Source: Haloarcula vallismortis ATCC 29715 (lineage in GTDB: Archaea; Halobacteriota; Halobacteria; Halobacteriales; Haloarculaceae). From it: a stretch of 64,000 nucleotides of DNA. A program made the position numbers and the translations under genes. This document shows positions 1 to 64,000 of the stretch, in pieces. The stretch spans positions 248,001 through 312,000 of the forward strand of contig NZ_AOLQ01000069.1 of the NCBI RefSeq assembly GCF_000337775.1, read 5' to 3'. Below the pieces are notes generated by a model that was not told the origin of the DNA, made no database searches, and saw nothing but the letters and a program-made list of their open reading frames with translations. The first letter of the stretch is position 1. Every line of letters begins with the position of its first letter.

Positions 1-418
1 CAACACCATCCGCGCTGTCGCCGACTACCAGTTCGGGGAAGGTGCGGGCGACGAACTGTTCGACGACCTGTCGACGCAGGGCCGGTACCCACAACTGCGA
101 GCCGACGACGCTGACGGGGAGCAACTGGCAGCGCTGGCCCAGCAGTACGGTGTCCTTTCGCTGACGACTGCTGGAGCGCGACGCTGGGTCGAGAGCGATG
201 TACCGACGAAAACAGTCGAAATCGAACCGTTCGTCCCCCACGGCTCGGTGCTCGCGCCAGGGATTACCGACGCCAGCGACGATATCCGCGTTGGCGACGA
301 CGTGGTGATTCAGGGTGACGCAGCCTTCGGCGTCGGCCGTGCACAGATGAGCGGCCCTGAGATGCGGTCCTCGACGCGAGGCATCGCCGTCCAGATGCGC
401 CACGTCGACGAGCAGTAG
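1..418 (+). CDS. PUA domain RNA-binding protein (5'-truncated)
   Basis: The reading frame is open from base 2 to a TAG at 416-418, giving 138 residues with the start outside the window. The N-terminal part resembles the small haloarchaeal PUA proteins (motif RAVADYQFG), so probably only 10-20 residues are missing. The C-terminal half (FVPHGSVLAPGI, then VGDDVVIQGD and VGRAQMSG) is a typical PUA fold, which binds RNA in tRNA-modifying enzymes. RaSEA lies 500 bases downstream on the same strand, so a link to archaeosine formation is likely. The catalytic transglycosylase itself is not in the window. It could instead be a free-standing RNA-binding accessory protein. Confidence 0.75.
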   Translation, partial: NTIRAVADYQFGEGAGDELFDDLSTQGRYPQLRADDADGEQLAALAQQYGVLSLTTAGARRWVESDVPTKTVEIEPFVPHGSVLAPGITDASDDIRVGDDVVIQGDAAFGVGRAQMSGPEMRSSTRGIAVQMRHVDEQ

Positions 419-481
419 TTGCGGTTGCAGCCGTCGTCCCATCACCGCGCGACTTATCGGCCGAGCGGGGCAACGGCAGGT

Positions 482-889
482 ATGGACTGGTCGGGACGCC
501 GGCGGTACCTGCCCGCAGCCGGATTCTCGCTCCTGTTACTCGTCACGTCACTTCTCCTGGTTCCCGAGGGGGCAGGCGAGCAGGTCCCCGCGCTCCTCGG
601 TTTCGCGCTGGACAAGTGGGTGCACGCGGCGAGTTACGGGCTACTGGCGGCACTGCTCGCGTGGGGCCGACAGGCCCGTGACGTGACCACAGTCGCAGCA
701 CTCGTGACCGTCTCCGTCTGTTACGGGGCGGGAGTCGAACTCTTGCAGGCCCTCGTCCCGTCACGCGGTGTGAGCGGCGCTGACTTCGTGGCTAACGCTG
801 TCGGGGCCGTTCTTGCCGGGCTGGCGTGGCTCCTTGTCCGCCGATTCGGCAAGCTTTCAGACCGAACCGGCCCACCGCCCCGGCAGTAA
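482..889 (+). CDS. VanZ-like family membrane protein
   Basis: A 135-residue protein with about four hydrophobic segments: residues 9-26, 35-52, 63-80 and 98-115. The KWVHAASYGLLAALL segment and the later GVELLQALVPSRGVSGADFVANAVGA stretch match the VanZ-like layout, with its conserved H, E and D in a membrane context. The frame is open from 419, but the ATG at 482 gives a sensible first helix and is preferred. The C-terminus overlaps no neighbour and RaSEA starts 38 bases later. The biochemical role of VanZ-like proteins in archaea is unknown. Confidence 0.75.
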   Translation: MDWSGRRRYLPAAGFSLLLLVTSLLLVPEGAGEQVPALLGFALDKWVHAASYGLLAALLAWGRQARDVTTVAALVTVSVCYGAGVELLQALVPSRGVSGADFVANAVGAVLAGLAWLLVRRFGKLSDRTGPPPRQ

Positions 890-927
890 CGAAGCGGCTT
901 TACGCGCTCATCGGCTACCTCGCCCCA

Positions 928-2004
928 ATGAGTAAGCCCAGTCCCGAGGTCTACGAGGAGGGCAAGGGCATGGATGCCCACAACTCCGTGATGCGCGACA
1001 TCCGGTCGCGCAACGACTCGACGTACGACCCTCGTGAGCCGACTCGCGTATGGCTCGACGAGGACAACACGCCAGATGGCGTCTACCAGAGCCTGACCAT
1101 CATCCTGAACACCGGTGGCTGCCGGTGGGCCCGCGCCGGCGGCTGTACGATGTGTGGCTACGTCGCCGAGAGCGTCGAGGGCGGCAGCGTCGCCCACGAG
1201 GACCTCATGGCACAGATCCAGCACTGTCTGGACCACGAAAGCGAGAACAGTGACGAGCAGAGCGGGCTCATCAAAATCTACACCTCCGGCAGTTTTCTCG
1301 ACGAGCGCGAGGTCCCGGCAGAAACCCGTCAGGCTATCGCCGAGACCTTCGCCGACCGCGAGCGCATCGTCGTCGAGTCGCTACCCGATTTCGTCGACGA
1401 GGAGACGGTCGGCGACTTCGTCGACGTGGGGCTGGAAACGGACGTGGCCGTTGGTCTGGAGACGGCGACCGACCGCGTGCGCCACGACTGCGTGAACAAG
1501 TACTTCGACTTTGCCGACTTCGAGGCGGCCTCCGAAGCAGCGCAGGCGGCCGGCGCTGGCGTCAAAGCCTATCTGCTGATGAAGCCCCCCTTCCTTGCCG
1601 AAGCCGAGGCCGTCGAGGACATGAAACGGTCGGTGCGGCGCTGTGCGGCTGTCGACGGTTGTCACACCGTCTCGATGAACCCCTGTAACGTCCAGCGCTA
1701 CACGATGGTCGAGGAACTGTACCACGATGGCGGCTACCGGCCGCCCTGGCTCTGGTCGGTCGCCGACGTGCTGGAATCTACGGCTGATGAGGATGTCATC
1801 GTCGTCTCGGACCCTGTCGGCCACGGCAGCGACCGCGGCCCGCACAACTGCGGGGAGTGTGACGACAAAGTCCAGCGCGCTATCAAGGACTTCGACCTCC
1901 GGCAGGACCCGTCGGTGTTCGAGCAGGTGAGTTGCGAGTGCGAGGCGACGTGGGACGCCGTCATCGAACGCGAGCGAAGTTACTCGCTCCCGCTCGCTCG
2001 ATAG
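928..2004 (+). CDS. raSEA: Archaeosine synthase radical SAM subunit RaSEA
   Basis: A 358-residue radical SAM protein. RaSEA acts with ArcS to turn the lysine adduct of preQ0 in tRNA into archaeosine at G15. The cluster motif is C65-x7-C73-x2-C76 within GGCRWARAGGCTMCGY, the unusual spacing of this family. Other family-like stretches are LIKIYTSGSFLD (about residues 112-123) and VGLETATDRV. A cysteine-rich C-terminal part (HNCGECDD, then SCEC) may bind zinc. The frame is open from 826, but the ATG at 928 begins the family-like MSKPSPEVY. The PUA protein gene just upstream supports a tRNA-modification locus. Confidence 0.88.
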   Translation: MSKPSPEVYEEGKGMDAHNSVMRDIRSRNDSTYDPREPTRVWLDEDNTPDGVYQSLTIILNTGGCRWARAGGCTMCGYVAESVEGGSVAHEDLMAQIQHCLDHESENSDEQSGLIKIYTSGSFLDEREVPAETRQAIAETFADRERIVVESLPDFVDEETVGDFVDVGLETDVAVGLETATDRVRHDCVNKYFDFADFEAASEAAQAAGAGVKAYLLMKPPFLAEAEAVEDMKRSVRRCAAVDGCHTVSMNPCNVQRYTMVEELYHDGGYRPPWLWSVADVLESTADEDVIVVSDPVGHGSDRGPHNCGECDDKVQRAIKDFDLRQDPSVFEQVSCECEATWDAVIERERSYSLPLAR

Positions 2005-2068
2005 TACTTCGAGTACCAGAAACCGTGTGACGGCCTGTCGACCAACGTTTATCCGTCTTTCGCCCATA

Positions 2069-2242
2069 ATGCTGTTCGATATGACCCCGAACGGTGACCA
2101 GAACAGGCGCAGTTTCAATACGCGCGGGACGGTCACGGAATGTGACCTGTGCGGTGAACAGCGACAGTGTATCGACGACGACGGAATGGTTGCCTGCAGT
2201 GCCTGCCAGTCTGACCTGCTGCCGTCTAACTGGGGCATCTGA
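2069..2242 (+). CDS. Small zinc-finger protein
   Basis: A 57-residue protein with two CxxC pairs, CDLC and CSAC, spaced 18 residues apart. This is the zinc-ribbon layout common among haloarchaeal microproteins. A TATA-like tttatcc at 2049-2055 sits about 18 bases before this ATG; another in-frame ATG at 2081 gives 53 residues and fits a leaderless transcript better. The two starts cannot be separated by eye. Function is unknown. It lies between raSEA and the convergent ModE-like gene. Confidence 0.65.
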   Translation: MLFDMTPNGDQNRRSFNTRGTVTECDLCGEQRQCIDDDGMVACSACQSDLLPSNWGI

Positions 2243-2271
2243 AGCTGCTGACGGACGCGGTTTTCTATCGC

Positions 2272-3000
2272 TTACGACGATTCGTCCGACCCCGGCTGCT
2301 CGATCGCCGGGATGACGCCGACGGTTGCGGTCGCTTTGAACGAGGCGACAAGCTCTGCGCCCGTAGTGATGTCGAGCTTCTCAAGGCTCGTGTCGGTCAC
2401 GAGTGCGCACAGCGTCGTGTCTGGATCGACAGCCAGCGCGACCAGCGCGATAGACGCGCCTTCCTCTATGTGTTCGACGGTGCCGGCGAACTGATTGCGT
2501 GCGCTCGTCCCTGCCGGTTCGGGCGCTTCCGGCGGTGCGTTCAGTGTCACCGTATCAGCGCGGATACCGACCTCAACGGCGTCGCCGGCGTCGGCGTCCG
2601 TATCGACGATGGCCCGGACCGTCCCCGGCGGCGTCTCGACGGTCGCCAGCTCGCCGTCGCGGTCGACGACGGTCCCCCGGAGGACCGTTTCCGCTGCCGT
2701 CGCTACCCCGTCGAACTCGGCCTGAAGTCGCTGAAACCGGGCCAACAGTTGCTCGGCAGTGTCCGTGAGTTCGCTCCCGCCGCCGCCGCTGCCGCCCCGA
2801 CTGCGGTCGACCAGCGGGCCGAAGGCCGCTTCGAGTTCGACGATGCGCCGCTGGGCGTGGGCGTAGGATCGGCCCAGCGCGTCGGCGGCGGCGTTCAGCG
2901 ACCCGTGGGCGGCGACCGCCTGTAGGAGCGTCCGGTCGCGGGCGGTCAGCGCCACGTCGCCCTGCCCCAGTCGCACTTCGACGTCTGCGGTCGCGTCCAT
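2272..3000 (-). CDS. ModE-like molybdate/tungstate-responsive regulator
   Basis: A 242-residue protein with a LysR/ModE-type winged helix at about residues 15-85 ([29 protein letters not shown]). It is followed by two TOBE-like oxyanion-binding repeats at about 107-150 and 167-232, the second with [11 protein letters not shown] glycine/serine linker at about 68-76 separates the halves. ModE proteins sense molybdate or tungstate with their TOBE pair and repress uptake genes. It is transcribed divergently from tupA with about 120 bases between, which places its likely operator there. Whether it responds to Mo or W cannot be read from sequence. Confidence 0.85.
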
Positions 3001-3088
3001 ACTGCCTCATAACCGTGCCCTCACAAAGGCGTTGCCGCGCGGGGACTGCCAGCCATCCCACTCCGGCGTGGCAGACATCACCATCAAC

Positions 3089-3095
3089 AATTAAG
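3089..3095 (+). promoter_or_regulatory. TATA-like box of tupA
   Basis: AT-rich hexamer-like aattaag in a GC-rich spacer. Its centre is about 27 bases before the ATG at 3120, which would make the transcript leaderless and argues for that start over the ATG at 3114. The spacer also holds the start region of the divergent ModE-like gene, so a shared operator is plausible. None was identified by eye. Confidence 0.45.
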
Positions 3096-3119
3096 AACCC
3101 GGCCGCCGTCGTTATGTCC

Positions 3120-4163
3120 ATGCCGATGCAACGCCGACGGTTCCTCGCATCACTGGGGGCTGTCTCAGTGGTTGGACTCGCTGGCTGTGCTGGCGAGGGC
3201 GACCCCAGCGGCTCGACGGCGACACAGAGCGGTGGCGGGGCGGACGGACAGTCTGGTGGGGCACAGACCGACTCGGGCCAGATCGGCGACGGCGAACTGG
3301 TGCTCGCTACGACAACAAGCACCTACGACACGGGGCTTCTCGGCGCGCTCCATCCCGTGTTCGAGGAGAGCTACGGCGTGACGATGAAGACTATCCCGAA
3401 GGGGACCGGCGCGAGTCTCCGGACGGCACGGGACGGCGACGCCGACGTAATTCTCGTCCACGCCCGCAACGCCGAGGACAAGTTCATGCAGGACGGGTTC
3501 GGCGTCAACCGCCGGGACGTGATGTTCAACGACTTCGTCATCGTCGGGCCGGACGGCGATCCGGCGGGCATCAACGGGATGGATAGCGCCACCGACGCCT
3601 TCACCACCATCGCCGAGCGCGAGTCGACGTTCGTCTCGCGGGGCGACGACTCCGGGACGAACAAGAAGGAACTGCTCGTCTGGGACGAAGCTGGCACGGA
3701 CCCCAGCGGCGAGTGGTATCGCGCCGTCGGCAAGGGGATGGGCGATACGCTCGTACAGGCGAGTCAGACCGGCGCGTACACGCTCGCCGACCGGGGGACC
3801 TATCTCTCGATGCAAAACGAGATCGAGCTCGCGATTCACGTTCAGGGGCCGTTGCAAGGCGGCCCGGTCATCCTCAAGAACCCCTACGGCGTGATGGCGG
3901 TCAACCCCGCGAAATACGACGACGTGAACTACGAGGCGGCGATGGCCTACATCGGCTTCCTGACGAGCCCGACCGGGCAGTCGATGATCGCCGACTACAC
4001 CGCCAACGGCTCGCAGCTGTTCTTCCCGAACGCCATCGCCGAGGAGCCGAACTTCGGCCAGTACGTCCCGCAGGGGTATACGGCACAGCAAGCTAGTAGC
4101 CTCTCACCACGTGACAGAGAGTACCTGTACTGGGTCGACAAGCAAGTCCCGGCGGAGTACTGA
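3120..4163 (+). CDS. tupA: Tungstate ABC transporter substrate-binding lipoprotein
   Basis: A 347-residue Tat-exported lipoprotein. The signal has RRRFLASLG near residue 4 and a lipobox VVGLAGC, followed by a Ser/Gly/Thr-rich linker. The mature part begins with [13 protein letters not shown] and has FNDFVIVGP, the signature of TupA tungstate-binding proteins rather than ModA. It captures tungstate outside the membrane for TupB/TupC. In-frame ATGs at 3114 and 3126 are alternatives; 3120 fits the TATA spacing. tupB follows after 4 bases and the ModE-like regulator is divergent. Molybdate specificity cannot be fully excluded. Confidence 0.87.
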
Positions 4164-4167
4164 CCCG

Positions 4168-4872
4168 ATGATTCCACTGCAAGCACAGCTCCCGGACGGC
4201 GGCTGGACGTACGTCGTGAGCATCGTCGCCGTCTCGCTGTACGTCAGCCTCACTGCCGTCGGACTGAGCACGCTGTTCAGCCTGCCCGTCGCGCTGGGTA
4301 TCGGCTTCACCGATTTCCGCGGGAAGCGGCTGGTCACAGCTGTCGTCAACACCGGCATGGGGTTCCCGAGTGTCGTCGTCGGGCTCCTCGTCCTGATTCT
4401 CCTGTCCAACAGCGGGCCGCTGGGGAGCCTCGACCTCGCGTTTACCCCGCGGGCGATGATACTCTCCCAGTTCGTTCTCGCGACGCCGGTCCTGTTGAGC
4501 GTCAGCCTCTCGGCCGTGGAGGGCGTCGACCAGTCGGTCCGCGACGCGGCCTATGCGATGGGCGGCACTAGGGTCGACGTGGGGCTGGCGGTCATCAAGG
4601 AGGCCCGCTTTGGCATCATCACTGCGATTCTCGCCGGGTTCGGCCGGGCCATCAGCGAGGTCGGGTCGATACTCATCGTCGGCGGCAACATCGTCTACAG
4701 CGACGGCCAGTCCTACACCCGGACGCTGACGACCGCGATAACCGTCGAGGCCCGGCAGGGCCGCTACGAGGTCGGCCTCGTCCTCGGCGTGATACTCCTC
4801 GCGCTCGTCCTCGCTGTCAACGGACTCGGATCGTGGCTCCGGAATCAGGACCGGGGTGAGCGCTCGGTATGA
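4168..4872 (+). CDS. tupB: Tungstate ABC transporter permease
   Basis: A 234-residue inner-membrane permease with about five to six transmembrane helices. The coupling-loop motif is near residue 138 ([25 protein letters not shown]). It forms the channel that accepts tungstate from TupA and is driven by TupC. The ATG at 4168 lies 4 bases after the tupA stop, and its 3' end overlaps tupC by 4 bases (ATGA). The frame is open from a GTG at 4111, but that part is the out-of-frame tail of tupA. Confidence 0.87.
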
Positions 4873-5684
4873 CGCTCTCCGTGACCGACGTAACCGCCGG
4901 ATTTGGTAGCTCGACTGTCCTCCGGAATGTCTCGCTTGCGGTCGAGCCGGGGGAAGTCGTCACCGTCGTCGGCCCATCCGGCACCGGCAAGACGACGCTG
5001 CTGCGCCTGCTTGCGACCTTCCGCCGACCCGACGCCGGAACGGTGGCGTGGGACGACCGCGACATCTGGACGATGGCTGACGACGAGCGGCTGGGCGTCC
5101 GCCGGCAGGTGAGTATGGTGTTCCAGGAGCCGAGCCTGTTCAACGCGCCCGTCCATCGGAACGTCTCCTATGGCCTGCGCGTCAGGGAACCCTGGCAGGC
5201 CCGACTCCGCCGGGGGCTTCGCGAACTTGTCGGCTCGTCGCGGCCCGCCGATACCGTTGTATCTGCGCTTGAAACGGTCGGGCTCGCGGACGTGGGCGAC
5301 CAGAACGCACTCTCACTGTCCGGCGGCGAAGCCCAACGGGTCGCGTTCGCGCGGGCGCTCGCCGTCGACCCGGCGGTCATGCTGCTGGACGAGCCAACGT
5401 CGAACCTCGACCCGCACAACACGGCCCTGCTCGAAAACGCAATCGAGCGAGCGCGGGACCGCGGCGTTGGCGTCGTCGTCGCCACCCACGACATGCATCA
5501 GGCAAAGCGCATCTCAGACCGCATGGCCTTCCTCCACGACGGTGAACTGGTCGAGACCGGCCTGCCCGAACAGCTGTTCGAGAACCCCACCGACGCCCGG
5601 ACCGCACGGTTCCTCGACGGCGAACTACTCGTCGGTGACCGGAGCGGGTCGCGTGCGCCGCAGTCGCCGACAGCCGACCCATAA
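4869..5684 (+). CDS. tupC: Tungstate ABC transporter ATP-binding protein
   Basis: A 271-residue ABC ATPase. Walker A is GPSGTGKTT (residues 35-43), the signature LSGGEAQR (150-157), Walker B and D-loop [12 protein letters not shown] (170-181), and the switch His lies in VVATHDMHQ. It energises tungstate import with TupB. Translation is probably coupled to tupB through the ATGA overlap. The last 20 residues ([16 protein letters not shown]) are a short disordered tail without TOBE-like regulation, consistent with the sensing role being in the separate ModE-like protein. Confidence 0.88.
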
Positions 5685-5748
5685 CTGCTGATTTCACTTA
5701 CACTCCGGTAAGCGTGTGCTTATACGGCTTGACCCACAAAGTTGGACT

Positions 5749-5787
5749 AGGGACCGCCGGACTATGTCACACGCTCCGCTGGTCCCT
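5749..5787. terminator. Imperfect hairpin between tupC and purQ
   Basis: AGGGACC at 5749-5755 pairs with GGTCCCT at 5781-5787. CGGA (5758-5761) pairs with TCCG (5775-5778) inside a 2x2 internal loop, leaving a 13-base apical loop. It sits in the 193-base gap between convergent tupC and purQ, so it could end either transcript or be part of a small RNA. There is no strong T-tract next to it. No credible gene was seen in the gap. Confidence 0.4.
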
Positions 5788-5877
5788 TCCCCTTTGCACT
5801 GAACCCATAGCGATGCGACTACGCGTCCAGATCCATTCTCCAGTGAAACCACCGCAATGAAACCAAAACTGCCGGTG

Positions 5878-6555
5878 TTACTCGGCGAAGCCCGTGAGCA
5901 CACCTTGCCCGTCGGTCCGGCTCAAGTCTGACAGCGTCGCCCGCTCGGGGTGGGGCATCATGACGGCGATGTGGTCGTCCTCACCGGTAACGCCGGCCAC
6001 GCTGTGTTTCGAGCCGTTCGGGTTCGCTTCGGGGGACACGTTTCCGTCCTCGTCGCAGTATTTGAACAGGACCCGGTTTTCGGCTTCAAGTTCGTCCAGC
6101 CGGTCGTCAGAGATCTCGTAGCGGCCCTCGCCGTGGGCGATGGGGAGTTCGACGACCTCGCCCTCGTCGTACTGGCTCGTCCAGGGCGTGTCGGCGTTTT
6201 CGACGCGGAGATGGACGTGTTCACACTGGAACCGGGCGCTCTCGTTGGTCGTGAACGCACCGGGGGTCAGCGACGACTCGCAGCCGATCTGTGCGCCGTT
6301 ACAGATGCCAAGCACCGGTGTCCCCTCGCTCGCGGCCTCGCGGATCTCGGCCATGATTGGTGAGCGGGCGGCCATCGCACCGGCACGGAGGTAATCGCCG
6401 TAGGAGAAGCCACCGGGGAGGACGACGCCGTCGACATCCTCGGGGAGGCCGTCCTCGTGCCAGACGAGTTCGGCGTCGAAATCGAGCGACGACAGAGCCT
6501 GTACGGAGTCGCGGTCGCAGTTCGAGCCGCCGAACTGGATGACGGCGATAGTCAC
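5878..6555 (-). CDS. purQ: Phosphoribosylformylglycinamidine synthase glutaminase subunit
   Basis: A 225-residue class I glutamine amidotransferase. PurQ hydrolyses glutamine and passes ammonia to PurL in step four of purine synthesis. The nucleophile is C85 in LGICNGAQIG; the catalytic His/Glu lie in PHPERA near the C-terminus. The first residues MTIAVIQFGGSNCD match the family. Both GTG 6555 and GTG 6564 are in frame; 6555 gives the typical N-terminus. purS is upstream on the same strand with a 52-base gap. purL is not in the window. Confidence 0.93.
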   Translation of the reverse strand: MTIAVIQFGGSNCDRDSVQALSSLDFDAELVWHEDGLPEDVDGVVLPGGFSYGDYLRAGAMAARSPIMAEIREAASEGTPVLGICNGAQIGCESSLTPGAFTTNESARFQCEHVHLRVENADTPWTSQYDEGEVVELPIAHGEGRYEISDDRLDELEAENRVLFKYCDEDGNVSPEANPNGSKHSVAGVTGEDDHIAVMMPHPERATLSDLSRTDGQGVLTGFAE

Positions 6556-6607
6556 AGTGACCACCCCGTGTGAGAACAGAGCATCGCCGTCAGTTTCGAG
6601 GCGATGG

Positions 6608-6862
6608 TCATTCTGCTTCGGTCACCTCGATGTCGTAATCGTGGATGGTGGGGTTCGCCAGTAGCCGCTCGGCCATCTCCTCGGCGCGTTCGGCCGCGTC
6701 GTCGGCGCTGTCGGCGTCGAGGTCCAGTTCGAACACGTCCGCCGAGCGGAGGTCGTTCAGGTCGAAGCCGAGGCGTTCCAGAGAGCGCTGTGTCGTCTCA
6801 GCCTCGGGGTCGAGAACGCCCCGCTTGAGCCGGACGGTGACGGTCGCGGTAAAGGCAGTCAT
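6608..6862 (-). CDS. purS: Phosphoribosylformylglycinamidine synthase subunit PurS
   Basis: An 84-residue PurS protein. PurS bridges PurL and PurQ in the FGAM synthase complex. Typical features are TVRLKRGVLDPEAETTQRSLERLGF and the C-terminal LLANPTIHDYDIEV. The ATG at 6862 is chosen over an upstream in-frame codon at 6871 because the family begins MTAFTATV. It lies directly upstream of purQ and is probably co-transcribed with it. Confidence 0.92.
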   Translation of the reverse strand: MTAFTATVTVRLKRGVLDPEAETTQRSLERLGFDLNDLRSADVFELDLDADSADDAAERAEEMAERLLANPTIHDYDIEVTEAE

Positions 6863-6913
6863 TACTGGCAAGCGAGCGGGCAGCGGAGAAAACGCTTGTG
6901 TTCTCCCGGCAGG

Positions 6914-7579
6914 TCACGTCCCGGCGCTGACCGGCGTCCACTCGGTCGGCTGGTCGCGCAGCCCTTTGACTCGGAGGTCGAGGTCGCCTGCGTCGGCACG
7001 AACGTCGACCCGGCCGTCGAAGAACTGTGCCACGCTCTCGACGACCTGCTCCTCGTGGGCGTCTGGGTCGAGCACGCAGACGCCGAGGCCGTCGGCGGTT
7101 CCGATTCGGCCGGTGATGGTGTTGAGGAACCGATACACTGCACGAACGTCGTCGCTGTAGACGAGTAGCGGCGTCAGCGTGATGATACCCGTCCGAACCC
7201 GCGTGTAGCCGTTCGCGTATGTCGATTCGTAGTGGCCGGAGTACTCGATACCGATGCCGGTCAGGTCCGCCGGCGTACTGACCGTAGACACGCTGTCGTC
7301 CTGCAGACCGCTGCTCTCCTGTGCGCAGTCGATGACGCGCACCCGGTCACGGTCGAGCACGCCGCCGTACCGCTCGAAGTCCTCTAGCATCGTTGTAGCA
7401 TCGCTGTCCGTCGAGACGAGGACGGTCCCGCCGTCGATGTCGGGGCTACAGAGCAACCGCAGTCCCATCTCTCGTGCGCCGCTCAGAACTGGGCCGGTCA
7501 CGAGCAGACTCGTCCCCAAGTCGACCGGATTCAGCGGCAGTCCGTCGAACCTGTATCGGTCGTCCTGTCGCTGTGACAT
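6914..7579 (-). CDS. Haloarchaeal HTR-like protein (RecA/KaiC-related fold, DUF7504-like)
   Basis: A 221-residue protein resembling haloarchaeal proteins related to RecA/KaiC ATPases that lack a clear Walker A: the expected P-loop position reads LLVTGPVLSGAREMG. The strand-like segments GTVLVSTDSDA and VRVIDCAQ and the ITLTPLLVYSDDVRAVYRFLN stretch are typical. Its ATG is read from the stop of the upstream receiver-GAF gene (4-base-type overlap at 7579), so the two are probably translated together. Such pairs are thought to take part in light or redox signalling, but no function is established. Confidence 0.65.
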   Translation of the reverse strand: MSQRQDDRYRFDGLPLNPVDLGTSLLVTGPVLSGAREMGLRLLCSPDIDGGTVLVSTDSDATTMLEDFERYGGVLDRDRVRVIDCAQESSGLQDDSVSTVSTPADLTGIGIEYSGHYESTYANGYTRVRTGIITLTPLLVYSDDVRAVYRFLNTITGRIGTADGLGVCVLDPDAHEEQVVESVAQFFDGRVDVRADAGDLDLRVKGLRDQPTEWTPVSAGT

Positions 7580-8454
7580 CAGGGCTCCTCCTGAAGTCGT
7601 CGCCGCAACAGCAGTTGTTCCTCGACCTCGTCAGCGAACCGCCGAAGGTCGTCCAGTTCCGCCTGTGTATAGCGCCGTGGCTCGCCGTCGGTACAACAGA
7701 CTGCACCGATTGCGTTTCCCGCTTCGTCGGTGAGTCTGACGCCCGCGTAGGACCTGATGTCGAGTCGTTTCAGCGCATCGACGTTGGCGAAACGTGGGTC
7801 CTCGTGAGTGTCCTCGACGACCATCGTCTCGTCCGAGAGAATCGTGTGGGTGCAGATGGTGTCCTCGCGGGAGAGCGTCCGCCAGTTGGCCCCTTCACAC
7901 GCCAGAAACCGCTCCTCGTGTTCGTCCATGAGGCCGACGAAGGCCACGTCGATGTCGAAGTGGCTGGTCATGAGTGCCGTCAGCCGGTCGAACGTGTCGA
8001 TTGCTGCCAGTCGGTCGACGTCGTATTGCTGGACGGCGGCCAGTCGCTCAGCCTCGGTTTCTGGAACTGGATAGGCCGCCTGCGTCACCTCGGCGGCAGC
8101 CATGGCGGCGACATCCGCAAGTCGCTCCCGGGACTCCGGAACCGTCCGTGGCACGTATTCGACGACCTGTTCGGGGCCGCCGCGAGGGAGGTCCGAGGGC
8201 GCGTGTTCGGTAAAGAGGATCACCACGCAGTCCGGGTTCACCTCACGGACCGCATCGACCACGTCGAACCCGTCACCGTCCGCGAAATCGAAGGCTGTCA
8301 CAACGCAGTCAATCGACCGGTCAAGTGCCGTATCTAGCGTATCGATGGACCCGACCTCCTCGACGCTGAGTCCAGCATCAGCTAGCACGTCCGCCGTCTC
8401 CGCCCGCTCGTCGGCATCCGGCTGGGCACAGAGAACGGTCGGCGAATCACTCAT
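7579..8454 (-). CDS. Receiver-like and GAF domain sensory protein
   Basis: A 291-residue protein. Residues 5-110 form a response-regulator receiver-like fold with the expected phospho-acceptor Asp56 in CVVTAFDFADGDG. A linker helix at about 115-150 leads to a GAF domain at about 150-285, with FDIDVAFVGLMDE, EDTICTHTIL and YAGVRLTDEAGNAIGAVCC; this is the cysteine/histidine-containing GAF type found in haloarchaeal bat-like sensors. There is no kinase or HTH domain. The preceding GTG at 8457 is an alternative start. It forms a two-gene unit with the downstream HTR-like gene. Confidence 0.72.
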   Translation of the reverse strand: MSDSPTVLCAQPDADERAETADVLADAGLSVEEVGSIDTLDTALDRSIDCVVTAFDFADGDGFDVVDAVREVNPDCVVILFTEHAPSDLPRGGPEQVVEYVPRTVPESRERLADVAAMAAAEVTQAAYPVPETEAERLAAVQQYDVDRLAAIDTFDRLTALMTSHFDIDVAFVGLMDEHEERFLACEGANWRTLSREDTICTHTILSDETMVVEDTHEDPRFANVDALKRLDIRSYAGVRLTDEAGNAIGAVCCTDGEPRRYTQAELDDLRRFADEVEEQLLLRRRLQEEP

Positions 8455-8570
8455 CACGGCCGTACATACACGGATGGATACACAAAGCGTTGGTGCCCGC
8501 GCTAGGTGGAAAACGAAGGCTTTTGCCGTGGGACTGCCGACTCTGGGTCAAATGAATCACGACGCTGTCC

Positions 8571-8577
8571 GGAGGTG
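8571..8577 (+). promoter_or_regulatory. Shine-Dalgarno site setting the purU start
   Basis: GGAGGTG lies 6 bases before the GTG at 8584. It is a strong complement to the 16S rRNA 3' end and is used here to choose this start over the in-frame GTG at 8506. It is unusual in a window where most genes appear leaderless. Confidence 0.6.
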
Positions 8578-8583
8578 GGTATC

Positions 8584-9558
8584 GTGACGCGCGGTCTGAC
8601 TGAGATTACGGTCGTCGGTGAGGACGATACGGGCCTCATCGCCGAAGTGACTTCGCTCCTGTTCGAGCGCAGCATTAACATCGAGGACCTCGACCAGGCC
8701 GTCCGGGAGGGGGTCTTCCGGATGACCATGCGCGTCGACACGTCCGAGATGGTGACGACGGAGGCGAAACTCCGCGAAGACCTCACCGAACTCGGCGACG
8801 AACTCGGCGTCGACGTACAGGTCCGGTTCCCGTCTGACCGTGAGACACAGACCATCGCCGTCCTCGTCACGAAGGAGTCGCACTGTCTGGAAGCGCTGTT
8901 TGAAGCGTGGGCCAACGGCGACCTCGGGGCCGACATCGAGGTGGTCATCGGGAACCACGACGACCTCGAACCGCTGGCGGCCAAATACGATGTCCCGTTC
9001 CACGACATCGGCGACGAGAAGGGGACGCCGGACGAGGACCAACTGCTCGACTTGCTCGCACAGTACGACGCTGACCTCATCGCGCTGGCCCGGTACATGC
9101 GTATCCTCTCGCCGGATGTCGTCTTCCGCTACGAGAGCCGCATCATCAACGTCCACCCGAGCCTGCTGCCCGCCTTCCCCGGTGCGTCGGCGTACATGCA
9201 GGCTATCGAGGAGGGCGTCCGTATTGCCGGTGTCACCGCCCACTACGTGACGACAGATCTGGACCAAGGGCCGATTATCACCCAGCGGGCGTTCAACGTC
9301 CCGGACGACGCCACCGAGGAAGAACTCCAGCAGATCGGCCAGCCGCTGGAAGCCGAAGCGCTCATCGAGGCCATCAAGCTCCATCTCAACGACGAAGTGA
9401 ACGTCCACCGCGGCCGGACGAAACTGCGGGACCCCGAGGAGACCTCGGCCCAGCTCGGCGCGCCAGAGAAACTCGACCAGCTGAATCCCGACCGTCCCAT
9501 CGACGGCCTCGGCGAGTTCGTCGCTGAGGACGACGGCGAAATCGAAGCTGACGACTGA
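8584..9558 (+). CDS. purU: Formyltetrahydrofolate deformylase-like protein (ACT + formyltransferase)
   Basis: A 324-residue protein. An ACT domain at about residues 1-80 (TEITVVGEDDTGLIAEVTSLL) is followed by a formyl transferase domain at about 90-270. That domain has INVHPSLLPAFPGA and GVTAHYVTTDLDQGPII, with the catalytic Asn/His/Asp set expected for PurN/PurU. PurU releases formate from 10-formyl-THF. The C-terminal 50 residues are an acidic haloarchaeal extension. Context beside purQS and purC suggests one-carbon supply for purine synthesis. A GAR transformylase role is possible but less likely given the ACT domain. Confidence 0.85.
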   Translation: MTRGLTEITVVGEDDTGLIAEVTSLLFERSINIEDLDQAVREGVFRMTMRVDTSEMVTTEAKLREDLTELGDELGVDVQVRFPSDRETQTIAVLVTKESHCLEALFEAWANGDLGADIEVVIGNHDDLEPLAAKYDVPFHDIGDEKGTPDEDQLLDLLAQYDADLIALARYMRILSPDVVFRYESRIINVHPSLLPAFPGASAYMQAIEEGVRIAGVTAHYVTTDLDQGPIITQRAFNVPDDATEEELQQIGQPLEAEALIEAIKLHLNDEVNVHRGRTKLRDPEETSAQLGAPEKLDQLNPDRPIDGLGEFVAEDDGEIEADD

Positions 9559-9725
9559 GAGGTTTTTATCCCCGCTCTTGTCGCCTTTCTGAGAGACGGG
9601 TCTCGATTCGCGGCAGTACCAACGCTGTCATGCGGTGGCGAACGGGTATGCCAGCACAACATGGCACCGCCCGCGTGCCACAAGACAGGCTAGGTACTGG
9701 TCGCTGGCACGGGTGTCTGTCTGAC

Positions 9726-9818
9726 CTATCTGCCGAACACCGCCAGCACTGTCCCACCAATCATAATGACGAACAGCAGGACAAGCGCCCAGAACATGAA
9801 ACGGTCGGCTCCGTCCAT
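9726..9818 (-). CDS. 30-residue single-span membrane microprotein
   Basis: An ATG at 9816-9818 and TAG at 9726-9728 enclose 30 residues beginning MDGADRFMFWALV. One strongly hydrophobic helix spans residues 8-27 and the protein ends VFGR. A T-rich TATA-like stretch lies about 30 bases upstream on this strand. It is too short for routine gene calls. The charged N-terminus followed by a clean membrane span looks like a real small protein rather than a chance frame. Function is unknown. Confidence 0.55.
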   Translation of the reverse strand: MDGADRFMFWALVLLFVIMIGGTVLAVFGR

Positions 9819-9936
9819 ATCTGACTGATACTGTGCCACGACAAAAACCATGTCCCAGAGTATGATGGGACTGCACTATTCCGGTACTAACGACAGCCGC
9901 TTATGACGCTGGCTCCAGTACCGGCTGTCGGTAGCC

Positions 9937-10971
9937 TTAGAGTTTGCTAGCGGCGCTGACAGCCTCGTCAAGCGATGGCGCGTCGAACACGTCGCCGCCG
10001 ACGTAGGCGTTCGTACCGGCACAGTAGAGGTCCCGCGCAACCTGAATCACGTCTTCGTCAAGCGGCTGTGGCGACTCCGCACACAGCGATTTCCAGTCGG
10101 CGACGCCCTCTGTGTCGGCCTGCTGTTTGGCCGCACTTACCGCCTCTACCCACTCGGGCTGTGTGCGCTTGTGGTACTGGCGGATGACCTCCTTCGAGAC
10201 CTGCTGGCCCCCGTAGGAGAAGCGGTTCTCGTCGAACGTACCGACCACGTCGGCCACGCGAATCTCTCCGTCGTAGTACAGGCACTCGATTTTCCCGTCC
10301 TCGTGGACCAGGTCGGCCTCGGCGGCCTGTTGAGTGACGATGTGGTTGACCGCGCGGGCCAGTTCCTCCAGCCGACCGATGTCAGCCGTCCCGGCGATGC
10401 GGTCGGCTGCCTCGCGGTCGAGATAGCGGTCCTGCTCCTCGTATTTCGTCGAGAACTCGACGATGGGCTGCTCGAGGTCAACGACTTCATCTGGCCAGGT
10501 GTCGTAGTCGAGGCCGTGGTCGGCGGGTTCGGTCCGGGAACGAAGCGACGACCCGACGCCGACGCGGTTCCGGAAGACGATTTCGAGTGGAATGAGGTAG
10601 TTTTCGTCGGCTGCCCCGTGGTAGGCATCGTAACCGTAGCTTCCGCTCTCGAAGGGCAGGTCCGGGACCTGCGTGAGTTCGATGACCATCTCTTCTGGAG
10701 CGGCGTCGGCCGACAGTGCCTCCCCGAGGTCGAGCACCTCGTCGCTGTCGGAGAGCCTGACGCCCTCGTAGTGTGTCGGGACGTGGTTCTCCTCCAGCAG
10801 CTGGAAGTTGTACGCGCCCATCGTACACAGCGACGCGCCCTTGTCGGGAATCTGGTCGGGCATCTTGCCCCAGTCGAACACGGAGTAGTCGTCCGTGAAC
10901 ACGAACGCGCCGCGGCCGAGCCCCTCGGCCGTCGCCGGTTCCTCCACGCGGAATTCCTTGACGCTCGTCAT
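9937..10971 (-). CDS. purC: SAICAR synthase, archaeal long form
   Basis: A 344-residue phosphoribosylaminoimidazole-succinocarboxamide synthase, joining CAIR with aspartate in purine synthesis. Motifs include [21 protein letters not shown] near the N-terminus, the substrate loop around [18 protein letters not shown], and [27 protein letters not shown] for metal/nucleotide binding. It is longer than the bacterial enzyme (about 240 residues), as usual for the haloarchaeal type. The ATG at 10971 gives MTSVKEF. It is the third purine gene within 5 kb and is transcribed away from the cation exchanger. Confidence 0.92.
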
Positions 10972-11060
10972 TGTGCCCGCCTTTCGGGCCGGGGACAAAG
11001 ACGTTTCTCACTCGCGCTCGGAAGGCAACGTTTTCCGTCGGGCTGTCGACTGAACGTCTG

Positions 11061-12077
11061 ATGGCTTCCAGTCTGTTGGTCGAAGTCGCGATCATCGTCG
11101 CCGCGACGGTCGCGATCTGGAAAGGAAGCGACTGGCTCGAATCGTCGAGCGAACGGCTCGCGACGTACTACGGTCTTCCCGATGTCGTTCAGGGTGCGAT
11201 AATCGTCGCTGTCGGGTCGAGCTTCCCGGAGGTCGCGACCGTCGTCGTCGCGGCGCTTGGCGGGTCGATGCCGCTCGGCGTCGGCGCAATCGTCGGCTCG
11301 GCGATTTTCAATATTCTCATTATCCCCGGAGTCGCGGGCATCGCCACCGACGACGAACTCGAATCGAGTCGGACGCTCGTCTACAAGGAGGCGCAGTTCT
11401 ACATGCTCGCCGTCTCGGTCCTGCTCATCACGATGGCGCTTGCGGTCATCTACTACCCCGGCGAAGCGACGCTTACGGGCGTCATCACGCGGCCGCTGGC
11501 GGCGATTCCGCTCACACTTTACGCACTGTACGTCTTCATCCAGTACCAGGATACGGCCGACCACGACCCGGAAGAGGACTGGACCGCCAGTATCTCAGTC
11601 GGGCGGCAGTGGCTCTTTCTCTTGCTCGGCCTCGCAGTTATCCTCGTGGCCGTGGAGAATCTGGTCCACGCCGTCGGCGTCATTGGCCGGGCTGCCGGCG
11701 TACAGGAGTTTCTGCTCGGCGTGACGATTCTCGCGGCGGCGACGAGCCTCCCCGACACGCTCGTCAGTGTCAGAGCAGCCCGCGACGACCGCGGGGTCAC
11801 GTCGCTCGCAAACGTTCTCGGCTCGAATACCTTCGACCTGCTCGTCGCCATCCCGCTTGGCGTTCTCATCGCCGGCACGTGGACTGTCGACTTTGCGATG
11901 GCTGTGCCGATGTTCGGCGTCCTGACCGGGGCGACGATTCTCCTGTTTACCGTCCTCCGGACTGACCTCGTGCTGAGCGAACTCGAATCGTATGCGCTGC
12001 TTGGCGCTTATGGCGCTTTCGTCGCCTGGGTCATCATCGAGACTGCAGGCTGGGTCGGCGGCGTGTTACCGACCTGA
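11061..12077 (+). CDS. Sodium/calcium exchanger family protein
   Basis: A 338-residue integral membrane protein of the CaCA (YrbG-like) family with about ten transmembrane helices in two inverted repeats. The alpha repeats carry the ion-binding signatures: GSSFPEVATVVVAALGG and GAIVGSAIFNI in the first half, and AAATSLPDTLVSVRAA followed by NVLGSNTFDLLVAIP in the second. The cytoplasmic linker is short, so there is no regulatory calcium-binding domain. Its likely role is Ca2+/Na+ or Ca2+/H+ antiport. The ATG at 11061 is preferred to the frame's first codon at 10971. Confidence 0.88.
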   Translation: MASSLLVEVAIIVAATVAIWKGSDWLESSSERLATYYGLPDVVQGAIIVAVGSSFPEVATVVVAALGGSMPLGVGAIVGSAIFNILIIPGVAGIATDDELESSRTLVYKEAQFYMLAVSVLLITMALAVIYYPGEATLTGVITRPLAAIPLTLYALYVFIQYQDTADHDPEEDWTASISVGRQWLFLLLGLAVILVAVENLVHAVGVIGRAAGVQEFLLGVTILAAATSLPDTLVSVRAARDDRGVTSLANVLGSNTFDLLVAIPLGVLIAGTWTVDFAMAVPMFGVLTGATILLFTVLRTDLVLSELESYALLGAYGAFVAWVIIETAGWVGGVLPT

Positions 12078-12177
12078 CCCAGCGCTCGCTTGCGCCCCGG
12101 AACACGTTGACCTGTCGGCCTTGTGAGCCATGTGCGTACCCATACGTTTTTGACCGTTCTTTCCCTCCTGTCCAGCA

Positions 12178-13530
12178 ATGCCGGACGTCCCAGAGACCGT
12201 CGGTACTCCGGACGGCTCATTCGAGTTCGAGCACCGTCCGACGACTGACCAGTCGTTCGAGAACGCACTCGCCAAGGCGAGAAACGGGACGCGACTGACG
12301 GTCGACGACGCAGTCGAACTCTTCACGACGGGTACCGACCGGGACGGCATCGACCACTTCCGGAAAGAGCAGGTCCTCGAAGCAGCCGACCGACGCCGGG
12401 CCGAGGTCGTCGGCGACGAGGTCACCTTCGTCGCGAACCTCAACAACAACGTCACAACGGCCTGTAACACGGGCTGTCTGTTCTGTAACTTCAAGGACCG
12501 CTCCGAGCAGTTCCGCAGCGACTATCAGGAGGACCACGGCGGCTTCACGAAGACGCCGAGCGAATCCCGCGAAATCGTCCGGGACGCCCTCGACCGCGGC
12601 ATCTACGAGGTCTGTTCCGTCTCCGGACTCCACCCCGCGCTCGCGCTGGACGACGAACACCGCGAGATACTGGAGGCCAGCGACCGCGGCGACCTGAACT
12701 ACCGTTCGCCCGACGAGTACGAGAAAGACCCGGCTACCTACTGCGAACAGCTCAGCGCGATGAACGTCGGCGACGTCCACCTCCATTCGATGACGCCGGA
12801 GGAGGCCTACCACGCCCGGCGCGGCACCGACTGGTCTTACGAAGAGGTGTTCGGCCGACTGAAAGACGCCGGCCTCGACAGCGTCCCCGGAACGGCCGCG
12901 GAGATCCTCGTCGACGAGGTCCGGGACGTCATCTGCCCGGGCAAGATCGGCACTGACGAGTGGCTCGAAGCGATGGAGGCGGCCGCGTCGGTCGGTCTCG
13001 ACATGACTTCGACGATGATGTACGGCCACGTCGAGAACGAGCGCCACCGCGCGCTGCACCTGCAGCGCATCCGGGACCTGCAGGACCGGACCGGCGCGAT
13101 TACGGAGTTTGTCCCGCTCTCGTTCGTTCACGAGGAGACGCCGCTGTACGAGCGTGGCATGGTCGATGGCGGTGCGACGGTCGACGAGGACGAACTGCTG
13201 ATCGCCGTCTCACGGCTCTTCCTCGACAACGTCGACCACATCCAGGCTTCGTGGGTCAAATACGGCGACACACAGGGACTGAAGATGCTTACCTGCGGCG
13301 CGGACGACTTTATGGGGACCATCCTCTCGGAAGAGATCACCAAGCGCGCCGGCGGCGACTACGGCGAGTTCCGGTCGTTTCAGGAGTACGCCGACATGGT
13401 CACCGCGATCGGGCGGACGCCCGTTGAGCGGTCGACGGACTACGAACAGCGTCGCATCATCGACCCCGACGCCGACGTGCTCGGCCCGCAACTCGGACCG
13501 CGAGCTGACGGAACGCCATTACTCGAGTAA
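12178..13530 (+). CDS. cofH: FO synthase subunit 2 (radical SAM)
   Basis: A 450-residue radical SAM enzyme. CofH couples tyrosine with 5-amino-6-ribitylaminouracil; CofG then makes FO, the deazaflavin core of F420. The cluster motif is C96-x3-C100-x2-C103 in TACNTGCLFCNF. Further family features are CSVSGLHP, VHLHSMTPEEAYH, VPGTAAEILVDEVRDVICPGK and TSTMMYGH. cofG is convergent 200 bases downstream and cofC is 4 kb away. A strong hairpin follows the stop after 7 bases. Confidence 0.93.
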   Translation: MPDVPETVGTPDGSFEFEHRPTTDQSFENALAKARNGTRLTVDDAVELFTTGTDRDGIDHFRKEQVLEAADRRRAEVVGDEVTFVANLNNNVTTACNTGCLFCNFKDRSEQFRSDYQEDHGGFTKTPSESREIVRDALDRGIYEVCSVSGLHPALALDDEHREILEASDRGDLNYRSPDEYEKDPATYCEQLSAMNVGDVHLHSMTPEEAYHARRGTDWSYEEVFGRLKDAGLDSVPGTAAEILVDEVRDVICPGKIGTDEWLEAMEAAASVGLDMTSTMMYGHVENERHRALHLQRIRDLQDRTGAITEFVPLSFVHEETPLYERGMVDGGATVDEDELLIAVSRLFLDNVDHIQASWVKYGDTQGLKMLTCGADDFMGTILSEEITKRAGGDYGEFRSFQEYADMVTAIGRTPVERSTDYEQRRIIDPDADVLGPQLGPRADGTPLLE

Positions 13531-13537
13531 ATCAGTG

Positions 13538-13564
13538 GACCACGGCTGGGCACTGGCCGTGGTC
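13538..13564 (+). terminator. Stem-loop after cofH
   Basis: GACCACGGC (13538-13546) pairs perfectly with GCCGTGGTC (13556-13564) across a 9-base loop, starting 7 bases after the cofH stop. It could mark the end of the cofH transcript or protect its 3' end. It lacks a T-run. The rest of the 202-base gap to cofG (13565-13732) shows no gene. Confidence 0.5.
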
Positions 13565-13732
13565 GCCGCGGTAGAGTATGCTGCCTGGAGCTGCTGTCAG
13601 AGGCACGCCCAGGCATGATATGTATTGGTGCGCCAGTGTACCTGTAACTATAGCCTAGACGACTAGGTGATTGGTGTCCGGTGTTTCCTCTGGCCGTGAC
13701 GGCTGTTCACGCGAAGAAACCGACAGACAGTC

Positions 13733-14839
13733 TCAGCGGGCTACCGGATTCACGCCACGGTCCAGTATCGACCGGAACCGTTCCCCGGCGTCGGTATCGG
13801 CCCCGATGGCCGCTTCGATGGGTTTCGAAAGCCAGCCGTCACCAACGAACCGGTCGTAGACCGGTAGCCGCTCCGTCAGTGGCACCTCGGCGGCCTCGGC
13901 GACGGCCGTCAGTTCCTGTAGCGCGGGCCACTCGTACTCGGGGTTGATGTGGTCGACCGTGACCGGTGAGACGCCGCCCAGGTCGTCGATGCCACAATCG
14001 GTCAGATCCCGGGCGGGCGCGAGATTCGGGGGGACCTGGACGGACACCGCCTCGGGGAGCGCCGCGCGGGCCATCGCCGTTACCCGGCGCATCGTCGCCA
14101 GATCGGGAGAGTCGCCCTGCCAGCGCTCGTTCTTGACGACGGGCTGGACGATAACCTCCTGAATGTGACCGTACCGCTCGTGCATTTCACGGATGGCGAG
14201 CAGGCTCTCGGCGCGGTGGTGCCAGTCCTCGCCGATACCGACGAGGATGCCCGTCGTGAACGGGACACCGAGTTCGCCGGCCACGCGGAGCGTGTTGAGC
14301 CGTTGACCGGGGTTCTTCGACCGCGGGCCGCCGTGGGCCTGCACCTCGGTGGTCGTCTCCAGCATGACGCCCATCGAGGCGTTCAGGTCGGCGACGTGGG
14401 CCATCTGCTCGCGCGTCTGGTCGCCTGGGTTGGCGTGTGGGAGCAACCCCTCTTCGAGCGCGATTTCACAGGCTTCCCGGAGGTACTCGTGGATGGAGTC
14501 GTGGCCCCACTCGGCGAGCTGGTCGTGGACGGCGGTGTAGCGCTCGTCCGGGTCGTCGCCGAAGGTGAACAGCGCCTCGGTGCAGCCGGCCTCGGCCCCC
14601 CGCCGACACGTCTCCCGGATTTCTTCGCGGTCCATCAGCTCCGCCTGCCCCGGCGGGTCGTAGTACGTGCAGTACGTGCAGGTGTATCGGCACGCGGTCG
14701 TCAGCGGCAGGAACACGTTCCGGCAGTAGGACAGCGCTGACGCCGACTCGACATCCTCGGGCATCACCGACAGCAGGCGCTCGACGTCGTCGTCCGAAAT
14801 GTCGATGGCGATGTCGTACGCGTCCGTGCCGGATATCAC
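13733..14839 (-). CDS. cofG: FO synthase subunit 1 (radical SAM)
   Basis: A 368-residue radical SAM enzyme that completes the FO ring system for F420. The cluster motif is C50-x3-C54-x2-C57 in TTACRYTCTYCTYY. Other CofG features are ALFTFGDDPDERY, LLPHANPGD, QAHGGPRSKNPGQRL and PFTTGILVGIGE. The frame is open to a GTG at 14860. The GTG at 14839 is preferred because a ctttttatc TATA-like box is centred 27 bases before it. In relatives cofC is adjacent; here htrI-sopI lies between them, and cofG has its own promoter. Confidence 0.92.
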   Translation of the reverse strand: MISGTDAYDIAIDISDDDVERLLSVMPEDVESASALSYCRNVFLPLTTACRYTCTYCTYYDPPGQAELMDREEIRETCRRGAEAGCTEALFTFGDDPDERYTAVHDQLAEWGHDSIHEYLREACEIALEEGLLPHANPGDQTREQMAHVADLNASMGVMLETTTEVQAHGGPRSKNPGQRLNTLRVAGELGVPFTTGILVGIGEDWHHRAESLLAIREMHERYGHIQEVIVQPVVKNERWQGDSPDLATMRRVTAMARAALPEAVSVQVPPNLAPARDLTDCGIDDLGGVSPVTVDHINPEYEWPALQELTAVAEAAEVPLTERLPVYDRFVGDGWLSKPIEAAIGADTDAGERFRSILDRGVNPVAR

Positions 14840-14860
14840 GTCCCGGGCTCTGCACCCCAC

Positions 14861-14870
14861 GGATAAAAAG
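14861..14870 (-). promoter_or_regulatory. TATA-like box of cofG
   Basis: On the minus strand this reads ctttttatcc. Its centre is about 27 bases before the GTG at 14839, which predicts a leaderless cofG transcript independent of the upstream sopI operon. Confidence 0.55.
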
Positions 14871-15022
14871 TTTCAGTCGTGTGTGATGGCCTGTGACAGT
14901 AGTTGTAGACGATCGACACGGCCACATGCTAACAGAATCAGTGTGTCGCCACACGCCGGCCATCGGTGAACCGTTACCCATCCCGAAGTGCCACGAGATT
15001 GACGAGACCCCGGTGGCCGCAC

Positions 15023-15733
15023 TCAGTCCGCCGGCGTTGCTGTGACCTCGCCCGAATCCCGCAACAGTTTCGTGGCAAACACCTGCCGCCGGGCGTAGAA
15101 GAAGTACACGTAGGGGACCTTCGCCAGCAGGTCGAGGAACGCGTAGGTGATGCTGACACCGACGTAGGTCGCGAGTCCAAGTCCCTCGGGGCCAGCAAGC
15201 CAGACGAGCGGATACGCAATCCACAGTAGTCCGATATGGTTCTTGAGGAGGCTAAACAGGCCGATACGCTGTGGGTCGTCCGGAACCGAACGGGGGAAGA
15301 CGAGGTACAGGTAGGCAAACAGTGAGACGTGGAAGACTGTCGAGACTCCGAACAGCACCCATTTCAATGTCCCATCAGCGACAACCGCCCCAACGCCGGT
15401 AAGTATCATCAGGGCGTCCGCCACCATGACCCCGAAAATCGCGCGTCGCGACGCGCCGGCTGCATACCCAACAAACCCGACAAGCAGCGGCGTCGTCACC
15501 ACCCAGTCAAGATATCGGAACCCAACAAGCGTCGTCTCACCAATGGTTACGGTGCCAATACCGAACGCCATCGCAACGTATGAAATACCTGCAAACCCAG
15601 GTATAAGCGCCAACGCCGCCAGAATCGACCGCTCCTCGGACCCCTCAAGTGACGCATAGAGGTACCCGACGATAGCGACACCGACCGCAAAGCCCGCAGC
15701 GGTTATGCCGTACACGACTGCAACGGCGTCCAT
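15023..15733 (-). CDS. sopI: Sensory rhodopsin I
   Basis: A 236-residue seven-helix retinal protein. Retinal attaches to K205 in DLLAKVPYVYFFYARR; D201 and the counter-ion-region D76 (YLDWVVTTP) are present. H166, important for SRI signalling, lies in LLKNHIGLLW. The position equal to the proton donor of bacteriorhodopsin is F87, not Asp, so this is a sensor and not a pump. N-terminus MDAVA, SLEGS and KWVLFGVS match SRI, not SRII. SRI mediates attraction to orange light and repulsion from near-UV through HtrI. Its ATG overlaps the htrI stop (ATGA). Confidence 0.94.
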   Translation of the reverse strand: MDAVAVVYGITAAGFAVGVAIVGYLYASLEGSEERSILAALALIPGFAGISYVAMAFGIGTVTIGETTLVGFRYLDWVVTTPLLVGFVGYAAGASRRAIFGVMVADALMILTGVGAVVADGTLKWVLFGVSTVFHVSLFAYLYLVFPRSVPDDPQRIGLFSLLKNHIGLLWIAYPLVWLAGPEGLGLATYVGVSITYAFLDLLAKVPYVYFFYARRQVFATKLLRDSGEVTATPAD

Positions 15734-17319
15734 CAGTCGTCACCCCCAACTGACGGCGACCCTGCGACGCGTCTGTGGCTCGCCGCTGTGGTATCTGCGT
15801 CGACAGTAAACAGCCGCACCCGGGATTCGAGGTCGTCAACCGCGGTTTCGCGGAAGGAATCGAGTGAGTCGGAAATCGACTTGACGACGTCCCGCTGCCG
15901 ACGAATCTGTGTCGACATTTCTTCCGCAGTAGTCGCTGTCTCCGCGCTTGCTTCAGTGACAACCTCTATCGAGTCGGCCGTCGCTTGCACGGTATCAGCC
16001 TGCTCCGAGGTGGTCTGTCGCATCTCCTCGATAGATGCCGAGATGTCGTCGACGGCCTCCGCGATTGTCGCAATTTCCGACAGGGCTGACTCAACGGTTT
16101 CAGTACCAGTTTCGACTCGCGTTTCCGTCGCCTGTATTGAGGCTGTCACCTCTTCTGTCTGCTCAGACACCTCAGCGATGACCGTTGCTATCTCGTCGGC
16201 CCGTGATTGTGTCTCTTCAGCAAGTGACTTGACTTCGTCTGCAACGACGCTAAATCCGTTCCCGTCCGCGCCGCTGCCCTGTCCACCAGCGCGAGCGGCC
16301 TCTATCGAAGCATTCAGCGCCAGCATGTTCGTCTGCTCTGCGATCTCAGAGATGATATCCGCGATGTCCGTTATTTCAGCCATTCGCTCCCGGAGGGTCT
16401 CGACCTGTGTGACAGCTTCAGCAGCATCAGCCTGTATCTGGTCCATCTCCGTCAGGGCTGTTTCCGAGGCTGTCCGAGCGTCGCTACTGGCCTCCTCGAC
16501 CTCACGGCTCCGGTCGGCGAGGTTGTCAATGGTCGCGGCGATTTCCTCTGCTGACGCGCTCACGTCCTGAATATCGACTGCCGCTGATTCGAGTTTTGTC
16601 TGTTGGTCGGTTGCTTGCGTCTGGATATCGGCAACCGTTTCGACAGCCGCGTCTACCTCCTGCTGGACTTGCTGACTTGTTTCGGTAATTTCGTCGGTTT
16701 CGGTCGTAATACGCCCCGAAACGGCAGTCACCGTCTCAATTGTCTCCTGTAGCTCGTCCATCATCCTGTTGAACGACTGGCCGACGGTTTCCATAGCCTC
16801 GTACTCGGTGGCCACATCGACACGCTGAGTGAGGTCGCCGTCTGCGGCGTCCGCCATGACTGTCCCGTACGCTGTTGCAATTTCCTGATAGGCTGTGGCG
16901 AGTTCTCTTGCTTCCTCTTCAGCGGCCTCTGCTTCGGCTTGTGCCTCGTTCGCGTCAATCTGTGCCTGTTCAAGGTCTGCCCTCGCAGCCTCCATCTCTG
17001 ACAGTCGATCACGCAAGGATACGCGCATCCGTTCGATGGAGTCAGCAAGAGCCCCGAACTCGTCGGTCCGCGTCGAGGCGATTTCGGTGTCGAGGTCCCC
17101 GTCTGCGACCCGCTGTGTCTGTGCTGATAACTCGGTGATGCTCGCAACCGTTTCGGCTGCGTTGATCGAGCCGAGCGTCAGTAAGCCGGCGATGCCGGCG
17201 ACGACTGTCGATGCGACATCCTGTGTTACCACGCCGACAGTAACAAGCAGGGCCGCTGTCGCGATGTACCCGACACCGAGCTTGGCCCCATAGCTCTGCT
17301 TGACACTAGAAACAGTCAC
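15733..17319 (-). CDS. htrI: Sensory rhodopsin I transducer HtrI
   Basis: A 528-residue methyl-accepting transducer. Two transmembrane helices (about residues 14-32 and 36-55) with almost no extracellular loop are followed by HAMP segments (about 56-108 and 150-200), long coiled coils, and the kinase-binding hairpin tip EQTNMLALNASIEAARAG (328-345). Lack of a periplasmic domain is typical of HtrI, which receives its signal from SRI within the membrane. The start is GTG 17319, with a TATA-like box 26 bases upstream. It is followed by sopI with a 4-base-type overlap. The 43-residue tail is acidic and variable. Confidence 0.93.
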   Translation of the reverse strand: MTVSSVKQSYGAKLGVGYIATAALLVTVGVVTQDVASTVVAGIAGLLTLGSINAAETVASITELSAQTQRVADGDLDTEIASTRTDEFGALADSIERMRVSLRDRLSEMEAARADLEQAQIDANEAQAEAEAAEEEARELATAYQEIATAYGTVMADAADGDLTQRVDVATEYEAMETVGQSFNRMMDELQETIETVTAVSGRITTETDEITETSQQVQQEVDAAVETVADIQTQATDQQTKLESAAVDIQDVSASAEEIAATIDNLADRSREVEEASSDARTASETALTEMDQIQADAAEAVTQVETLRERMAEITDIADIISEIAEQTNMLALNASIEAARAGGQGSGADGNGFSVVADEVKSLAEETQSRADEIATVIAEVSEQTEEVTASIQATETRVETGTETVESALSEIATIAEAVDDISASIEEMRQTTSEQADTVQATADSIEVVTEASAETATTAEEMSTQIRRQRDVVKSISDSLDSFRETAVDDLESRVRLFTVDADTTAASHRRVAGSPSVGGDD

Positions 17320-17340
17320 ATACGGATAGTAGTCTGAAAC

Positions 17341-17350
17341 TACCTAAATG
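17341..17350 (-). promoter_or_regulatory. TATA-like box of htrI-sopI
   Basis: On the minus strand this is catttaggta. Its centre is about 26 bases before the GTG at 17319, predicting a leaderless bicistronic phototaxis mRNA. A palindrome lies 10 bases further upstream. Confidence 0.5.
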
Positions 17351-17359
17351 TGAACTCTG

Positions 17360-17379
17360 GAGTATCAGTATTGATACTC
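17360..17379. promoter_or_regulatory. Palindrome upstream of the htrI promoter
   Basis: GAGTATCA (17360-17367) and TGATACTC (17372-17379) form a perfect 8-base inverted repeat around a 4-base centre. It lies 10 bases upstream of the htrI TATA-like box and 12 bases downstream of the cofC stop. It could be an activator or repressor site for the phototaxis operon, or a terminator hairpin for cofC. The AT-rich arms and short spacing favour a protein-binding site. Confidence 0.5.
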
Positions 17380-17391
17380 TGGCGGCTCAAG

Positions 17392-18018
17392 CTACCGGGA
17401 CCGCTGCGCGTCGACCCGCCCACCGGCCGCTGTCAGCTCGAACCCCGACTGTTCGAGCCAGTCCGCGGCCGCGCCGTCGCTGTGCAACAGCACTTCAGCG
17501 AGGTCACCCGGTTCGTCGATGTCGGTCGCGAGCCGTCGCGAATCAACCTCGGTAACGCTGGCTCCCACGTCTCGGGCAGCCTCCCGATGGTCACGGATAG
17601 ACGCGCCGTGGTAATCGACCCTGAAATCGGGGTGCCGACAGACGAAGGCGTTCGTCCCGCCGCCCAGGCCCGGGGCCAGCACCACGTCGGCCCCGGGAGC
17701 GAGCAATTGCTCGATGCTCTCGCGAGTCACGAGCGGGAGGTCGGCCATCACAACAGCAAGTGCCCGTTCGCCGTCAGTCACTGTCGACGCGAGCAAGTCG
17801 TTGATGAGCGCGTCGAGTCCGCGGTCGTCGACGGTGACCGGCACGGCACAGTCGAGCGGTGCTGTCGAAATCACCTCTGGCTCGTAGCCCGCCGCTGTCA
17901 CTGCGTCGACGACATCTGAAAGCATCGCTTCGGTAAAATCACGGCGCTCGGCTGGAGACAGAACGGACGCAAGTCGCGTTTTCGGGGCAGACCCCGAGAC
18001 GGGGACGACGAGGCGCAT
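17392..18018 (-). CDS. cofC: 2-phospho-L-lactate guanylyltransferase
   Basis: A 208-residue nucleotidyltransferase. CofC activates 2-phospholactate (or a related phosphoacid) with GTP for side-chain attachment to FO in F420 synthesis. Motifs are MRLVVPVSGSAPKTRLASVL with the nucleotide-binding K/R, VVMADLPLVTRE for metal binding, and APGLGGGTNAFV. Its ATG overlaps the TAA of the upstream gene (TAATG), so it is likely translated with the cetZ1 unit. The last 30 residues are a weakly conserved tail. Confidence 0.92.
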   Translation of the reverse strand: MRLVVPVSGSAPKTRLASVLSPAERRDFTEAMLSDVVDAVTAAGYEPEVISTAPLDCAVPVTVDDRGLDALINDLLASTVTDGERALAVVMADLPLVTRESIEQLLAPGADVVLAPGLGGGTNAFVCRHPDFRVDYHGASIRDHREAARDVGASVTEVDSRRLATDIDEPGDLAEVLLHSDGAAADWLEQSGFELTAAGGRVDAQRSR

Positions 18019-18794
18019 TACAGCTTGGAGTACTCGTCCTCACTCATCTGCGTGTACGCGTAGTAGCCGCCACCGACCAGTAACAGAAGGACGACGAGTC
18101 CGCCCCCGACCAGCAAGAGCGTTCGCTGGGTCTGTGCGCTCTGCTGGGCCTGCTGTGCCTGATTCTCAGCCTGTTCGGCGAGGTCTTGGGCGTTCTGGAA
18201 GTTTCCGTTTTCGTACGAGGAGATGGCGCTACTGACCAGTTCCTCGGCTTTTTCGTTTCCACCGGCCGCGTCGATTGCAGCCTGTGCGTCGTCAATTGCC
18301 TGTCTTGCTGACTGGCTCTCTTCAGTGTAGTGGTGGGCGGTGTCGTTGCGGAACTCGTCCTCGTTGTTGCCGCTGATTCGGCTGAGCGAGGCGACCTGAT
18401 AGTTCTGTGCCGGGTCGTACGTGTAATTCGAGATGGCCGGCGTCGTGCCGACGAGTTCGACGCGGACCTGGTCACCGTTGTTATCGATCTCCAGATCCTG
18501 TTCGAAGGACTGGTCGCCGTAGGTTTCTTGGCTCACCTGGCTGCCCGCACGCAGTACAGTAACTGTCCAGCTAACGTCCTGGAGTTCGGTCGAGCCGGCG
18601 AGCGTCCACTCGTTTGGCGCGTCGGTGAACGGGTCGTCAATCGTGTACGTCACCGACACCTCTTCCTCAACGGCCGTCTCGGTCGGGACTCCATCGGCAG
18701 AGACAGAGAACGCACTCGCTGTGCCGGCAGTCGCGAGCAAGGCGACAACACAGAGGAGTGCGGCGGTCTTGTTAGAACAGCGGATCAAGTTCAT
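18018..18794 (-). CDS. Secreted, C-terminally anchored protein in the cetZ1 operon
   Basis: A 258-residue envelope protein. Residues 1-28 form a Sec-type signal (AALLCVVALLATAGTASA). A beta-rich extracellular domain spans about 30-150. A Gln/Ala/Glu-rich helical segment, probably coiled coil, covers about 160-225. One transmembrane helix (LLLVGGGLVVLLLLVGGGYYAY) is followed by a short acidic cytoplasmic tail. Its ATG lies inside the 3' end of cetZ1 (23-base overlap) and its stop overlaps cofC. The function is unknown. Operon position suggests a role at the surface linked to CetZ1. Confidence 0.78.
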   Translation of the reverse strand: MNLIRCSNKTAALLCVVALLATAGTASAFSVSADGVPTETAVEEEVSVTYTIDDPFTDAPNEWTLAGSTELQDVSWTVTVLRAGSQVSQETYGDQSFEQDLEIDNNGDQVRVELVGTTPAISNYTYDPAQNYQVASLSRISGNNEDEFRNDTAHHYTEESQSARQAIDDAQAAIDAAGGNEKAEELVSSAISSYENGNFQNAQDLAEQAENQAQQAQQSAQTQRTLLLVGGGLVVLLLLVGGGYYAYTQMSEDEYSKL

Positions 18795-19953
18795 CTTCGT
18801 CGTCTTCGACCAAGTCCTCTAAGTTATCTTCGCTTTGGTTACGGATATCGTCGATGTTGTCCTGGGCCTCGATGGCGACCTGCTGGAGTTCCTTGATTCG
18901 CGGAACGTTGTGGACGCCAGCCAGCAGGATGGATGCAGCCACCTTCGGGGCGTTGGTCGGATAGTCGCCACCGCGGACCTCCATCGAACCAGTCTGCTCC
19001 TCGAGCCACTTCCGGCCGCGCTCTATGCCCTTCCGGTTCAGATGCTCCGGCGGGCCGGCCATCACGAGGAGCGCGCGCTCCGCGCCTTCGATCTCACAGG
19101 GGAGCGTCAGCCGCCCGAGCGCGGCTTTCCGGACGAGCGACGTGATACGGTTCGTCGTGTTGGCCGTATCCATCCCGTCGTCGGAGGAGTCGTCGCCCTT
19201 GAACCGCGAGAGCAGGCCGCCCCCGCCCGAGGATACTTCGACATCCTCGGAGGCGTAGCCGACGGTGGAGACGCCGCCGCCGTCAAGCGTGTTGATGATC
19301 TCCGAGGAATCGACGACGCTCTCGGCGACGTTGTCGCCGGCCTCGATCTCACCGGCCCCGAACAGCACGCCGAAGCGCCGGACGATTTCCTCGTTGATGT
19401 GGTCGTAGCCGCCCTCGACGGACTCGCCGGTCTGTCGCCAGGCGTCGTTGTCGAACACCATGAGGTTGTCCACCTCGCGCACGAACGTCTGGAACGAGCG
19501 AGCGGCGTTGAGGGTGTAAATGCCACCCTCGTCGCTGCCCGGCAGGACGCCCAGGCCGTACACCGGTTCGGTGTAGATGCGCTTGAGGTGTTTCGCGACG
19601 ACCGGCGAGCCGCCCGACCCCGTTCCGCCGCCGAGACCGGCGACGATAAGGAAAGCGTCGACTTCGTGGACAGGGATGTTGTCGATCGCACCCTGTACCT
19701 CGTCGATGTCCTCTTCGGCGATTTCCGCGCCGAGTTCGTTGTCCGCGCCCACGCCGTGGCCCTTGACGCGGGCCTGGCCGATGAGCACTCGTTGTTCTTC
19801 CGGAATGTGTTCTAGCCCAAGCAGGTCTGCTTTTGCTGTATTGACTGCAACAGCCGAGCGGACGATTCCCGAGCCGGTTTCCTTGTCGTACTCGAGGAAT
19901 TTGTCCACAATTTTGCCACCGGCCTGCCCGAAGCCGATCATCGCCAGTTTCAT
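18772..19953 (-). CDS. cetZ1: Tubulin/FtsZ-like GTPase CetZ1
   Basis: A 393-residue CetZ cytoskeletal GTPase. MIGFGQAGGK opens the GTPase fold, GGGTGSG (residues 108-114) is the tubulin signature loop, and FDNDAWRQ carries the catalytic-interface region. Residues about 250-275 (SSGGGGLLSRFKGDDSSDD) are a flexible insert, and the C-terminus is an acidic tail ending DELDPLF. CetZ1 in Haloferax controls rod shape and motility. It heads an operon with the secreted protein and cofC, as I recall from other haloarchaea. Both genes after it overlap. Confidence 0.92.
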   Translation of the reverse strand: MKLAMIGFGQAGGKIVDKFLEYDKETGSGIVRSAVAVNTAKADLLGLEHIPEEQRVLIGQARVKGHGVGADNELGAEIAEEDIDEVQGAIDNIPVHEVDAFLIVAGLGGGTGSGGSPVVAKHLKRIYTEPVYGLGVLPGSDEGGIYTLNAARSFQTFVREVDNLMVFDNDAWRQTGESVEGGYDHINEEIVRRFGVLFGAGEIEAGDNVAESVVDSSEIINTLDGGGVSTVGYASEDVEVSSGGGGLLSRFKGDDSSDDGMDTANTTNRITSLVRKAALGRLTLPCEIEGAERALLVMAGPPEHLNRKGIERGRKWLEEQTGSMEVRGGDYPTNAPKVAASILLAGVHNVPRIKELQQVAIEAQDNIDDIRNQSEDNLEDLVEDDEDELDPLF

Positions 19954-20090
19954 TATATGGTTCTCCGCTTAAACGGTCAAAGAGCGATGGCGAGTATAAG
20001 TGTTTTGCCCGGCTCTCAGCCCTGAAAGCCAGGATTGAAAATCAATACTATCTAACACAACCCAATTTAGGGGGCGGCTACTTCCGGCGT

Positions 20091-20990
20091 TTATCCGCGG
20101 AGGTACCCGCTGAGCGTCGTTAAAGACCCGCTACTAACGCCGAAGGCGTCGATATCGTTCGTCGCCGGCGTGTTATCGAACTTGAGTGACCGATACTGGT
20201 CGGGACCCATCGGGAACCCGACACCCCCCAGAACAGAGAGCCCGACCTTCGCTAGTGGCATCGGAAGGGGAACGATGCTAACTGACGCCCCCTCGGCATC
20301 GTACACCTGATTGGTCACGTCTCTGAGCGTCAGTACGTCGGGCCCACCGACCTCGTAGGTCTCGCCGACGTGTTCCTCGGATTCGATACTGTCGACGAGC
20401 ATTGGCACGAGGTCACCGACCCAGATGGGTTGGAACTTCGTCTGTCTGCCGCCGCCGGGGAGCGGATACAGCGGGACGCCGGGCGCGAACATCCCCTTGA
20501 GTCGCTTCGTGAAGGAGACGAACTCCCCGCCCTCGCCGAAGACGACCGACGGCCGGAAGATAGTCCAGTCCAGCGAGGACTCCGTAACGACCCGCTCGGC
20601 TTCCCCCTTCGACCGGATGTAGTGCGTGTCACCGTTGGGGTCCGCACCTAGTGCACTCAGCTGGACGAACCGGTCGACGCCGTGCTCCTCTGCGGCCTGA
20701 ACGCTGTTTTCGGTCCCGCCGAGATGAATACGCTCGTGCATCGTGTCGCCGCCGTCCGGCTTGAACAGCGGCGACAGTGCGACCAGATAATACACCACGT
20801 CCTGATCTTCAAACGCGCTCTCGATACTCCCGTAGTCTGTGACATCCCCGGAGACGGTTTCGACGCCGTCTGGTAACGTCGCGTCGTCCGGTGACCGGGA
20901 CAGCGCAGTGACGGTGTGTCCTCGCTCGTCAAGTTCACGGCACAGGTGTTGTCCGATGAATCCAGTCCCGCCGACGACAAGTACATCCAT
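20091..20990 (-). CDS. NAD(P)-binding SDR protein, NDUFA9-like
   Basis: A 299-residue extended or atypical short-chain dehydrogenase. The Rossmann motif VVGGTGFIGQH is at residues 5-15, a YxxxK pair occurs in THYIRSKGEAE near 130, and FRPSVVFGEGG follows. Such proteins resemble the complex I assembly subunit NDUFA9 or nucleoside-sugar epimerases; the substrate cannot be told from sequence. The ATG at 20990 is preferred to an upstream codon at 20999. It lies alone, divergent from tmk. Confidence 0.82.
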   Translation of the reverse strand: MDVLVVGGTGFIGQHLCRELDERGHTVTALSRSPDDATLPDGVETVSGDVTDYGSIESAFEDQDVVYYLVALSPLFKPDGGDTMHERIHLGGTENSVQAAEEHGVDRFVQLSALGADPNGDTHYIRSKGEAERVVTESSLDWTIFRPSVVFGEGGEFVSFTKRLKGMFAPGVPLYPLPGGGRQTKFQPIWVGDLVPMLVDSIESEEHVGETYEVGGPDVLTLRDVTNQVYDAEGASVSIVPLPMPLAKVGLSVLGGVGFPMGPDQYRSLKFDNTPATNDIDAFGVSSGSLTTLSGYLRG

Positions 20991-21130
20991 GGACGACAAT
21001 ACAGTAGGTAGAAACGTAAAGGTGGGCGTATCTCTCTGGTCGACAGGCCCGCAGTCTGGTCACTTGTGTCAGTATACATATACACTGTTCAGGTCGGGGC
21101 GCTTACGTCCCCCCACACAGATTGTGAGGT

Positions 21131-21718
21131 ATGCTCGTCACGCTTGAAGGACTGGATGGGAGCGGCAAGACGACGGTGTGGGAACGGCTCCGGAGCGACG
21201 ACGCGGTTCCCGACGAGGCCGTGTTCACGCACGAACCGACCGATACCTGGTACGGGGACGCCGTCCAGCGCTCTATCGACGACGACGACGCGGACTCGCT
21301 GGCCGAACTATTCCTCTACACGGCTGACCACGCCGCGCACCTCTCGGACACGGTCCGACCGGCACTCAGTGAGGACCGACTGGTCGTCTCTGACCGCTAC
21401 AGCGACTCGCGGTACGCCTATCAGGGCGCGACACTCGAAGCGAGTACGACCTTCGACGACCCGCTGTCGTACGTCCGCGAGGTCCACGCCCCCTGGACCC
21501 GGCCGCCGGACCGGACTGTGTATCTCGATCTCGATCCAGAAACCGCCGCACAGCGAAGCGGCGCGACGAACAAGTTCGAGACCGCCGACTACCTCGCATC
21601 AGTCCGTGACAATTACGAGCGACTCATCGAAGCCGACCCGGAGCGGTTCGTTCGCGTTGACGCAACCGCTGATCCGGACACTGTGTACGAACGGGTCCGA
21701 GCAGCGATCCTCGATTAG
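21131..21718 (+). CDS. tmk: Thymidylate kinase
   Basis: A 195-residue dTMP kinase that makes dTDP. The P-loop GLDGSGKTT lies at residues 7-15, the DRx motif is [13 protein letters not shown], and the lid region is around [21 protein letters not shown]-like residues near 33 ([11 protein letters not shown]) fit the family. The frame ends in a 4-base overlap with the convergent membrane-protein gene. Confidence 0.93.
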
Positions 21719-22035
21719 TCCATCGATGCCGGCAGTTCGACTTCGTCGGGGGCAGGCATCCAGAAGTAATCGAACGTCATCCCGGTAGCGAGCGGAATAA
21801 CGACAGTTACGAGGAGGACTGCCGTCTGACTCCCGAGGTTCGCACCGAGACTGAACACGCCACTCAACACCAGCAGGATGACGACCATGACGACCGGACA
21901 GAGGAGCAGCGAGTAGACGAGACTCCCCCACCGGGTGTGTAAGCGGACGCGGAAAAAGCGCGTCATGAGCGCCGTCACAGCACTGTTGACCAGCACGATG
22001 ACGAGCAGGCCGATAATACCGGCGACACTGACCAT
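21715..22035 (-). CDS. Small membrane protein, three spans
   Basis: A 106-residue hydrophobic protein with helices at about residues 2-22, 33-58 and 65-87, and a short acidic end ([14 protein letters not shown]). The ATG at 22035 is preferred because the open frame further upstream lacks coding character. It is convergent with tmk (4-base overlap) and downstream of the Lrp-like gene. It resembles conserved haloarchaeal membrane proteins without known function. Confidence 0.7.
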
Positions 22036-22087
22036 GTTCGCCGTAGGGCGGCAAGTCCCTTTGCGGTGTCGGAACACCGCGGGGTGC

Positions 22088-22318
22088 TCACTCCAGACAG
22101 ATGTATGTGCGCGTATCGTCGACGCCGTTGAGATCTCGGATGTGGCCCGAGACCGACTGCATTATGTCGTACACTTCCGTGCCTGTCACTTCGGCGATGA
22201 TGTCGTACTGCCCGGCGACGATGTGTGCTTCGATGATGCCTTCGGCGTCGCGAACCGCCGCAAGGAGCTCTTCGGATTTGCCGGCAGCCGTCTTGATCAT
22301 AATGAACGCGCTGACCAT
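22088..22318 (-). CDS. Stand-alone Lrp/AsnC ligand-binding (RAM) domain protein
   Basis: A 76-residue protein that is only the effector-binding half of Lrp/AsnC regulators: a beta-alpha-beta-beta-alpha-beta layout with AAVRDAEGIIEAHIVAGQYDIIAEV and GVDDTRTYICLE. There is no helix-turn-helix. Such domains form decameric rings or dimers that bind amino acids or other small molecules. It is divergent from trkA across a 140-base promoter region. A second such protein lies just after trkA. Confidence 0.85.
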   Translation of the reverse strand: MVSAFIMIKTAAGKSEELLAAVRDAEGIIEAHIVAGQYDIIAEVTGTEVYDIMQSVSGHIRDLNGVDDTRTYICLE

Positions 22319-22403
22319 ACTATGGTGTGTCGTGTCATGGCACGAAAAAGGTTCCGTCAGGGAAAAACAACGGCTGTATTGTTTGATAACGTGGTCAAGG
22401 CGT

Positions 22404-22419
22404 CCGGTGGTTCCACCGG
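22404..22419. promoter_or_regulatory. Palindrome upstream of the trkA promoter
   Basis: CCGGTGG (22404-22410) and CCACCGG (22413-22419) form a perfect inverted repeat with a 2-base centre. It ends about 7 bases upstream of the trkA TATA-like box (acttttattc, 22426-22435), which itself is about 29 bases before the trkA ATG. The position fits an operator or activator site controlling trkA, and perhaps also the divergent RAM-domain gene. Confidence 0.5.
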
Positions 22420-22458
22420 GTGGGTACTTTTATTCACCCCCGCCTCATAGGGGTGTGT

Positions 22459-23145
22459 ATGCGATTCGTTATCGTGGGTGCAGGTCGTGTCGGACTGCGG
22501 ACGGCTCGCGTCCTGCAAGAGAGTGGCCACGAAGTTGTCCTCATTGAGCGCGATGAGAACGCAGTTGAGCGCGCGCGAACGGCCGGCTTCGAGGTGATTG
22601 CGGGCGATGGCGCTATCGAGGAGACGCTCGGCAACGCTGATCTCGAAGCCGCCGACGCGGTCGGCGCGCTCACCGGCGACTTAAACGACAACTTCGTCGC
22701 CTGTATGATCGCCAAGGAACACGGCTGTCGAACCGTCATGCGCATCGACGAGGACTACCGCGAAGAGATCTACCGACGCTACGCCTCCGACGTTGACGAG
22801 GTAATCTACCCCGAACGGCTGGGCGCTATCGCCGCGAAGAACGCGTTGCTGGGCGGGAACATCCGCGCAGTCGCCGACATCGCACAGAACCTCCAGCTCG
22901 TAGAGTTTACCATCCAGCGACAATCGCCGATGGAAGGGTACACGCTGTCGGAACTGGAGCTGCCGTCGGATTCCCGGCTAATGGCCCACGGGAAAGGTGA
23001 GGCCCCGCTCGACATTCCTGACCCAGACGAAACGCTAGAGGCCGGCGACCGAGTCGTGATACTGGCCGACTTCGAGACGCTCTCGGATGTCCGAAGCATT
23101 GTGGTTGGCGAATCAGAGCGCGCAACCGCGCTTGGAGGTGCCTGA
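22459..23145 (+). CDS. trkA: TrkA-type potassium transport regulatory protein
   Basis: A 228-residue cytoplasmic protein with an RCK_N Rossmann domain (MRFVIVGAGRVGLRTARVL, then VIAGDGAIEETL and the acidic pocket in VVLIERDENAVE) and an RCK_C domain at about 138-220. TrkA binds NAD(H)/ATP and gates the TrkH potassium channel, central to salt-in osmoadaptation. It is half the length of two-unit bacterial TrkA. No TrkH is present in the window. The ATG at 22459 fits the TATA spacing. The second RAM-domain gene follows 2 bases after its stop. Confidence 0.9.
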   Translation: MRFVIVGAGRVGLRTARVLQESGHEVVLIERDENAVERARTAGFEVIAGDGAIEETLGNADLEAADAVGALTGDLNDNFVACMIAKEHGCRTVMRIDEDYREEIYRRYASDVDEVIYPERLGAIAAKNALLGGNIRAVADIAQNLQLVEFTIQRQSPMEGYTLSELELPSDSRLMAHGKGEAPLDIPDPDETLEAGDRVVILADFETLSDVRSIVVGESERATALGGA

Positions 23146-23147
23146 AC

Positions 23148-23378
23148 ATGGTTATTGCCTACGTGATGGTCAAAGCCCACACCGGTGACGCGGACCGCCT
23201 GAAAGCTGATATCGAAGCCGTCGACGGCGTCGCCGAGGCACACATCGTCGCCGGTGACGTCGACTTCATCGCGAAAGTAAACGTTGAGACGCCCGCTGAA
23301 GTCAAGGATGTTGCAGCGACACACATCCAGGAAATTCAGGGCGTCGAAACGACACAGACCTATATCGCGATGGACTGA
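23148..23378 (+). CDS. Stand-alone Lrp/AsnC ligand-binding (RAM) domain protein, second copy
   Basis: A 76-residue protein, the same length as the one at 22088-22318 and clearly a paralogue (shared AEAHIVAG-D--FIA-V pattern and a terminal T-TYI). No DNA-binding domain is present. It begins 2 bases after trkA and is surely co-transcribed with it. Possible roles are ligand sensing for TrkA or hetero-oligomers with the divergent paralogue; neither is shown. Confidence 0.85.
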   Translation: MVIAYVMVKAHTGDADRLKADIEAVDGVAEAHIVAGDVDFIAKVNVETPAEVKDVAATHIQEIQGVETTQTYIAMD

Positions 23379-23419
23379 GACAGACTGCTATCTCTATTCT
23401 ACGCACGGGACAGCTCCGC

Positions 23420-23932
23420 CTATAGCGGTGTCCCGCCACGAGAGCCTTCGCTACCACCGGTACTCGCCGAATTGAGCAGGTCAGCTACGACACCGACGTA
23501 GTCATAGCCGGGAATGACGCCCTCGACGTACGTCCCCTCGACGTATTCGACGAAGGTCTTGGCGACGTCTGCGGCCTGCCGTTCGCCACCCATCGTGTAC
23601 TCGAAGGTGACCACGACTTGCTCACCGTTCTCGACGACGCTGTAGTCGTCTAGTTCGACGGCCGTCCGGGTCGCTTTTGGCGCGTCCTCCAGCCGCCGCT
23701 CTAGCGTCGCAAGCCAGCCGTCAACGACGGCATCACCGACCTCATCGCTTGTCGCGGCCTGTAGCGATGGCGCTCTGACCGTTACCTCGTAGTTCGTCCG
23801 CCACTCTTCGCCCGCAGTCGCAGCCACTCGACCGTCGAAGTTCGTCGTCTCGACAGCGTAGCTGTCCCCAGCTGGGACGAGCGCATCGTGTCGGTCGAAC
23901 GCTTCGGCAACGTCGTCTGGCACATCAGTCAT
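23420..23932 (-). CDS. DUF5813-like haloarchaeal protein
   Basis: A 170-residue acidic, soluble protein without signal or membrane segment. Landmarks are DDVAEAFDRHDAL at the N-terminus, an alternating strand pattern (NYEVTVRAPSL, VVVTFEYTMGGERQ), and YVEGTYVEGVIPGYDYV near the end, then a Gly/Ser tail. The frame is open to 24169, but the ATG at 23932 starts the conserved part. It is a conserved haloarchaeal protein of unknown function and is convergent with the RAM-domain gene. Confidence 0.7.
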   Translation of the reverse strand: MTDVPDDVAEAFDRHDALVPAGDSYAVETTNFDGRVAATAGEEWRTNYEVTVRAPSLQAATSDEVGDAVVDGWLATLERRLEDAPKATRTAVELDDYSVVENGEQVVVTFEYTMGGERQAADVAKTFVEYVEGTYVEGVIPGYDYVGVVADLLNSASTGGSEGSRGGTPL

Positions 23933-24308
23933 TACACCAGTATAGGCCACAGACGTGCAAAAGCGCGTCGTGTCCGGGCCCTCTCTGTTCGAACCATCTG
24001 TCAGTACCGCACCCGAATCTGTGACCGACACAGCTGTCGCACACCCAGACCACGTCGGACTATCGAGTGTGTCACAGATGAGCGGGCAGCGGTACACCAT
24101 GTGGAATCTGTGGCCAGCTAACCACAAGCCACAGCGGCCGGTGAACAGCGACTCCGACCACGCTCGCATCGCTTCTCGTGTTCACTCGTCGCAGAATGCG
24201 AGGGATGGGATTCGAACTCGACTGCAAACGCTCGCAGGGCTCGCGTTTCCGTCGTTCGAATCGCCATCAAAACGGTTCACACGCTCTCACAGCGTTCGAG
24301 CGATTTCA
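23933..24308. other. Intergenic stretch with tRNA-derived duplicate
   Basis: No convincing gene is present. Open frames here are shadows, including one produced by reading through tRNA-like sequence. The region contains a 22-base copy of the tRNA-Leu 3' end (24196-24217), about 112 bases from the functional copy. No integrase or transposase remnant was recognised in it. Confidence 0.6.
24196..24217. repeat. Duplicate of the tRNA-Leu 3' end (att-like)
   Basis: The bases ATGCGAGGGATGGGATTCGA and the two that follow (AC) at 24196-24217 match 24308-24329 exactly over 22 bases. That region holds the discriminator, 3' acceptor strand and part of the T arm of tRNA-Leu. The two copies are in direct orientation 112 bases apart. 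This is the footprint expected from integration at a tRNA 3' end; the DNA between is far too short to be an intact element. Confidence 0.6.
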
Positions 24309-24393
24309 TGCGAGGGATGGGATTCGAACCCACGGACCCCTACGGGAGCGGGTCTTAAGCCCACCGCCTTTGGCCAAGCTTGGCTACCCTCGC
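24309..24393 (-). tRNA. tRNA-Leu (anticodon TAA)
   Basis: The minus strand folds as a class II tRNA of 85 bases. The acceptor stem pairs GCGAGGG with CCCTCGC, there is a long variable arm around CCCGTAGGGG, and a T arm with GGTTCGAATCC. The anticodon loop CTTAAGA has anticodon TAA, reading UUA. CCA is not encoded. No intron is seen. The 3' end is duplicated about 112 bases away. Confidence 0.95.
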
Positions 24394-24541
24394 GCAGATT
24401 GAACTCTGCGGGGGCTAGTGAATGGTCCTTTCGGTCTTGGACTGTGAGTGGGGCCATCGTGTCTTGTCACAGTCTGGCCGGTGAGGGTCGATAGCGACCG
24501 TGACCCACCGGTCTGGCTGTCACTGCCTCCGACACCAATCT

Positions 24542-25066
24542 CTACTCCTCGACTGGGAGTCTGTCGGTCGGAAGGAACTTCGTCCGGTCGGCGTGGTCGA
24601 ACGTTGCGACTGGCGTCCCGTCCAGTTTCCTGAGCAACGTCTGGAACGTCGCACCGTCGTTCGCAGCGCTAACCGCATTCCCGGCATCTTGGAGTTCGTA
24701 CGCGCCAGCAATAAACAGCGAGGCGGCGTCGGGGTCGAAGTACTCGACGGCCAGAAACACCTGATTCCCGACTGCCCGCCGGTACACGTCGTACGCTTCG
24801 AGGGGGTTCGATTCGACCAGCTGCGTCACGTCTTCGGCCTTGTTGCCCGGAATGACGAACACGAGTTCGAGTCCGTCACCGTCGTCGACTGTCTGGAGAC
24901 CCGCATCGCCGGCCGGGACGACGACTGCCTCGCGGCCGTTGGTGCGTCGCTGTTCTGCCAGCGCCTGTGTCTCTTCTAACGTCTGTTTCCACGATGCCTT
25001 GCGGTCGTCCGAACCGGCAGCAAGCCGTTCGAGGTCGTCTGTCCCTTCGCCACCTGTCTTGACCAT
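24542..25066 (-). CDS. Conserved haloarchaeal protein (DUF7529-like)
   Basis: A 174-residue soluble acidic protein. An N-terminal helix (SWKQTLEETQALAEQRRTNG) is followed by a compact alpha/beta region with GLELVFVIPGNKAED, YDVYRRAVGNQVFLAVEYFDPDA and IAGAYELQDA. It is the last gene of the opp-led run on this strand, 37 bases after the membrane-protein gene. I recognise it only as a conserved haloarchaeal protein; no function is known. Confidence 0.68.
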   Translation of the reverse strand: MVKTGGEGTDDLERLAAGSDDRKASWKQTLEETQALAEQRRTNGREAVVVPAGDAGLQTVDDGDGLELVFVIPGNKAEDVTQLVESNPLEAYDVYRRAVGNQVFLAVEYFDPDAASLFIAGAYELQDAGNAVSAANDGATFQTLLRKLDGTPVATFDHADRTKFLPTDRLPVEE

Positions 25067-25103
25067 ATCCTGTCGTTACGCCCGCGGGAGGTAAATGCTG
25101 GTG

Positions 25104-25511
25104 TCACTGGACGCCGAAGACGACCTCCATACTCAGGGAAAGCCCGAGGACGAACAGACTCGCAACGAAGAGCTTCACCGGTGGCGAGAGTCGGTCCTCG
25201 GGCGGGGCGAGCGTATCGAGGGGCGGGACGACGCGAGCCAGCACCGATTCGAACGGTGTCCGCTCCCGTGCCGACACGCCAAACGACACGGCGGACCCGT
25301 CGGACTCGTCGGAATCGAGGGACGGCGCACGCCACAGCGTAATCGAAGCGTAGCCAAACAGCGCGAAGCCGATAAAAAACAGCGCGAACTTCACTGTCAC
25401 CCAGCCACCGCCACGGAGCGGCGAGAGTATGCCGCCGATAAGCGTCGCTGTGAGCGTTACGCCGATGGCGTACCACAGCAGATCGAGTACCTTCTCCGTC
25501 AGGTTATCCAT
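25104..25511 (-). CDS. Membrane protein at the end of the opp operon
   Basis: A 135-residue protein with about three transmembrane helices: residues 10-28, 40-60 and 112-132. A charged acidic loop lies between the second and third. The ATG at 25511 lies inside the end of oppF (8-base overlap), so translation is probably coupled. An in-frame ATG at 25529 is possible but less likely. Function is unknown; a role with the peptide transporter is an inference from position only. Confidence 0.7.
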
Positions 25512-26841
25512 CGTGCGTGTCGTAGCCACGCTGGCGCAGCTCGTCGCCAGGGGAGACGTGCTCCTGTGCGTGCCGGTGACAGAAGCTCATCCGTCTGTCG
25601 CCGACATCGTAATACTGCGGCGTTTCGGTGTCACACTGACTGCCGAACACTTCCCTGAGGTACGCCCGTGCGGCGTCGGGCTCTCCATCACTGAGATACG
25701 CTGCAGCCTGTTCGACGTGCCCCCGTACGTCCGACGGGAGGTCCACGTCGCTGAACTCCTCGTCGACGATTTCTTCGCTGTCGGCCAACGCAGTGTCGAA
25801 CCCGAGCCGTTCTTTGAGCCGCTCACCGATCGACTGTTCCGCGCGGGACCGCTCGCGGATGACATCACGGAACTCTCGAATCCGGTCCCATACCTCGTCG
25901 CTCGCCTCGATGTCTTCGGGCCGAATCCGGACGGGACACCGCGTTGCGAAGGGACAGCCTTCCGGTGGGTCCCGTGGACTCGGTGGTGAGCCAGGCAGGG
26001 TAATCCGGTCCACCTGCGCCGTTGGGTCCGGTTCGGGAATCGCCGACAGCAGTGCACGCGTGTAGGGGTTTTCGGGGTTCTGGAACAGCTGTTCCGTCGG
26101 TCCGACCTCCATGAGGTTCCCGAGATACATCACCCCGACGCGGTCACAGATATGCCGGACCACGCTCAGGTCGTGCGCGATGAAGAGGTACGTGAGACCG
26201 AACTCCTCTTGCAGATCTTCAAGCAGATTGAGTATCTGGGCCTGCACGGACACGTCAAGCGCCGAAACGGGTTCGTCGAGGACGACGAACTCCGGTTCGA
26301 GTGCGAGCGCCCGCGCGATGCCGATACGCTGTCGCTGACCGCCGGAGAACTGGTGGGGATATCGGTAGTAGTGCTCCGGCATGAGTCCGACCTGATCGAG
26401 CAGTGTCCGTACCTTCTCCCGACGCTCGCTGGCCGTGCCCTGATCGTGGACGTCCAGCGGTTCGCGGATGATCTCGCCGACAGTCATCCGGTCGTTGAGG
26501 CTCGACTCGGGGTCCTGAAACACCATCTGGGCATTGCGGCGCCACTCCTTGAGGTCGTCACCGCTGAGCTCGGTTATATCGGTTCCATCGAAGGAGACTG
26601 TCCCGGATGTGGCCGTTTCAAGCTGGATGAGCGTCCGACCGAGAGTTGTCTTGCCACAGCCGGATTCACCGACTAGCCCAAACGTCTCGCCGCGCGAAAT
26701 TTCGAAGTTCACGCCGTCGACGGCCTTCACCGGGTCCCCCCCGAGCAGTCCACCGCCTTCGTAGTACGTCTTCAGATCCTGCACATCGAGCAATGTCTCG
26801 CCGGTCTGGTGGGACGTCGTCTCGATGACTGATTCACTCAT
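25504..26841 (-). CDS. oppF: Peptide ABC transporter ATP-binding protein OppF/DppF
   Basis: A 445-residue ABC ATPase. Walker A is GESGCGKTT (58-66), signature FSGGQRQR near 165, Walker [12 protein letters not shown] near 186-196. After the oligopeptide-transporter C-terminal motif begins (C296, C302), about 90 mostly helical residues intervene before C403 and C421-H, so the usual cysteine motif is split. The family is normally about 320-350 residues. The ATG at 26841 overlaps the oppD stop by 8 bases. It works with OppD to drive uptake of peptides. Confidence 0.88.
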
Positions 26842-28054
26842 CTGGGTCACCCCCCTCCAGTTGGCCGCCGGTGTCCTCGGCACTGTGGCCGTGGCCACCA
26901 TCGGCCCGTGCGTCGCTGTCTTCGGACCCGACCGGACCGGTATCCTCACCAGCTTTTCGGCGCTCGGCCGGCCAGTCGTCCGCCGACAGCGCTTCGCTTG
27001 CCTCGGCGCCCGTCTGGTCTGCGTTCTCTTCGTGGTGTGTCACAGTGTCGTCGGTAGGCATATCTTCGGGATACAGGAGACAGGCGGCAGTGTGGTCTGC
27101 TGATTCGCCGACTTCGACGTGGGCAGGGTGGACCCGCTCACACTCATCGAAGCCCTTCGGGCACCGGCTGACAAAGCGGCAGTACGACGCCGATTCGTGT
27201 GGCGTCGGCACGTCCCCTTCGATAGTGGGGAGCCGATCCGCACTGGGGTTTCGGCCGGGAATGCTCTGCAGGAGTCCCTGCGTGTATGGGTGGTGTGGGT
27301 TCGCGAACAGTTCCTCTACGGGAGCCTGCTCGACGACTTCGCCGGCGTACATCACAGCGACGCGGTCGGCGACCTCCGCGATGACGCCCATGTCGTGCGT
27401 AATGAACATGATGCCGATGTCACGCTTTGTCTGAATTTCCTGTAACAGGTCCAGAATCTGGGCCTGGATGGTGACATCGAGTGCTGTCGTCGGCTCATCA
27501 CAGATGAGCAGGTCCGGGTCACAGGCCAGTGCCATCGCGATGACGGCCCGCTGGCGCATCCCGCCGGAGAACTCGTGGGGGTACTCGTCGACACGCCGCG
27601 CCGCGTCGGGGATACCGACTGCACGCAGCAGTTCGATGGCCTCCGATTTGGCCTCGGTGCCTTCCATACCGCGGTGGAGCTCCAGTGCCTCGATGATCTG
27701 GTTCCCGACAGTGTACACCGGGTTGAGCGAGCTCAGCGGGTCCTGAAACACCATCGCGATGTCCCCGCCGCGAACTGACCGATACTGCTTTTCCGAAAGC
27801 GTCGTCAGCTCTTTCCCGTCTAACCGTATGGACGACTCCTCGCGGATTTCGCCCGGACTATCGACCAGTCCCATTATCGAGCGCGCGGTGACGCTCTTGC
27901 CCGAACCGGATTCGCCGACGATACCGAGCGTCTCGCCGCGTGCGATGTCGAACGAAACGCCGTCGACAGCGCGGATCTCCTCTTTATCGCTGTGGAACAC
28001 GGTTCGGAGGTTGTCCACGGCCAGCAGCGGCTCGCCGTCGTCGGCGTGGCTCAT
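26834..28054 (-). CDS. oppD: Peptide ABC transporter ATP-binding protein OppD/DppD
   Basis: A 406-residue ABC ATPase: Walker [10 protein letters not shown] near residue 48, signature FSGGMRQR, Walker [13 protein letters not shown]. The C-terminal oligopeptide-transporter domain has four cysteines in C-x5-C-x6-C plus AACLLYPE, the set that holds an Fe-S cluster in studied DppD proteins. The last 75 residues are a very acidic, low-complexity tail, a haloarchaeal addition. The start overlaps oppC by 4 bases. Confidence 0.9.
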
Positions 28055-29517
28055 CCGCCACCACCTCCGGCGGCCGCGCCAGTCGCACCGCCTTCAGCAC
28101 CCTCGCTCTGTGGGTCGATAGCGTCACGAATCCCATCACTCAGGGCGTTGAAGCCGGTGACAACCAGCGTGATCAGAATGCCCGGAATGAGCGAGATGTG
28201 CCAGGATTGACTGGCGATGTACTGTTGCCCGATGTTGATCGCCCGTCCCCACTCGGGAGTCGGGGCGGTGATCCCGAGTCCGAGGAACGAGAGGGCAGAG
28301 ACCGAAATAATGACGCCACCGAGCGTCAGGGAGGCGTACACCAGGAGATAGCCGAGGATATACGGTGCCATGTGTTTCCGCATAATCACAGTGGGTCGCT
28401 GGCCGTAACTCTTTGCCGCATCGACCCACTCCTGTTCGCCGACCTGTAACGCAGGGCCACGGACCGCGCGCCACAGCCCCGGCCAGCGTATCAGCGCAAA
28501 CAGGAGGATAAACAGCATCGCCCCGTTGTATATCTCTGCTATCCAGTGGTTCTTGAACACTACCGTCGCAAGAATCACCAGCAGCAGTGCTGGCATCGCC
28601 TGCACGGAGTCACTGGTCAGCACCACGATGAGGTCAGTCACCCCCTTGTAGTAGGCGGTAACTAACGCCAGTGTCGTCGCAATAAAGCCCGCAATCGCCA
28701 TCGACCCGAGCCCGATGAACAGCGACACTCGTGCGCCAAAGGCGAGGAAGGTAAACAGGTCTTTGCCGCTGACGAGCGTTCCGACAGGGTGGAACCGCCC
28801 GAAGTCGTCGTAACTCCAGATCCCGACGTTGCTGTCCCCGCTCCCGCGGGATGCGGACCCGAGATTCGCCTCGCCGATAGTAATCGTTTCGACCGTCTCC
28901 GTGTCCTCGTTGAAGTACTGCATCTCGTGGGAATACGGCCCCTGGATATTCTCTTCGGCCGTCGTTGGGCCGACAACGGGAGCGAACACAGCCATCGTGA
29001 TGAAGAACACGACGACAGCGAGCCCGAACAGGCCCCAGTAGTGGCTTCGGAGCCGGTCGATGACGTCGTCAGTCGGCGTCCAGTCAGCCGCCCGGTAGTG
29101 CCGACGGAAGAGGACGTAGCCGTACCACAGCCAGCCCAGCAACACTGCAACGTAGACATATACCAGCAGGAAGCGAATGAGCCATGCGTACTTCGGCTCA
29201 AGGCCGAGGAACGTGCCCTGCCAGCTACTCCCGTCGTAGTACCCACGGTTGGGTATCAGTTCGCGGCTTAGCAGATGTGGTAGCTCGCCGAAGAAGGCTG
29301 AAGCACTGGCAAACGCCTCGGCTCCGGGCGCTCCCGGGAGCACCCCGAGTCCGTACCCTATCGCACCGAGCAGCCCATCGAGGTATGTCGGTCCTTCAAG
29401 CAGCAACAACACACACAGTCCGATTCCCCACAGCAGTGCCGGCTTAGGGTGTGCCTTGAGCCGGTCCCTCAGTGGTTGATCGATGTCATCGGTAAGCTCT
29501 GTCTCGGTTCCCATCAT
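28051..29517 (-). CDS. oppC: Peptide ABC transporter permease OppC/DppC
   Basis: A 488-residue permease, much longer than the usual 300. Two extra hydrophobic segments (about residues 27-55 and 105-135) precede the canonical first helix (YWGLFGLAVVVFFITMAVFAPVV, near 170). A roughly 70-residue extracellular insert (NIQGPYSHEM to FHPVGT) follows, and then the permease core with the coupling motif around WVDAAKSYGQRPTVIMRKHM. The ATG at 29517 overlaps the oppB stop (ATGA). With OppB it forms the channel. Confidence 0.88.
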   Translation of the reverse strand: MMGTETELTDDIDQPLRDRLKAHPKPALLWGIGLCVLLLLEGPTYLDGLLGAIGYGLGVLPGAPGAEAFASASAFFGELPHLLSRELIPNRGYYDGSSWQGTFLGLEPKYAWLIRFLLVYVYVAVLLGWLWYGYVLFRRHYRAADWTPTDDVIDRLRSHYWGLFGLAVVVFFITMAVFAPVVGPTTAEENIQGPYSHEMQYFNEDTETVETITIGEANLGSASRGSGDSNVGIWSYDDFGRFHPVGTLVSGKDLFTFLAFGARVSLFIGLGSMAIAGFIATTLALVTAYYKGVTDLIVVLTSDSVQAMPALLLVILATVVFKNHWIAEIYNGAMLFILLFALIRWPGLWRAVRGPALQVGEQEWVDAAKSYGQRPTVIMRKHMAPYILGYLLVYASLTLGGVIISVSALSFLGLGITAPTPEWGRAINIGQQYIASQSWHISLIPGILITLVVTGFNALSDGIRDAIDPQSEGAEGGATGAAAGGGGG

Positions 29518-30554
29518 CCGTCGTACCCCACGCGTGGGTCGATGATTGTGTACGCGAAGTCCTGTACGATATTCAGCCCGACGATGAGGAGGATGAACAG
29601 ATACATCAGCGTTCCAACAAGTGGGAGGTCACCCTGTTCTGCCGCCCGGAAGAACAGGAGACCGATACCGTTGATTGAGAAGACAGTCTCGACGAGCACT
29701 GACCCGCCGATCAAGATGAACGCCTCCGCAGTAATCACCGGCACGAGCGGAATCAGAGCGTTCCGGAAGATGTGCTTCCAGACCAGTACCCGCGGCGAGA
29801 CGCCTTTGGCCTTGGCCGTTTCGACGTACTTCGAGTTGATCGTTTCGAGAACGGCAGTTCGGCCAATCCGCATCTCTGTACCCATCGACGCGGACCCAAG
29901 CACCAGTGCGGGCGGCAGTATCTGTTTTGTCGCCTTCGCGAGGTTGGTCCATGCCTGTCCCGGGTCGGTTATCAGCCTGGTGGGATTCTTGAGCACGGCG
30001 AGGTTCGGCGAGGTCACGACGTTGGTCTCGACAATAAAGCTGGTCCAGCTGAACCCAAACAGCTGTTCCGACTGCGAGAGCAGCGTCACCAGAATGACCG
30101 CGAGCCAGAAGTTCGGCATCGCCCGCCAGACAATCCCGCCGAAGGAGGCGAAGTAGTCCGAGAACGTATTGGGGTTCAGGCCGGCGTAGAAGCCGAGCGG
30201 AATCCCGATACCGAGGGCGATCAGGACCGCCCAGAACCCGAGCCAGATGGTCCGTGGTGCGTAGCTGATGATGAGATCGATGGCCGGTGTTCCGGAGTTG
30301 ACGACCCACGACTGGCCCAGATCAAACAGGAATAGGTCTCCCATAAAGTTGAAGTACTGTTCCCAGAGCGGGTCGTTCAATCCCAATCGCTCCTCAATCT
30401 GTCGAATCGCACGAGCATCACCTTGGGGGCCGAGGATCGCCGCTGCAGGACTGAGCGGCCCTAGCCGGATAATTGCGAACGTTACTGTCGTCCCGAATAT
30501 GATAACAGGGATTGACAGTACCAAGCGCTTGAGCAGATACGTAGCGCGGCTCAT
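29514..30554 (-). CDS. oppB: Peptide ABC transporter permease OppB/DppB
   Basis: A 346-residue permease with six transmembrane helices. N-terminal YLLKRLVLSIPVIIFGTTVTF is the usual first helix. The coupling motif lies in YVETAKAKGVSPRVLVWKHIFRNAL, and the end VQDFAYTIIDPRVGY is typical of OppB/DppB. It is 112 bases downstream of oppA, a gap that contains a stable hairpin. oppC follows with a 4-base overlap. Confidence 0.9.
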   Translation of the reverse strand: MSRATYLLKRLVLSIPVIIFGTTVTFAIIRLGPLSPAAAILGPQGDARAIRQIEERLGLNDPLWEQYFNFMGDLFLFDLGQSWVVNSGTPAIDLIISYAPRTIWLGFWAVLIALGIGIPLGFYAGLNPNTFSDYFASFGGIVWRAMPNFWLAVILVTLLSQSEQLFGFSWTSFIVETNVVTSPNLAVLKNPTRLITDPGQAWTNLAKATKQILPPALVLGSASMGTEMRIGRTAVLETINSKYVETAKAKGVSPRVLVWKHIFRNALIPLVPVITAEAFILIGGSVLVETVFSINGIGLLFFRAAEQGDLPLVGTLMYLFILLIVGLNIVQDFAYTIIDPRVGYDG

Positions 30555-30620
30555 GGCTTAGCTTGTCTCCGTTGTACGGGTACTTGTGAGTTCATAATCT
30601 CTGAGGGCTGTGAAGTCGGT

Positions 30621-30641
30621 CCCGCCACCAACCGTGGCGGG
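30621..30641 (-). terminator. Stem-loop between oppA and oppB
   Basis: CCCGCCAC (30621-30628) and GTGGCGGG (30634-30641) form a perfect 8-base GC-rich stem with a 5-base loop in the gap after the oppA stop. No T-tract follows on the transcribed strand. It probably sets relative expression of binding protein and permease, by partial termination or by protecting the oppA mRNA end. Confidence 0.5.
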
Positions 30642-30666
30642 GACGATTACGCCAGCAGGGACGCGA

Positions 30667-32532
30667 TTACTGTCTGTCTCCGAGCGACACAGTGTTCATC
30701 TTCTGTCGGCTCGGACCCATCCCGGCCGGCGGCGTGAAGTCGACGTGATCGTACCAGAACAGCTCAGTCAGCTCGTGATACACCGGCAGCATTGCGACGT
30801 CTTCCCAGTTTGCGTCCTCTAGCTCGACGTACGCTTCGTTCCGGGCGGCCTGATCTTCCTCTGTCGGTTCCGGGTTCTCGGCGATTGACTGGTACGCCTC
30901 CTCAGCCCGCTGCGCAGCGTCGCCGTTCTCCGGCTGCCAGTTGACGTACGAAATCGGGAAGTCGAGGCTCGTATCGGTCTGTGGCGGGTTCAGCAGCTGG
31001 AGGAAGTTATCCGGGGCGGGCCAGTCAGCGACCCAGCCGAGCGAGTACATCTCTAGCTCGCCGTTGCGGCCACGTTCAAGAAGCGTGTTGAACGGCGCCT
31101 GATTGACTTCGAGGTCGATGTAGACACTCTCGAGCTGGTCCCGAAGGATGCTTGCCGTCTCACTCCACACCCCAGACTCGTATATCGTCAGTTCGATGGC
31201 GACGCGCTCGTTCTGGCCGTATCCGGCGTCTTCCATCACTGAGCGGGCCTCTCCGAGCCGGCTGTCGTCGTAGCCGTACGGGTACTCGTTTTCGGCGCGG
31301 TCGTTGTAGTTCTGCGCGCCGCCGGGGAAGATTGACTTCGGCGTGAAGTTGTACGCGGGCTCGCCGCGCTGTTTAAAGACCTGCTCGACAACCGTGTGCT
31401 GGTTCATCGCGTACGCGACTGCCTGGCGGACCGGCTTTGGCACACTGGCCATGTTGAAACCGAGATAGAACACACCGATGTTTGACACACCGGAGTAATT
31501 GGCCGTATCGCCGTTACGCAACTCACCGTAGGTCCCGTTCTGACGGCCCTGGTCGTCTTCTTCCTCGACAGATACCTTCCCGGGGTCGTACTGCGCCGTG
31601 GGGAGTTCGAAGATGTCGGCATTGCGGTTCATCGCGTAATTGTAATTAGCCGAATCGTTCTCGATGACCGCAAAGTGGACGCCGTCGACGTTCGGGCTCT
31701 CGCCGTAGTAGTCGTCGTACGCACTGACCCTGGCCTCGGTTCCGGAGTCCCACGTATCGAACTCGAAGGGACCGTTGCCGACGGGGCTCGAACTGGAGAA
31801 CTCGCCCTGGCTCACCTCGCCGTCGTACCCTTCGATGTCGCCGATCATACCCTCAGGAACCGGTGAGAAGGAGGAGTACGCGAGCATCTCCAGCGTGGAG
31901 GCGAACGGCGACTCCAGCTGAATTTCGAGTGTTGTTTCGTCAACAGCCGTAACACCGAGTGTTCCGGGCTCGTACACCTCCTGCTCTTCGCCGTCAATCG
32001 TCTCAGTCGTCGTCTCGTGTGTCACACCCAGCGAGTCCAGCACGAAGTAGGCACGACTGGAGTTATCAGATGCAGTCAGCCGCTCGAAGGCGTAGGCGAA
32101 GTCACTGGCGGTTACGGTGTCGCCGTTGTGGAAGGTCGCGTCCTTCAGCTGGAACGTGTAGGTCGTGAAATCATCGGATACCTCGTAGTCCGCAGCCATA
32201 AGCCCCTCTACAGCGGGCTGGCTGTCGGGATAGTTCATCAGCGGGTCGAACATCTGCTGGATAACGATGCCTGACTGGGTGTCGGTCGCCTCGATCGGGT
32301 CCATCGTCGTCATTGTCCCCGTGTTGACCCGCCAGAGGTCCCCGTCCTGTTTCAGGTCGGTCCCGACATCGCCCCCACTGGAGTCTGTCGAGTCCATGCC
32401 GCCGCCGGTCTCCTCCTCTCCGCCCTCAGTCTCGTCACTATCACTGGAACATCCCGCCAGCGCTGCGGCCGCCGCAGCACTGCCAGTTGCTTTCAGAAAC
32501 GATCGCCGTTCCATGCTACTTGAACGTGGCAT
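30667..32532 (-). CDS. oppA: Peptide ABC transporter substrate-binding lipoprotein OppA/DppA
   Basis: A 621-residue Tat lipoprotein. The signal MERRSFLKATGS and lipobox AALAGC are followed by an acidic Glu/Ser/Gly linker. The body is a family 5 solute-binding protein: LWRVNTGTMTTMDPIEATDTQSG, then VTASDFAYAFERL, GPFEFDTWDSG and VRQAVAYAMNQ. In-frame ATGs at 32532 and 32514 are both possible; the latter begins directly at the Tat motif. An AT-rich upstream region supplies the promoter. It captures di- or oligopeptides for OppBCDF; ligand size is unknown. Confidence 0.9.
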   Translation of the reverse strand: MPRSSSMERRSFLKATGSAAAAAALAGCSSDSDETEGGEEETGGGMDSTDSSGGDVGTDLKQDGDLWRVNTGTMTTMDPIEATDTQSGIVIQQMFDPLMNYPDSQPAVEGLMAADYEVSDDFTTYTFQLKDATFHNGDTVTASDFAYAFERLTASDNSSRAYFVLDSLGVTHETTTETIDGEEQEVYEPGTLGVTAVDETTLEIQLESPFASTLEMLAYSSFSPVPEGMIGDIEGYDGEVSQGEFSSSSPVGNGPFEFDTWDSGTEARVSAYDDYYGESPNVDGVHFAVIENDSANYNYAMNRNADIFELPTAQYDPGKVSVEEEDDQGRQNGTYGELRNGDTANYSGVSNIGVFYLGFNMASVPKPVRQAVAYAMNQHTVVEQVFKQRGEPAYNFTPKSIFPGGAQNYNDRAENEYPYGYDDSRLGEARSVMEDAGYGQNERVAIELTIYESGVWSETASILRDQLESVYIDLEVNQAPFNTLLERGRNGELEMYSLGWVADWPAPDNFLQLLNPPQTDTSLDFPISYVNWQPENGDAAQRAEEAYQSIAENPEPTEEDQAARNEAYVELEDANWEDVAMLPVYHELTELFWYDHVDFTPPAGMGPSRQKMNTVSLGDRQ

Positions 32533-32780
32533 ATTGAAATCCAAATTGCCCCCTACAAATAGAAGTTTTGTCATACAGTAGCTTGAAATATTAAACTGCT
32601 CGCATGAAGAAATTCAGTTTATTATCTATAGTAATCTTACATGATATATACTGCGGCGGCTGCTTTCTGGATACAGAGGCGTTGCCACACAGCGCTGAAT
32701 TCTCGGTGTCATTGACAGCGCGCAGGGGTGTTTACGCGGACTGATAAGTGGTGACAAGACTGCCGCTATTAGAAACTGCG

Positions 32781-33122
32781 CTACCAGTCGACGGAGAGTG
32801 ACCCGTCGCCGTTCGGGTCTGGGGCGATCTCCTCGTTGGTTCGCCGGTCGATGACGTGGATGATACCACGGTCTTTCTTCGCCGGGCAGGCCTCTGCGGC
32901 CGCGATGTTGTGGTCAAGATCCGATTCGTCGATGAAGTACGCCTCGGGCTTGGCGATGCCAGTATCCAGGTCGAGCGTCCAGTTGCGCGACTTCTCGGCG
33001 CATTTGCCCGCCCCGAAGCACTTGTTGGCCTCGAAGATTATCTTGTACGGTTTCTCCTCGATTGGGGGGCCATCCTGTTCGCCGAACTCGCTCGGGTCGA
33101 CGTGGTCGTCCGCGTCTGCCAT
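32781..33122 (-). CDS. Single-cluster ferredoxin ([3Fe-4S]-like pattern)
   Basis: A 113-residue acidic ferredoxin-like protein. The cysteines are C35-x5-C41 and C79-P80, three in all. This is the pattern of [3Fe-4S] ferredoxins that feed cytochromes P450, rather than the four-cysteine plant-type used as the main haloarchaeal ferredoxin. N-terminal 25 residues are an acidic extension. A cytochrome P450 gene lies 9.4 kb away in the window, so pairing is possible but not shown by linkage. It sits alone downstream of oppA's promoter region. Confidence 0.78.
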   Translation of the reverse strand: MADADDHVDPSEFGEQDGPPIEEKPYKIIFEANKCFGAGKCAEKSRNWTLDLDTGIAKPEAYFIDESDLDHNIAAAEACPAKKDRGIIHVIDRRTNEEIAPDPNGDGSLSVDW

Positions 33123-33314
33123 TACTCCTCGTTCGGGGCGGACCGCCTTTCGATTGTCGGTCTCGCGGTCGGAAATTCACCTAATTCGAGGCGGAGGCCC
33201 CCCCTCAAGGAGCGCCGGGCTTCCGACGTATCGGAAGCACGAGCGAGTAGGGTGGGGAGGAAGCCGACTCGGCACTGGCCAGCTACCCGATTGCTGCCTG
33301 CTAACTCCCAATCA

Positions 33315-34100
33315 TTATGTCCCGGCTGCCGGCACGACTTCGACGGAGTCTCCGACGGTCAGCTCCGAATCGCGGTCGTCCTCGGGCACGCGTGCAATGA
33401 GCATCAGCGTGTAGAAGTGATCAAAGGCGTCCCGGTCGGCCCACTCCGGGAACGCCTCCTGACGGCGTTCGATGAACCGCTGTCTGAACTCCGGGGTTGT
33501 CTCGCCGGTGTCGGGATCCCGCTGTGGGACGACACAACGACCGCAGGGTGTCACGCCTTCGAAGCGGACGCCGCCGGCGCGGAACGCAGGAGCGTCCGCG
33601 CCGACGAAGCGGTCCTCCCAGAACGCCGGGACGCCGCCGATTTCGACGTTCGCCCGGAGCCGCCGACGCAGTCCGGCAACGGTCACGTCGTCGAACCACG
33701 ACGCGACGGTTTCTAGCGTCGCGGTGCTGATAACTGATGGCCCCATCTCCCGCCGGTCGACGTAGCCAAGCGTCTCGTCGCGCTCGACGGTCAGGTCCAC
33801 GCCGAAGAACGCGCCGAGCCAGTCGGCTGCTCGGGTGCGCTCACCTGCATCCTGGAGTTCGAACGACGCGCTGTCGCCGTCGGCTGTGACCGACAGCGTT
33901 CCTGTCTCGGAGTTATAGCTGGTGTCGATGTCGTGGACGCGGTCGGTCCGTTTCCCGTTGACAACGTCGCCGTCGGCGTCGAACATGGCGAACTCGCGGT
34001 CGTGCGCCAGTGTTCCACCCGGGCGGATCGATACAGAATCGCAGTCCATGCCGTCCAGCGCCTTGACGGGGTAGACGGTGAGTCGCTCGACGTGTGCCAC
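33315..34100 (-). CDS. MOSC domain protein (YcbX-like)
   Basis: A 261-residue protein. An N-terminal MOSC beta-barrel (MAHVERLTVYPVKALDGMDCD and LAHDREFAMFDADGDVVNGKR, residues 1-70) precedes the MOSC domain, with GVRFEGVTPCGRCVVPQRDPDTGE carrying the conserved cysteine (near 200). Such proteins bind molybdenum cofactor or sulfur and reduce N-hydroxylated compounds in bacteria. The start is a GTG at 34100; the much longer open frame upstream is antisense to the cyclophilin gene. Confidence 0.83.
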   Translation of the reverse strand: MAHVERLTVYPVKALDGMDCDSVSIRPGGTLAHDREFAMFDADGDVVNGKRTDRVHDIDTSYNSETGTLSVTADGDSASFELQDAGERTRAADWLGAFFGVDLTVERDETLGYVDRREMGPSVISTATLETVASWFDDVTVAGLRRRLRANVEIGGVPAFWEDRFVGADAPAFRAGGVRFEGVTPCGRCVVPQRDPDTGETTPEFRQRFIERRQEAFPEWADRDAFDHFYTLMLIARVPEDDRDSELTVGDSVEVVPAAGT

Positions 34101-34140
34101 TACCGGATGGCTCGGTCGGAACAACGAAAACGTTGTCTGG

Positions 34141-34689
34141 TTACCTGTGAATCTCGACGGATTCGAGCAGCATCTCCTCGGTCGGCGCGTCGTTGCGGTC
34201 CGTGTCGACGCTGCCGATGGACTCGACAACCTCCATGCCGTCGATGACCTTCCCGAAGACGGCGTGTTTGCCGTCGAGGTGGGGCTGTGCGTCGAGCGTG
34301 ATGAAGAACTGCGAGCCGTTGGTGTTCGGGCCACTGTTGGCCATGCTGAGCACGCCCGGCCCATCGTGGCTGAGTTCATCGTGGAACTCATCCTCGAACT
34401 GATAGCCGGGGCCGCCGCGGCCGGTGCCCGTCGGGTCACCCATCTGGATCATGAAGTCCTCGATGATGCGGTGGATGTCGATGTCGGTGTACAGCGGGTC
34501 GATGCGCTTCTCGCCGGACTCGGGGTCTTCCCACGCGCCGGTCCCCGGACCGACTTCGGTGCCGTCGTAGTCGTCGGCACCCTCGGCCAGGCCGACGAAG
34601 TTCTCGACGGTGGTCGGCACGCGCTCGTCGTACAGTTCGACTTCGATCTCGCCCTCTGTCGTGTGGAGGGTCGCAGTCAGGTCGCTCAT
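34141..34689 (-). CDS. Cyclophilin-type peptidyl-prolyl isomerase
   Basis: A 182-residue cyclophilin. Motifs are [42 protein letters not shown] with the catalytic Arg/Gln region, [19 protein letters not shown], and [14 protein letters not shown]. The insert [28 protein letters not shown] is typical of the haloarchaeal form. No signal peptide, so it is a cytoplasmic folding helper. The ATG at 34689 gives [10 protein letters not shown]. It lies 40 bases upstream of the MOSC gene start on the same strand. Confidence 0.92.
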
Positions 34690-34855
34690 ACTCGGTCGGA
34701 GGGAAGCCCGGCAGAAAAGCCTGCTTACTGACCGAGAGTTCAAGTACCGAAACGAAGCCATCGCCGCCATGACCTGAGTAGCCGTCGCGTGGCGGGTCGC
34801 GGGAGCCCGACACGTCGCCACGCGAGCGGGAGTGTCGGCTGTTCGCTATTCCGGG

Positions 34856-35788
34856 CTACGGCAGGTGTGACAGTAGCAGCTTCGACACCTGCTCGGGGGC
34901 ATCGAACTGGACCCAGTGGCTCGCCGCCGGGAGCCGCTCGACTCGACAGTCTGGGACCCACTCGTCGAGGTCCTCAGTCAGGGCGAGCGAGAGCGCATCG
35001 TCCTGAACACCCCAGATAAGGAGCGTCGGCGCTGTCACCGGACGGTCGCCGACGCCGCCCGCGGTGAGCGTCAGCTTTGCGTTCCGTCGGCCGAGTGCCC
35101 GGTAGTAGTTGACCGCGGCCGTGCGCGCGCCTGGCTGCCCGAGCGCCTGCTTGTACCGCCGCACGTCGGTATCGGTGAAGGCGTCGGGGCGGGTCGGCCC
35201 GTCAGCGAGGATGCGCTCTAACACGGTGAAATCGTTCCAGCGGAGGCTGGCTTCCGGAAGCATGGGGAGCTGAAAGAACAGCACGTACCAGGACCGCAGG
35301 AGCTGGTCGACCGAGCGGCGGAGCTCTCGCTCGTATGCCGACGGGTGGGGTGCATTCAGGACCGCTAGCTGGTCGACGATATCGGGGCGGTCGATAGCGG
35401 TCTGCCAGGCAACTAGACCGCCCCAGTCGTGGCCAACAACGTGGGCCTGTTCGCGGTCGAACGCCGAAACGAGGCCTGCCACGTCGGCGACCAGCTCGTC
35501 GATGTGATACGCGGCGACAACGTCGGGCTTGTCGGAGTGGTTGTACCCCCGGAGGTCGGGTGCAACCACGCGGTAGCCAGCGTCCGCGAGCGCCGGAATC
35601 TGGTGTTTCCAGGCGTACCAGAACTCCGGAAAGCCGTGCAACAGGACGACGAGGTCGCCGTCTGGCGGCCCAGCGGTCACGGTGTGGAGCCTGATACCGT
35701 TCGTGTCGATTAGTTCGTGGATTCCAGGTGTTTCCGATGCGGGTACTGTCCACGCAGTGCTGTCACGAGCGCTGGCGTGTTGTCCCAT
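34856..35788 (-). CDS. Alpha/beta hydrolase, epoxide hydrolase-like
   Basis: A 310-residue alpha/beta hydrolase. The oxyanion motif is LLHGFPEFWYAWKHQ, the nucleophile elbow GHDWGG has Asp as nucleophile, as in epoxide hydrolases and haloalkane dehalogenases, and the histidine is in AASHWVQFD. A cap domain sits at about 150-235 with a Tyr (WYVLFFQLP and RYKQAL region). The nucleophile plus HGFPEFW favours epoxide hydrolase. The substrate is unknown. The ATG at 35788 is preferred to a GTG at 35794. Confidence 0.83.
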   Translation of the reverse strand: MGQHASARDSTAWTVPASETPGIHELIDTNGIRLHTVTAGPPDGDLVVLLHGFPEFWYAWKHQIPALADAGYRVVAPDLRGYNHSDKPDVVAAYHIDELVADVAGLVSAFDREQAHVVGHDWGGLVAWQTAIDRPDIVDQLAVLNAPHPSAYERELRRSVDQLLRSWYVLFFQLPMLPEASLRWNDFTVLERILADGPTRPDAFTDTDVRRYKQALGQPGARTAAVNYYRALGRRNAKLTLTAGGVGDRPVTAPTLLIWGVQDDALSLALTEDLDEWVPDCRVERLPAASHWVQFDAPEQVSKLLLSHLP

Positions 35789-35845
35789 CAGCACAACTTT
35801 GCCCGCTCGGTAGAAGTCGGTTCCGCTCTACTCGCCGTCGCCGGA

Positions 35846-36931
35846 TTAGAAGGCCCGGAGGTCGTCGAGTCTATCGGCAGCGCTGCCGTCGGCAATCGCC
35901 TCACGGGCCTGTTCGAGGCCATCTTGAATACTGTCTGCGTCTTCACGGGCGTAGATTCGGAGGGCGGCGTTGAGCGCGACAGCGTCGGCGAAGCCGTCCT
36001 CGCGCTCGCCGGTCAGTACGGCCTCAGTTATCGCCGCCGACTCTCCGGCCACATCGTCGACCTGCAGGTCCTCGCTCTCGATGTCCATACCGTACTCGCC
36101 GGTCCGGATCTCGAAGTCCGCGATGTCCTCGTCGTCGGATTCGTCGCCGTCGACGGGCCATTCGGCGACGACCGTTTCGCCGGGGCGAACATCGTCGTAC
36201 CCTTCCATTCCCTGGAAGAACAGGGCACGCTCGACGTTGCTGGTCTCGGACTGTACGAGCGTTCGGACCATCTTCTTCGCGAACGCGAGGTGATAGAAGC
36301 TGCCAAGATGCACGTTGGCGCTGGCTGGGTTCGCGAGTGTCTCGACAGTGTTGACGAACGTTCGGACGCCCATGTTGTCACGGCGCTCGAACAGGGCGTC
36401 GATGCCGGGGTTGAACGCTGGCTGGTAGTAGAAGCCGAAGCCGACCTCGTCGACCATGTCGGCGCTCTCGCTCGGTTCGATTTCGGTTCGGACGCCCAGC
36501 TCGTCTAGCACGTGCTTGTAGGCGTCCTGCTTCTGCGTGGGGACGCGGTCGCCGGAGTGGACGACAACGGGTGTGCCTGCGGCGGCGGCGACGACGCCCG
36601 CGGCGACACCGAGAATCGCTGACCGGCCCTTGCCGTCGTAGTTGGCCCCGCAGTCGACCGGGTCAGCTTCGGGTGTGGCTGTCTCGACCGATTCCTCGGA
36701 CATCACGTCGACGTACGCACCCAGTTCCTCGGGGGTGTTGCGTTTCCAGCGGTTGGCGAGCCAGAACGCACCAAGCGTCGTATGGTCGGGTTCGTCGCCA
36801 AGGATGCGTTGGAACGCCTCCCGGGCCTGTGTGCGAGACATATCGTCGGCTGATTTGTGACCGGAGCCGACGACGTCCGTCATGAGTCGTTTGAGCGGCC
36901 ATTCGCCGTATTCCCGGGTCGCTTGCGCCAT
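35846..36931 (-). CDS. TrpD-like glycosyl/phosphoribosyl transferase family protein
   Basis: A 361-residue paralogue of anthranilate phosphoribosyltransferase. The helical N-terminal domain has MSRTQAREAFQRILGDEPDHTTLGAFWLANRWK, and the phosphoribosyl-like part has PVDCGANYDGKGRSAILGVAAGVVAAAAG and VPTQKQDAYKHVLDELGV. The canonical KHGNR anthranilate motif of true TrpD is not present (here VVVHSGDRVPTQKQ), so anthranilate may not be its substrate. No other trp genes are nearby. An acidic DDED insert lies at about 250. Confidence 0.75.
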   Translation of the reverse strand: MAQATREYGEWPLKRLMTDVVGSGHKSADDMSRTQAREAFQRILGDEPDHTTLGAFWLANRWKRNTPEELGAYVDVMSEESVETATPEADPVDCGANYDGKGRSAILGVAAGVVAAAAGTPVVVHSGDRVPTQKQDAYKHVLDELGVRTEIEPSESADMVDEVGFGFYYQPAFNPGIDALFERRDNMGVRTFVNTVETLANPASANVHLGSFYHLAFAKKMVRTLVQSETSNVERALFFQGMEGYDDVRPGETVVAEWPVDGDESDDEDIADFEIRTGEYGMDIESEDLQVDDVAGESAAITEAVLTGEREDGFADAVALNAALRIYAREDADSIQDGLEQAREAIADGSAADRLDDLRAF

Positions 36932-37040
36932 GGAAACGTGTTCGGGCCAGAGTTCAAAAGCCCCTGCGTTTCGTTCTCAATTTGTGGGAACCGACTGCCT
37001 TCCCGAAAGGGATACACGACTACGCTCCTAATCGGGTACA

Positions 37041-38078
37041 ATGAGTCTTAAGTCGGGTGAGTGGCGTGAGCAGATCGATGCGGTAGACGCTGCGCTCATC
37101 GACGAGTTCCAGAGTGATTTCCCGATTCAGGAACGTCCGTTCGAGGCTGTCGGTGACGCGCTGGGGGTTTCGGCAGGGGAAGCACTTGACCGGGTCAAAT
37201 CACTCCGTGACGACGGAATCTTCCGTCGGTTCGGCCCGGTTCTGAATCCGCCGGTTATCGGCTCTTCGACGCTGGCCGCTGTCAGTGCGCCGGAGGACCG
37301 GTTCGACGAGGTCGCAGAGATAATCAACGGCTACCGGCAGGTGAACCACAACTACGCTCGCGACCACGAGTGGAATATGTGGTTCGTTGTCACCGCGGGG
37401 TCCCGACAGCGACGCGACGAGATATTGGCCGAGATTGAGGACCAGACCGGCTGCTCAGTGCTCGTCTTGCCGATGTTGACCGACTACTACATCGACTTGG
37501 AGTTCCCGGTCGTCAACAGCGACCGGTTCGCCCGAGAGAGTCTAGAGACGACTGACGCCAGCGCAACGCGGATAAGCGAGGATGCCGCCGTCGACCTCTC
37601 GGAACTGGACCGCCGGTTGTTGCTCGAAATTCAGACTGGGTTCCCACTCGTCGCAACGCCTTACCGGAACGTGGCGGACGCTGTCGATGCCGACGTGTTA
37701 GACGTACTCTCGGCGATCAAGCGGCTCCAGCGAACCGGCTGCATCAAGCGCATTGGCTGTGTCGTGAATCACATCGTCACCGGATTCGACAGCAACTGTA
37801 TGGTCGTCTGGAATGTGCCGGACGACGCCCTTGACGAGCGTGGGCAGGCAGTCGGCGAACTCCCCTACGTCACGCTCTGCTACCATCGGCCACGCCGCCC
37901 GGAGCAGGACTGGCAGTACAACCTGTTTACGATGATTCACGGGCGCGAAGCGGCCATTGTCGACCAGAAGATAGACGAACTCGCGACCGAACACCTGCCG
38001 TACGACCACGACCGACTGTACTCGACGGAGACGCTCAAACAGACCGGGGCACGGTACGACGACATCGTCGGCCAGTAA
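37041..38078 (+). CDS. Siroheme decarboxylase, fused AhbA-AhbB type
   Basis: A 345-residue protein with two tandem Lrp/AsnC-like modules: a wHTH at about 13-65 with RAM-like part to 160, and a second wHTH at about 190-245 with its own RAM-like part to 335. AhbA and AhbB normally form a heterodimer that decarboxylates siroheme to didecarboxysiroheme in archaeal haem synthesis. RRFGPVLNPPVIGSSTLAAV, NYARDHEWNMWFV and CVVNHIVTGF...CYHRPRRPEQDWQYNLFTMIHG match this family. Despite the HTH folds it is probably an enzyme, not a regulator. Confidence 0.83.
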   Translation: MSLKSGEWREQIDAVDAALIDEFQSDFPIQERPFEAVGDALGVSAGEALDRVKSLRDDGIFRRFGPVLNPPVIGSSTLAAVSAPEDRFDEVAEIINGYRQVNHNYARDHEWNMWFVVTAGSRQRRDEILAEIEDQTGCSVLVLPMLTDYYIDLEFPVVNSDRFARESLETTDASATRISEDAAVDLSELDRRLLLEIQTGFPLVATPYRNVADAVDADVLDVLSAIKRLQRTGCIKRIGCVVNHIVTGFDSNCMVVWNVPDDALDERGQAVGELPYVTLCYHRPRRPEQDWQYNLFTMIHGREAAIVDQKIDELATEHLPYDHDRLYSTETLKQTGARYDDIVGQ

Positions 38079-38152
38079 GGCCTGGCGGATAAAGCAGCCC
38101 AGCTTGGGACGGCCGGAATCCTTTTGCGATTCTGTTGTAAATATGCTATATA

Positions 38153-38752
38153 ATGACAAGGAGTCGGCGAGTGACAATCCTCGTCGTCGACGACGAACCA
38201 GCGGTGGCCGACGTGTACGCGGAACAGTTACAGGACCGGTACGTAGTCGAGACAGCATACAGCGGTGAGGCCGCCCTTTCGAAGCTCGATTCCACGGTCG
38301 ACGTTGTCCTGTTAGACCGGCGGATGCCGGACCTCTCCGGCGACGAGGTGCTGTCGGCCATCCGTGAGAAACGCTACGACACGCGCGTGGCGATGGTGAC
38401 CGCAGTTGACCCCGATTTCGACATCATCGAGATGCCCTTCGATGACTACGTCCTCAAACCAGTGTCGAAGGAGGACCTCTTCCAGACGATCGAACAGTTA
38501 CTGCTGTACGCCGATTACGAGGAACGACTGCGTGAGTGCTACTCGCTCACGGCCAAATACGCTGCACTGGACTCGTCAAAACCACAGGCCGTCCTCGATG
38601 AGAGCGAGGAGTTCACTGCACTGAGAGCCGAGCTTGAGGAAGTCCGTGCGGAACTTGACGAACTCACGGAGTCGTTCGACGCCACTGACTTCGAGTTGCT
38701 GTTCCGGAACTTTGAGACGGACGAATCAATGCCTGACAGCACGCAGCTTTGA
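38153..38752 (+). CDS. Response regulator with HalX domain
   Basis: A 199-residue protein. Residues 6-118 are a receiver domain with acidic pair D13-D14, phospho-acceptor D55 in VVLLDRRMPDLSG and Lys in YVLKPVSKEDL. Residues about 125-185 form the HalX helical domain (ECYSLTAKYAALDSSK and a Glu-rich helix LRAELEEVRAELDEL) found only in haloarchaea. No DNA-binding domain is present. The ATG sits in an AT-rich leader. No partner kinase gene lies beside it. Confidence 0.87.
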   Translation: MTRSRRVTILVVDDEPAVADVYAEQLQDRYVVETAYSGEAALSKLDSTVDVVLLDRRMPDLSGDEVLSAIREKRYDTRVAMVTAVDPDFDIIEMPFDDYVLKPVSKEDLFQTIEQLLLYADYEERLRECYSLTAKYAALDSSKPQAVLDESEEFTALRAELEEVRAELDELTESFDATDFELLFRNFETDESMPDSTQL

Positions 38753-38839
38753 CCCAGCTTGGAGTGGTCTCTTCGAGACTCACGGCGACCCGCCCACCCT
38801 TTCGAAAGCACTAACCGATTCTCTTCCATAGGGAGGGCA

Positions 38840-39769
38840 ATGAGTCAACAACTCCCGGACGTGCAGGCGTCGAGTCCGGACGTAACGGTCGGTCTCAATC
38901 GCGTCGGTGTGACGGGCGTCGAGAAACTCGTCAAACTGGGGCGTCGCGACCGCGACCCCATCGTACTCATGGCGGAGTTCGAAGTGTTCGTGGACCTGCC
39001 GTCCTGGCGAAAGGGAGCGGATATGTCCCGCAATATGGAGGTTATCGACGAGACGCTAGAAACCGCCGTCTCGGAAGAGGCCTACCGGGTCGAGGATGTC
39101 TGCGGTGACGCCGCCGAACTGCTGCTTGAGAAGCACGACTATACGACGAAAGCGGAGGTTCGGATGGAGGCCGAGTACGTCACCCACGAGAAGACGCCGG
39201 AGTCGGGGATGGCCACCCAGTCGACAGCCGATATCATCGCCTCGGCGACAGCGACCGAAGACGGGACGAGCGAGGAGATCGGTGCCCGCGTCACCGGGAT
39301 GACCGTCTGCCCGTGCTCTCAGGGGATGTCCGCGTCCCGCGCACGCGAGACGCTCCAGCAGCTAAACGTCGAAGACGATGTCATCGAGGAGTTCCTCGAA
39401 ACCAATCCGCAGGCCGGCCACTCACAGCGAGGCCACGCCACGCTCACCGTCCAGAGCGACGGCGCGCCTGAGGTCGACCTGAACGAACTTATCGAGGTAG
39501 CCCGGGATTCGATGAGCGCCCGCATCTACAACCTCGCGAAGCGGCCCGACGAGGACCACATGACCTACGAGGCCCATAAGGACGCCAAGTTCGTCGAGGA
39601 CTGTGTGCGCGCGCTCGCCGAGGGCGTCGTCGACACGTTCCCGGACCTGCCGGACGATGCCGTCGTGACGATGAAACAGTCCAACGACGAGTCCATCCAC
39701 CAGCACAACGCCCACGCCGAGCGTGTAGCGCAGCTGGGTGCTCTGCGACAGGAAGTCAGCGAGGACTGA
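38840..39769 (+). CDS. mptA: GTP cyclohydrolase MptA (type IB)
   Basis: A 309-residue enzyme that converts GTP to 7,8-dihydroneopterin 2',3'-cyclic phosphate, the first step of tetrahydromethanopterin/folate synthesis in archaea. Motifs: [20 protein letters not shown] at the start, [35 protein letters not shown] with the metal cysteine, [11 protein letters not shown] and [14 protein letters not shown]. The ATG at 38840 is chosen over an open frame from 38759. The pterin product also feeds archaeal one-carbon metabolism such as the purine genes earlier. Confidence 0.92.
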
Positions 39770-39949
39770 GTCCAGCGACTGCCTCAGAACGCTGAGCGGG
39801 GCGCGCGAGACGCTACGTGTCTCAGTTGCGAACGCTAAAGTCTGAGCACAGCAGTTCGCGAAACCGCCGTTGTTCTTGTGCCAGGTGATTCACTGGCGTA
39901 CGGCCACTATCTGTGACTCGCTTTTCGCTCCCCCGTTCCGGTGCTCGAA

Positions 39950-40756
39950 CTACGGCGGGCCGACCGGCTTTGCTTCGGCCCAGTGTTCTTCGAACGCCTG
40001 GCTGATATCGGCAGTGAAATCGGAGTCTTTCATGTCGATGACGCCGAAGGTTTCCTCGCGGCCCAGCGGATGTGGGACCTCGATACAGACCTCGACCCCA
40101 TCGAGTAGCTCGAATGTGGTCCTGATATTGGGACTGGCGCGGGCGCTGTAGTTGTCGTAGTGGAAGAGGCGCTCGTAGTACTCGCGGTTGGCTTCTTCAG
40201 GAAGGCTCTCGAACAGATCCGGTCGGACGAGCAGGGACACTTCGACGCCCCGTTCCAGCGCCGCTTCGAGTTCATCCACAATCCGCTCGGTCCCGGAGAG
40301 AATGTCCACCTGCCGGGCGGGTGCCGAGCCGACCATGACAATCTCGTCGTCGGCGGCGGCCAGCCGCTCAAGCAACAGGTCAAGCGAATTGTTGGGGCCG
40401 ACGGCGGCCGTCCAGAACGGCTCCTCGACAGGGTCTGCCGACTCCAGTTGCGAGGAGAGGTCGTCGACGATCTCCTCGTACTGGCCGACCTTCTCCTGAA
40501 GCTCGCGCTTCTTGTCTTCGAGCAGGCGGTCGAGGGCCGTGTCCGGCTCGACGGCGACGTACTTTTTGGGTCGGCTGGCGGTCTGGCTGCGGACGAGATT
40601 GTACGTTTCGAGGCTGTTTAGGACGTCGTAGATGCGGCCCATCGGGACATCACTGGCCCGCGATAGTTCCTTGGCTGTTGTCGGTCCCGTTTCCAGCAGT
40701 GACCGGTATGCTCTGGCTTCATATTCGGAGAGTCCGAGATCTCTGAGACTGGACAT
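39950..40756 (-). CDS. TrmB family transcriptional regulator
   Basis: A 268-residue regulator. A winged helix at residues 5-75 (LRDLGLSEYEARAYRSLLETGPTTAKELSRAS, VPMGRIYDVLNSLE) is followed by a coiled-coil helix (about 80-115) and a TrmB-type effector domain at 120-260 (VMVGSAPARQVDILSG, VSLLVRPDLF). TrmB proteins sense sugars or intermediates. A TATA-like gtttttg on the minus strand at 40781-40787 is about 27 bases from the ATG at 40756, so this start is favoured over 40762. The target genes cannot be inferred. Confidence 0.85.
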   Translation of the reverse strand: MSSLRDLGLSEYEARAYRSLLETGPTTAKELSRASDVPMGRIYDVLNSLETYNLVRSQTASRPKKYVAVEPDTALDRLLEDKKRELQEKVGQYEEIVDDLSSQLESADPVEEPFWTAAVGPNNSLDLLLERLAAADDEIVMVGSAPARQVDILSGTERIVDELEAALERGVEVSLLVRPDLFESLPEEANREYYERLFHYDNYSARASPNIRTTFELLDGVEVCIEVPHPLGREETFGVIDMKDSDFTADISQAFEEHWAEAKPVGPP

Positions 40757-40832
40757 ACCCATACATCAAGGTACGTGTGCAAAAACTTGTCGTGGGTTTA
40801 CCGTTTGTCCACGTTTGCTACCGTTGTTCGTG

Positions 40833-42446
40833 TCAGCGCTCGCCAGTTAGCGAGGCTTCGAGCTCGGCCGGCGTCGTCCCCTCAGCGACGATAGCATCCC
40901 CGTCGAGGAGTCGTGCCGTGCCGTCGCCGTCCGGCTCCGGGACGACCGTTGTTTCGTGGTCGGCCAGTCGTAGCGCCGCGCGGTGGAGGTCGGTCCCCGC
41001 TTCGGTGCCGACCGTGAGCGTCTGGGGCTGCTGAAGACGGGCCGCGACACCGGCGTAGCCGGCCACTTCGACGCCCATCCGTTCGGCCGCCCCGGCGAAG
41101 GACTCGACGGCCGACAGCGCCGCGTTGCGGTACCGATCCTCGCCGGTGAGCGCCGCGAGGTCGACCAGTGCGTCGGCCAGTTCCACCGTCGCGTCGAGCG
41201 GGTGAAGCGAGCGGTCGCAAAGTCCCGGCCCGCTTGCAGGCCCGTCGCGGAACGCACCCGTATCCTGTTGGCGGTTTTCGATGGTCCAGTCCGCGATAGC
41301 TTCTGCAGGCCCCGGCTCACCGAGGACCTGCCAGCTCGTCGTCAGCCCCTGGAGGAGCTGGGCTTGGTCCAGTAGCATGCCGGTGTCGCTGTCCGTGCCG
41401 TCGTAGTGTGCCACCTCGCCGCCGTCGACGAGCGTCGCACAGACAGCGTCCCGGGCGCGACTGGCGTACTGCTGGGCCCGCTCGTCGTCGGTGTAGGCAG
41501 CGACCCACAGCAGGGCATCGATTGCGAGCCCGTTGCGGTCGGCGAACACCGTCTTGTCGACGTTTGGCGACACTGTCCCTTCGCGCTCGCTCGGTTCCAG
41601 CCGGTAGTATTCGTCTGAACCGGCCTGGCTCGCCGCGAACGCGTCGCCGGCCCACAGCGTCGTCGTGAGGTAGTCGACGGTCCGCTGGGCGGCGTCCCGG
41701 TACGCCTCGGTTCCCGTGTAGCGGTAGCCGTGGGCGAACGCCCGGACTAGGGCGGCGTTCTCGTCGAGCAGTTTCTCACGTCGCGGGTTCCCCCAGTTGC
41801 GCTCCGTCGAGTATCGGAAGAAGCCGCCATCGTAGGTGTCAAGCAGGTGTGTGCGGATCGCTTCGAGCGTCCGAGTGGCTTGGTCACGCGCCCGGACGAG
41901 GGCGAACTCCACGGTTCGGGGGAGCGGAAACTTCACGTCGGTTCCCCAGCCACCGAACTCGTCGTCGAACGCGCCCAGCAGTTGCTCGACCATGTGCTCC
42001 TCGATGCGTGGCCGGAGTTCGCCGGCCGGCGGCGACTCGTCCTGTAGCTGTCGGGGAATCGAGCCCGCTGCCGCGCCCTGGGCGTCCCACGACTCTCGGA
42101 CAGAGTCCAGAATGCCGCGGAACCCATCCGGCCCAAGGAACGTCGCGCCAGTGATGACCTCGCCCTCGGAGGTGAGAAACACCGTCGACGGGAACCCGCC
42201 CATCGTGTACCGCTCTCGGACGCGCGGGTTCCGGTCGGCGTCGACGCGGACCGGAACAAATCCGTCGTTGATGTTGGCCGCAATGCGCGGTTCGCCGTAC
42301 GTGCCCCGGTCCATCGCCCGGCACTCGGCGCTCCACGGGACTGTCAGCGCCAGCAGCACCGGCTTCCCCGACTCGGCGGCGTCCTCGAAGGGGGCCAGGC
42401 CCCACTCGCGCCACTCGACCTTCGTGTCGCGTGCGTACTCATCCAT
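40833..42446 (-). CDS. DUF255 thioredoxin-like / six-hairpin protein
   Basis: A 537-residue protein of the YyaL/SSP411 family. The N-terminal thioredoxin fold (VEWREWGLAPFEDAAESGKPVLLALTVPWSAECRAMDR, residues 9-50) is followed by YTMGGFPSTVFL and an alpha/alpha toroid region from about 190. At the usual CxxC place only one Cys (WSAECRAM) remains, so disulfide chemistry is unlikely. The ATG at 42446 starts the conserved part; the open frame running on to 43967 is only antisense to the P450 gene. Substrate and function are unknown. Confidence 0.8.
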   Translation of the reverse strand: MDEYARDTKVEWREWGLAPFEDAAESGKPVLLALTVPWSAECRAMDRGTYGEPRIAANINDGFVPVRVDADRNPRVRERYTMGGFPSTVFLTSEGEVITGATFLGPDGFRGILDSVRESWDAQGAAAGSIPRQLQDESPPAGELRPRIEEHMVEQLLGAFDDEFGGWGTDVKFPLPRTVEFALVRARDQATRTLEAIRTHLLDTYDGGFFRYSTERNWGNPRREKLLDENAALVRAFAHGYRYTGTEAYRDAAQRTVDYLTTTLWAGDAFAASQAGSDEYYRLEPSEREGTVSPNVDKTVFADRNGLAIDALLWVAAYTDDERAQQYASRARDAVCATLVDGGEVAHYDGTDSDTGMLLDQAQLLQGLTTSWQVLGEPGPAEAIADWTIENRQQDTGAFRDGPASGPGLCDRSLHPLDATVELADALVDLAALTGEDRYRNAALSAVESFAGAAERMGVEVAGYAGVAARLQQPQTLTVGTEAGTDLHRAALRLADHETTVVPEPDGDGTARLLDGDAIVAEGTTPAELEASLTGER

Positions 42447-42527
42447 ACCGGGTCTGGGCGGTGGGCGTACAAAGGCCCTCTCACTCCCGGCGAAAGACCG
42501 ATTGGCGGGGCGACCCAAGCGTGGGCG

Positions 42528-43904
42528 ATGGATACTCAGCAGGCGCTTCTCGAACCACCGGAGCCGGTCACACCGGGCGACCGGCCGCCTCGTCTCGGCC
42601 GTGTCCCGTTTCTCGACAACACCGCCGCGATGCTGCGTGACCCGCTGGGCTTCTACGACCGTGCCGGTGCCCACGAGGCCGACGTGGTGGGGTACAGCGT
42701 CGCCGGGACGACGGGCTGTTTCGTCTGCCATCCCGACCTCGTCGAGCAGGTGCTGGTGACCGACGCCGACGCCTACGAGAAGGGGCAACTCCTTCAGGAC
42801 ACCCTCGGCCAGTTCATCGGCGAGGGGCTGTTCCTGCTGGAAGGCGAGGAGTGGCAGCGCCAGCGGACGGCGCTCCAGCCGGCGTTCTACCGGGAACGCA
42901 TCGCCGCTTACGGCGACACGATGACCGCATTCGCCGACCGGACGGCGACAGGCTGGAGTGACGGCCAGCGCATCGACGTGCTCCCGCATATGCAGTCGCT
43001 GACGCTGAACATTCTCGGAAAGACGCTGCTGGATGTCGACATTGAGACCACCGCGGCTGCCCTTGAACCGCTCCTGGACGCGCTGCGCAAGCGACTGGAC
43101 CCGCGGTCGCTGTCGGCGTACCTCCCGCTGTGGGTTCCGACGGCGACGAACCGCGCTGTCAACAGCTCGCTGGCCGAGTTCCAGTCCACGCTCGACGACG
43201 TTATCGCCGCCCGCCAGCGCGAGGATGAGCGCGCCCGTGAGGCGCGCGACGACGTGCTTTCGCTGCTGCTCTCGCTCGACGACGAGACGATGGACCGCGA
43301 GCGACTGGGCCACCAGCTGCTTACCTTTCTCGTCGCCGGCCACGACACGACGGCGCTGACGCTGACTTACGCTTGGTTCCTGCTGGCGAACAACCCCGAG
43401 TGCCAGCAACGACTCCACGATGAACTCGACGAAACGCTGGGGAACAGCCAGCCGACGCCCGAGGACCTGTTCGAACTGCCGTATCTCGACGCCGTGCTGA
43501 ACGAGGTGCTGCGACTGTACCCCCCTGCGTTCACGGTGTTTCGTCAGCCCAAAGAACCGGTGACCCTCGGCGGCTACGATATTTCTCCCGACGCACAGCT
43601 CACCCTTCCGCAGTGGCTCGTCCACAGGGACGACCGCTGGTACGACGCGCCCGATGCGTTCCGCCCTGAACGGTGGGACGACGACCTCGAAGCGTCTCTC
43701 CCAGACTACGCCTACTACCCCTTCGGCGGTGGCCCGCGCCACTGCATCGGAATGCGCTTCGCCCGGATGGAGGCCAAACTCGCCCTGGCGACCATCGCCC
43801 AGCAGTATGCCGTCGAAGCGGTCACCGAACCGCCGCTGTCGCTGGCGATGCAGATTACCCTGAGTCCCACGGACCCGGTCGAAGTTCGACTGCGGAAACG
43901 CTGA
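42528..43904 (+). CDS. Cytochrome P450
   Basis: A 458-residue soluble P450. Oxygen-binding I-helix AGHDTTA is at 270-276, the ExxR motif E326-R329 in NEVLRLYPP, and the haem loop FGGGPRHCIG has ligand Cys406. No membrane anchor is present. It resembles the CYP174-type P450s known from Halobacterium and Haloarcula; I cannot confirm that by search. Substrate is unknown; a ferredoxin and reductase are needed, and a [3Fe-4S]-type ferredoxin gene lies at 32781-33122. It is divergent from the DUF255 gene with 81 bases between. Confidence 0.93.
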   Translation: MDTQQALLEPPEPVTPGDRPPRLGRVPFLDNTAAMLRDPLGFYDRAGAHEADVVGYSVAGTTGCFVCHPDLVEQVLVTDADAYEKGQLLQDTLGQFIGEGLFLLEGEEWQRQRTALQPAFYRERIAAYGDTMTAFADRTATGWSDGQRIDVLPHMQSLTLNILGKTLLDVDIETTAAALEPLLDALRKRLDPRSLSAYLPLWVPTATNRAVNSSLAEFQSTLDDVIAARQREDERAREARDDVLSLLLSLDDETMDRERLGHQLLTFLVAGHDTTALTLTYAWFLLANNPECQQRLHDELDETLGNSQPTPEDLFELPYLDAVLNEVLRLYPPAFTVFRQPKEPVTLGGYDISPDAQLTLPQWLVHRDDRWYDAPDAFRPERWDDDLEASLPDYAYYPFGGGPRHCIGMRFARMEAKLALATIAQQYAVEAVTEPPLSLAMQITLSPTDPVEVRLRKR

Positions 43905-43975
43905 CGCTCCTCCGGCGACCGACAGCCCGGTCTCGCTCTCGAAAGGCGTTTGGGGACGGGCCTGCAAGCAGTCGT

Positions 43976-44539
43976 ATGCTCCGGGTCATCGGGCTATTGC
44001 TGCTCATCCCGCTGTTTGACATCGTGTTGCTGGTGACGGTTGCGATACCGTTCCTCGGTTCGCTCGTGACGGTCGCGCTCGTCGTTCTGACGGCGCTGGT
44101 CGGCATGCTGCTGGTCCGCGCCGAAGGCCGGGCGACGCTTCGGAAGATCCAACAGCGGCTCGCAGTCGGCGAACTTCCGACCGACGAACTCATCGACGGC
44201 GGCCTTCTCATCGCCGCCGGCGCGTTCTTCCTTACCCCCGGCCTGGTGACAGATTTCGTCGGCCTTCTGCTTGCGGTGCCGTTCACTCGCTACCCCGTCC
44301 GCGCCGCCACGCGCCGCTGGGTCGTCCAGCCGTACGTCGACGCCAAGACCGGCGGCTTCGCCAGCGGTCAGGTGTACGTCGGCGGCTTTCCCAACGACGA
44401 AAACGGCCCCGCTGGCCCCGGTCCGACCGGTCCAGATGGCGGCCCCAGTCCCGGTTCCGGTTCCAGATCCGGCTCCGGGACTTCATTCGACCCCAACGAA
44501 GCCACCGACGTCGACTTCGAAGACAACGACGAAAACTGA
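43976..44539 (+). CDS. FxsA family membrane protein
   Basis: A 187-residue protein. Two hydrophobic helices (residues 3-22 and 27-47) and a third (78-103, LLIAAGAFFLTPGLVTDFVGLLLAVP) give the FxsA layout with the conserved PGxxTD motif. The region after 110 is cytoplasmic; residues 140-187 are Gly/Pro/Ser-rich then very acidic (DVDFEDNDEN). FxsA was first noted for phage exclusion effects in E. coli; native function is unknown. The ATG at 43976 is preferred to the long frame that overlaps P450. Confidence 0.85.
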   Translation: MLRVIGLLLLIPLFDIVLLVTVAIPFLGSLVTVALVVLTALVGMLLVRAEGRATLRKIQQRLAVGELPTDELIDGGLLIAAGAFFLTPGLVTDFVGLLLAVPFTRYPVRAATRRWVVQPYVDAKTGGFASGQVYVGGFPNDENGPAGPGPTGPDGGPSPGSGSRSGSGTSFDPNEATDVDFEDNDEN

Positions 44540-44620
44540 AGCCCTGACGCGGTTTCACATCCCCAACCGGTCTCGAAACGTTACCCTTTTCAATACCCCT
44601 CGGGTACAACTGAATGCGTC

Positions 44621-44694
44621 GGGCCAATAGCTCAATCAGGTTGAGCGCTCGGCTGATAACCGGGAGGTTCGCGGTTCAAATCCGCGTTGGCCCA
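44621..44694 (+). tRNA. tRNA-Ile (anticodon GAT)
   Basis: A 74-base cloverleaf: acceptor GGGCCAA paired with TTGGCCC, D arm around TAGCTCAATCAGG, anticodon loop CTGATAA with anticodon GAT, T arm GCGGTTCAAATCCGC. Discriminator is A; CCA is not encoded. A TATA-like ccttttcaata at 44585-44595 lies about 30 bases upstream. No intron is present. Confidence 0.96.
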
Positions 44695-44826
44695 CTATTC
44701 TCGTCGCGAACTATCGTTCACATAGTCTTGACTGCAGGCAGTCTACCGGCGCACCGGCGCTCGTACCCCAGTAGTCAGGGAAACCGACCCGGAACGCTTT
44801 CATTCCGGTTGCTTGTCAGTAGCTGT

Positions 44827-45684
44827 ATGCGCAGACGCCGGTTCCTCGCAAGTGGAGCAACCCTCCTCTCGGTCGCTGTCGCCGGCTGCGGTCATCCTGC
44901 TGTCGTGCTGGATATGGACGACGCGACGGCAGCTGACATCGCCGACGAAGTGTCGATGTCGCCCGACCCCACGTCGGCGGAGCACACCGTCGTCTCGGCA
45001 GCCATCGAAAACGGCACTGCGACGCGCCGGGGTCGAAACGAACTGTTCGACCAGATCGATACTGTCCGGATTGACGAGACGTTCTACGACGTTTCGGAGA
45101 CGCCTCTCGAGAGCAACGAAGTGACCGTGTACGAGGTCCGAATCGATTTCGACCCAGCCGATTCGACGCCGGAAATCGGTGCGGTCGACTACGAGGAGCT
45201 ACCGGAGGCAGACCGACAGCGCCTTGATCCAATCATTTCAGACGACAACCCGCCCAGCGGGGACGGGTACGACGTGGGTGTCGGGTACGGTACCGCCGAG
45301 GAGGTGGGCGACGGCTCGGTGTTCGTTCCCGAGCAACAGTACGATATTATCGTCCACGACGGCGACCGTTACCGGCTGACAGTTAGCACGCGAACGACCA
45401 CGGAGACCGAATACCGGTACGAGGTGACGGAAGTTGCGTCGGGTGTGGACTCGTTTGCTGACCAGATCCGAGACCGATACCTGTTCACGCTCACGGGCCT
45501 TTCCGAAGCCGAGCGAGAAGTTGTCGAGGAAGCCATCGACGGCGGGTACTTTCAGGATGATAAGGCGTTCCGATCGGTCACCGACCGCATCCGGGAGCAC
45601 GATGGAATCGAGGTCACAGATAGCTACGGAACGTGGCTTCTGAGCTACGAACAGGTCGACTATCTCACCTACGTCGAGTGGTAG
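44827..45684 (+). CDS. Tat lipoprotein of unknown function
   Basis: A 285-residue exported protein. The N-terminus MRRRRFLASGATLLS with lipobox AVAGC at about 18-22 is a Tat lipoprotein signal. The mature part is acidic and beta-rich, with DATAADIADEVSMSPDPTSAEHTVVSAAIENG at its start and YLFTLTGLSEAEREVVEEAIDGGYF in a helical region before the end. No known domain is recognised. The ATG at 44827 is set by the signal peptide; the frame further upstream crosses tRNA-Ile. Confidence 0.75.
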   Translation: MRRRRFLASGATLLSVAVAGCGHPAVVLDMDDATAADIADEVSMSPDPTSAEHTVVSAAIENGTATRRGRNELFDQIDTVRIDETFYDVSETPLESNEVTVYEVRIDFDPADSTPEIGAVDYEELPEADRQRLDPIISDDNPPSGDGYDVGVGYGTAEEVGDGSVFVPEQQYDIIVHDGDRYRLTVSTRTTTETEYRYEVTEVASGVDSFADQIRDRYLFTLTGLSEAEREVVEEAIDGGYFQDDKAFRSVTDRIREHDGIEVTDSYGTWLLSYEQVDYLTYVEW

Positions 45685-45828
45685 CCAGCAGCCAAGAACT
45701 AACACGACGCGGTCACCGCCTCGGACCGCGATAGGTTCAGCGTCTGCATCAGATGGCCGTTATCCCAGCCATTGAAATCCGATGGCACTTGAGTGTACGA
45801 GCGCAGTGCGTCCGGTGTGTCTATGGCT

Positions 45829-46257
45829 TCAAGCGGTGGTCTCGTCGGTGAATTCGTCGAACAGATCGGCAACACGCTCTTCGATTTCATCTCGGATTTC
45901 TCGCACCCGCTCGACTGACTGCCCGTGTGGGTCATCTAGCGCCCAGTCGCGAACCGCGACGTCGGCGTCGAGTTCGAGCGTCGAACAGCCCATCGTCGCA
46001 ACGACGGTACACCCGTTGAGTTCGTCGTCCGAAACAGCCTGCGGGACCCGGTCGGAGAGGTCGATGTCGAGTTCGGCCATCGCCTCGACGACCTCCGGAT
46101 GCACTTCGTCTGCGGGGTCTGTACCGCCTGTCAGGATTTCGACCTCGTCTTCGAGGCCACGACGGACCCGTTCGCGTTCGGCAAACGCCGCGGACATCTG
46201 GCTCCGGCCGGCGTTCTGGACGCAGACGAATCCGAACCTCAGGGGCGTATCAGTCAT
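45829..46257 (-). CDS. Low-molecular-weight phosphatase / arsenate reductase-like protein
   Basis: A 142-residue member of the LMW-PTP/ArsC family. The P-loop is C12-V-Q-N-A-G-R18 (CX5R) in FVCVQNAGRSQMS. The downstream VATMGCSTLELDADVAVRDWALDDPHGQS stretch carries an extra Cys and the conserved DP-general-acid region typical of thioredoxin-linked arsenate reductases. It may reduce arsenate or act as a protein tyrosine phosphatase. No ars operon genes are next to it. The ATG at 46257 is preferred to 46278. Confidence 0.82.
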   Translation of the reverse strand: MTDTPLRFGFVCVQNAGRSQMSAAFAERERVRRGLEDEVEILTGGTDPADEVHPEVVEAMAELDIDLSDRVPQAVSDDELNGCTVVATMGCSTLELDADVAVRDWALDDPHGQSVERVREIRDEIEERVADLFDEFTDETTA

Positions 46258-46446
46258 TGTGTAACCGTTCCAAGCCACCGATTTAACCCTTCCTAAGACC
46301 GCTATTGTGGGCTATATATCTGGGACTCTTCACCGTACGGCGCACCGGTCGGCGAGCCGAACCATGGGTGGGTCGCCCCGCGCATGTATATTCCCTCCAC
46401 ATTGAGGGGCCAGTTCCTTCGGCTATCCCAGTCCGTGGCTGAGTAC

Positions 46447-46602
46447 ATGTCGGAGTACCGCTTCACGTGCCCGAACTGTGATGCGTGTGCAACGGTCGAC
46501 GGCGGGGTCCGCGAGCGCCTGTTGATTGTTGGATGCCCCGTCTGTGCCGGAGCGGTCGATACCCCGGCGTTCGTCGAGGTTTCGCCACACAACACCGAGT
46601 GA
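46447..46602 (+). CDS. Small zinc-ribbon protein (DUF7560-like)
   Basis: A 51-residue protein with CPNC near residue 8 and CPVC near 30, the zinc-ribbon pattern. MSEYRFTCPNCDA marks the start; the open frame from 46384 adds 21 poorly supported residues. It lies alone between the LMW phosphatase and nreA. Function is unknown; such proteins are common in haloarchaea. Confidence 0.6.
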   Translation: MSEYRFTCPNCDACATVDGGVRERLLIVGCPVCAGAVDTPAFVEVSPHNTE

Positions 46603-46695
46603 ACCTGAGACGTACCGTCGACCTGAGTAGCAGTGATGGCTGGCGGTGCCGACAGCAGGTGCGTAAGTAGCCGTCGTTGTCGAGTTCAGTTGCCG

Positions 46696-47985
46696 TTAGA
46701 AATCGCTTAACTGCGACTGCAGCCCGGCAACCAGTTCGGATTTGCGCCGCAACTGCCCAAGAGTGACGGGGAGCTGGTCGGCGATGGCCGTCAGCGTCTC
46801 CCGGAAGGACTGGGCAGTCCCGGCTTCGCCGTCAAACGCATTTCGGACGCCCTCGCGCACTTGCCAGACGCCGACAGGAGCCCAGTACTCATCGGTGATT
46901 TCCCGCAACACCAGACACTTCGCCTGTCTGTCGCGCTCCTGCAGATGTTCGAGGACGCCCAGCCGTGCCGCATAGTACGCTCCGGCCGTCTCCTCGACGT
47001 AGGCGGTCCGACCCTCGTACCCCTCGTGGGCGCTGGACATGTAGTACCCAGTCTCTGGACGCGGGTTCCAGACGCTCTGGGGCGCTTTCATCTCGACGAG
47101 TTCGAACTCCCAGCGGCCGGGGGCGAGCACGACCCAGTAGCGGTTCCCCATGTACTCGTTGTACCACAATTCGGGCTTGTCGATGGTGTCGGCGTTGCGT
47201 AGCGTGCCCCGGACGTACTGGCCGACGGTATCGTCGACGGCGGTGATCGACCACCGCGTCGGCACCAGTGACCGCTCGCTGGCCTGTCCCAGCGCGCCCG
47301 CAGAGAGGATAGTGTTGATGTCGTACACGTCGAATCCACGCCGGTACAGGTACGCCATCGCGCCCTCCGCGCGCCAGTCGTCATCGGACAGCGTCTTCTC
47401 GACTGGACGGGGGACGTGGGGGTTCTCCGCTAGGTCGGCCCCTGTCGCGTGTGCCCGCGGTCCCGTCGGCGTGCCCACGTCGTCGAATTTCACGTCCATC
47501 TCGGGGGTGCCGTCGAGTCCGACCTCTACGTCGACGGGATGGTCCGCGATAGCGACTTCCCGCTGGACGCCGACGAAACCGTTCCAGACATCGTGGACCC
47601 CACCGCTGCCGCGCCCGCTACCGGCGCTGACGGAATCGACCGACGTCGTCTGCGTCGAGTTCACCATGCCGGTCCGGCGCTGGAGTACGTCTTCGATGCC
47701 AAGCCCCTCCTGATACCAGTCGCCGCTTGTCGCGAACCCGGCAGCGGCGGCGTCGGTGTCGACCGGGGAGAGCAGACCCGTCGAGACGTTGGGGTATCCC
47801 GACCGGCCGACGAAGATTTCCGGGGCCGTCGACCCGAACAGCGAATCGCCCTGCACCGCTGCCTCGAACTGCTGCTCGACGTCTTCGAGGTGGTCCGTGA
47901 TGGCGTAGGACTTCTCTGCCGCGAGGCGCCGCCGCTGTGCGGCCTCGTCCTCCTCGAACCCCTCGATGAACTCGTCGAGTTGCAT
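46696..47985 (-). CDS. nreA: DNA repair protein NreA
   Basis: A 429-residue archaeal Nre protein. Family features are IFVGRSGYPNVSTGLLSPV near residue 57, VDVEVGLDGTPEMDVKFDDVGTPTGPRA, and WSITAVDDTVGQYVRGTLR. The C-terminus ends QSQLSDF, a PCNA-interacting peptide (Q-x2-L-x2-F), as found in NreA proteins shown to bind PCNA and act in repair of DNA damage such as from mitomycin C. No N-terminal zinc finger is present. It is divergent from the membrane-protein gene at 48086 with a 100-base gap. Confidence 0.9.
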   Translation of the reverse strand: MQLDEFIEGFEEDEAAQRRRLAAEKSYAITDHLEDVEQQFEAAVQGDSLFGSTAPEIFVGRSGYPNVSTGLLSPVDTDAAAAGFATSGDWYQEGLGIEDVLQRRTGMVNSTQTTSVDSVSAGSGRGSGGVHDVWNGFVGVQREVAIADHPVDVEVGLDGTPEMDVKFDDVGTPTGPRAHATGADLAENPHVPRPVEKTLSDDDWRAEGAMAYLYRRGFDVYDINTILSAGALGQASERSLVPTRWSITAVDDTVGQYVRGTLRNADTIDKPELWYNEYMGNRYWVVLAPGRWEFELVEMKAPQSVWNPRPETGYYMSSAHEGYEGRTAYVEETAGAYYAARLGVLEHLQERDRQAKCLVLREITDEYWAPVGVWQVREGVRNAFDGEAGTAQSFRETLTAIADQLPVTLGQLRRKSELVAGLQSQLSDF

Positions 47986-48085
47986 CTGTCACGCTTTCGT
48001 TCCTCCCCGATAAGAACCTTTCCGGCGGTCCGTGGGAGAGCAACTCTTACAGGGTTGGGTTGAGTAACAACAGGTGATATAAATC

Positions 48086-48481
48086 ATGGTAAATATAACG
48101 AAGTGGTTCCTGCTCGGGGCAACGCTGGTCAGCATGGCTGTGATATTCGTTTCGGCGCTTATTCCGGTCGCGTACCAGCAGGCACTGGTCAACCTCCTCG
48201 TCGGGGAACTCGCGGCTCTCACGCTCGCCCATTCCACGTACCGTGTCTCATCGGGGAAACAGGTAAGTCCAACTGCAGCAGCGATAGCCATTCTGTCCGG
48301 GGTTGTCCTGTTTCTCTCACCCATCCTCATCGAGCCTGTCGACCCAATCCTGTCGGTAATGTTTGCCACTGGAGCTGTTGTCACCATCGGTGGGCTAGTC
48401 GGCGTTCTGGGTCGGTTTCTGGGCGGGGAAGAGGGCCGACAGACTGGTGCTGAACGAATCAGCAGTAGAGCCGGGAACTGA
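48086..48481 (+). CDS. Four-span membrane protein
   Basis: A 131-residue hydrophobic protein with helices at about 6-27, 33-48, 60-80 and 88-110 and a charged C-terminal tail (GGEEGRQTGAERISSRAGN). The ATG at 48086 keeps the first helix whole, although a TATA-like gatataaatc lies only about 5-12 bases before it, so the transcript may start elsewhere; the next in-frame ATG at 48134 would cut the helix. It is not a recognised family. rnhA starts 47 bases downstream. Confidence 0.6.
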   Translation: MVNITKWFLLGATLVSMAVIFVSALIPVAYQQALVNLLVGELAALTLAHSTYRVSSGKQVSPTAAAIAILSGVVLFLSPILIEPVDPILSVMFATGAVVTIGGLVGVLGRFLGGEEGRQTGAERISSRAGN

Positions 48482-48528
48482 TAGCCCAATCACAACGTCT
48501 ATATCGACGGGTCAGCCACCCTCGGACA

Positions 48529-49125
48529 ATGCCGGTTATCGAATGCGACGAGACGACGGCACGCAAGCGACTGGCGGACGCAGGACTCGATGTTCAACAG
48601 GGAAACACTGACCACGAGCGCTGGCGCGTTGCACACGGCGGTGCGACAGCGGTCGCCTACGACGGAAAAGTCGTCGTGCAGGGCGAGGGGACTGCACAAC
48701 TTGAGGCCCTGCTGCGGGGCAACGATGGCGGGCGCGTGCATGCGTATTTTGATGGTGCATCGCGTGGCAACCCGGGGCCGGCTTCAGTCGGCTACGTACT
48801 GGTCGACGACAGCGGAATCGTCACGGAGGGTGGGGAGACGATCGGAACAGCGACGAACAACCAGGCGGAATACAAAGCACTCATCCGCGCGATCGAAGTC
48901 GCACGTAATTACGGGTTCGACGATGTCCATATTCGAGGCGACTCTGAGCTTATTGTCAAACAGGTCCGTGGTGAGTGGGATACGAACGACCCAGAGCTGC
49001 GTGAAAACCGTGTCCGTGTGCGTGAACTGCTGACCGACTTCGACGACTGGCAGATAGAGCACGTTCCGCGGGAAATAAACGACCGGGCAGACGAACTAGC
49101 GAACGACGCACTTGACGATGACTGA
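48529..49125 (+). CDS. rnhA: Ribonuclease HI
   Basis: A 198-residue RNase H of the archaeal type I form, cutting RNA in RNA-DNA hybrids. The catalytic acids are D75 (YFDGASRGNPGPASVGY), E114 (NNQAEYKAL), D138 (IRGDSELIVKQ) and D188 (DRADELAN). The first 65 residues are an extra N-terminal domain, as in Halobacterium RNase HI. Its TGA overlaps the next gene by 8 bases, so translation is coupled. Confidence 0.92.
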   Translation: MPVIECDETTARKRLADAGLDVQQGNTDHERWRVAHGGATAVAYDGKVVVQGEGTAQLEALLRGNDGGRVHAYFDGASRGNPGPASVGYVLVDDSGIVTEGGETIGTATNNQAEYKALIRAIEVARNYGFDDVHIRGDSELIVKQVRGEWDTNDPELRENRVRVRELLTDFDDWQIEHVPREINDRADELANDALDDD

Positions 49126-49672
49126 CCTGCCGACAGACGTGGTTGAACAGGCCGAACGGCTAACTAGACTCGCTCGCGAGGCGGTCGACGATGCCGAAGC
49201 CGACGCTTACAGGACCGAACGTGACGAAATCCTCGCCGGGTACGACTACACTGCCCGTGTTAGGAACGACGAGACGGGTGACGTGCTCGTCTGCCATCCC
49301 GTCGAATGGGTCGAAGACGGTGTCATCCGTCCGGAACGGGTCGACGATATCGACCGTGGTGTCGAGAGACGGCTCTCAGGACCCGGTGACCCGGACGAGT
49401 GGGCAGAGATCGACGCTGCAAACCGAGCCGTCGTCGAAGCTGTCACCGAAGCACACGGCGAGACTCACGGGGCCAACGCGGAACTGCTCGCCGATTTCAT
49501 GGGGAATCACTACGCGAAACCGATTTCGGAGGCGACGCCGGACGAACTACAGGAGTTTCGGGACGACTACGTCCGCCGGAACGCCTGGCCAACTGCGGAG
49601 CAACAATCCGTTCTGGACCAGTCGATCCGTCTTACCGTCGAAGAAGCCGGTGGCTGCGTTCCCGATGCGTAA
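49118..49672 (+). CDS. Conserved protein encoded with rnhA (DUF7108-like)
   Basis: A 184-residue acidic soluble protein. Helix-rich start (EQAERLTRLAREAVDDAEADAYRTERDEIL) leads to DYTARVRNDETGDVLVCHPVEWVEDGVIRPERVDD and a C-terminal part with ATPDELQEFRDDYVRRNAWPT. It is a conserved haloarchaeal neighbour of rnhA. The ATG at 49118 lies within the rnhA end. Its biochemical role is unknown; coupling with RNase HI suggests an RNA-related task. Confidence 0.72.
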   Translation: MTDLPTDVVEQAERLTRLAREAVDDAEADAYRTERDEILAGYDYTARVRNDETGDVLVCHPVEWVEDGVIRPERVDDIDRGVERRLSGPGDPDEWAEIDAANRAVVEAVTEAHGETHGANAELLADFMGNHYAKPISEATPDELQEFRDDYVRRNAWPTAEQQSVLDQSIRLTVEEAGGCVPDA

Positions 49673-49756
49673 CTGTTCGGCACACCCGTCGGTAATCAGT
49701 GTTTGTTTCGCGTTAAGAACTGATTAACAGTAGTTCGCAGGTGCCCAGATGCGAGT

Positions 49757-50116
49757 CTACTGCTGTGCCGCGATCAGATCACGGAGTTCGTCGGCTCGAC
49801 CGTCGTCGGAAATGAACTTTCCGAACACCCATCCAAGCTGGTCAAGGACTGCGTCCTTGCCCGACTCCGTCAGGGAGTACTGGTTCGTTCGCTTGTCGAG
49901 TTCGCTCTTCTCGACGAGACCCATCTCGACGAGGTCGTCGAGGTTCGGGTACAGGCGACCGTGGTTGACTTCGTCGTCGTAGTATTCTTCGAGTTCGCGC
50001 TTGATAGCGAGACCATACCGTGGCTCTTCAGCGAGTATTACTAGGATATTCTGCTGAAAAGCGGTAAGTTCTTTTGCGATGCCCGGACTGTCAGTAACTG
50101 TTTGTGCCTCTGACAT
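49757..50116 (-). CDS. rosR: PadR-type transcriptional regulator, RosR-like
   Basis: A 119-residue winged-helix protein. The wHTH at about 18-90 (FQQNILVILAEEPRYGLAIKRELEEYY, NHGRLYPNLDDLVEMGLVEKSELDKRTNQYSLTESG) and a C-terminal dimer helix match RosR, the Halobacterium oxidative-stress regulator, which I recall also lies next to the pyrophosphatase gene. RosR binds DNA as a dimer and is released by peroxide or paraquat stress. A palindrome covers its own TATA-like box. It is divergent from ppa across about 250-300 AT-rich bases. Confidence 0.78.
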   Translation of the reverse strand: MSEAQTVTDSPGIAKELTAFQQNILVILAEEPRYGLAIKRELEEYYDDEVNHGRLYPNLDDLVEMGLVEKSELDKRTNQYSLTESGKDAVLDQLGWVFGKFISDDGRADELRDLIAAQQ

Positions 50117-50137
50117 ACTTGGGTAAATGTCAGCAAG

Positions 50138-50155
50138 CTATTTAACACTTGTTAA
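50138..50155. promoter_or_regulatory. Palindrome over the TATA-like box of the RosR-like gene
   Basis: TTAACA (50142-50147) and TGTTAA (50150-50155) form a perfect inverted repeat with a 2-base centre. On the minus strand it runs into gttaaatag (50138-50146), about 27 bases before the ATG at 50116. A dimeric regulator bound here would block TBP/TFB, which fits autorepression. The remaining region to ppa is AT-rich and holds the ppa promoter (ttatatag at 50339-50346). Confidence 0.5.
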
Positions 50156-50413
50156 CTCTGGCGCACAACGCCTTCTGTGGGGCATTAACCACCACACAAC
50201 TAGCAGGTACAATACTGTTGTGAAAGTTATATTATACACTCTCGGCCGAATGGCTTTTTCGATTAATTTGCTTTCAGATTGTCGTTTACAGGCGGTAAGT
50301 GTAATCTAAGAATATATCTGTAGTTAGATATTATTGGGTTATATAGGGCATAATACCGAGTAGCTGTGGCTATTACGAAAGGATTTTTTGACGGCGTCGC
50401 GCAGTCGCCGGTG

Positions 50414-50947
50414 ATGACGAACCTCTGGGAAGACCTCGAAACTGGACCGAACCCACCCGAAGAAATCTATGCCGTCGTCGAGTGCCTGAAAGGCGAGCGT
50501 AACAAGTACGAGTACGAGAAGGACATCCCCGGTGTCGTTCTCGACCGCGTCCTGCATTCAAACGTTCATTACCCGTCCGACTACGGTTTCATCCCGCAGT
50601 CGTATTACGACGACGAGGACCCGTTCGACGTGCTCGTCCTTGTCGAAGATCAGACGTTCCCCGGCTGTGTCATCGAGGCCCGCCCCGTTGCCCTGATGAA
50701 GATGGACGACGACGGCGAGCAAGACGACAAGGTCATCGCAGTCCCGACAGAGGACCCGCGCTACGACCACATTGAAGACCTCGACGATATCCCACAGCAG
50801 ACCCTCGACGAGATTGACGAGTTCTTCGCGACCTACAAGAACCTCGAAGAGGGCAAAGAGGTCGAAACGCTGGGCTGGGAAGACAAGGAAGCCGCAAAGG
50901 ACGCTATCGTCCACGCGCAGGAACTGTACGACGAAGAGTTCAACTGA
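50414..50947 (+). CDS. ppa: Inorganic pyrophosphatase
   Basis: A 177-residue family I pyrophosphatase that hydrolyses PPi from biosynthesis. Metal-site acids lie in YPSDYGFIPQSYYDDEDPFDVLVLV, with EIPKGSR-type equivalent ECLKGERNKYEYEKD near the start and VIAVPTEDPRYDHIEDL. The frame is open back to an in-frame GTG at 50366, close to where the TATA-like ttatatag (50339-50346) would start the transcript. The family N-terminus MxNLWEDLETGPN supports the ATG at 50414. Confidence 0.93.
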   Translation: MTNLWEDLETGPNPPEEIYAVVECLKGERNKYEYEKDIPGVVLDRVLHSNVHYPSDYGFIPQSYYDDEDPFDVLVLVEDQTFPGCVIEARPVALMKMDDDGEQDDKVIAVPTEDPRYDHIEDLDDIPQQTLDEIDEFFATYKNLEEGKEVETLGWEDKEAAKDAIVHAQELYDEEFN

Positions 50948-51084
50948 CGCGTCTGAGACCACCTTCCGCGGTTTTGTTCTACTGGCAGTGTACAGTGTAT
51001 TTCCTGGGGTAATACCGGCAGGTGTCTCCGATGATGTATGAGCATGGGTAATTTTTTGCCCGTGGACACACTATCGGTACGTGT

Positions 51085-51210
51085 ATGGCTACTGATGACA
51101 CCGACACGGCGCTGGACCACACGACTGTCGTTCCGCGAGTCGAGCGACGGTCGACACCCGGAATCGCACATCTGACGGTGGTTCCGGAGAACGCGGACCA
51201 GTCGTCCTGA
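51085..51210 (+). CDS. Possible 41-residue small protein
   Basis: ATG 51085 to TGA 51208-51210 encodes an acidic 41-residue peptide starting MATDDTDTALDHTT and ending ENADQSS. It has the amino-acid bias of real haloarchaeal genes and a TATA-like taatttttt at 51049-51057 about 32 bases upstream. No domain or membrane span is present. It may be a real small protein or a chance frame in the spacer before the phosphohydrolase gene. Confidence 0.4.
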   Translation: MATDDTDTALDHTTVVPRVERRSTPGIAHLTVVPENADQSS

Positions 51211-51297
51211 TTGCTGGGCTATGGCGATGATATTGCCGCTTTCGGTGACGCGGCTCCGAAAAGAAGTTTCTTGTTCCTGACCTGACTAACGGGTCGT

Positions 51298-52641
51298 ATG
51301 GGATTATTCGACCGATTGAAGGGCGACGACGCACCGCGTGTTGCCTTCTTCGGCATTGACGGCGTACCGTTCAGCCTCATCGACGAACACCCTGACGTGT
51401 TCCCGAACCTCACGGAGATGGCGTCGGACGGAAGCGCCGGCCCCATCGACAGCATTGTCCCCCCTGAGTCTAGCGCCTGCTGGCCGGCGCTCACGACTGG
51501 CGTCAACCCCGGCCAGACCGGCGTGTACGGCTTTCAGGACCGCGAGGTCGGCTCCTACGACACCTATGTCCCGATGGGCCGTGATGTGCAGGCGACGCGC
51601 CTCTGGGACCGTGTCACTGACGATGGCCGCAACGCGACAGTCCTGAACGTGCCAGTCACCTTCCCGCCACAGCGGAACGTCCAGCGGATGGTGTCGGGCT
51701 TCCTGTCACCCGGCGTGGACAAGGCCGCCTACCCGGACGAACTCCGGGACCATCTTCAGGATAGCGACTACCGGATCGATGTCAACGCCAAACTCGGCCA
51801 CGACGACGACAAGAGCGACTTCGTCGAAGACGCGCACAAGACGCTCGAAAAGCGCTACGAGAGCTTCAAGCACTACGTCGAACAGGACGACTGGGACCTG
51901 TTTTTCGGCGTGTTCATGACCACGGACCGGGTCAACCACTTCCTGTTCAAAGACTACGAGCGCGACGGCGAGAATCAGGACGCCTTCTTCGAGTTCTACA
52001 AGCAGGTCGACGCCTATCTCGGCGACCTGCGCGACCGACTCCCCGACGACGTGACGATGGTCGTCGCCTCGGACCACGGCTTCACCTCGCTTGACTACGA
52101 GGTCCACTTCAACGAGTGGCTCAAGCAGGAGGGGTGGCTCGACTACGGGACTGACGACCACTCTGAACTCGGTGATATCAGCGAGGACACGAAGGCCTAC
52201 TCGCTCATCCCCGGACGGTTCTACATCAACCTAGAGGGCCGGGAACCGAACGGCAGCGTTCCCGAATCCGAGTACGACTCCGTCCGTGCGGACCTCAAAG
52301 AGAAACTCGAATCGCTCGAAGGCCCGGACGGCAAGAAGGTCGCTGACCGTGTCGTGACCAAGGAAAAGGCCTTCCGCGGCGACCACGACGACATCGCGCC
52401 GGACCTCACTGTCGTCCCGAACCACGGCTTCGACCTGAAGGCCGGATTCAAGGGCTCCGAGGACGTGTTTGGCGTCGGGCCGCGAAACGGCATGCACAGC
52501 TTCGACAACGCGACGCTGCTGGTCGACGACCCGGACGTTCGCATCGAAGACGCCGATCTCTACGACATCGCACCGACCATTCTCGACCTGCTCGACCACG
52601 ACTTCGACCGCGCGAAGTTCGACGGCAGCAGCCTCGCTTGA
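51298..52641 (+). CDS. Alkaline phosphatase superfamily phosphodiesterase/nucleotide pyrophosphatase
   Basis: A 447-residue metal-dependent hydrolase of the AP superfamily. The first metal Asp is in RVAFFGIDGVPFSLID (D21), the nucleophile region is VPPESSACWPALTTG near 54-68, and SDHGF near 256 gives the second-metal Asp/His. A further His lies in NGMHSFDNATLL, and the C-terminal YDIAPTILDLL is typical. No signal peptide, so it acts in the cytoplasm. Substrates may be phosphodiesters or phosphonates. It is convergent with the second cetZ. Confidence 0.83.
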   Translation: MGLFDRLKGDDAPRVAFFGIDGVPFSLIDEHPDVFPNLTEMASDGSAGPIDSIVPPESSACWPALTTGVNPGQTGVYGFQDREVGSYDTYVPMGRDVQATRLWDRVTDDGRNATVLNVPVTFPPQRNVQRMVSGFLSPGVDKAAYPDELRDHLQDSDYRIDVNAKLGHDDDKSDFVEDAHKTLEKRYESFKHYVEQDDWDLFFGVFMTTDRVNHFLFKDYERDGENQDAFFEFYKQVDAYLGDLRDRLPDDVTMVVASDHGFTSLDYEVHFNEWLKQEGWLDYGTDDHSELGDISEDTKAYSLIPGRFYINLEGREPNGSVPESEYDSVRADLKEKLESLEGPDGKKVADRVVTKEKAFRGDHDDIAPDLTVVPNHGFDLKAGFKGSEDVFGVGPRNGMHSFDNATLLVDDPDVRIEDADLYDIAPTILDLLDHDFDRAKFDGSSLA

Positions 52642-52687
52642 GGCCGCTACCGTGGTAGCGGTTCGTTTTCTGAGCCGAAAACAGCGG

Positions 52688-53761
52688 TTAAAACAGGCCG
52701 TCCAGTTCGTCGTTCGTGAACTCGTCTGGATCGGCCGTTGCGCCCTGTGAGTTCGCTGCTTCTTTGGCACGGTCCATGAACTCGTTGACCCGTTCGGACC
52801 GCTCGACGCCCGAAAGAACGACGAGCGACGCGACTTTATCGGAGCCGAGCGGGAAGTCTCCGCCTCGGACCTCCATACTCCCGGTCTGGTCTTCCACCCA
52901 GCGGCGCGCTCGTTCGATACCCTTCCGCGAGAGGCGTTCGGGGTCGCCCGCGACGACGAGAAGGGCCGAGTCGGCCTTGACCGCGTTTGGCAGGCTCATA
53001 CTCGTAAGGAGGGCGTTCCGGGTAACGCTGGTGATGGTGTTGACGTTCTCGCCGGCGTCTTCGCTGGCCTCGGCGCTGGCGTAACCGATAGAGGCGATTC
53101 CGCCGCCCCTGAGCGTGTTGATTATTTCCGAGGAGTCGACGACGCTCTCGCCGACCCCCTCGACCGCCTCACCGGAGGCAAACAGCAGGCCGACGCGCTG
53201 TGAGATGGCGTCGTTGACGCGTTCGAAGCCGGCGGCGACGCTGTCGCCGCTGCCCCGCCAGGCGTCGTTGTCGACGAGCAGGAGGGAGTCCGCCTCGCGG
53301 GCAGCAGTCTTGAGGGACCGACCGGCGTTGGCCTGGTAGAGGCCGCCCTCGTCTCGGCCGGGGAGGATGCCGAGGACGTACACTGGCTTCTCGTAGATGC
53401 GCTTGAGTTCGCGGGCGAGCATCGGTGCGCCACCAGAGCCGGTGCCACCGCCGAGTCCGGCGACGACAACGATAGCCTCGGCCTCGGTCGTGATGCGACC
53501 GTCGAGTTCGTCGAGCACTTCGGTGGCATTCTCCTGCATAATCTGTGCCCCGAGCTCGTTGTCACCGCCGACACCGTGACCTTTCACGCGGTCCTGGCCG
53601 ATGAGGGCCGTATCTATATCGAGATTCTGGAGGTCAGCTCGTGCCGTATTAACGGCAAGGGCACCCCGAACAGCATCGAACCCCATGTCGTAATCGAACT
53701 GGGCAAGCGACTGGGTTACTTTCCCGCCAGCCTGCCCGACACCAATCAGGACGACTTTCAT
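52688..53761 (-). CDS. Tubulin/FtsZ-like GTPase CetZ, second paralogue
   Basis: A 357-residue CetZ. VVLIGVGQAGGKV begins the fold, GGGTGSG is at residues 104-110, and LVDNDAWRGSG matches the catalytic-interface region. It lacks most of the flexible insert and long acidic tail of the CetZ at 18772-19953, but ends DELDGLF, close to that protein's DELDPLF. It is probably the CetZ2-type, whose role in shape or other processes is less clear. The ATG at 53761 is chosen. It stands alone, convergent with the phosphohydrolase gene. Confidence 0.88.
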   Translation of the reverse strand: MKVVLIGVGQAGGKVTQSLAQFDYDMGFDAVRGALAVNTARADLQNLDIDTALIGQDRVKGHGVGGDNELGAQIMQENATEVLDELDGRITTEAEAIVVVAGLGGGTGSGGAPMLARELKRIYEKPVYVLGILPGRDEGGLYQANAGRSLKTAAREADSLLLVDNDAWRGSGDSVAAGFERVNDAISQRVGLLFASGEAVEGVGESVVDSSEIINTLRGGGIASIGYASAEASEDAGENVNTITSVTRNALLTSMSLPNAVKADSALLVVAGDPERLSRKGIERARRWVEDQTGSMEVRGGDFPLGSDKVASLVVLSGVERSERVNEFMDRAKEAANSQGATADPDEFTNDELDGLF

Positions 53762-53861
53762 ACCAAATGTCTTGTGAGGCTGACTAATCAACGTTGTCCT
53801 CACGCCTGAACTGGCGACAAGGAGGAGTAAAACGGCTCTCAATCCGGAATACGGGATGTGG

Positions 53862-54137
53862 TTACTCTACCTGAAGCGTGTAGATCCGTTTGCGAGCGTC
53901 GGCGAAGGAAAACCGGGACTCGATGACGCCGATATCTTCGAGACGGGAGAGGGCGTACCGAACTGTCCGTGGCGGCAGGAGCGTCTCCTCGGCGAGCTGG
54001 CTCTGAGTCAGGGTTTCGTTGTATTCCAAGACTTTCGCGACGAGTTTCGCGCTCGGCGGGAGCTCACGGACAGCCTCCCATCCCCCATTCTCATACTCGC
54101 TGTCGGTATCAGCGGACTGGGTATCGGATGCACTCAT
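53862..54137 (-). CDS. Winged-helix (MarR/HTH) regulator
   Basis: A 91-residue protein. An acidic N-terminal 20 residues precede a winged helix at about 25-88: LPPSAKLVAKVLEYNETLTQSQLAEETLLPPRTVRYALSRLEDIGVIESR. The recognition helix is PPRTVRYALSRL, and the wing FSFADARKRIYTL. Such short regulators are frequent in haloarchaea; ligand and targets are unknown. It is transcribed divergently from the SRPBCC gene with about 140 bases between. Confidence 0.78.
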   Translation of the reverse strand: MSASDTQSADTDSEYENGGWEAVRELPPSAKLVAKVLEYNETLTQSQLAEETLLPPRTVRYALSRLEDIGVIESRFSFADARKRIYTLQVE

Positions 54138-54279
54138 GGTATTATTACTGTATCCAATACAGAGTGATAATATTTTCTGTTCAGAATTATGCCCTGCAGA
54201 AATGTTACGGCAAAAATCTCGGGCGCGGACCCAGCACTATGCCCGAAAGTTTACCTGCAGTACATCCGGTGTCACAGAC

Positions 54280-54810
54280 GTGGACGAAGTTGAGGTCAGC
54301 ACAGTCGTGTATGTCCCACCCGAAGAGGTCTATGAGTTTCTGCTTGACTTCCCGGGCTACGCACAATACTCGGAGTATCTCGACCGAGTGGTACAGGACG
54401 GCGACGGCTCGCCGGGGACGAACTACGACCTCGTGTTTTCGTGGTGGAAGCTCTCTTACACCGCGCGCTCGGAGGTGACTGACGTCTCTCCCCCGACGCG
54501 AATCGACTGGCGAATCGTCAAAGACATCGACGCAGAAGGGCACTGGGCGGTCGAGCCTGATCCGGACGGCGTTCCGGCGGACGTACAGTCGGCGTCACGG
54601 GTGCGGTTTCACGTCGCGTTCGACCCTGGGTCGGCCTCGAGCAGTGCCATCGACCTCCCCCGACTCGTTTCGATGGACTGGGTTATCGAGAAAGTCAAGC
54701 CACTCATCCGCAAGGAGGCGACCAAAATCGTCGAACGCGTCGTCGAGGACCTCGAAGGGCAGGAGCGGGATGTCGATCTGGAAATTCACGCTGGCCCGGA
54801 TTCGGTGTAA
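54280..54810 (+). CDS. SRPBCC (START/COQ10-like) domain protein
   Basis: A 176-residue ligand-binding fold of the polyketide cyclase/COQ10 superfamily: VSTVVYVPPEEVYEFLLDFPGYAQYSEYLDRV at the start, SWWKLSYTARSEVTDVSPPTRIDWRI in the middle, and a long C-terminal helix (VIEKVKPLIRKEATKIVERVVEDL). The GTG at 54280 is preferred because a TATA-like gtttacc at 54249-54255 lies about 27 bases before it; an in-frame ATG at 54202 would add 26 basic residues. It may bind a quinone or other lipid. Confidence 0.78.
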   Translation: MDEVEVSTVVYVPPEEVYEFLLDFPGYAQYSEYLDRVVQDGDGSPGTNYDLVFSWWKLSYTARSEVTDVSPPTRIDWRIVKDIDAEGHWAVEPDPDGVPADVQSASRVRFHVAFDPGSASSSAIDLPRLVSMDWVIEKVKPLIRKEATKIVERVVEDLEGQERDVDLEIHAGPDSV

Positions 54811-54825
54811 CGCGGTGACAGAGCG

Positions 54826-55482
54826 TTACTCGGGCGTCTCGTAGTCGCCGCCGTACCGGATGAAGAAGTACGCGAGTCCGAGCGTCGCGACCATCACGAA
54901 CGAGGTTGCGACGCCGAGCGTTTTCGCGCTGTTTGGCACTGCTGGCGGACCGGAGCTTCCGCCGCCACCGCCGCCGTCACCAGAGGACTGTGTCGGGTAG
55001 TCCGTTCCGACGACGACGGCCCCTTTCATTCCGAGCCCCTCGTGTGGCACGCAGACGTAGGGATAGATGCCGTCCTCCTCGAAGGTGTGCTCGTAATTAA
55101 CGCCGGCCTCTGAGACTGCACTCCCCGAGTCCAGCGGTCCGTCGCCGTCAGAGACGACGTTGTGGCCGCCGCCTTCGCCGGTCCACTCGAACTGGACAGT
55201 TGCGCCGTTGTCGACGTGAATCGCGGGCGGGCCGAAGCCAAAGGCTCCGCCGTTTGCCTCCACGCCGACCTCCACTGTCGCCGTGTCCTGTCCGGTCGCA
55301 TCGGCGACCGAGCCATCGTAGTTTCCGACTTGGTCGAGGAACCCACCAAAATCCGGCTTGCCCCCGCCCGATTCACCGTCTTCCTGTGCGGTCGCGGTGC
55401 CTGCAGCGGCCGACGCAGCCGTGGCCCCTGCCGCCGTCCGCAGGAAGCCCCGACGGGACACGTCCGCTCTACCGTCTGTCAT
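54826..55482 (-). CDS. Halocyanin (blue copper protein)
   Basis: A 218-residue Tat-exported copper protein. The signal SRRGFLRTAAGATAA is near residue 9. A halocyanin/plastocyanin domain at about 55-160 has copper ligands H107 (GGGHNVV), C144, H147 and M152 (YVCVPHEGLGM). A Gly/Ser linker (about 168-178) leads to a C-terminal transmembrane helix (VATSFVMVATLGLAYFFI). It probably carries electrons at the outer face of the membrane. It is divergent from the membrane-protein gene at 55611. Confidence 0.9.
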   Translation of the reverse strand: MTDGRADVSRRGFLRTAAGATAASAAAGTATAQEDGESGGGKPDFGGFLDQVGNYDGSVADATGQDTATVEVGVEANGGAFGFGPPAIHVDNGATVQFEWTGEGGGHNVVSDGDGPLDSGSAVSEAGVNYEHTFEEDGIYPYVCVPHEGLGMKGAVVVGTDYPTQSSGDGGGGGGSSGPPAVPNSAKTLGVATSFVMVATLGLAYFFIRYGGDYETPE

Positions 55483-55610
55483 ACCTGACCGTTTGGGACT
55501 CCCCGTCCTGAATATGTCGGTTTCGAATCGCGGCGATACGCCTCGGAGCGTTCACACAACAGTCACGGGTGCCGTGAAACATTTAACGCCGGTAGAACGA
55601 AACCACCGGT

Positions 55611-56366
55611 ATGTCTACCGGAAGCCACGGGGTCGTCGGCGGGATCCGTATCGACCTCAACAGATTACACGAAACGTGGATGGAACTCGTGTATCCACGC
55701 CAGCGCAACGCCAACGACACCGTACTCGGGACGTGGACGCCAGACTCGGCGGTCGGGATGGCCCTCTACCGCCTCTGGTCTGCGCTTGGGGTCCCAGTCA
55801 TCGCGCTGGTGTATCCGCTGGTGCTGTGTGGTGTCGTCCTGCGGTATCAGACCCGCCGCATCGACGGCACGGTGACCCGCCTGGGCATTGTTGGCGTCGT
55901 TCTCCTTTCTGTCCTCGCCTGGGGCGGTCTAGCGGCCCTCGCCCGGTTTGAACCGGGGAGCATCAACCTCGTGTCGGGCGGGTTCACCGCCGTCGCTGTC
56001 GCTGGCGGCGTTGCGACACTGTCGGCCGCACTGGCTGTCACGTTCCGGCGTGTCGGCGGTCGCGTGACAACTGTCGTGCTGGCATACCCGTTCGCAATGA
56101 CGGCGATATTCCTGCCGCCGGTCGTCGCAGCGCTGTACTCGACGACTGTCGCTTCGGTCGTCATTCCCGCGAGCGATTCACTGTCCCGGTGGTTCCTCTA
56201 TGAGGTGCTGGCTACCGTCGGCGTCGCGGAGTTCTTCATCGAGAACTTCGACCGGGAAGGCATCGCCTACGTCATCATCTGGCTCGGAATCTCCATCCCG
56301 CTTGGATGGGTACTCGGCGTGCTGGTGACGCTCGCGGACTTCGTCCGCCCGACTGAGCGACGGTAA
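55611..56366 (+). CDS. Haloarchaeal membrane protein, about six spans
   Basis: A 251-residue protein with helices at about 55-75, 90-110, 120-143, 150-180, 200-212 and 225-243 and a soluble N-terminus (MSTGSHGVVGGIRIDLNRLHETWMELVYPRQRN). No known transporter motif is visible. The start lies in a region following a TATA-like catttaac (about 55579). It resembles conserved haloarchaeal membrane proteins of unknown function. Confidence 0.68.
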   Translation: MSTGSHGVVGGIRIDLNRLHETWMELVYPRQRNANDTVLGTWTPDSAVGMALYRLWSALGVPVIALVYPLVLCGVVLRYQTRRIDGTVTRLGIVGVVLLSVLAWGGLAALARFEPGSINLVSGGFTAVAVAGGVATLSAALAVTFRRVGGRVTTVVLAYPFAMTAIFLPPVVAALYSTTVASVVIPASDSLSRWFLYEVLATVGVAEFFIENFDREGIAYVIIWLGISIPLGWVLGVLVTLADFVRPTERR

Positions 56367-56524
56367 AATAAACCTGCGGGGGACCTCGACTCTGGCGCTT
56401 TGCTGTTCTCGACTATCACGAAGACGGCACCCCATTCGTGTCCCGACCGCTGAAAAATACAGTTTACAGCAGCCAAACTATCAGGGGAGTGGAACCTTAC
56501 CCATCCGCTGCATATAGGTATTCG

Positions 56525-56674
56525 ATGCCTAACTCAGATACGACCTCTATCTACGAGTGGCTGTGCTGCCCGGACTGTGATTCCCGGGAGATTATTCGCG
56601 GACCGAGGAACGAACACGGTTCGGTCAAAATTGAGTGTGAAGAGTGCGGTACGGCCGGGTGGCTCGGCCTCTGA
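56525..56674 (+). CDS. Small zinc-ribbon protein
   Basis: A 49-residue protein with CCPDC near residue 14 and CEEC near 38, a zinc-ribbon pattern. It starts MPNSDTTSIYEWL. A catatag TATA-like box lies about 14-20 bases upstream, so the transcript is probably leaderless or nearly so. The open frame from 56438 is not supported further upstream. Function is unknown. Confidence 0.65.
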   Translation: MPNSDTTSIYEWLCCPDCDSREIIRGPRNEHGSVKIECEECGTAGWLGL

Positions 56675-56725
56675 ACCCAGAACCAGACAGGACAATCTTA
56701 CAGCCTGACAAACCGAGGTGGACCG

Positions 56726-56911
56726 CTACGGACTGGCGCGGAATTCGCCGTGTTTCATCCCGAGGAAGAACGCAACGACGGAAAATACGATCATCGAGGG
56801 TAGAACCATCATCAAGACTGTCGAGAGCGTCATTACGGATGTGAGTCCAACCGTCGCGACGGCGACGATGACAACCAGTGGAGCCACCGCGGGCACGAAG
56901 TCAAAATCCAT
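56726..56911 (-). CDS. Two-span small membrane protein
   Basis: A 61-residue hydrophobic protein with two helices, about residues 8-26 and 31-50, and the end MKHGEFRASP. MDFDFVPAVAPLVV is the N-terminus. The spans and charge pattern make coding likely. It resembles the DUF7333-type haloarchaeal membrane proteins, as I recall. It overlaps no other feature. Confidence 0.65.
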   Translation of the reverse strand: MDFDFVPAVAPLVVIVAVATVGLTSVMTLSTVLMMVLPSMIVFSVVAFFLGMKHGEFRASP

Positions 56912-57017
56912 ACCCTAGGTTGTAGCTGGACAATTAAATTCTTTAAGAAAGCAAATCTCCCGGACAATTGACTGACCGATGCTGGTGGGAAACCGATAGC
57001 GCCCGCGTGACAGACTG

Positions 57018-57767
57018 TTACGACGGCGTCGCGTCGGCCGGCTGAACGACCGTTTCTTCCGGCGTGTCCCCGTCAGCGACGGCGATATCCGCCGCCTCGT
57101 CGCCGCCGAACACCACGGTCGCGCCGGCCCGCATCGGTGCGAGCAGTCCGGCGACGACCGCTCCCGCTGTGGTCATCGGTGCCCGGAGCGCGAGGGTCGT
57201 CTCCGCGTCGATGTCGTAGTCGGCGACGACACGGCCGCTCTCAGCCATGAGTTCGCCGTGTGTGTACGTTCTGTCGGCCGTCAGTACGTCGTCCTCGGGC
57301 GCAACTTCGCCCGGCGGCTGCAGCGGGTTCTCGCTCCACAGCTCCCGCTCGAACTGGGCGATAGTCGGGTCATCGACCGGGCCGCCGTAGGCCAGCCCCT
57401 TGGTTCCCGGTCCCTGCGTGTAGCGGTCGAGCCACGCCGCTGGCGCGACGAGCGCCGTTGCGTCAACCGCCTTCGGTGGGTCCATGTCGACGATTGCGCC
57501 GTCGAGCGCGGCCGCGAGGAAGGCAAGCAGCGCGTCCGGTGCATCCCGGAGGTAGCCCGGCTGGTCCTCATCGGTCGGCTCTTTCGGCCCGACGACGACA
57601 GCGACCCGCGTCCCGTGCCGAACGCCGTAGTGCCGCAGCAGATTCCCGCCTTTCCAGGCGTTCGTGGCGAAGTCGGAGTAACTGTACGGTGTCGACCGCT
57701 CCGGCGAGCGAAAGAGAACGTCGTCACGGTCGCGCGCCTGCGCGACGAGGTCACCGAGTACCTGCAT
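57018..57767 (-). CDS. Truncated AMP-ligase-like protein
   Basis: A 249-residue protein resembling the first half of acyl-CoA/AMP-forming synthetases: LFRSPERSTPYSYSDFATNAWKGGNLLRHYGVRHGTRVAVVVGP, then FLAAALDGAIVDMDPP. The lysine/AMP-binding motifs of the catalytic C-terminal domain are absent, and the core P-loop-like TSGTTGxPK is not present, replaced by YTHGELMAES. It is conserved in haloarchaea in this short form, as I recall; it may be a non-catalytic homologue. The ATG at 57767 is preferred. Confidence 0.6.
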   Translation of the reverse strand: MQVLGDLVAQARDRDDVLFRSPERSTPYSYSDFATNAWKGGNLLRHYGVRHGTRVAVVVGPKEPTDEDQPGYLRDAPDALLAFLAAALDGAIVDMDPPKAVDATALVAPAAWLDRYTQGPGTKGLAYGGPVDDPTIAQFERELWSENPLQPPGEVAPEDDVLTADRTYTHGELMAESGRVVADYDIDAETTLALRAPMTTAGAVVAGLLAPMRAGATVVFGGDEAADIAVADGDTPEETVVQPADATPS

Positions 57768-57846
57768 ACGTCGTCGTTCGGCCCCACCGATAAAAAAACA
57801 GCGCGGCCACAAAGCCGATGTAAGTGGCTCTCCCCACACCCTAGAA

Positions 57847-58152
57847 ATGAAACGACAACAACAAGTTGCCGACATACTCAGGCACAGCGACATCGACACA
57901 CCGCCCGCCTACCGGTTGCTTGACGTAGTGACTGAACTCGGCGACATCGCCGCCGAAATCAACGAGACGACCGGATACGGCACCGATTCGACGGCGCTAT
58001 CGGTACGGGAAGACGAACTCGGCGATGCGCTGTTTGCGTTGCTTGCGCTGTGTGAACAACTTGATGTCGACGCCGACGCCGCACTCTCGACGGCGCTGGC
58101 GAAATACGAAGGACGGTCAGGCACAAGCGGGACGCCAACGAGCGGCGACTGA
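57847..58152 (+). CDS. MazG-like nucleotide pyrophosphohydrolase family protein
   Basis: A 101-residue protein with the four-helix MazG layout: YRLLDVVTELGDIAAEINETTGY (E and E/D metal residues) and VREDELGDALFALLALCEQLDVD, i.e. the ExxE...ExxD pattern. Single-domain MazG proteins hydrolyse non-canonical NTPs. It ends directly where the convergent dnaJ stop begins (no gap). Confidence 0.8.
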   Translation: MKRQQQVADILRHSDIDTPPAYRLLDVVTELGDIAAEINETTGYGTDSTALSVREDELGDALFALLALCEQLDVDADAALSTALAKYEGRSGTSGTPTSGD

Positions 58153-59304
58153 TTACAGTGAGTTCTTCAGCTTCTCGAAGAAGCCTTCCTCGACGTCGAC
58201 CTCCTCGCCGCCGGCCTCAGCGAACTGTTCGAGGGCCTCCTTCTGCTCGGTGTTGAGGCTGTCGGGCGTGACGACCTGCACCTGCACGTAGAGGTCGCCA
58301 TGGCCCCGACGCTGGAGTCGCGGCATTCCTTTGCCCTCCAGTCGGAACACTTCGCCGCTCTGGGTCCCGCTGGGCACGTCGACTTCGACTTCGCCGTCCA
58401 GCGTCGGAACGGTGATGGTGTCACCGAACACCGCCTGCGGGAACGAGATGGCCTGCTGGTGTTGCAGGTCGTCGCCGTCGCGCTCGAAGTCCGGGTGGTC
58501 GCGGACGCTCACCTCGATGAGCAGGTCGCCGTTCGGGCCGCCGTTCTCGCCGGGTGCGCCCTCGCGTCCCATCCGGAGGGTCTGCCCGTTGGCGATGCCG
58601 GCCGGAACCTCGATTTCGAGGCTCGCGTCGTTCTGGACGACGCCGTTACCCCGGCAGGTCGAGCACGTCTCGTCGTACAGCGTCCCCTCGCCGTCACACC
58701 GGCGGCAGGTCGTCGTCTGCTGGACCCGTCCCATCGGCGTCTGCTGGACCTGCGTCGTCTGGCCCTGGCCGTTACACTCAGGACAGGTCTCTGAGTCGGC
58801 CCCCGGCGGATGCCCGGCTCCGTCGCAGTCGTCGCAGGCTTCCGGCCGGGTGACGTTCAGTTGCTTCGTCGCGCCGTTGTAGGCCTCTTCGAGGTCGATC
58901 TCCAGTCGCGTCTGGAGGTCCTGACCCTGTCGCCGACGGCTGCCACCGCGGCCGCCGCGACCGCCACCACCGAAGAACTGGTCGAAGATATCCTGCATAT
59001 CGAAGCCGCCAGCGCCGCCGCCAAAGGGGTCTCCGCCCATCCCACCGCGGCCGCCGCCGCCAGCGCCGCCACGTTTTTCGGCCTGCTCGAAGCGCTCGTG
59101 GCCCATCTGGTCGTACATCTGGCGCTTCTCCTCGTCGGTGAGGACCTCCTTGGCCTTCTTGGCCTGCTTGAACTTCTCCTCGGCGTCGGGGTCGTCGCTC
59201 ACGTCCGGGTGGTATTCCCGGGCTTTCTCCCGATAGGCCTCCTTAATCTCGTCTTCGGAGGCGTCCCGAGAGACACCCAGTATCTCGTAGAAATCCTGAC
59301 TCAT
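58153..59304 (-). CDS. dnaJ: Molecular chaperone DnaJ
   Basis: A 383-residue type I DnaJ. J domain residues 4-66 with HPD 32-34; Gly/Phe-rich linker about 75-125; zinc region about 150-205 with four CxxCxGxG repeats (CDDCDGAG, CPECNGQG, CRRCDGEG, CSTCRGNG); and C-terminal peptide-binding domain with DLLIEVSVRDHPDFERDGDD and HGDLYVQVQVV. It stimulates DnaK and delivers clients. dnaK lies 3.2 kb upstream on the same strand instead of adjacent. Confidence 0.95.
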   Translation of the reverse strand: MSQDFYEILGVSRDASEDEIKEAYREKAREYHPDVSDDPDAEEKFKQAKKAKEVLTDEEKRQMYDQMGHERFEQAEKRGGAGGGGRGGMGGDPFGGGAGGFDMQDIFDQFFGGGGRGGRGGSRRRQGQDLQTRLEIDLEEAYNGATKQLNVTRPEACDDCDGAGHPPGADSETCPECNGQGQTTQVQQTPMGRVQQTTTCRRCDGEGTLYDETCSTCRGNGVVQNDASLEIEVPAGIANGQTLRMGREGAPGENGGPNGDLLIEVSVRDHPDFERDGDDLQHQQAISFPQAVFGDTITVPTLDGEVEVDVPSGTQSGEVFRLEGKGMPRLQRRGHGDLYVQVQVVTPDSLNTEQKEALEQFAEAGGEEVDVEEGFFEKLKNSL

Positions 59305-59415
59305 TCGTTGTACAAGGCTTAGACGATTGAGCTACTTCAAAAGAACGGGTTGCCGACTAGTTGTGTTCGGCCCGTACCGGGGCGCTTATTTTCGTGCCGG
59401 GGGAGGATTTGGGCA

Positions 59416-59934
59416 ATGAGTCCTGAGTCGTCGTGTGGTCGCCGGGGTCTCGTCACTGTCGAGCGGGTCGTCGTCTGGGGACTCGCGGCGCTGGCTGTTG
59501 CCGGACTGGTCGCACTCGTCGCCGGGCCCGGCGCGGACTTGCGGACGGCGTCCCCATCGGTCACCATCGACGGCCAGTTCGACGCTGATGCGGGGGCGGT
59601 CACGCTCACCCACACCGGCGGGGACCGGCTCACAGACACTAACACGCGCGCGCTAAGACTCGTCGTCACCGACGCCGACCGGAACCGGTCGACCACGCTG
59701 ACGTGGGCCGGGGCGGACCAGTTGCCCGTTGCGCCCGGCGATACAGTCGTTGTTGACGATCCACGCGTGGATTCCGACGGTGACGGGAACTATCTTGACG
59801 GCGATGTCTCAGTCGGTTTCTTCCTCGACAGCGGTGATACCGTTGCGGTTCGCTGGACCGGCCGCCCACTCGGTGCGCCGGGCGAGCGGACGACGACGCT
59901 TGGCACGGTAACGCTCGGTAACGAGACTGGCTGA
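59416..59934 (+). CDS. Exported single-span protein, pilin-like
   Basis: A 172-residue protein. After GRRGLVTVERVV a hydrophobic helix (about 15-38) leads to an extracellular beta-rich domain with VTLTHTGGDRLTDTNTRALRLVVTD, the repeat often seen in haloarchaeal type IV pilin-like proteins. The C-terminal part has DSDGDGNYLDGDVSVGFFLDSGDTVAVRW. The prepilin cleavage site is not typical, so assignment as a pilin is uncertain. It is divergent from dnaJ with about 110 bases between. Confidence 0.6.
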   Translation: MSPESSCGRRGLVTVERVVVWGLAALAVAGLVALVAGPGADLRTASPSVTIDGQFDADAGAVTLTHTGGDRLTDTNTRALRLVVTDADRNRSTTLTWAGADQLPVAPGDTVVVDDPRVDSDGDGNYLDGDVSVGFFLDSGDTVAVRWTGRPLGAPGERTTTLGTVTLGNETG

Positions 59935-60008
59935 TTGATACGTCTCACAGTGAGTCGGCCGGGCAGCGCCTCCGGCCATCGGTGGCGATGCTTCTGTCCT
60001 ACGAGTAG

Positions 60009-60317
60009 TCACGAACGGACGGGCTGGGTGCGGACATACACGTCCCCGGCCCCGGTCACAGTCACCGCGTACCGCCCCAGCTGAAACGAGAGCGAGACGG
60101 CACTGTCCGGGCCTGATGAATGGCTGAATAGTTCGTCAAGCGCGTCTGGATCGAGTGTTTCGATGAGTGGGGATAGCTCTGTGGCCTCCCGGTCAGCCGC
60201 GGTTGCAACCATCTGTACCACCGCTACTGACGGTGAGACGACGTCCCAGTCGAACTCCGCGTGGAGAGTGTCCGGGTCGTCGGATGTCCGGTCGGGCCGC
60301 CTATCGGACCCACTCAT
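60009..60317 (-). CDS. HalOD1 output domain protein
   Basis: A 102-residue protein made only of a HalOD1-type haloarchaeal output domain: SVAVVQMVATAADREATELSPLIETLDPDALDELF, then SVSLSFQLGRYAVTVTGAGDVYVR. Such domains occur alone or fused to receivers and PAS modules. The molecular role is unknown. The ATG at 60317 is preferred to 60335. It starts at the edge of an AT-rich spacer. Confidence 0.75.
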   Translation of the reverse strand: MSGSDRRPDRTSDDPDTLHAEFDWDVVSPSVAVVQMVATAADREATELSPLIETLDPDALDELFSHSSGPDSAVSLSFQLGRYAVTVTGAGDVYVRTQPVRS

Positions 60318-60948
60318 TACTAGAAATATATCCATCTATCATCTTAATTCTACTGTCAATTTATTAGTTGGAAATATGATGTACAAAACGGCTAGCCGAT
60401 ATCGAATAAATAACGGCGACGTGTCTGTGACTACGCAATGCCAGTTCCGGCTTATAACCGTGGACTGATACGATAGCTATCCGATGAACGTGATTTTTCA
60501 GGTACACCGTTTCTGCCGAACGGTGAAGTCACGGTCGAAATACGGGCAGCGAAATGACTGCTGTGGGTGATCTGCCAGCGACCCGCTTCGGCAGCATCAC
60601 GCTCTGAACGCGTCGCTCTGGGTCTGTCGGACCGGCATCTTGAAAGTAGCACGCAGCAGATGTGGTTGGGACACATAGAGTGCTGCGTGCCACTTACTCA
60701 TACTCAGCACCCATGTATAACAGTTGTGTGATTAATTGAGTAAAACAAAAATGTATTGCCGAAACAATATAGCCATAAGTCGACGATTACAGCGGCTAGA
60801 AGCTTGTTCCGTCACAACACGCTATGGACCGTCTGTCGGCCAACGATCACCGAGACAAGAGCCAGCAGTGTTACAGTAACAACGTCTTTTACCTGTGAGT
60901 GTCATCTCTCTATATCCTCGGATTTGACCGAGATGAAGGTTGGGACAC
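60318..60948. other. AT-rich spacer before the TrmB-like gene
   Basis: No convincing gene was found in these 631 bases. They hold a 10-base perfect inverted repeat (60649-60690) and a 13-base sequence in its loop that recurs at the start of the next gene. AT content is well above that of neighbouring genes, suggesting acquired or decayed DNA. A short open stretch on the plus strand near 60475-60560 resembles a coding fragment but has no clear start. Confidence 0.5.
60649..60690. repeat. Inverted repeat in the spacer
   Basis: GCACGCAGCA (60649-60658) and TGCTGCGTGC (60681-60690) are perfect inverted repeats of 10 bases with 22 bases between. Two more pairs form beyond a single mismatch (GT at 60646-60647 and AC at 60692-60693). 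The loop carries GGTTGGGACACAT (60664-60676), also found at 60938-60950. Confidence 0.55.
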
Positions 60949-61758
60949 ATGACATCTGATGCAACACACGAAGAGGCGGTCAGTTTACTGCAGGAGCTGG
61001 GATTGAAAGAGTATGAGGCAAAATGTTTTGTCGGACTTTCTCGGATGACCAGCGGTACAGCAAAGGGGCTGAGCGAGGTGACGGAGGTTCCGAGGACCCG
61101 CGTCTACGATGCCGTCCGGATCCTCGAAGCGAAGGGGCTGGTCGAGGTACAACACTCGAGCCCACAGCAGTTCCGGGCTGTCCCGCTCTCTGAGGCCACC
61201 GAAACGCTTCGCACTCAGTACGAGGACCGCGTCGAGCGCCTCCAGTCTACACTGCGCGAGATGGGGAGCATCGAGTCGGAAGACGAAGAGGCCGAGCTAC
61301 AGGAAGTCTGGTCGCTTTCCGGGTCCGATGCCATCGAGAACCGGGCTGCGGCGATCATCGAGGACGCGACCGACGAAGTAGTGCTCGTCATCGGCACTGA
61401 AGCGGTCCTCTCAGAGTCGCTGATCGAGGAACTCAATTCGCTCGACCCGGACATCGAACTCATCGTCGGGAGCGGGTCCGCCTCGATTCGTGACCGCGTG
61501 GAACAGCAAATCCCACGCGCCACCGCGTTTCTGTCGGAGCTGGGGTGGCTCCACGGTGAACTGACTCCTGCGGAGGACGCTGCTGTCGGACGACTCCTGC
61601 TCGTCGACCGGTCGACGCTGCTCGTCAGCTCAATCGACCCGCAGACCAGCGACGAACAGGCCATCTTCGCGACCGGACTCAGAAACGGACTCATCGTTAT
61701 CGCACGACGGCTTCTCTCTCAGGGCGTCATGGAAATGACACCGCTAGAACAGGATTAG
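60949..61758 (+). CDS. TrmB-like transcriptional regulator
   Basis: A 269-residue regulator: wHTH at about 8-78 (LLQELGLKEYEAKCFVGLSRMTSGTAKGLSEVTEVPRTRVYDAVRILEAKGLVEV), a coiled-coil helix 85-125, and an effector-like domain at 130-255 (VVLVIGTEAVLSESLIEELNSL, ELIVGSGSASIRDRVEQ). It differs from the TrmB at 39950 in its C-terminal half. The ATG at 60949 is preferred to the codon at 60940; this start lies within the second copy of a 13-base repeat. Confidence 0.8.
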   Translation: MTSDATHEEAVSLLQELGLKEYEAKCFVGLSRMTSGTAKGLSEVTEVPRTRVYDAVRILEAKGLVEVQHSSPQQFRAVPLSEATETLRTQYEDRVERLQSTLREMGSIESEDEEAELQEVWSLSGSDAIENRAAAIIEDATDEVVLVIGTEAVLSESLIEELNSLDPDIELIVGSGSASIRDRVEQQIPRATAFLSELGWLHGELTPAEDAAVGRLLLVDRSTLLVSSIDPQTSDEQAIFATGLRNGLIVIARRLLSQGVMEMTPLEQD

Positions 61759-61792
61759 CGAGCAACGCGGCTCGGAATTCTCACCGGTTCTC

Positions 61793-62108
61793 TCACTCGG
61801 TGTACCGCTCGGCGAGGAACGCAAGTAGCGGCCGGATCCGCTCGTACTCCGAACCGCGTGTTACCCAGTGAGTCTCCCGATCCCATTCGATGAGCCCCAT
61901 CTGCCAGTTTCGGGAGCTGGCAGTGATAGAGGTCCGCCGGGATCGGCGGCTCTCCAACTGGCGTCCGCTCGTCATCGAACGCCGAAACGGATGGCCGCCA
62001 CCGCTCTACGTCACGTAACGCGAATAGTATCCGGCGGCGGTCTTCATGTCGCACCGCGTTGAGTTGAGTACGCAGACGCTGTGGCTGCATCTGGTTCTGG
62101 TTGTTCAT
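61793..62108 (-). pseudogene. Frameshifted winged-helix gene (DUF7344-like)
   Basis: The first part, from ATG 62108, reads QLNAVRHEDRRRILFALRD and LYHCQLPKLAD in one frame. The expected continuation MGLIEWDRETHWVTRGSEYERIRPLLAFLAERYTE with a natural stop at 61793 is in another frame. The switch is near 61899-61902, where two bases of the usual LAD-MGLIEWD junction are missing. This matches haloarchaeal winged-helix proteins of about 105 residues. It is a recent loss or a sequencing error. The unshifted reading would run on to 61755 with a nonsense tail. Confidence 0.72.
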
Positions 62109-62459
62109 TGTACGGGTGTATGTCTGACTACCTGATAGGTATGCACTATTTTAACCACTCTAACAGTTTTGATTATCAGAGTGACTAATCCGGAGCTACG
62201 CCCACAGATGGCCCGAATATCGGTGTGAAACGGTGGACCTACGGTGGCGGCACTACCCGTTACTGCCACCGCAGAGTGATAGTATTCTGCCACTGAATCT
62301 CATCGGTAACTCTTCTAACCCAGTCCAACTGCTTCACAAATCCGATAGTACCCCGTAGACGTGTTCACTCGGTTTCAGTACTCCGAGCGAATAAGAAATT
62401 AGCGCCCACTCGCTTTTTTCACGCCGTTAGACCACGTCTGACGGGCTGATAGAGACGCC
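62109..62459. other. Spacer between dnaK and the frameshifted gene
   Basis: No gene is seen in these 351 bases. CGGTGGC (62242-62248) and GCCACCG (62265-62271) can pair about 190 bases after the dnaK stop and could end that transcript. CACTCT (62156-62161) and AGAGTG (62178-62183) form another inverted repeat upstream of a TATA-like gttaaaatag for the frameshifted gene. Confidence 0.45.
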
Positions 62460-64000
62460 CTATTCTTCGTCGTCTTCGTCGACGTCTTCGAAGTCAGCGT
62501 CGACGTACTCCTCTCCCTGCTCGGCCGCGCCGCCTGCTGCGCCGCCGGGACCGGCAGCCCCGCCGGGGCCGGCTGCGCCACCCGGACCAGCGCCCGCAGC
62601 GCCGCCGGCGGCCTGCTGGGCCTGCTCCTGATACATCTGCTTGCCGATCTCCTGTAGCTCCTCACTCAGGGTCTCGGTAACCGCCTCGTAGTCTTCCTTC
62701 GTGGCGTCCTCGTCTTCGAGGACTTCCTCGACGTCCTCGATCTTGGCCTCGATATCGGACCGGAGGTCGTCGTCGATCTCCTCCTCGTTCTCGTCGAGAA
62801 GCGTCTCGGCACGGCGGACGGACGCCTCGGCCTCGTTACGGGCTTCGATGCGCTCGCGGCGCTGCTCGTCCTCCTCGGCGTGCTGTTCGGCCTCCTGCTG
62901 CATCTCTTCGATCTGCTCGTCGGAGAGGCCAGCACCGCCTTCGATGGTGATGTCCTCCTTGTTGCCCGACCCCTTGTCCTCGGCTTCGACGTTGACGATG
63001 CCGTTCTCGTCGATGTTGAACGACACTTCAATCTGAGGCGTGCCCGCGGGGGCCGGCGGGATGCCCGAGAGCGCGAACGCGCCGAGCAGTTCGTTCTCCT
63101 CGGCGATCTCGCGTTCGCCCTGGAAGACGCGGATCTGGACCTGCGTCTGGTTGTCCTGTGCAGTCGTGAAGATCTTCGACTCCTCGGTCGGGATGGTGGT
63201 GTTCTTGTCGATGAGGCGCTCGAACAGGCCACCTTTGACTTCGACACCGAGGGACAGCGGTGTCACGTCGAGCAGAACGATGTCATCCACATCGCCCGAG
63301 AGGACACCGGCCTGGATGGCCGCGCCCAGCGCGACAGCCTCATCGGGGTTGACGTTCTTCTTCGGCTCCTGGCCGGTCATCTCCTCGACCTGGTCCTGCA
63401 CCTGTGGCATCCGCGTCGAGCCACCGACGAGAATGACCTCGTCGATGTCGCTCTTGGTGTAGTCGGCGTCAGCAAGTGCCTGCTCCGTCGGACCGACGGT
63501 GCGCTCGATGAGATCCTCGGTCAGGGACTCGAACTTCGCACGCGTGATCTTCTGTTCGAGGTCCAGCGGCCCGTCGTCCGTGGTCGCGATGAACGGGAGG
63601 TTGATGCGGGTCTCCTTACGCGAGGAGAGTTCGATCTTGGCTTCCTCGGCGGCCTCGGTCAGCCGCTGGAGGGCCTGCCGGTCGTCACGGAGATCGATAC
63701 CGTGTTCGGCCTCGAACTCGTCGGCGAGGTAGTCGATGATAGCGTGGTCCCAGTCGTCGCCACCGAGGTCGTTGTCCCCGTTGGTCGCGACGACTTCGTA
63801 GACGCCCCCGCCCAGGTCGAGGATGGACACGTCGAAGGTTCCGCCCCCGAGGTCGTACACGAGGACGGTCTGGTCTGACTCGTCGTCGAGGCCGTAGGCC
63901 ATCGCGGCCGCCGTCGGCTCGTTGACGATACGCTCGACCTCGAAGCCGGCGATTTCGCCGGCGTCCTTGGTCGCCTGACGCTGTCGGTCGTTGAAGTACG
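62460..64000 (-). CDS. dnaK: Molecular chaperone DnaK (Hsp70), 5'-truncated
   Basis: About 513 C-terminal residues of DnaK are present; the first 110-130 lie outside the window. The visible part begins [18 protein letters not shown] and has [32 protein letters not shown] and [21 protein letters not shown] for the ATPase domain, then the substrate domain and helical lid. A Gly/Pro/Ala-rich segment precedes the acidic end ([13 protein letters not shown]). It folds and protects proteins with DnaJ and GrpE; grpE is not in the window. dnaJ lies about 3.2 kb downstream. Confidence 0.96.

Follow-up and report, generated by a model that had tools for sequence, protein, structure and literature searches.

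What does a partial copy of a tRNA gene represent when it stands a short distance behind the intact gene? The question arises at the tRNA-Leu(TAA) gene of Haloarcula vallismortis, which lies at 24309..24393 on the minus strand of the window, the stretch of 64,000 nucleotides analysed here (ARAGORN; RF00005, 51.7 bits). A direct repeat of 22 bases, ATGCGAGGGATGGGATTCGAAC, occurs at 24196-24217 and 24308-24329, its two exact copies being 112 bases apart. Both copies were located as a sequence-only reading had reported them, and a chance match is ruled out by shuffles: the 21-base core of the repeat, with up to 3 mismatches allowed, is matched twice in the window and 0.00 times in shuffled sequence (n=100). 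The gene bounds given by ARAGORN confirm that the repeat is the tRNA 3' end, comprising the T-loop, the 3' strand of the T-stem, the 3' strand of the acceptor and the discriminator, with one base beyond; the tRNA end proper, 24309-24329, is the first core. When a 20-mer was searched for in the whole window genome with up to 2 mismatches, the only match besides both repeat copies was C65:298005 (2 mismatches), which is inside tRNA-Leu(CAA). Elsewhere in the window two minus-strand open reading frames were noted by eye, one at 15023-17319 that looks like a sensory rhodopsin and adjoins a transducer-like frame, and one at 18772-19953 that looks like a CetZ/tubulin-like protein.

The 112-base unit that follows the tRNA gene opens, on the tRNA strand, with a 40-nt hairpin 1 and an inverted arm, and continues with a 36-nt hairpin 2 and the core, GTTCGAATCCCATCCCTCGCA. 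All of its parts are on the minus strand, and the hairpin modules were delimited by splitting the unit and by DNA folding. The hairpin-1 module (24269..24308) has a stem with a GAAC..GTGA motif. The inverted arm, GATGGCGATTCGAAC (24254..24268), corresponds, apart from one extra base, to core bases 1 to 14 in reverse complement, at an edit distance of 1. This inverted copy of the T-arm, situated between both direct copies, was absent from the sequence-only reading. The hairpin-2 module (24218..24253) is of class I, ACGGAAACGC..GCGTTTGCAGTC, with an apex loop CCT and tandem G.A mismatches. The second core (24197..24217) equals the tRNA 3' end in 21 of 21 bases and terminates the unit. The next 140 bases (24057..24196) are chromosomal flank, with an identity of 0.84 to the sequence that adjoins the tRNA in a unit-free relative (L027). 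The window unit has no gene, its approximately 112 bases being taken up by the two hairpins and the core.

In both DNA and RNA folds hairpin 2 is enclosed by a pairing of the inverted arm with the core. The folding energy of the window unit is -27.8 kcal/mol as DNA (z -4.58) and -43.9 kcal/mol as RNA (z -3.48), and in either form 0 of 200 shuffles folded as well. The opposite strand folds worse, with z -2.49 as DNA and z -2.33 as RNA. A covariance model of such units, R1, matches the window at 24197-24271 with 82.5 bits. In an Rfam scan of 24100-24450 the tRNA alone was above gathering score, and the unit matched no other family.

The same tRNA gene was compared across the genus, four named Haloarcula species included, with one genome per species. 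A pattern search gave a match in 26 of 32 genomes, and these 26 loci, the window genome among them, were read. Further core copies number none at 9 loci, one at 11, two at 4 and three at 2; at one of the three-copy loci a copy lies at 801 bases. A filled site has one unit more than an empty one. In seven of eight filled/empty pairs, the flank past the last core has an identity of 0.60 to 0.88 to the empty flank, whereas the sequence directly after the tRNA reaches just 0.16 to 0.22 (for instance 0.88 and 0.21 for L012 against L030, and 0.84 and 0.19 for L008 against L027). The eighth pair, L020 against L033, behaves in the opposite way (0.31 after the last core, 0.58 directly after the tRNA), and it is among the three of eight comparisons in which flank identity is 0.65 or lower. 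Behind several tRNAs that lack a full unit there is sequence that by eye looks like the remains of a hairpin 1 with its inverted arm, so that an empty site is not necessarily one that was never filled. The presence or absence of units as blocks between otherwise similar flanks, together with arrays of 1 to 3 units, supports recombination at the tRNA 3' end. To this extent the integration scar suggested by the sequence-only reading holds; as a one-off scar it does not.

The arrangement found at tRNA-Leu(TAA) also occurs behind other tRNAs and in other species, which the earlier reading had not noticed. RF00005 has 67 matches in the window genome, 25 of them in one array and 42 elsewhere. The array (L088, G000:C4:254165-257733), with its 25 tRNA matches on one strand within 3.6 kb, resembles a viral tRNA array. 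A copy was counted when the last 20 bases of a tRNA recurred within 1 kb with up to 4 mismatches. By this measure 9 of the 42 non-array tRNAs have a downstream copy and 0 of 42 an upstream copy, one of the 42 being near a contig end with 57 downstream bases only; tRNA-Gln(CTG), missing from the RF00005 list, has an exact copy in addition. In G063, a genome of another family, the corresponding counts are 23/44 and 0/44. Unit length has a median of 112 in a set of 72 units (10th to 90th percentile, 104 to 174).

These 72 units represent 17 isoacceptors and 23 core types. The mean edit distance of the inverted arm is 2.29 to its own tRNA and 3.71 to the cores of other tRNAs. No permutation reached this fit, neither among 2000 nor among 500 in which each core type was represented by one unit. 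Because many of the loci had been picked by a model that contains the arm, the test was redone on units of G063 picked by the direct copy alone; the distances for these 31 units are 2.19 (own) and 3.66 (other), again with 0 of 2000 permutations as good. By this measure the inverted arm of a unit fits the tRNA behind which the unit stands. When 18 stems were aligned (A1, from which L032 and L015 of 20 were left out), 95.4% of the cells are paired and 9 pairs are changed on both sides. The covariation score is 0.402 compared to 0.179 for shuffled alignments (0/500 as good) and at most 0.065 for slid ones, in a structure derived from the same alignment.

The two hairpins vary nearly independently of each other. 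For the loop and module analyses the set was reduced to 71 units by dropping L048, which spans another tRNA in an array. Across the 2485 pairs of these units the similarities of hairpin 1 and hairpin 2 are correlated with r 0.19. Hairpin 2 is alike at 0.90 or more while hairpin 1 is below 0.60 in 41 pairs, 35 of them between different isoacceptors, and four pairs show the reverse, with hairpin 1 at 0.85 or more and hairpin 2 below 0.60. An identical 36-base hairpin-2 module stands behind tRNA-Glu and tRNA-Arg of different genera. From this near-independence, it is probable that pieces were exchanged at the inverted arm. Sorting the 71 units by loose text patterns gave 38 class I-like, 23 class II-like, 2 both and 12 neither, a division that was not counted as evidence.

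The apex of hairpin 2 bears on the form in which the unit folds. GNA loops with G-C pairs are very stable DNA mini-hairpins (PMC4686876). The apex N-C(GNA)G-N' is present in 46 of the 71 units, where dinucleotide shuffles have 10.5 and genomic windows 5.7, and the C(GNA)G apex with GA flanking it on both sides is present in 31 of 71 against 0.05. In the G063 set, of which L142 is also a member and was for that reason removed from the first set when the two sets were compared, the C(GNA)G apex occurs in 21 of 31 units against 2.4; the opposite strand has it in 3 of 31. Loops of the RNA type GNRA are not enriched in the G063 units (1 against 1.2 expected). The enrichment of C(GNA)G on the tRNA-sense strand indirectly favours a unit whose tRNA-sense strand folds as DNA, although the window unit itself has the loop CCT in hairpin 2 and not GNA.

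At E<=0.001, R1 matched 127 of 145 Halobacteria genomes and 50 of the 58 genera of the class, counts in which weak matches are possibly due to chance and the groups compared differ in base composition. R1 also undercounts, since only class I stems were modelled. Among 119 genomes drawn from the phylum, 22 are of this order and 19 of these matched; none of the other 97 did. Twenty-nine of the R1 loci were read (L124-L152), and 25 of them follow a tRNA that has a further copy of its own 3' end downstream.

Several searches were directed at the enzyme that might move such units. Integrase domains (PF00589) are present in 21 of 21 genomes tested, 9 of them unit-rich and 12 without a match to the model, and are not discriminating because all 12 of the latter have them too. 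The Y1 transposase (Y1_Tnp, PF01797) has 0 matches in the unit-rich genomes G063 and G115, and none in four genomes without an R1 match. The sequence-only reading had proposed to look in relatives for elements integrated at this tRNA-Leu; in the 20 kb downstream of tRNA-Leu(TAA) in six relatives there is no match to PF00589, a model that is not IntI-specific. Among 40 integrase-centred loci (L161-L200), which are a part of the integrase matches, two have an R1 match, in both cases on tRNA-linked units; a class II unit behind tRNA-Lys at a further locus, L170, was missed by R1.

Proviruses do occur at the same tRNAs. In G018 (L184, 4511-10661) a provirus-like element of 5.9 kb with an integrase is situated between tRNA-Gly(CCC) and a unit. 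Its att is longer, more than 40 bases, its arms are unlike those of a cassette, and the unit sits past its right att copy, which implies that the unit was there earlier or is separate. In G079 (L158, C14:8000-27000) a 155-base exact direct repeat, at about 6892-7046 and 11820-11974, consists of the 3' half of tRNA-Glu(CTC) and a unit; the repeats bracket 4.9 kb with a partial integrase frame, and weaker similarity continues for about 40 bases further. Given these two cases, proviruses may carry units. At G000:C65 an integrase frame ends about 120 bases before a unit. It was considered as an autonomous integrase-borne element and rejected: the unit has decayed, its inverted arm is similar to the core of tRNA-Val, and it was probably displaced. 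A tRNA-free unit in G161 (L159) was likewise considered as an insertion at a secondary site. This was dropped, as 13 bases at its left edge fit the 3' end of tRNA-Arg(TCT), and the gene of that tRNA lies some 13 kb upstream within the stretch that holds the unit; no empty site for it was found in the genus, and the unit was perhaps displaced by a later insertion. Two further loci were recorded in passing. At L160 (G001:C50, 9033-10166) the unit of tRNA-Arg(TCG) is repeated about 1 kb away, near-identical and with a short core piece in front, and at L224 (Natrinema thermotolerans CP031304.1, about 2920-3170) a tRNA-Glu-like gene with extra mid-sequence, not called by ARAGORN, is followed by a unit.

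Viral and plasmid sequences yielded few traces. The exact 21-mer core is found in 10 IMG/VR stretches, most of them tRNA-Leu genes, whole or in part, of a different kind, with no haloarchaeal unit among them. Patterns for the ends of hairpin 2 gave 8 unrelated stretches and 0 in IMG/VR, and class-specific patterns gave 0, 0 and 0. By blastn the window unit has no match in plasmids and phages, and a tRNA-Glu unit has two haloarchaeal plasmid records and no phage.

Known systems of several kinds resemble the units in part. In integron attC cassettes a variable, covarying stem is enclosed by two inverted core sites, and the cassette is used in the form of a folded single strand; each insertion repeats the core, and the cassettes form tandem arrays. 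The units have inverted core sites around a variable covarying stem, the core repeat and the tandem arrays as well. They differ from integron arrays in that they carry no gene, in that the anchor would be a tRNA gene, and in that the core is tRNA-specific; nor did the PF00589 search downstream of tRNA-Leu(TAA) in the six relatives reveal an adjoining integrase gene. At tyrT of E. coli, 178-bp tandem repeats with the rtT RNA each carry the tRNA 3' end, which is a further resemblance. To our knowledge, these repeats have no inverted tRNA arm and are not spread over many tRNAs. The IS200/IS605 layout places a hairpin near the end of the element, a guide stretch before it and a cleavage site after it. 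Such an end hairpin with a guide/cleavage layout, and the proposed movement as a single strand, are the points of likeness to IS200/IS605 elements and PATEs, from which the units are set apart by the missing Y1 transposase in G063 with its 31 units (and in G115), the long target repeat and the strict siting at tRNAs.

SMR-A of Haloquadratum walsbyi is gene-less, about 110 bp long and sited in palindromic targets, namely IS605-type transposons and PATEs; it has terminal inverted repeats and no target duplication, and its mobilisation is described as unknown (PMC3119063). The units share with it the haloarchaeal host, the length of about 110 bp, the lack of genes and the palindromic targets. Judged by the same description, however, they are unlike SMR-A in standing behind tRNAs and not in a PATE or IS605 palindrome, in repeating 20-odd tRNA bases and in having arms that vary with the tRNA. 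Proviruses and ICEs at tRNA genes leave as a scar, behind the intact gene, a second tRNA 3' end (PMC9897764, PMC8371274), and such a direct copy is what the units display. Those scars bracket kilobases, whereas the unit is about 112 bases long, includes an inverted arm and stands 0 to 3 in tandem (PMC9897764, PMC8371274). As for arms on intact integrase elements, the two matched loci of the 40 are both tRNA-linked, one element is situated between two units and one provirus has unlike arms. None of the described families accommodates the units, SMR-A being the nearest in size and taxon as judged by its description. They belong with the short non-coding palindromic repeat elements and look like an undescribed family of tiny movable cassettes. 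In a literature search by title and abstract that covered few subscription journals, no paper described such units behind haloarchaeal tRNAs.

As read from the genomes, the units have the plan core, hairpin 1, inverted arm, hairpin 2, core. Their arms match the tRNA, their stems covary and their modules are reshuffled; they stand in arrays of 0 to 3, and sites occur both filled and empty. We give an even chance to the reading that they are gene-less cassettes put in at tRNA 3' ends by site-specific recombination, probably as folded single-stranded DNA. A recombinase would join the cassette to the tRNA 3' end, the tRNA staying whole and the core being repeated on the far side. The tRNA-sense strand would fold as single-stranded DNA into a long hairpin, the recognised form, and the inverted arm would set which tRNA fits. 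Recombination between cores and at the inverted arm would add, remove and reshuffle units. The likeliest class of enzyme would be a tyrosine recombinase acting in trans, from a provirus or the host. Neither a circle nor an excised cassette nor a change between strains was seen in these data, which have a single genome for each species, and none of the enzymes searched for could be linked to the cassettes. Also weighing against this reading are the unlike arms and longer att of the provirus at tRNA-Gly(CCC), the CCT loop of the window unit, its better-than-shuffled RNA fold, the 9 of 26 Haloarcula loci that lack a further core, and the three filled/empty pairs of low flank identity, L020 against L033 among them.

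Four other explanations have been weighed. The 3' ends of tRNA genes are classical att sites, and a unit might be what is left of a larger integrative element that lost its body, its left and right attachment arms now joined. The 4.9-kb stretch of G079 between its 155-base repeats, with a partial integrase frame, and the integrase frame about 120 bases before the decayed unit of G000 both fit this explanation. It is nevertheless unlikely, and the remnant of one large deleted element that the sequence-only reading had in mind is disfavoured with it, because the length is near-fixed and the plan fixed at many tRNAs, and because only two of the 40 integrase-centred loci have a model match, both tRNA-linked. 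The unit past the right att copy in G018, the 20 kb without an integrase match downstream of tRNA-Leu(TAA) in six relatives and the lack of hairpin-2 motifs in the IMG/VR scans also speak against it. The decayed second tRNA, the other possibility named at the outset, is refuted. The far copy does hold T-arm and acceptor sequence, but a D/anticodon half is missing, the place being taken by two hairpins and an inverted arm that is foreign to tRNAs; in none of the 26 loci did ARAGORN call a second tRNA-Leu(TAA), and the same plan recurs at many other tRNAs. Remains of a tandem tRNA-Leu gene are thus extremely improbable.

The unit could also be a candidate RNA that is transcribed with the pre-tRNA and folds as its trailer or is released as a small RNA, like the rtT repeats. 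Its sense orientation directly behind tRNAs, the covarying stems and the RNA fold of the window unit (z -3.48, 0/200 shuffles as good) would suit such a role, which is distinctly unlikely in view of the patchy presence at the same tRNA among related species, apex loops that obey the DNA rule GNA with GNRA tetraloops near background, and the lack of any Rfam family except tRNA at gathering score. Very unlikely, finally, is an origin by replication slippage and template switching at the T-arm without a recombinase, the match of the arms to the tRNA being preserved by repair templated on the hairpin. The T-arm is a palindrome in its own right, copying by fold-back could yield the order direct-inverted-direct, and unequal exchange could grow tandem units. 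Local copying, however, fails to explain the identical 36-base hairpin 2 behind tRNA-Glu and tRNA-Arg of different genera, and copies upstream of tRNAs, 0/42 in the window genome and 0/44 in G063, are missing.

The insertion of gene-less cassettes can be extended, tentatively and as a somewhat unlikely whole, to a tRNA-anchored cassette system of the Halobacteria. In such a system the tRNA 3' ends would be the fixed platform, gene-less cassettes would move as folded single-stranded DNA, the inverted arm would be the base-pairing address that chooses the tRNA, and proviruses on the same tRNAs would pick up and carry cassettes. If the cassette reading is true, an unnamed family of mobile or recombinogenic palindromes, with arms that track the tRNA, stands behind many haloarchaeal tRNA genes, about half of them in one genome. 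It would explain partial tRNA copies that are otherwise taken for provirus scars, and would show tRNA genes staying intact under repeated use as insertion sites. It would also provide a natural system for single-stranded DNA recombination specified by base pairing in archaea.
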